Of a stretch of DNA of 13,029 nucleotides, positions 1 to 13,029 are shown one piece after another; positions within the stretch are counted from its first letter, which is position 1; each line of letters opens with the position of its first letter. Source of the stretch: Candidatus Eiseniibacteriota bacterium (GTDB taxonomy: Bacteria; Arandabacterota; Arandabacteria; JAGLYR01); NCBI GenBank assembly GCA_023132135.1, contig JAGLYR010000184.1, forward strand, positions 1-13,029, given 5' to 3'. A model generated the notes under the pieces. It was given only the letters and a program-made list of their open reading frames with translations. It had not been told where the DNA came from and did no database searches. A program made the translations under genes and the position numbers.

Positions 1-21
1 CTTTCTACTCTCCACTGCTCT

Positions 22-70
22 GCCTGGATTATGCATGAACCCCGGCGTGGGGTTTATGCATAATCCAGGC
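22..70. repeat. Short palindromic element (hairpin) upstream of prmC
   Basis: Two 22-nt arms (22-43 and 49-70) are reverse complements at 21 of 22 positions around a 5-nt loop, so RNA or single-stranded DNA could form a long hairpin. The outer arm begins GCCTGGATTATGCATGA and matches the ends of the larger repeats at 930 and 12795 (GCCTGGATTATTCATGA), so this looks like a minimal member of the same family with the centre deleted. No T-run follows, so it is not a classic intrinsic terminator. The probable prmC ribosome binding site (AGGA, 72-75) directly abuts the right arm. Confidence 0.85.
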
Positions 71-85
71 TAGGATTCCTCGCCA

Positions 86-946
86 ATGGGCAGCACAGTA
101 CGAGACGCTCTCCTTTGGGCTCAGGGTCTTCTCGACCCGGACGAAGTGGATGTATGCCGGATCGAGATCGATCGTCTGCTGGCCAGCGTTCTGAATGTCC
201 GGCGACACGATCTGTATCTCGATCCCGGGCGCGATCTTAGTGATGAGGAGAAAGAGCGATTCCACTTCCTCTGGAGCGAGAGACTCAGCGGGCGACCCCT
301 CCAACACCTCCTCGGGGAAACCGAGTTCATGTCGCTTCCCTTCCGTGTGGCCCCCGGTGTGTTCATCCCGCGTCCCGAAACCGAGTGCCTGGTCGAGAAG
401 GTGATCGATCTGGCTCCCCAGGGACATAGCACGTGGGTGGATATCGGCACGGGCGCTGGTGTCGTGGCGGTTGCTCTCGCCGTAGGACTTCCGTCGGCCA
501 CGGTGATTGCCTCGGATATCTGCGGTGATGCTCTCCGGCTGGCCAGAGCCAACGCGATCCTCAACGGAGTTGCAGACCGGGTACGATTCGTCCGGGCGAA
601 CGGCCTGACGAGCTTCCGACACACCGGCCGGGTCGACGGTATTGTGTCCAATCCTCCCTACATTGCCGAGGTCGAAATGGAGCATCTGCCGGCCGAGGTC
701 AGGAATCACGATCCGCTTCCAGCCCTTCACGGCGGGTGGGATGGACTCGATCTGATTCGTGAACTGGTATCCGCCGCCCCTGGAATTCTTAAACCCGGCG
801 GGATCCTGGCCATGGAGATCGGCGAGACACAGGGGGATGCGGTCGTGTCATTGCTCCGTGCGGGTTCATTCTGGCGGAGCACCGAAATCGTGAATGACCT
901 CACAGATCGGCCCCGGGTCGTGGTGGCTAGCCTGGATTATTCATGA
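86..946 (+). CDS. prmC: Peptide chain release factor N5-glutamine methyltransferase PrmC
   Basis: PrmC methylates the glutamine of the GGQ motif in release factors RF1 and RF2, using S-adenosylmethionine, in the cytoplasm. The 286-residue protein has the family's usual length: an N-terminal helical substrate domain (about 1-90), the FIPRPETE motif (93-100), the SAM-binding loop DIGTGAG (119-125), and the catalytic NPPY (189-192) that holds the target glutamine. The DPLPALHGGWDGLD stretch (209-222) is also typical. The ATG at 86 has a modest AGGA ten bases upstream. The gene usually follows prfA, which would lie left of the window. The 3' end is odd: the last codons (CTG GAT TAT TCA TGA) come from the dispersed repeat beginning at 930, so the C-terminal LDYS and the stop are repeat-derived. 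Function is well supported by motifs; the effect of the altered tail is unknown. Confidence 0.95.
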   Translation: MGSTVRDALLWAQGLLDPDEVDVCRIEIDRLLASVLNVRRHDLYLDPGRDLSDEEKERFHFLWSERLSGRPLQHLLGETEFMSLPFRVAPGVFIPRPETECLVEKVIDLAPQGHSTWVDIGTGAGVVAVALAVGLPSATVIASDICGDALRLARANAILNGVADRVRFVRANGLTSFRHTGRVDGIVSNPPYIAEVEMEHLPAEVRNHDPLPALHGGWDGLDLIRELVSAAPGILKPGGILAMEIGETQGDAVVSLLRAGSFWRSTEIVNDLTDRPRVVVASLDYS

Positions 947-995
947 ATCCCTGCTGCGAGTGTCGCAGGATGTGTCTGGACTTCGTTGCGCCGCC
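930..995. repeat. Dispersed repeat, left arm, overlapping the prmC stop
   Basis: These 66 bases match 12795-12860 at 63 positions, counted by eye, although the two copies lie 11.9 kb apart. The repeat begins GCCTGGATTATTCATGA. Its TGA at 944-946 is the prmC stop codon. Similarity ends abruptly at about 995. The matching right arm is not clearly present; the GGAATAAC segments near 1031 and 1070 may be degenerate remnants of one. Dispersion and terminal inverted repeats (seen in the 12795 copy) suggest a REP/BIME- or MITE-like non-coding element. Confidence 0.85.
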
Positions 996-1219
996 CTCTC
1001 TCTGTTTTTTCCTTCCCTTTCTCCGAAGATTGGAATAACAATGGGTGTGGCTCCGCTTCCCCGAAGATTGGAATAACTAATGGGTGTGGCTTCCGCCGCT
1101 TTGCACGGAGGTAGTGGCGGTGGGCGTCTAACCTGTTGGATGTCTGCTGGGCCCACGGAGGTGGAGCGGTGGAACTGTCTCGGTCAGGGACCGATACAAC
1201 TGAAACGAGAGCACTGGGC
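947..1219. other. Intergenic region between prmC and murA
   Basis: A 273-base gap with no convincing gene. It contains the rest of the repeat arm (to about 995), a pyrimidine-rich tract with six Ts (about 1000-1022), a 38-bp tandem duplication (from 1023), and a small perfect 6-bp hairpin (TCGGTC/GACCGA, 1180-1194) just before murA. The murA frame can be opened from a TTG at 1136, but that extension is not homologous to MurA and lacks a good ribosome site. No obvious sigma70 promoter was found. Confidence 0.6.
1023..1098. repeat. 38-bp tandem duplication upstream of murA
   Basis: Two units (1023-1060 and 1061-1098) share CCGAAGATTGGAATAAC followed by AATGGGTGTGGCT and a TCCGC-containing end, with few differences. 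The GGCTCCGCTTCC junction resembles GGCTACGCTTCC in the centre of the element at 12795-12970. The units may therefore be modules of the same repeat family. Confidence 0.85.
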
Positions 1220-2479
1220 ATGGACAAGATTGTCATCCGGGGTGGAAACAAACTGGAGGGGATGGTCCGGATTTCCGGATCGAAGAATGCCGCGCTCCCC
1301 ATCATGGCTGCGACCCTCCTGAGTTCCGGGGAGAGCATCATTGAGAACGTGCCCGACCTGAAAGACGTTTCCACCATGGCACACGTTCTTCGCATTCTTG
1401 GCGCCCAGGTACGCCCGGAGGACAACCGGCTGACCATCGACACGCGGGCTTGCCGGTACTGGGAGGCGCCGTACGAGCTGGTTCGGACCATGCGCGCGTC
1501 GGTGTATGTCCTGGGGCCTCTGATCGCGAGGTTGGGGCGCGCCCGGGTTTCCTTGCCGGGCGGGTGCGCCTGGGGACCCCGGCCGGTGGACTTTCATCTC
1601 CGCGGGTTGACCCGTTTGGGCGCGGACGTGCGGATTGAACACGGATACATTGTCGCCGAGAGTCAGGGACTCAGGGGGGCCGAGATTGTCTTTGAGGTCC
1701 CGAGCGTTGGAGCCACGGCGAATCTGATGATGGCGGCCACCTTGGCCAAGGGCAAGACCGTGATGAGGAATGTGGCCCTGGAGCCTGAGATCACGGCTCT
1801 GGCGGAGTACCTGAACGGGATGGGAGCCCGGATTACGGGTCAGGGCAGTCCCGTGATCGAGGTTGAGGGAGTATCCGAACTCCGGGCCGGGAAGGGTGTG
1901 GTGATCCCCGATCGAATAGAGGCCGGCACATACATAATTGCCGGGCTTGTCACGGGCGGGCATCTGCACCTGGAGAACTGCAGCGCTTCACATATGGGCG
2001 GCATGATCGACCAGCTTGTCGAGGCGGGGGCGACCATCCGCGCAGGGGAGTCGTCCATCGAAGTCCAGGGCAGCGGGAGACTGAGGTCGGTGGACATGAC
2101 GACGGCGCCCTTTCCCGGTTTTCCAACGGACATGCAGGCCCAATACATGGCGCTGATGAGCCTGGCGTCGGGAACCAGCGTCATCACCGACGAGGTGTTT
2201 CACGATCGCTTCACACACGTTCCGGAGCTGCGGCGTCTCGGTGCGGACATCGAGGTGGAGGGAAACCGGGCCACGGTCCGGGCCGTGGACCATCTGAGCG
2301 GCGCGCCGGTAATGGCTTCGGATCTGCGGGCCAGTGCGGCCCTTGTTCTCGCCGGGTTGGTTGCGGAAAGACAAACGGAGATTCTCCGCGTCTACCACAT
2401 CGACCGCGGGTATGAGAGAATCGAAGTGAAACTTCGCTTGCTGGGTGCGGACATCGAACGCGTGCGTGCGGAGATGTAA
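1220..2479 (+). CDS. murA: UDP-N-acetylglucosamine 1-carboxyvinyltransferase MurA
   Basis: MurA transfers enolpyruvate from phosphoenolpyruvate to UDP-GlcNAc, the first committed cytoplasmic step of peptidoglycan synthesis. The start ATG at 1220 gives a protein beginning MDKIVIRGGNKLEG and 419 residues long, the same length as E. coli MurA. A GAGAG eight bases upstream is the likely ribosome site. The fold is the EPSP-synthase inside-out alpha/beta barrel. Near the N-terminus is the substrate motif SGSKNAALP (19-27). The catalytic loop reads SLPGGCAWGPRPVD, with the reactive cysteine at position 116 (Cys115 in E. coli). Because Cys is present and not Asp, the enzyme is predicted to be fosfomycin-sensitive. 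selB begins one base after the murA stop, so the two are cotranscribed and translationally coupled. Confidence 0.96.
   Translation: MDKIVIRGGNKLEGMVRISGSKNAALPIMAATLLSSGESIIENVPDLKDVSTMAHVLRILGAQVRPEDNRLTIDTRACRYWEAPYELVRTMRASVYVLGPLIARLGRARVSLPGGCAWGPRPVDFHLRGLTRLGADVRIEHGYIVAESQGLRGAEIVFEVPSVGATANLMMAATLAKGKTVMRNVALEPEITALAEYLNGMGARITGQGSPVIEVEGVSELRAGKGVVIPDRIEAGTYIIAGLVTGGHLHLENCSASHMGGMIDQLVEAGATIRAGESSIEVQGSGRLRSVDMTTAPFPGFPTDMQAQYMALMSLASGTSVITDEVFHDRFTHVPELRRLGADIEVEGNRATVRAVDHLSGAPVMASDLRASAALVLAGLVAERQTEILRVYHIDRGYERIEVKLRLLGADIERVRAEM
2470..2473 (+). promoter_or_regulatory. selB ribosome binding site within the murA 3' end
   Basis: GGAG at 2470-2473 lies inside the last codons of murA, seven bases before the TTG at 2481. 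It supports that TTG as the selB start over the in-frame upstream codon at 2445, which would overlap murA and add residues not found in SelB. Confidence 0.7.
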
Positions 2480-2480
2480 T

Positions 2481-4442
2481 TTGAAAAACATCGTTCTCGG
2501 AACGGCAGGCCATATCGATCACGGGAAGACGGTGCTCATCAAAGCCCTTACGGGGGTGGACACGGATCGTCTCAAGGAGGAGAAGGAACGCGGGATTTCC
2601 ATCGATCTGGGGTTCGCATTTCTGGACCTTCCCGGAGACGTGAGGGCCGGGATCGTCGATGTTCCGGGACACGAGCGGTTCATCAAGAACATGCTGGCTG
2701 GGACCTGCGGTATCGACGCTGTGGTCATGGTGGTAGCGGCCAACGAGGGTGTCATGCCGCAGACGCGGGAACATCTCTCCGTCATCGACATGCTGCGAAT
2801 TGAACGGGGAGTGATCGCCGTCACGAAGACGGATCTGGTGGATCCGGAGTGGCTGGAGCTGGTGAAGGCGGATGTTGATGTTCTCAAGAAGGGCTCAGTT
2901 CTCAGGGATGCCGAGATCATCCCTGTTTCCGCGGTGACCGGGGAAGGGCTTGAGGATCTCGTCGAAGCTCTCGGGCGGTTGGCGGCGGTGGTGCCGGAAC
3001 GGTCCCTGGGGGGGGCGGCAAGGCTCCCGGTGGATCGGGTTTTCACGGTGGAAGGATTCGGAACCGTTGTCACCGGGACGCTCTGGAGTGGGGAGATTGG
3101 GGAAGGGGATCGGCTTGTGCTCCTGCCCCACGAGGCCGAGGTGCGGGTCCGGAGCGTGCAGGTCCATTCCCGCTCCGTTCCCAGGGCGGTGGCGGGCCAG
3201 CGGACAGCCGTGGCGCTTCACGGGTTGGGCAGAACAGAGGCGAGCCGGGGGGATGTTCTGGCAACCCCGGGTGCCTACGCAGTCACCCACATGATTGATG
3301 CCCGGATGGATCTGGTTGCGGACGCGGCGAGGCCGGTCAAGTCCCGATCGCGTCTCCGACTTCACCTGGGTTCCTCGGAAATCCTCTGCCGGGCCGTCCT
3401 TCTCGAGAAGGATGCATTGGCGCCCGGTGATTCCCAACTGGCGCAGATCCGGCTGGAAGCACCCGTGGTCACGACCCGGGGAGATCGTTTCGTTCTCCGC
3501 TACTACTCACCCATGAGGGTGATTGGGGGTGGGGTTGTACTCGACCCGATGCCCGGGAAACACAAGGCCAGGGATGCCGGTATCCTGGAGCGGCTCGCTG
3601 TCCTGGAAACAGGGACCCCCGAGGACCGGGTGTTGGAGATCCTCGTCGCTGCCGGCGGCAAGGGAGAGGGCCTTGCGGAAATCGGCCGGAAAATGGGAAT
3701 CGAGACTGACGAGGCTCGATTGTTGCTCCGGGGCTTGAGCGAGGAAAACAGGGCTCTGGAGATTGGCCGGAAGCTCTGGGTTGATCGCGGTACACTGGAT
3801 ACGGTGTCCGGGAAAATCATCGAAGTCTGCGAGGACTACCAGAAGAAGAATCCCGTCCGCTGGGGCATCTCGAAAGAGGAACTCCGGACCCGTGCCGGTG
3901 TGCGGATCGCGCCCGCAGTAGTGGAACGGGCCTTGGAAATCCTGGTGACGGAGAAACAAGTGTTCCAGAAAGCCGACCGGATCCGGGGTGGCTCCGAGGA
4001 TCTGACCCTTGATCCGGCGAAGGAGCAGTTGCGGCGGAAAGTCGTTGCTCTGATGAGGCAGAGCGGTTTTTCCCCGCCGCTGGTCTCGGCACTGGCAGAG
4101 CAACTGCCCGGCCTGGGTGCGAAGCCGGTGGAATTCCTTGACACCATGGTTGATTTGGGAGATCTGGTCAAGATCAGCCCGACGCTCTATCTCCACGCCG
4201 ACGCTGTTCGGGAGGCGCGCCGCAAACTGTCGGAGTTCTTTGCCGCCAACGACCGGGTTTCGGTCCCCGAATTCAAGGGTCTCATCGGCGGTGCAAGCCG
4301 CAAGTATACGATTCCCATTCTCGAGTATTTCGATGTAACAGGGGTGACGCAGAGGGTGGGGGATGCGAGAGTGGCAGGGGTAAAGAGCGCAGTACAGGAT
4401 CTCACCACGAAGCCACGAAGGGGAGAACCCTCTGGAGAATGA
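2481..4442 (+). CDS. selB: Selenocysteine-specific translation elongation factor SelB
   Basis: SelB is a GTPase that carries selenocysteinyl-tRNA(Sec) to the ribosome and binds the SECIS hairpin of selenoprotein mRNAs. With the TTG start the protein has 653 residues, slightly longer than E. coli SelB (614). The GTPase motifs are all present: G1 GHIDHGKT (10-17), switch [10 protein letters not shown] (37-45), G3 DVPGHERF (60-67), G4 TKTD (115-118) and G5 VSAVTGEG (from 149). Two EF-Tu-like barrels follow, then C-terminal winged-helix repeats; the last contains [14 protein letters not shown], the conserved RNA-binding signature. The final residues after RVGDARVAG look like an untemplated extension encoded partly by an 8-bp tandem repeat (CCACGAAG twice, 4405-4420). 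selA, selC and selD are not in the window, so the organism should encode them elsewhere. Confidence 0.95.
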
Positions 4443-4510
4443 AGTCTGGAAGATCCTCGTCTCCTCGCCCGCGTCCAAGCTAGACTGAACCCGCATGCGG
4501 ACTCTTCTCA

Positions 4511-4536
4511 CGGATTACTTGGACGGATTACTTGGA
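4511..4536. repeat. 13-bp perfect tandem duplication before the threonine aldolase
   Basis: CGGATTACTTGGA occurs twice in direct succession (4511-4523 and 4524-4536), immediately before the AAGGAG ribosome site. It is a recent small duplication in the leader. The 10-bp palindrome CCGCATGCGG (4491-4500) lies just upstream. No promoter was convincing in this gap. Confidence 0.9.
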
Positions 4537-4541
4537 AGGAG
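4536..4541 (+). promoter_or_regulatory. Ribosome binding site selecting the TTG start at 4550
   Basis: AAGGAG lies eight bases before the TTG at 4550. The alternative TTG at 4532 precedes this site and would turn it into codons. The site and homology to LtaE (start just before [11 protein letters not shown]) both favour 4550. Confidence 0.8.
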
Positions 4542-4549
4542 ACAACCCA

Positions 4550-5590
4550 TTGCCGGAACTCATTGATCTGAGAAGCGACACGGTGACGCGTCCTTCCCCG
4601 GGGATGCGAAAAGCTATTGCCGAAGCAGAGGTCGGAGACGATGTCCATGGAGATGATCCAACCGTTAACCGGCTCGAGGAGCGGATGGCTGAACTCACGG
4701 GCAAGGAAGCGGCCCTGTTTGTGCCCTCGGGGACCATGGGCAACGAAATTGCCGTCCGGGTCCACATCCAGCCCGGGGATTGCGTCATCGTCGACCAGAT
4801 GGCCCACATCTATCGATTTGAATGCGGTTCCGCTGCGATCCTTTCCGGAGCGTTCATGCAGCCTCTGCCCGGCGATGGAGGGATTCTGAAGGCGGAGGAG
4901 GTTGCGGAAGCCATTCAGGAGGAAACCCTCCACGCTCCTGGGACGCGGTTGGTTTGTCTGGAGAACACTCACAACTGGGGCGGCGGCTGTATCTGTCCGC
5001 TCGACGGGATGCAGGAAATCCGGGGGATTTGCAGTGAGCGGGGTATTGCCGTTCATCTGGACGGGGCCCGGCTCTTCAACGCTTCGGTGGAAGCGGGAAT
5101 AGATATCCGGACCTACAGCGAGACAGCGGACTCGGTGATGATCTGCCTGTCCAAAGGGCTGGGTGCGCCGGTGGGGTCGGTGTTGATGGGAACACATTCC
5201 TTCATCCGTCGAGCCCGGCGGTTTCGGAAAATCCTTGGTGGAGGCATGCGGCAGGCAGGGATTCTGGCGGCCGCAGGGCTCTATGCCATGGACCACAACA
5301 TCGCCCGGCTCCGGGAAGACCACGAGAATGCGCGGCGGCTTGCCGCGGCGCTGGATAATCTTGATGGTCTCTCGGTGAATCTCTCCCGAACGCAGACCAA
5401 CATCGTTGCTGTGGATGTTTCACCCCCTGCTCACTCGGCGGCCGAGATCCAGGACAGTCTGGCCGAGCGGGGAATTCTGTTCCTGCCCATGGGACGCACC
5501 AAACTGCGCCTGGTCACGAACCTCGACGTGAGCCGTGAGGACATCGATGTCGCGATCGCTGCGTTTCAGGATTTCTGGGCTATGGAATGA
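4550..5590 (+). CDS. ltaE: Low-specificity L-threonine aldolase (PLP enzyme)
   Basis: The enzyme cleaves L-threonine and L-allo-threonine to glycine and acetaldehyde, a glycine source independent of GlyA. It belongs to PLP fold type I. The 346-residue product (TTG start) begins with the family hallmark [11 protein letters not shown] (5-15), followed by GDDPTVN (34-40). It also has LENTHN (137-142), [10 protein letters not shown] with the PLP-contacting Asp171 and Arg174, and [12 protein letters not shown] with the Schiff-base lysine at 202 (Lys197 in E. coli). [14 protein letters not shown] is also near-identical to the E. coli enzyme. Length matches the family (E. coli 333). It sits 107 bases after selB. 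The TGA stop overlaps an ATG that opens a short frame, but a strong promoter just downstream suggests a new transcript starts there. Confidence 0.93.
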
Positions 5591-5592
5591 AC

Positions 5593-5621
5593 TTGTCATT
5601 CCTTGACAGGCTTGCTATAGT
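5593..5621 (+). promoter_or_regulatory. Sigma70-like promoter with extended -10
   Basis: TTGTCA (5593-5598), a 17-base spacer, then TATAGT (5616-5621), preceded by TGC, which makes an extended -10. A second -35-like TTGACA lies at 5603-5608 but is too close to the -10 to serve it. The promoter begins right after the threonine aldolase stop and should drive the small ORF and rsmI. It is the best promoter match I found in the window. Confidence 0.65.
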
Positions 5622-5643
5622 GCGCCGTGGACCGGAGGTACTG

Positions 5644-5895
5644 TTGCTCGCGCTTTCGAGCACTACGATCACTCGCGTTTCGCCAAGGGGGCGGGAAACT
5701 GTGGAAGCGCGGTCCAGACCCAGGACGCGGCCTTTGGTCCAGTGCGAGGGAAGCCGGCTGGTCGAAGGAACCTTGATCGACCGGATCGGCGGGCTTGTGA
5801 GGGAAATGGACGCCGCACTGGCCAATGGCGAATATGACCGTGTTGTCCGGCTTGCGGAGGAGCAGGAGAAACTCCTGGAAGCCCTCATGAGCTGA
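5644..5895 (+). CDS. Small hypothetical protein with charged helical C-terminus
   Basis: I do not recognise this protein. The frame is open from 5587 (an ATG overlapping the previous stop) to 5895. The promoter at 5593-5621 and a GGAGG at 5634-5638 favour the TTG at 5644 (83 residues); a GTG at 5701 (64 residues) after a purine-rich tract is also possible. The first part is Arg/Thr/Ser-rich and not obviously protein-like. The last 40 residues, from DRIGGLVREMD to the end, are amphipathic and strongly helical, with LAEEQEKLLEAL near the end, resembling short coiled-coil proteins or export chaperones of FliT/FlgN type in general character only. It lies 90 bases before rsmI and is probably cotranscribed with it. 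G/C is frequent at third positions throughout, consistent with real coding. The start is uncertain. Confidence 0.5.
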   Translation: MLALSSTTITRVSPRGRETVEARSRPRTRPLVQCEGSRLVEGTLIDRIGGLVREMDAALANGEYDRVVRLAEEQEKLLEALMS

Positions 5896-5985
5896 GGTCT
5901 TTCCCAGAGCCTGCACCGCCGGGGATTCTTCGCGGCCGGGGGAAATGGTCTTCACGTCCTTCTTGTTGGTGAGGGGGATTGCGCC

Positions 5986-6837
5986 GTGGGAATACTCTTC
6001 TTGGTCAGCACTCCCATCGGCAATCTGCAGGACATCACGCTCCGGGCCCTTGACGTTCTGGGCTCGGTAGATCTCATTGCCGCTGAGGATACCCGGAGAA
6101 CCAGGATCCTGCTGACGGAATTCGGGATCTCGAAGCCGATTACCAGCTACCATGATTTCAGCGAAGGGAAGAAAGCGCGGGCTCTCACAGCGCAGATGGC
6201 CAAGGGGAAGCAGGTGGCCCTGGTCAGCGAGGCTGGAAGCCCCGGTGTTTGCGACCCTTGCTACCGTCTTGTCCGGGCGGCGATCGAGAGCGGGATTCCG
6301 GTGGTCCCGATTCCGGGCCCGACAGCGCTCATTCCGGCCCTGGTGGTGTCCGGTCTTCCGGTCGACAGATTCGTGTTCGAGGGGTTCCTGCCGGCGCGCA
6401 AGGCGGCCAGACGAAAGAGACTCGCGGCCCTCCGCTGTGAGCGGAGGACCTTGATCTTCTACGAGGCTCCCCATAGATTGATGGACTTTCTCGGGGATCT
6501 CGGGGAAGAATTCGGGGACAGGCGTATTGCTGTGGCGAGGGAGCTCACGAAATTGCACGAGGAAATCCTCCGGGGGACGGTGAGCGAGGTTGTCGAGTCG
6601 TTCCTGGAGAACGGCCCCAGGGGAGAACTCGTGGTGGTTTGCGAGGGGGTAAAGGAAACCGGCGAGGAAGACCCGGAAGTCCTGAGTCGGGTCGATCGCC
6701 ACCTCGATTGGCTCTTGGGGACGGATCGGGTTTCGCTCAAGGAGGCCGCCCGAGAGGTGGCCTTGCTCATGGGCTTGCCCAGGAAGACAGTCTACGGCCG
6801 CGCCGTGGCGGTGGTTCGTGCTCAAGAAGATGGATAG
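5986..6837 (+). CDS. rsmI: 16S rRNA (cytidine-1402-2'-O)-methyltransferase RsmI
   Basis: RsmI methylates the ribose 2'-OH of C1402 in the 16S rRNA decoding centre, using SAM. It belongs to the tetrapyrrole-methylase (class III) fold. The 283-residue product (E. coli RsmI 286) starts at a GTG with a GAGGGGG tract eight bases upstream. Signatures in order are STPIGNLQDITLRAL (8-22), AAEDTRRT (32-39), a SEAGSPG loop (81-87) where SDAGTPG is usual, IPGPTA (109-114), FEGFLPA (131-137), FYEAPHR (158-164) and ARELTKLHEE further on. The loop continues CDPC where SDPG or NDPG is common, a local oddity of unknown effect. The C-terminal tail contains the expected KEAAREVA...RKTVYGRAV helical segment. 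Identification is firm. Confidence 0.94.
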   Translation: MGILFLVSTPIGNLQDITLRALDVLGSVDLIAAEDTRRTRILLTEFGISKPITSYHDFSEGKKARALTAQMAKGKQVALVSEAGSPGVCDPCYRLVRAAIESGIPVVPIPGPTALIPALVVSGLPVDRFVFEGFLPARKAARRKRLAALRCERRTLIFYEAPHRLMDFLGDLGEEFGDRRIAVARELTKLHEEILRGTVSEVVESFLENGPRGELVVVCEGVKETGEEDPEVLSRVDRHLDWLLGTDRVSLKEAAREVALLMGLPRKTVYGRAVAVVRAQEDG

Positions 6838-6920
6838 GCCGCATCATGCACGGACCGTTGACGCGATACGGTCGCAGGTTTTCGCGACAGCATCTGTCGA
6901 GTGAGAGACACGAGGCCGGC

Positions 6921-6926
6921 AAGGGG
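6921..6926 (+). promoter_or_regulatory. Ribosome binding site selecting the GTG start at 6934
   Basis: AAGGGG lies seven bases before the GTG at 6934. An in-frame GTG at 6901 would add 11 Arg-rich residues and has no comparable site, so 6934 is preferred. A small inverted repeat (GTCGC/GCGAC, about 6871-6888) lies upstream. Confidence 0.65.
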
Positions 6927-6933
6927 ACTGACG

Positions 6934-7524
6934 GTGCAAGCGTTCAAGGATCGTATCAGGGCATGGATTGAACCTGCAACGAGTGCCATGGCCCGGATGG
7001 GGATTCACCCGTCAGCCCTCACGTTCCTGGGTCTGATCTTCAGCCTGGGCGCCGCGGTTGCGTACGCCAAGGGCCACTTCCCCCTCGCGGGGATTCTGTT
7101 CCTGCTGGCCGGCGTTTGCGACATGACCGATGGACCAGTGGCCCGGATTACGGGAAAGAGTTCACCGTTCGGCGCGTTCCTGGATTCGTCCGTCGACAGG
7201 TATTCGGAAATCCTGGTCTATCTCGGGCTGGGTGCGTACTACGTGCGAGCCCAGCAGGTGGAGTGGGTAGCAGTGTTCCTGGCCTTCTCCGGCTCGCTGA
7301 TGGTGAGCTACACTCGGGCGAGAGCGGAGGGACTGGGTCAGGAGTGCCACGTGGGCTGGGTTCAGAGACCCGAGAGGCTGGCGATTCTGATCCTCGCGTC
7401 GCTCCTGGGGCCGCGCGTTGCAGGTTGGAGTCTCTGGCTGCTGGCGGGGTTGTCCCATCTGACGGCGGCCCAGAGAATCCGCCACGTCTATCTGGTGATG
7501 AACAAGCCGGAACCGCGTGCGTGA
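6934..7524 (+). CDS. CDP-alcohol phosphotransferase, phosphatidylinositol-phosphate synthase-like
   Basis: Integral membrane enzyme of the CDP-alcohol phosphotransferase family. The catalytic metal-binding motif is perfect: D63-x2-DG-x2-AR-x8-G-x3-D84-x3-D88. The 196-residue protein has several hydrophobic segments, consistent with the usual six-helix bundle. Two features tie it to the mycobacterial PgsA1/PIP synthase branch and away from phosphatidylglycerophosphate synthase: SYTRARAEGL (125-134) and the QRPERL motif (144-149), both close to the mycobacterial equivalents (SYIKARAEASG, ERPERL). The likely reaction joins CDP-diacylglycerol and inositol-1-phosphate to give phosphatidylinositol phosphate plus CMP. 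The next gene is inositol-phosphate synthase, which makes the second substrate, so context and motifs agree. Other family members use glycerol-phosphate or inositol, so the exact substrate is inferred. Confidence 0.85.
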   Translation: MQAFKDRIRAWIEPATSAMARMGIHPSALTFLGLIFSLGAAVAYAKGHFPLAGILFLLAGVCDMTDGPVARITGKSSPFGAFLDSSVDRYSEILVYLGLGAYYVRAQQVEWVAVFLAFSGSLMVSYTRARAEGLGQECHVGWVQRPERLAILILASLLGPRVAGWSLWLLAGLSHLTAAQRIRHVYLVMNKPEPRA

Positions 7525-7549
7525 GACGCGCGCGGCCAGGATTGCCCCC

Positions 7550-7627
7550 GGCAAAGGTCACATGATGATCAAGTGAGAAGATTTGCAGGGCAAAGGTTGC
7601 ATGATGATCCGGTGAGAAGATCTGCAG
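7550..7627. repeat. 39-bp tandem duplication in the ino1 leader
   Basis: Two adjacent units (7550-7588 and 7589-7627) match at 34 of 39 positions. Each contains GGCAAAGGT, CATGATGATC, GTGAGAAGAT and TGCAG. The second unit runs straight into the ino1 ribosome site. CATGATGATC has partial dyad character, so paired operator sites are possible. No clear -10/-35 pair was found in this 117-base gap. Confidence 0.9.
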
Positions 7628-7634
7628 GGAGGAG
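7626..7634 (+). promoter_or_regulatory. ino1 ribosome binding site
   Basis: AGGGAGGAG lies seven bases before the ATG at 7642. It fixes the start there and excludes the longer in-frame reading from 7573, which runs through the tandem repeat. Confidence 0.85.
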
Positions 7635-7641
7635 TGTGGAG

Positions 7642-8916
7642 ATGGGGAAAGTGAGAGTGGCCATAATCGGCGTCGGTAACTGCGCGTCATCTCTTGTTCA
7701 GGGAGTGCACTACTACCGAAATGCTGAGGAGAACGAATCCATACCGGGGCTGATGCACCCTCGGGTGGGCGGGTACCACATTCGCGACATCGAGTTCAGC
7801 ACTGCCATCGACATCGACGCGAACAAGGTGGGGAAGGACCTGAGCGAGGCGATTTTCACCTGGCCCAACAACACGATCAAATTCACGGATGTTCCATCCC
7901 TGGGAGTGGAGGTCGTTCGTGGAATGACGCACGATGGTCTGGGCGAGTATCTCAGCCAGATCATCAACAAGGCGCCGGGGCCGACGGCAGATATCCGCGG
8001 GCTCCTCGAAGAGACGAAGACCGACGTCGTGGTCAACTACCTTCCCGTGGGGAGTGAAGAGGCAACCAAGTGGTACGTCGAGCAGGTTCTGGATGCGGGA
8101 TGTGGATTTGTCAATGCGATCCCGGTGTTCATTGCAAGGGAAGCCTACTGGCAGGAGAGGTTCATCCAGCGAGGTCTTCCTGTGATCGGCGACGACATCA
8201 AGTCCCAGGTGGGAGCAACCATTGTCCACCGTGTGCTGACCCGGTTATTCCTTGAGCGCGGAGTCCGGCTGGAAAGAACGAGCCAGTTGAATGTAGGCGG
8301 GAACACGGATTTCCTCAACATGCTGGAACGCTCGCGACTGGAATCCAAGAAGATCTCGAAGACCAACGCGGTGACCTCGCAGCTGGACTACGACATCGGA
8401 TCCCGCAACATCCATATTGGTCCGAGCGACTATGTGGAGTGGTTGGACGATCGCAAGTGGGCTTACATCCGCATGGAGGGTCGAACTTTCGGAGATGTTC
8501 CCCTCAACATCGAGATGAAACTTGAGGTTTGGGATTCCCCAAACTCGGCCGGAGTCATGATAGATTCCATCCGCTGCTGCAAACTGGCACTGGATCGGGG
8601 ACTCAGCGGCGCGATCGAGGCTCCGTCTTCCTACTTCAAGAAGTCCCCTCCGGTCCAGTACACGGACGCGGAGGCGCGGCTGTTGACAGAGGAGTACATC
8701 ACAGGGGTCCCGGCCGCCAGGAAGAAACCCGCGAGGGCTGGGGCTGCAGCTAAGGCTAAGGCCAAGGCCAAGACCAAGGTCAAGGCCAAGGCCAAGGTCA
8801 AGGCCAAGGTCAAGGCCAAGGTCAAGACCAGGCCGAAGGTCAAAACGAAGGCCAAGTCCAAGGCGAAAGTGAAGAAAACTAAGGCCAAGAGCCGCATCTC
8901 CCGAAAAGGGCGGTAG
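7642..8916 (+). CDS. ino1: Inositol-3-phosphate synthase (actinobacterial type) with Lys-rich C-terminal tail
   Basis: The enzyme converts glucose-6-phosphate to myo-inositol phosphate, using NAD. The core (1-355) closely resembles mycobacterial Ino1. It has the Rossmann motif [12 protein letters not shown] (10-21), [10 protein letters not shown] (132-141), [12 protein letters not shown] (183-194), [15 protein letters not shown] (216-230), ESKKISKT (234-241), LDDRKWAY (268-275) and [13 protein letters not shown] (293-305). The core aligns to the normal family end at EEYITG (350-355). The gene then continues with about 69 residues of Lys-Ala, Lys-Val and Lys-Thr dipeptides; residues 371-424 hold 24 lysines. 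This resembles histone H1-like or AlgP tails and is encoded by an AAGGYC hexamer repeat. The upstream gene makes the partner phosphotransferase, so the pair should produce phosphatidylinositol phosphate. The role of the tail is unknown. Confidence 0.95.
8752..8829. repeat. Hexanucleotide repeat encoding the Ino1 Lys-X tail
   Basis: Thirteen successive six-base units of the form AAG-GCC, AAG-GTC, AAG-GCT or AAG-ACC (codons 371-396). Units keep AAG exactly while the second codon varies, so each reads Lys then Ala, Val or Thr. More degenerate Lys-X codons follow to the end of the gene. Such tracts change length easily by slippage in multiples of six, which preserves the frame. Confidence 0.95.
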
Positions 8917-9061
8917 GAGCGGTCACAAGGGCAGATACCTTCTCCACGGGCTCGGCTGAAACCCGGGTGCCCGGAACACCGTATCCTTATCAAGGGTACT
9001 ATGCTGGTGGATACTATGCCAGACGGGCTGGCCAGGCTATGTTCAAGGGAGACGAAGCAGC
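8917..9061. other. Intergenic region between ino1 and the protease
   Basis: A 145-base gap. It holds a CGGGC/GCCCG inverted repeat around an ACCCGGGT palindrome (about 8960) and two TACTATGC copies 15 bases apart (from 8997 and from 9012), each containing a -10-like TACTAT. No matching -35 was seen. AAGGGAG (9046-9052) is the protease ribosome site. Confidence 0.5.
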
Positions 9062-10636
9062 ATGAGGAACCTCAAGCGCGTCAAGTGGATAACTGTTCTA
9101 GTCATCGCAGGCGTGGGGCTGGGGGGATGGTTGTGGGGTTACGCCGAGGGTAGCAGTGACAGCCTCTACACGGCCCTGGGGGTAATGAGCAATGTTCTCA
9201 ACCGTGTCGGGTCCGAGTATGTGGAAGAAGTGGACTTGGTCGATCTTGTCTACAGCGGTATCAAGGGCATGGTGGCGACTCTGGATCCGCACTCCCAGTT
9301 TCTGGATCAGACTAACTACGGGAACCTGATGACGGGGACGCGCGGGTCCTTCGAGGGACTTGGCATCGAGATTGCAATTCGCAACGGGGTTCTGACTGTC
9401 GTATCGCCTCTCGAAGGCACACCCGCGTACCGAATAGGGATTCGGGGAGGGGACAAGATTGTCCAGATCGAGGGTGAGTCGACAGCCGGAATCACGACTG
9501 CGGGAGCTGTCGAGAAGCTGCGGGGTCCGAGAGGCACGCAGGTCACCATCACCATTGCGAGGGAGGGAGAGCGGGAGCCTTTCGACGTCACGATAACCCG
9601 GGATGTGATCAAACTGAAGAGTGTCCCCTATTCATTCATGATGGATGACGGAATCGGCTACGTCCGCATCAGCCAGTTCAGCGAGGACACGACCCGGGAA
9701 CTGGAAACGGCTCTTGATGAGCTCTCCAGGGAGGGGCTGGAGGGTCTGATTGTGGACCTTCGGACCAACCCCGGCGGACTTCTCACACAAGCGGTTGCGG
9801 TGTCCGACAAGTTCCTGGAGCGGGGCGATCTGATTGTGTCGACCCGGGGTCGCAAGATCGCTCAGAATCAGAGCTACTACGCCAGGCAGGGTGCGTCGGG
9901 CGCCTACACCATTGTTGTCCTGGTTAACGGCTCCAGCGCCAGCGCCTCGGAGATCGTAGCAGGGGCGATCCAGGATCATGACCGGGGTCTCGTCGTTGGA
10001 AAGCGGAGCTTCGGGAAAGGTTCTGTTCAGACAGTTACCCAGGTCGGCAACGGGTGCGCGCTCAAGCTCACAACGGCCAAGTACTACACGCCGTCGGGAC
10101 GCTGCATTCACCGGGATAACTGGGAAGAAGACGCGGAAACCGAAGTTGCCCTGAGCGGCGATGAGGAGGAAAGGGAAACCTTCCACACGGAACAGGGCAG
10201 GGATGTTTTTGGCGGCGGTGGGATCATGCCGGATGTGGTGGTGGAACTTAAAAGGTTGAGTGATCTTGCGCTGCTTCTGGAACGAGGGGCTCTCTTCTTC
10301 AGCTATGCGACCCAGTGGACCAGCCGGATGGGGGAAGCCGCGCAGATTCCCGAAGTCGGCGACGAGATTGTCTCCGAGTTCAGGGACTTGCTTGTGGCCG
10401 AGGAGATCGAGTTCGAGGACGAGGCGTTTGAGGCAGAACAGGAGTACATACGGCGCGCTATTCGGAGGGAAATCGCCGATCGACTCGAGGGCCATGAAGC
10501 GGCGGTCAGAGTGGCCATCGTGGCCGATCTGCAGGTTCTTGCGGCCGTTGACCTGCTGAAAGAAGCGAATTCGCTGACGGAGCTGTTCGAGATTGCTGCC
10601 GCCCGCCAGGCGGATCTGCCCGGCGACGATGAGTAG
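9062..10636 (+). CDS. S41 C-terminal processing peptidase (CtpA/Tsp-like) with PDZ domain
   Basis: A membrane-anchored serine protease that trims or degrades envelope proteins from their C-termini. The 524-residue protein starts with MRNLKRVKW and a single hydrophobic segment (about 9-27), predicting a periplasmic body held by an N-terminal anchor. A PDZ domain (about 97-168) includes GLGIEI and GTPAYRIGIRGGDKIVQIEG. The S41 core follows. It has GYVRISQF (199-206), LIVDLRTNPGGLL (229-241) and the catalytic dyad of Ser294 (in SASAS) and Lys319 (in SFGKGSVQ), 25 residues apart as in E. coli Tsp. A C-terminal extension (about 350-524) is acidic and helical with a GGIMPDVVVE segment, as seen in longer CtpA types. 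The stop overlaps the next ATG by eight bases, indicating coupling to the HAD phosphatase. The natural substrate is not evident. Confidence 0.93.
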   Translation: MRNLKRVKWITVLVIAGVGLGGWLWGYAEGSSDSLYTALGVMSNVLNRVGSEYVEEVDLVDLVYSGIKGMVATLDPHSQFLDQTNYGNLMTGTRGSFEGLGIEIAIRNGVLTVVSPLEGTPAYRIGIRGGDKIVQIEGESTAGITTAGAVEKLRGPRGTQVTITIAREGEREPFDVTITRDVIKLKSVPYSFMMDDGIGYVRISQFSEDTTRELETALDELSREGLEGLIVDLRTNPGGLLTQAVAVSDKFLERGDLIVSTRGRKIAQNQSYYARQGASGAYTIVVLVNGSSASASEIVAGAIQDHDRGLVVGKRSFGKGSVQTVTQVGNGCALKLTTAKYYTPSGRCIHRDNWEEDAETEVALSGDEEERETFHTEQGRDVFGGGGIMPDVVVELKRLSDLALLLERGALFFSYATQWTSRMGEAAQIPEVGDEIVSEFRDLLVAEEIEFEDEAFEAEQEYIRRAIRREIADRLEGHEAAVRVAIVADLQVLAAVDLLKEANSLTELFEIAAARQADLPGDDE

Positions 10637-11276
10637 CCGGGTAGATCACGTGGTCATCTGTGATTTCGATGGCACCGTTGCCCGTGCCGATGTCGGAAAC
10701 AGCTTCTTTGGAACCTTCGCCGAAGCTCCCTGGGCGGACGCGGTGCAGGAATGGAAAGAAGGGCGGATCGGGTCGAAGGAATGCCTGGAGAAGGAATGCC
10801 GGCTTACCACAGCGACCCTTGAGGATCTGAGACGGTTTTCCTCCCTGCAAGACATCGATCCCGGATTCCATGACGTGGTTGGATGGACTCGCGAGCACTA
10901 CGTGCCGCTGGCCATCGTGAGCGACGGGTTCCGTGAGTACATCAGCCTGATCCTGGGAAACCACGGTCTTGATGTTCCCTGCTTTGCCAACCGGGTGGAG
11001 TTCAAGGGAAGTCGCCTGCGGCCCAGCTTCCCGTACTTCGAACGGGGGTGCGGGCGGTGCGCCAACTGCAAGGGTTTCCATGTTCGCCGGTACAGGGATG
11101 CGGGGTACCGGACCGTCTTCATCGGGGACGGTCTGTCGGATCTGTGTGCGCTTCCCGAGTCGGATGTTGTCCTGGCCAAGAATGAACTGGCGGATCACTG
11201 CGAGCGAGAGAAGATTCCGCATACGCGCATCGCCGATCTGGGCGATGCGCTTCACGTGTTACGGGAGTTAGGCTAG
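10629..11276 (+). CDS. MtnX-like HAD-IB family phosphatase
   Basis: A cytoplasmic haloacid-dehalogenase-type phosphatase of 215 residues. Motif I is CDFDGT (nucleophile Asp12, acid Asp14), motif II is SDG (98-100), the motif III lysine is probably Lys184 in LAKNEL, and motif IV is GDGLSD (166-171). A CGRCANCK cluster (141-148) with CxxCxxC spacing resembles the cysteine cluster of MtnX (2-hydroxy-3-keto-5-methylthiopentenyl-1-phosphate phosphatase) and related proteins, and could bind a metal. No other methionine-salvage gene is nearby, so MtnX activity is doubtful. Dephosphorylation of another small phosphate ester, possibly in the inositol-lipid route, is only a guess. The ATG at 10629 overlaps the protease stop and has a weak ribosome site, consistent with translational coupling. 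Confidence 0.85.
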   Translation: MSSRVDHVVICDFDGTVARADVGNSFFGTFAEAPWADAVQEWKEGRIGSKECLEKECRLTTATLEDLRRFSSLQDIDPGFHDVVGWTREHYVPLAIVSDGFREYISLILGNHGLDVPCFANRVEFKGSRLRPSFPYFERGCGRCANCKGFHVRRYRDAGYRTVFIGDGLSDLCALPESDVVLAKNELADHCEREKIPHTRIADLGDALHVLRELG

Positions 11277-11299
11277 CCTGCATTCCTCACGAGCGCCGA

Positions 11300-11329
11300 T
11301 TGACTATCTGCGCGCAAAGCTGCTAGGGT
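11300..11329 (+). promoter_or_regulatory. Putative promoter of the lipoprotein gene
   Basis: TTGACT (11300-11305), an 18-base spacer, then TAGGGT (11324-11329), preceded by TGC, the same extended -10 arrangement as the promoter at 5593. The -10 matches consensus at only three positions, so confidence is moderate. Its place between the HAD stop and the lipoprotein start is suitable. Confidence 0.45.
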
Positions 11330-11348
11330 TAAAAGCATGACCACAGGT

Positions 11349-11376
11349 TGCAGGATCGCTGTCCGATCCGTCTGCA
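11349..11376 (+). promoter_or_regulatory. Leader hairpin upstream of the lipoprotein
   Basis: TGCA-GGATCG, a 5-nt loop CTGTC, then CGATCC, three unpaired bases and TGCA form a ten-pair stem with a bulge. It would fall in the 5' untranslated leader of a transcript from the promoter at 11300. No T-run follows, so a terminator is unlikely. A stability or regulatory hairpin, or a protein-binding dyad, is possible. Confidence 0.4.
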
Positions 11377-11418
11377 GGTCGGGCAGAAACACTTGAGACA
11401 GCCAGAAGGAGGCCTGGT

Positions 11419-12795
11419 ATGAAGATCAGGAAACTGTCGTGTCTGTTCATTGGACTTCTTGTGTTATCGCTGGCGGTGGGATGTGGGGAGGACGACGAGA
11501 GCTCCACAGGGCCGGGGCCTGTGCAGGCCCCCGAAATGGGCATCGCCGAAATCACGGTGCCGGATGGTCTGCAGAGCGTGCAGGATCCGATGGCGCAGCA
11601 GGCTTTGCAGTACATTACTGCGGCTAACAGATTCGGCAACTGGGATTCGTTTTTCTCCCCGGATAAGAAGGGCGCCGGGACGGCCTTCCGCGACGGTCCT
11701 CCATGGACGGAGACGTGGACTGAAGATGATCTCACCATCACGATAACCATCACTGAGGATGCAACCAAGTACTACTGGGAGATCGTGCTGGACGGCACCG
11801 ATGGGGAATATGACTACGACGAATTCCTGTTTATCGAGTCGTGGCAGACGAAGGATGGCAAAAACGGTGAGATGGTCATCTATGACCCCGAAACCGAAGA
11901 AGAGATCTTCAAGTGGGCATGGGCGACGGCTGCCGACGGCACCTACACCTTCGAAATGTATGACTTCGAGAGCGGCGAAAAGGTCGTGATCACCATCGAC
12001 CCGGATGGATCCGGGACGATGAGTTTCTACTCCTATGACGGGGCCGAGTGGATTCTGCTCTTCAGCTTCACATGGGACGCCGACGGCAACGGTTCCTGGG
12101 CGGAGTACGACGAGGCAGGAACCGAGACTGATTCGGGGGACTGGGAAGGTGGAGACGTAGACCCCACGGATATCCCCGACCTGGACTTCATCACGGTCAA
12201 TCTTCCTGAGCACATGCTCGAGTCCGACGATTACTATGCACTGATTACCGTAGCCATGGTACAGACGGCCAACGCCCTCAGCTCCTTCGTAGAGCTGTAC
12301 TTCATCTCCCAGGAGGAAGCCGGGGCCAAGGCCGGGGCCAAGGCTACGGCCGGCGAGGACGGCCCGCCGTGGGAGTACTCATGGACGGAGGACGGTCTCA
12401 CCACCACGGTGACGGTGGATGAGTCGGGGGATCTGTACACCTGGGAAGTGGTTCTTGACGGGACGGACGGGGAATATACCTATGACGAGTGGCTGGCGGC
12501 TGAGGCCGAGCAAGCGATGGACGGCTCGTACGGATTCGTCATGATCTACGAACTTGAAACCGGCGAAGTTGATGTCGAGTGGAGCTGGGGCACCGAGGCG
12601 GGGGTCTATCAGTTTGAGTTGATCTTCGATGGCGGGGAGTCTGAGATGGATATCACCGTGTATGCGGACCTCTCCGGAATCCTTGAGCAGTACGAGGGAG
12701 GCGAGCTGTTTTTCAAGAGCGTATGGGCATCCGACGGCACCGGCGAGTGGTGGGTGTATGGTGACGATCCCGATTCGGGGAGTTGGGTGAAGTAG
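11419..12795 (+). CDS. Acidic lipoprotein with internally duplicated domain of unknown function
   Basis: I do not recognise the family. The 458-residue protein has a type II signal peptide: MKIRK, a hydrophobic stretch, then LAVGC with the lipidated cysteine at 22, followed by an acidic, Ser/Gly-rich tether. An envelope lipoprotein is predicted. Two units of about 200 residues (roughly 42-243 and 255-458) repeat the same plan. Each starts with an ITV-containing helical segment, then DGPPW (92-96; 314-318), a WTED strand pair, EIVLDGTDGEYDYDE or EVVLDGTDGEYTYDE, repeated aromatic beta-hairpins, and a final DSGDW or DSGSW. The linker before the second DGPPW has a 12-bp tandem repeat giving AGAKAGAK. 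The protein is strongly acidic and rich in Trp and Tyr. The ATG has AGAAGGAGG six bases upstream. Its stop TAG touches the inverted-repeat element. Confidence 0.85.
   Translation: MKIRKLSCLFIGLLVLSLAVGCGEDDESSTGPGPVQAPEMGIAEITVPDGLQSVQDPMAQQALQYITAANRFGNWDSFFSPDKKGAGTAFRDGPPWTETWTEDDLTITITITEDATKYYWEIVLDGTDGEYDYDEFLFIESWQTKDGKNGEMVIYDPETEEEIFKWAWATAADGTYTFEMYDFESGEKVVITIDPDGSGTMSFYSYDGAEWILLFSFTWDADGNGSWAEYDEAGTETDSGDWEGGDVDPTDIPDLDFITVNLPEHMLESDDYYALITVAMVQTANALSSFVELYFISQEEAGAKAGAKATAGEDGPPWEYSWTEDGLTTTVTVDESGDLYTWEVVLDGTDGEYTYDEWLAAEAEQAMDGSYGFVMIYELETGEVDVEWSWGTEAGVYQFELIFDGGESEMDITVYADLSGILEQYEGGELFFKSVWASDGTGEWWVYGDDPDSGSWVK
12319..12342. repeat. 12-bp perfect tandem repeat in the lipoprotein linker
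   Basis: GCCGGGGCCAAG occurs twice in succession, in frame, encoding Ala-Gly-Ala-Lys twice. It sits in the low-complexity linker between the helical part and the beta part of the second unit, where a length change would be tolerated. Confidence 0.9.
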
Positions 12796-12970
12796 CCTGG
12801 ATTATTCATGAATCCCTGCTGCGAGGGGCGCAGGATGTGTCTGGACTTCGTTGCGGCGCCGATTTCGATCCTCAGCGGAGCGAGGCTACGCTTCCGGTCG
12901 AAATCGACCCCGCGCCTTGCCAGTCACAACCTGCGTCCCTCTCGCTACGGGATTCCTGAATAACCCAGGC
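12795..12970. mobile_element. Complete 176-bp inverted-repeat element (REP/MITE-like, non-coding)
   Basis: The left end (12795-12844) and right end (12920-12970) are imperfect inverted repeats. GCCTGG, TTATTCA, GAATCCC, CGCAGG, TGTG and CTGG are conserved in order between the left arm and the reverse complement of the right. Inside lies a second inverted repeat, CGATTTCGA (12860-12868) with TCGAAATCG (12898-12906), enclosing an imperfect hairpin CGGAGCG/CGCTTCCG. The whole unit can fold into nested hairpins. The left 66 bases recur at 930-995 and the tip recurs in the palindrome at 22-70. No open frame of note is inside. The element starts on the last base of the lipoprotein stop codon. Confidence 0.85.
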
Positions 12971-12987
12971 CAGAAGCGGGGTGATTC

Positions 12988-13029
12988 ATGGAGAGCGCAA
13001 GCGACGGACAGCAGTATTCCCCAATCCCA
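12988..13029 (+). CDS. Possible start of a further gene, truncated by the window edge
   Basis: An ATG at 12988, six bases after GGGG, opens a frame reading MESASDGQQYSPIP to the edge. A GTG at 12981 opens a second frame, reading MIHGERKRRTAVFPNP, which is also open to the edge. Neither is long enough to identify. Position just beyond the repeat element is the only contextual hint. Confidence 0.2.
   Translation, partial: MESASDGQQYSPIP

Follow-up and report, generated by a model that had tools for sequence, protein, structure and literature searches.

The inositol-3-phosphate synthase (Ino1) encoded in the window, the 13,029-nucleotide stretch of Candidatus Eiseniibacteriota DNA analysed here, is extended in frame by a polybasic C-terminal tail. 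Alignments with homologous tails show that the positive charge is kept while length and sequence drift. Judging from these sequences, the tail quite probably acts as an electrostatic tether of some kind.

The catalytic core of Ino1 comprises 355 residues (7642..8706, + strand). Its reading frame is open from a GTG at 7573, and the likely start is the ATG at 7642, which lies behind GGGAGGAG. The core matched the Pfam Inos-1-P_synth family (PF01658) with 126.3 bits, above the gathering score of 27. Core residues 4-353 also covered the full length of TIGR03450 (model positions 1-355) with 540 bits, which is below the equivalog cut-off of 638. Because the match is full-length and its score lies under the cut-off, the protein probably belongs to a clade that is sister to the actinobacterial equivalog, inside the same enzyme family. 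Ino1 of M. tuberculosis (1gr0), of the TIGR03450 family, aligned with residues 3-355 (481 bits), the entire catalytic core being collinear up to the last residue of the 1gr0 chain. By contrast with the window's protein, that chain stops at the end of the core and has no tail. According to the alignments, the strongly conserved Ino1 motifs are all kept in the window's core and the enzyme is otherwise normal.

Past the core, the frame runs on for 69 codons to a stop codon at 8914-8916 (tail, 8707..8916, + strand). The 69 residues include 26 Lys, 6 Arg, 17 Ala and 7 Val (38% Lys and 25% Ala), with no Asp or Glu. A sequence-only reading of this DNA had held that the core ends at the normal family position and is followed in frame by a Lys-rich tail with 24 Lys in its last 54 residues; the 1gr0 alignment, which ends at residue 355, bears out the boundary, and the count is as stated. 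Much of the tail is encoded by an AAGGCC/AAGGTC hexamer array (8752..8864, + strand) that specifies KA and KV dipeptides and that Tandem Repeats Finder described as a 6-bp tandem repeat, AAGGCC, of 18.8 copies with 75% matches. The array is peculiar to the window's genome, the tails of other Ino1 proteins not being KA/KV arrays, and hexamer slippage may explain the unusual length of the window's tail. In an AlphaFold2 model, the core was confident, residues 366-394 formed a weak, low-confidence helix and residues 397-424 had pLDDT <50. Helices predicted on KA repeats may be over-predicted, and the tail is likely to be flexible when free. Rich in Lys and Ala, devoid of Asp and Glu and of low predicted order at residues 397-424, the tail is histone H1-like in composition.

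The tail recurs in relatives. Eight genomes of the window's phylum were searched and Ino1 was detected in seven. All seven proteins carried a basic tail starting at the core end, with lengths past core residue 353 of 71 (the window), 39, 20, 32, 21, 30 and 31 residues and net charges of +9 to +32. The sequence-only reading had noted that close relatives without a tail would mark it as a local accident; none of the seven lacks one. These in-frame tails led us to reject a local accident. Because they begin at the same point, a frameshift is a very unlikely origin of the window's tail.

Beyond the window's phylum, Ino1 was present in 122 of the 132 genomes of a second phylum, that of genome G016, where 29 of the 30 tails read had a net charge of at least +7 and the remaining one +3. 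In a third phylum, that of genome G037, all four tails were basic. A scan of genome contigs found basic Ino1 tails in records named Zixibacteria, Eisenbacteria and WOR-3; these are the organism names given at deposition, which are in part unreliable, and the two sets of loci overlap, with some records in both. The view in the sequence-only reading that tails of this kind are foreign to the enzyme family is thus not supported: among uncultured bacteria, a tailed Ino1 is the rule in no fewer than three groups of phylum level. The Ino1 proteins of Chloroflexota and Actinomycetota mostly had neutral or acidic tails that ended within 2-59 residues. Nearly all Chloroflexota lacked a basic tail, three having tails of net +6 or +7, and it was absent from all sampled Actinomycetota. 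On a quick tree of 96 Ino1 cores, the inner support of which was modest, the basic-tail label required 8 changes as compared to 30.8 in shuffles. The trait is clustered on the Ino1 tree.

The 41 basic tails pooled, which were chosen by net charge, ranged from about 10 to 78 residues and contained 31% Lys, 16% Ala, 12% Arg and 10% Thr, with Asp and Glu together making up 2%. In pairwise tail alignments, which are weak for the more distant pairs, Lys or Arg stood opposite Lys or Arg in 89% of cases, the identity at other positions being 66%. Lys or Arg stood opposite Asp or Glu in only 5 of 764 cases. This near-absence, even though AAG is a single transition away from GAG, points to selection against acidic residues. 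Many Zixibacteria tails start with KYGWK and finish with KKRVVRKKK. Overall, the alignment of Ino1 homologues that the sequence-only reading had proposed found charge to be conserved and length to be variable among relatives.

The tail is specific to Ino1 within the genes sampled. The background was a 32% sample (1.08 Mb) of the genome to which the window belongs, containing 842 ORFs that were mechanical longest-ORF picks, some of them spurious. Over the final 30 residues, the Lys count of these ORFs was 1.23 ± 1.25; Ino1 ranked top with 12, the runner-up having 8, and its tail exceeds chance. In 360 kb of genome G001, Ino1 was the first of 299 by charge of the last 20 residues. In tailed loci, the last 20 residues reached a net charge of at least +6 in 27 of 29 Ino1 proteins vs 1 of the 180 genes that neighbour ino1. 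Lys-rich basic ends occurred in 23 of 1212 ORFs in the relatives' loci, which lie mostly around ino1, and 20 of the 23 were Ino1. The tail alone, used as a query against the window's genome, gave no match beyond itself. Within the genes sampled, the ORF rankings speak against Lys-rich ends as a general habit of these genomes, a reading that we rejected.

Two other Lys-rich ORFs were noted. The first (L053 2395-2625; G000:C280:5394-5624) is a stand-alone ORF of 76 residues, 57% of them Lys (MSAAKVKAKAKKKTKV...), and resembles a small H1-like nucleoid protein. The second (L052 2704-2859; G000:C275, contig end) follows a nusA-like gene, contains KVKAKAKAKPKPKVKAKA and is cut by the contig end; it is probably the start of infB, encoding the disordered N-terminus of IF-2.

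The gene directly upstream of ino1 (6901..7524, + strand) encodes a CDP-alcohol phosphatidyltransferase (PF01066, 68 bits), in which the motif DMTDGPVARITGKSSPFGAFLDSSVD was read from the sequence. Its probable product is a phosphatidylinositol-phosphate synthase. Among the best NCBIfam models for this protein are those of archaetidylinositol-phosphate synthase and of phosphatidylinositol-phosphate synthase, all below cut-off; the scores for NF040950 and NF045883 were 166 and 122 bits, under curated cut-offs of 180 and 170, respectively. The locus was read in six relatives belonging to the window's phylum, and each of them had a CDP-alcohol phosphatidyltransferase gene as the immediate upstream neighbour of ino1. 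In the phylum of G016, a homologue was found upstream on the same strand, no more than 7 kb from ino1, in 29 of 38 genomes, many of the distant matches being weak (29-37% identity) and possibly including other CDP-alcohol transferases. Directly adjacent transferases accompanied 15 tailed ino1 genes and were missing from 23, as compared to 11 and 41, respectively, for untailed ino1, in query-based counts that miss diverged or more distant copies and are not freed of phylogeny. The association between the tail and a directly adjacent transferase is weak.

Several other features of the window were recorded. A 39-bp tandem repeat of 2.1 copies (7550-7629) lies between the transferase stop codon and the ino1 ribosome-binding site, and a 38-bp tandem repeat of 2.2 copies (1012-1096) lies between prmC and murA. 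Positions 2445-4442 encode the selenocysteine-specific elongation factor SelB (TIGR00475, 358 bits vs a cut-off of 242); in Chloroflexota, many ino1 loci likewise had SelB-like GTPase matches on the upstream side. Positions 11419-12795 encode an acidic protein of 458 residues that has a lipoprotein-like start, two internal repeats (GPPWTETWTEDDL / GPPWEYSWTEDGL) and no Pfam match.

As to what the tail might bind, we tentatively hold the inner, anionic surface of the cytoplasmic membrane to be its most likely partner. The tail would act as a flexible, multivalent electrostatic tether. On the assumption that Ino1 is tetrameric, as is known for the family, the tails would add a charge of about +128, which would allow high-avidity binding to a polyanionic surface. 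Docked at the membrane, Ino1 would make inositol phosphate close to the CDP-alcohol phosphatidyltransferase, a membrane-embedded protein encoded by the neighbouring gene, and the transferase would use this product to form the inositol lipid. The adjoining transferase gene is what points to the membrane. Against the membrane as partner, ino1 of Thermoleophilia and other Actinomycetota directly follows the same transferase gene, yet their Ino1 is untailed; synthase-transferase coupling therefore needs no tail. Moreover, bulky hydrophobic or aromatic residues are usual in peripheral membrane anchors, and these tails are free of them except for the YGW motif at the tail start in many Zixibacteria. 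The composition is also nearer to that of H1/HupB-type nucleic-acid-binding tails, and the tail and the operon are both confounded with phylogeny.

That composition speaks for a second possibility, which we regard as somewhat doubtful: that the tail attaches to DNA, RNA or ribosomes irrespective of their sequence, placing or storing Ino1 on the nucleoid or polysomes. The abundance of Lys, Ala, Thr and Pro with few acidic residues is of the H1 type, and the other Lys-rich stretches found in the genome are the 76-residue H1-like ORF and the probable infB start after nusA. Precedents, established or presumed, are the Lys-rich tails of AlgP and PhaF of Pseudomonas (PMC9239181), Streptomyces TopA (PMC7398561) and HupB (PMC5676037). 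Actinobacterial TopA and HupB share with Ino1 a clade-specific Lys-rich C-terminal extension of H1-like composition on a conserved enzyme or protein, while AlgP and PhaF share a long, basic, probably disordered tail rich in Lys and Ala, their tandem repeats varying in number (PMC9239181). The likeness to AlgP proposed in the sequence-only reading holds for composition and goes no further. AlgP and PhaF carry KPAA repeats after a small helical domain, the C-terminal domain of AlgP being 195 residues long. The Ino1 tails are KA/KV or irregular, no KPAA tandem repeats were read in the window's tail, and the N-terminal part of the window's protein is Ino1 rather than an AlgP-type helical domain. 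AlgP and PhaF are associated with DNA, granules and polyphosphate, whereas the window's tail is on a metabolic enzyme, in genomes in which no polyphosphate kinase was detected. The carriers of the TopA and HupB tails bind DNA, whereas Ino1 is not known as a DNA binder. Nor is there a known reason for an inositol-phosphate synthase to reside on nucleic acid, and the gene neighbourhood is one of lipid synthesis.

It is less probable that the tail has no specific partner and was selected for an effect on solubility, stability or turnover, acting through charge repulsion or by shielding the C-terminus from proteases. Such a role would fit a tail in which net charge alone is conserved over lengths of 10-78 residues, and a C-terminal processing (S41) peptidase is encoded downstream of ino1 in tailed clades (9062..10636, + strand, in the window; PF03572, 179 bits). 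However, the S41 protein carries a membrane segment at its N-terminus and would be expected to lie outside the cytoplasm, and solubility tags are more often acidic. The peptidase gene lay downstream of 37 of 40 basic-tail ino1 genes vs 4 of 45 others. Although these raw counts are strong, the linkage corresponds to only 3 changes on the tree and, on supported branches, to only 2 independent pairs. A link between tail and peptidase is therefore inseparable from phylogeny.

Neutral low-complexity growth, in which the AAGGCC hexamer slips and the resulting tail has no function, is already disfavoured and seems very improbable. The hexamer array is present in the window, but charge is kept in relatives that lack it, and both the scarcity of acidic replacements only one transition away and the clustering of the trait on the tree speak against such growth. 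Least probable of all is polyphosphate binding, as at AlgP granules: Lys-rich disordered stretches are able to bind polyphosphate (PMC12345225), but neither PPK1 (PF02503) nor PPK2 (PF03976) was found in any of the 8 genomes of the window's phylum (7/14 and 8/14 controls positive), which disfavours this ligand, suggested in the sequence-only reading, other polyphosphate-making enzymes being conceivable.

Both the enzyme family and the tail type are known. A search of the open-access literature, outside which most subscription papers lie, found nothing linking inositol-phosphate synthase with a lysine-rich tail or C-terminal extension, which is weak evidence that the combination had not been described before. 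Bacteria are described as having inositol lipids comparatively rarely (PMC9246714); by contrast, Ino1 is carried by nearly all sampled genomes of the phylum of G016. For annotators, the tail is a caution that a Lys-rich end does not necessarily denote a nucleoid protein. A tail conserved in charge only, on one metabolic enzyme and in phyla without cultured models, also offers a clean test of charge-based enzyme placement. It is possible, though we put this forward with reserve, that the clade-wide polycationic tail docks an otherwise soluble sugar-phosphate cyclase onto a surface and thereby couples the initial step of inositol-lipid synthesis physically to the membrane or the nucleoid in several uncultured phyla. 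If so, this would be a metabolic pathway organised by charge alone.
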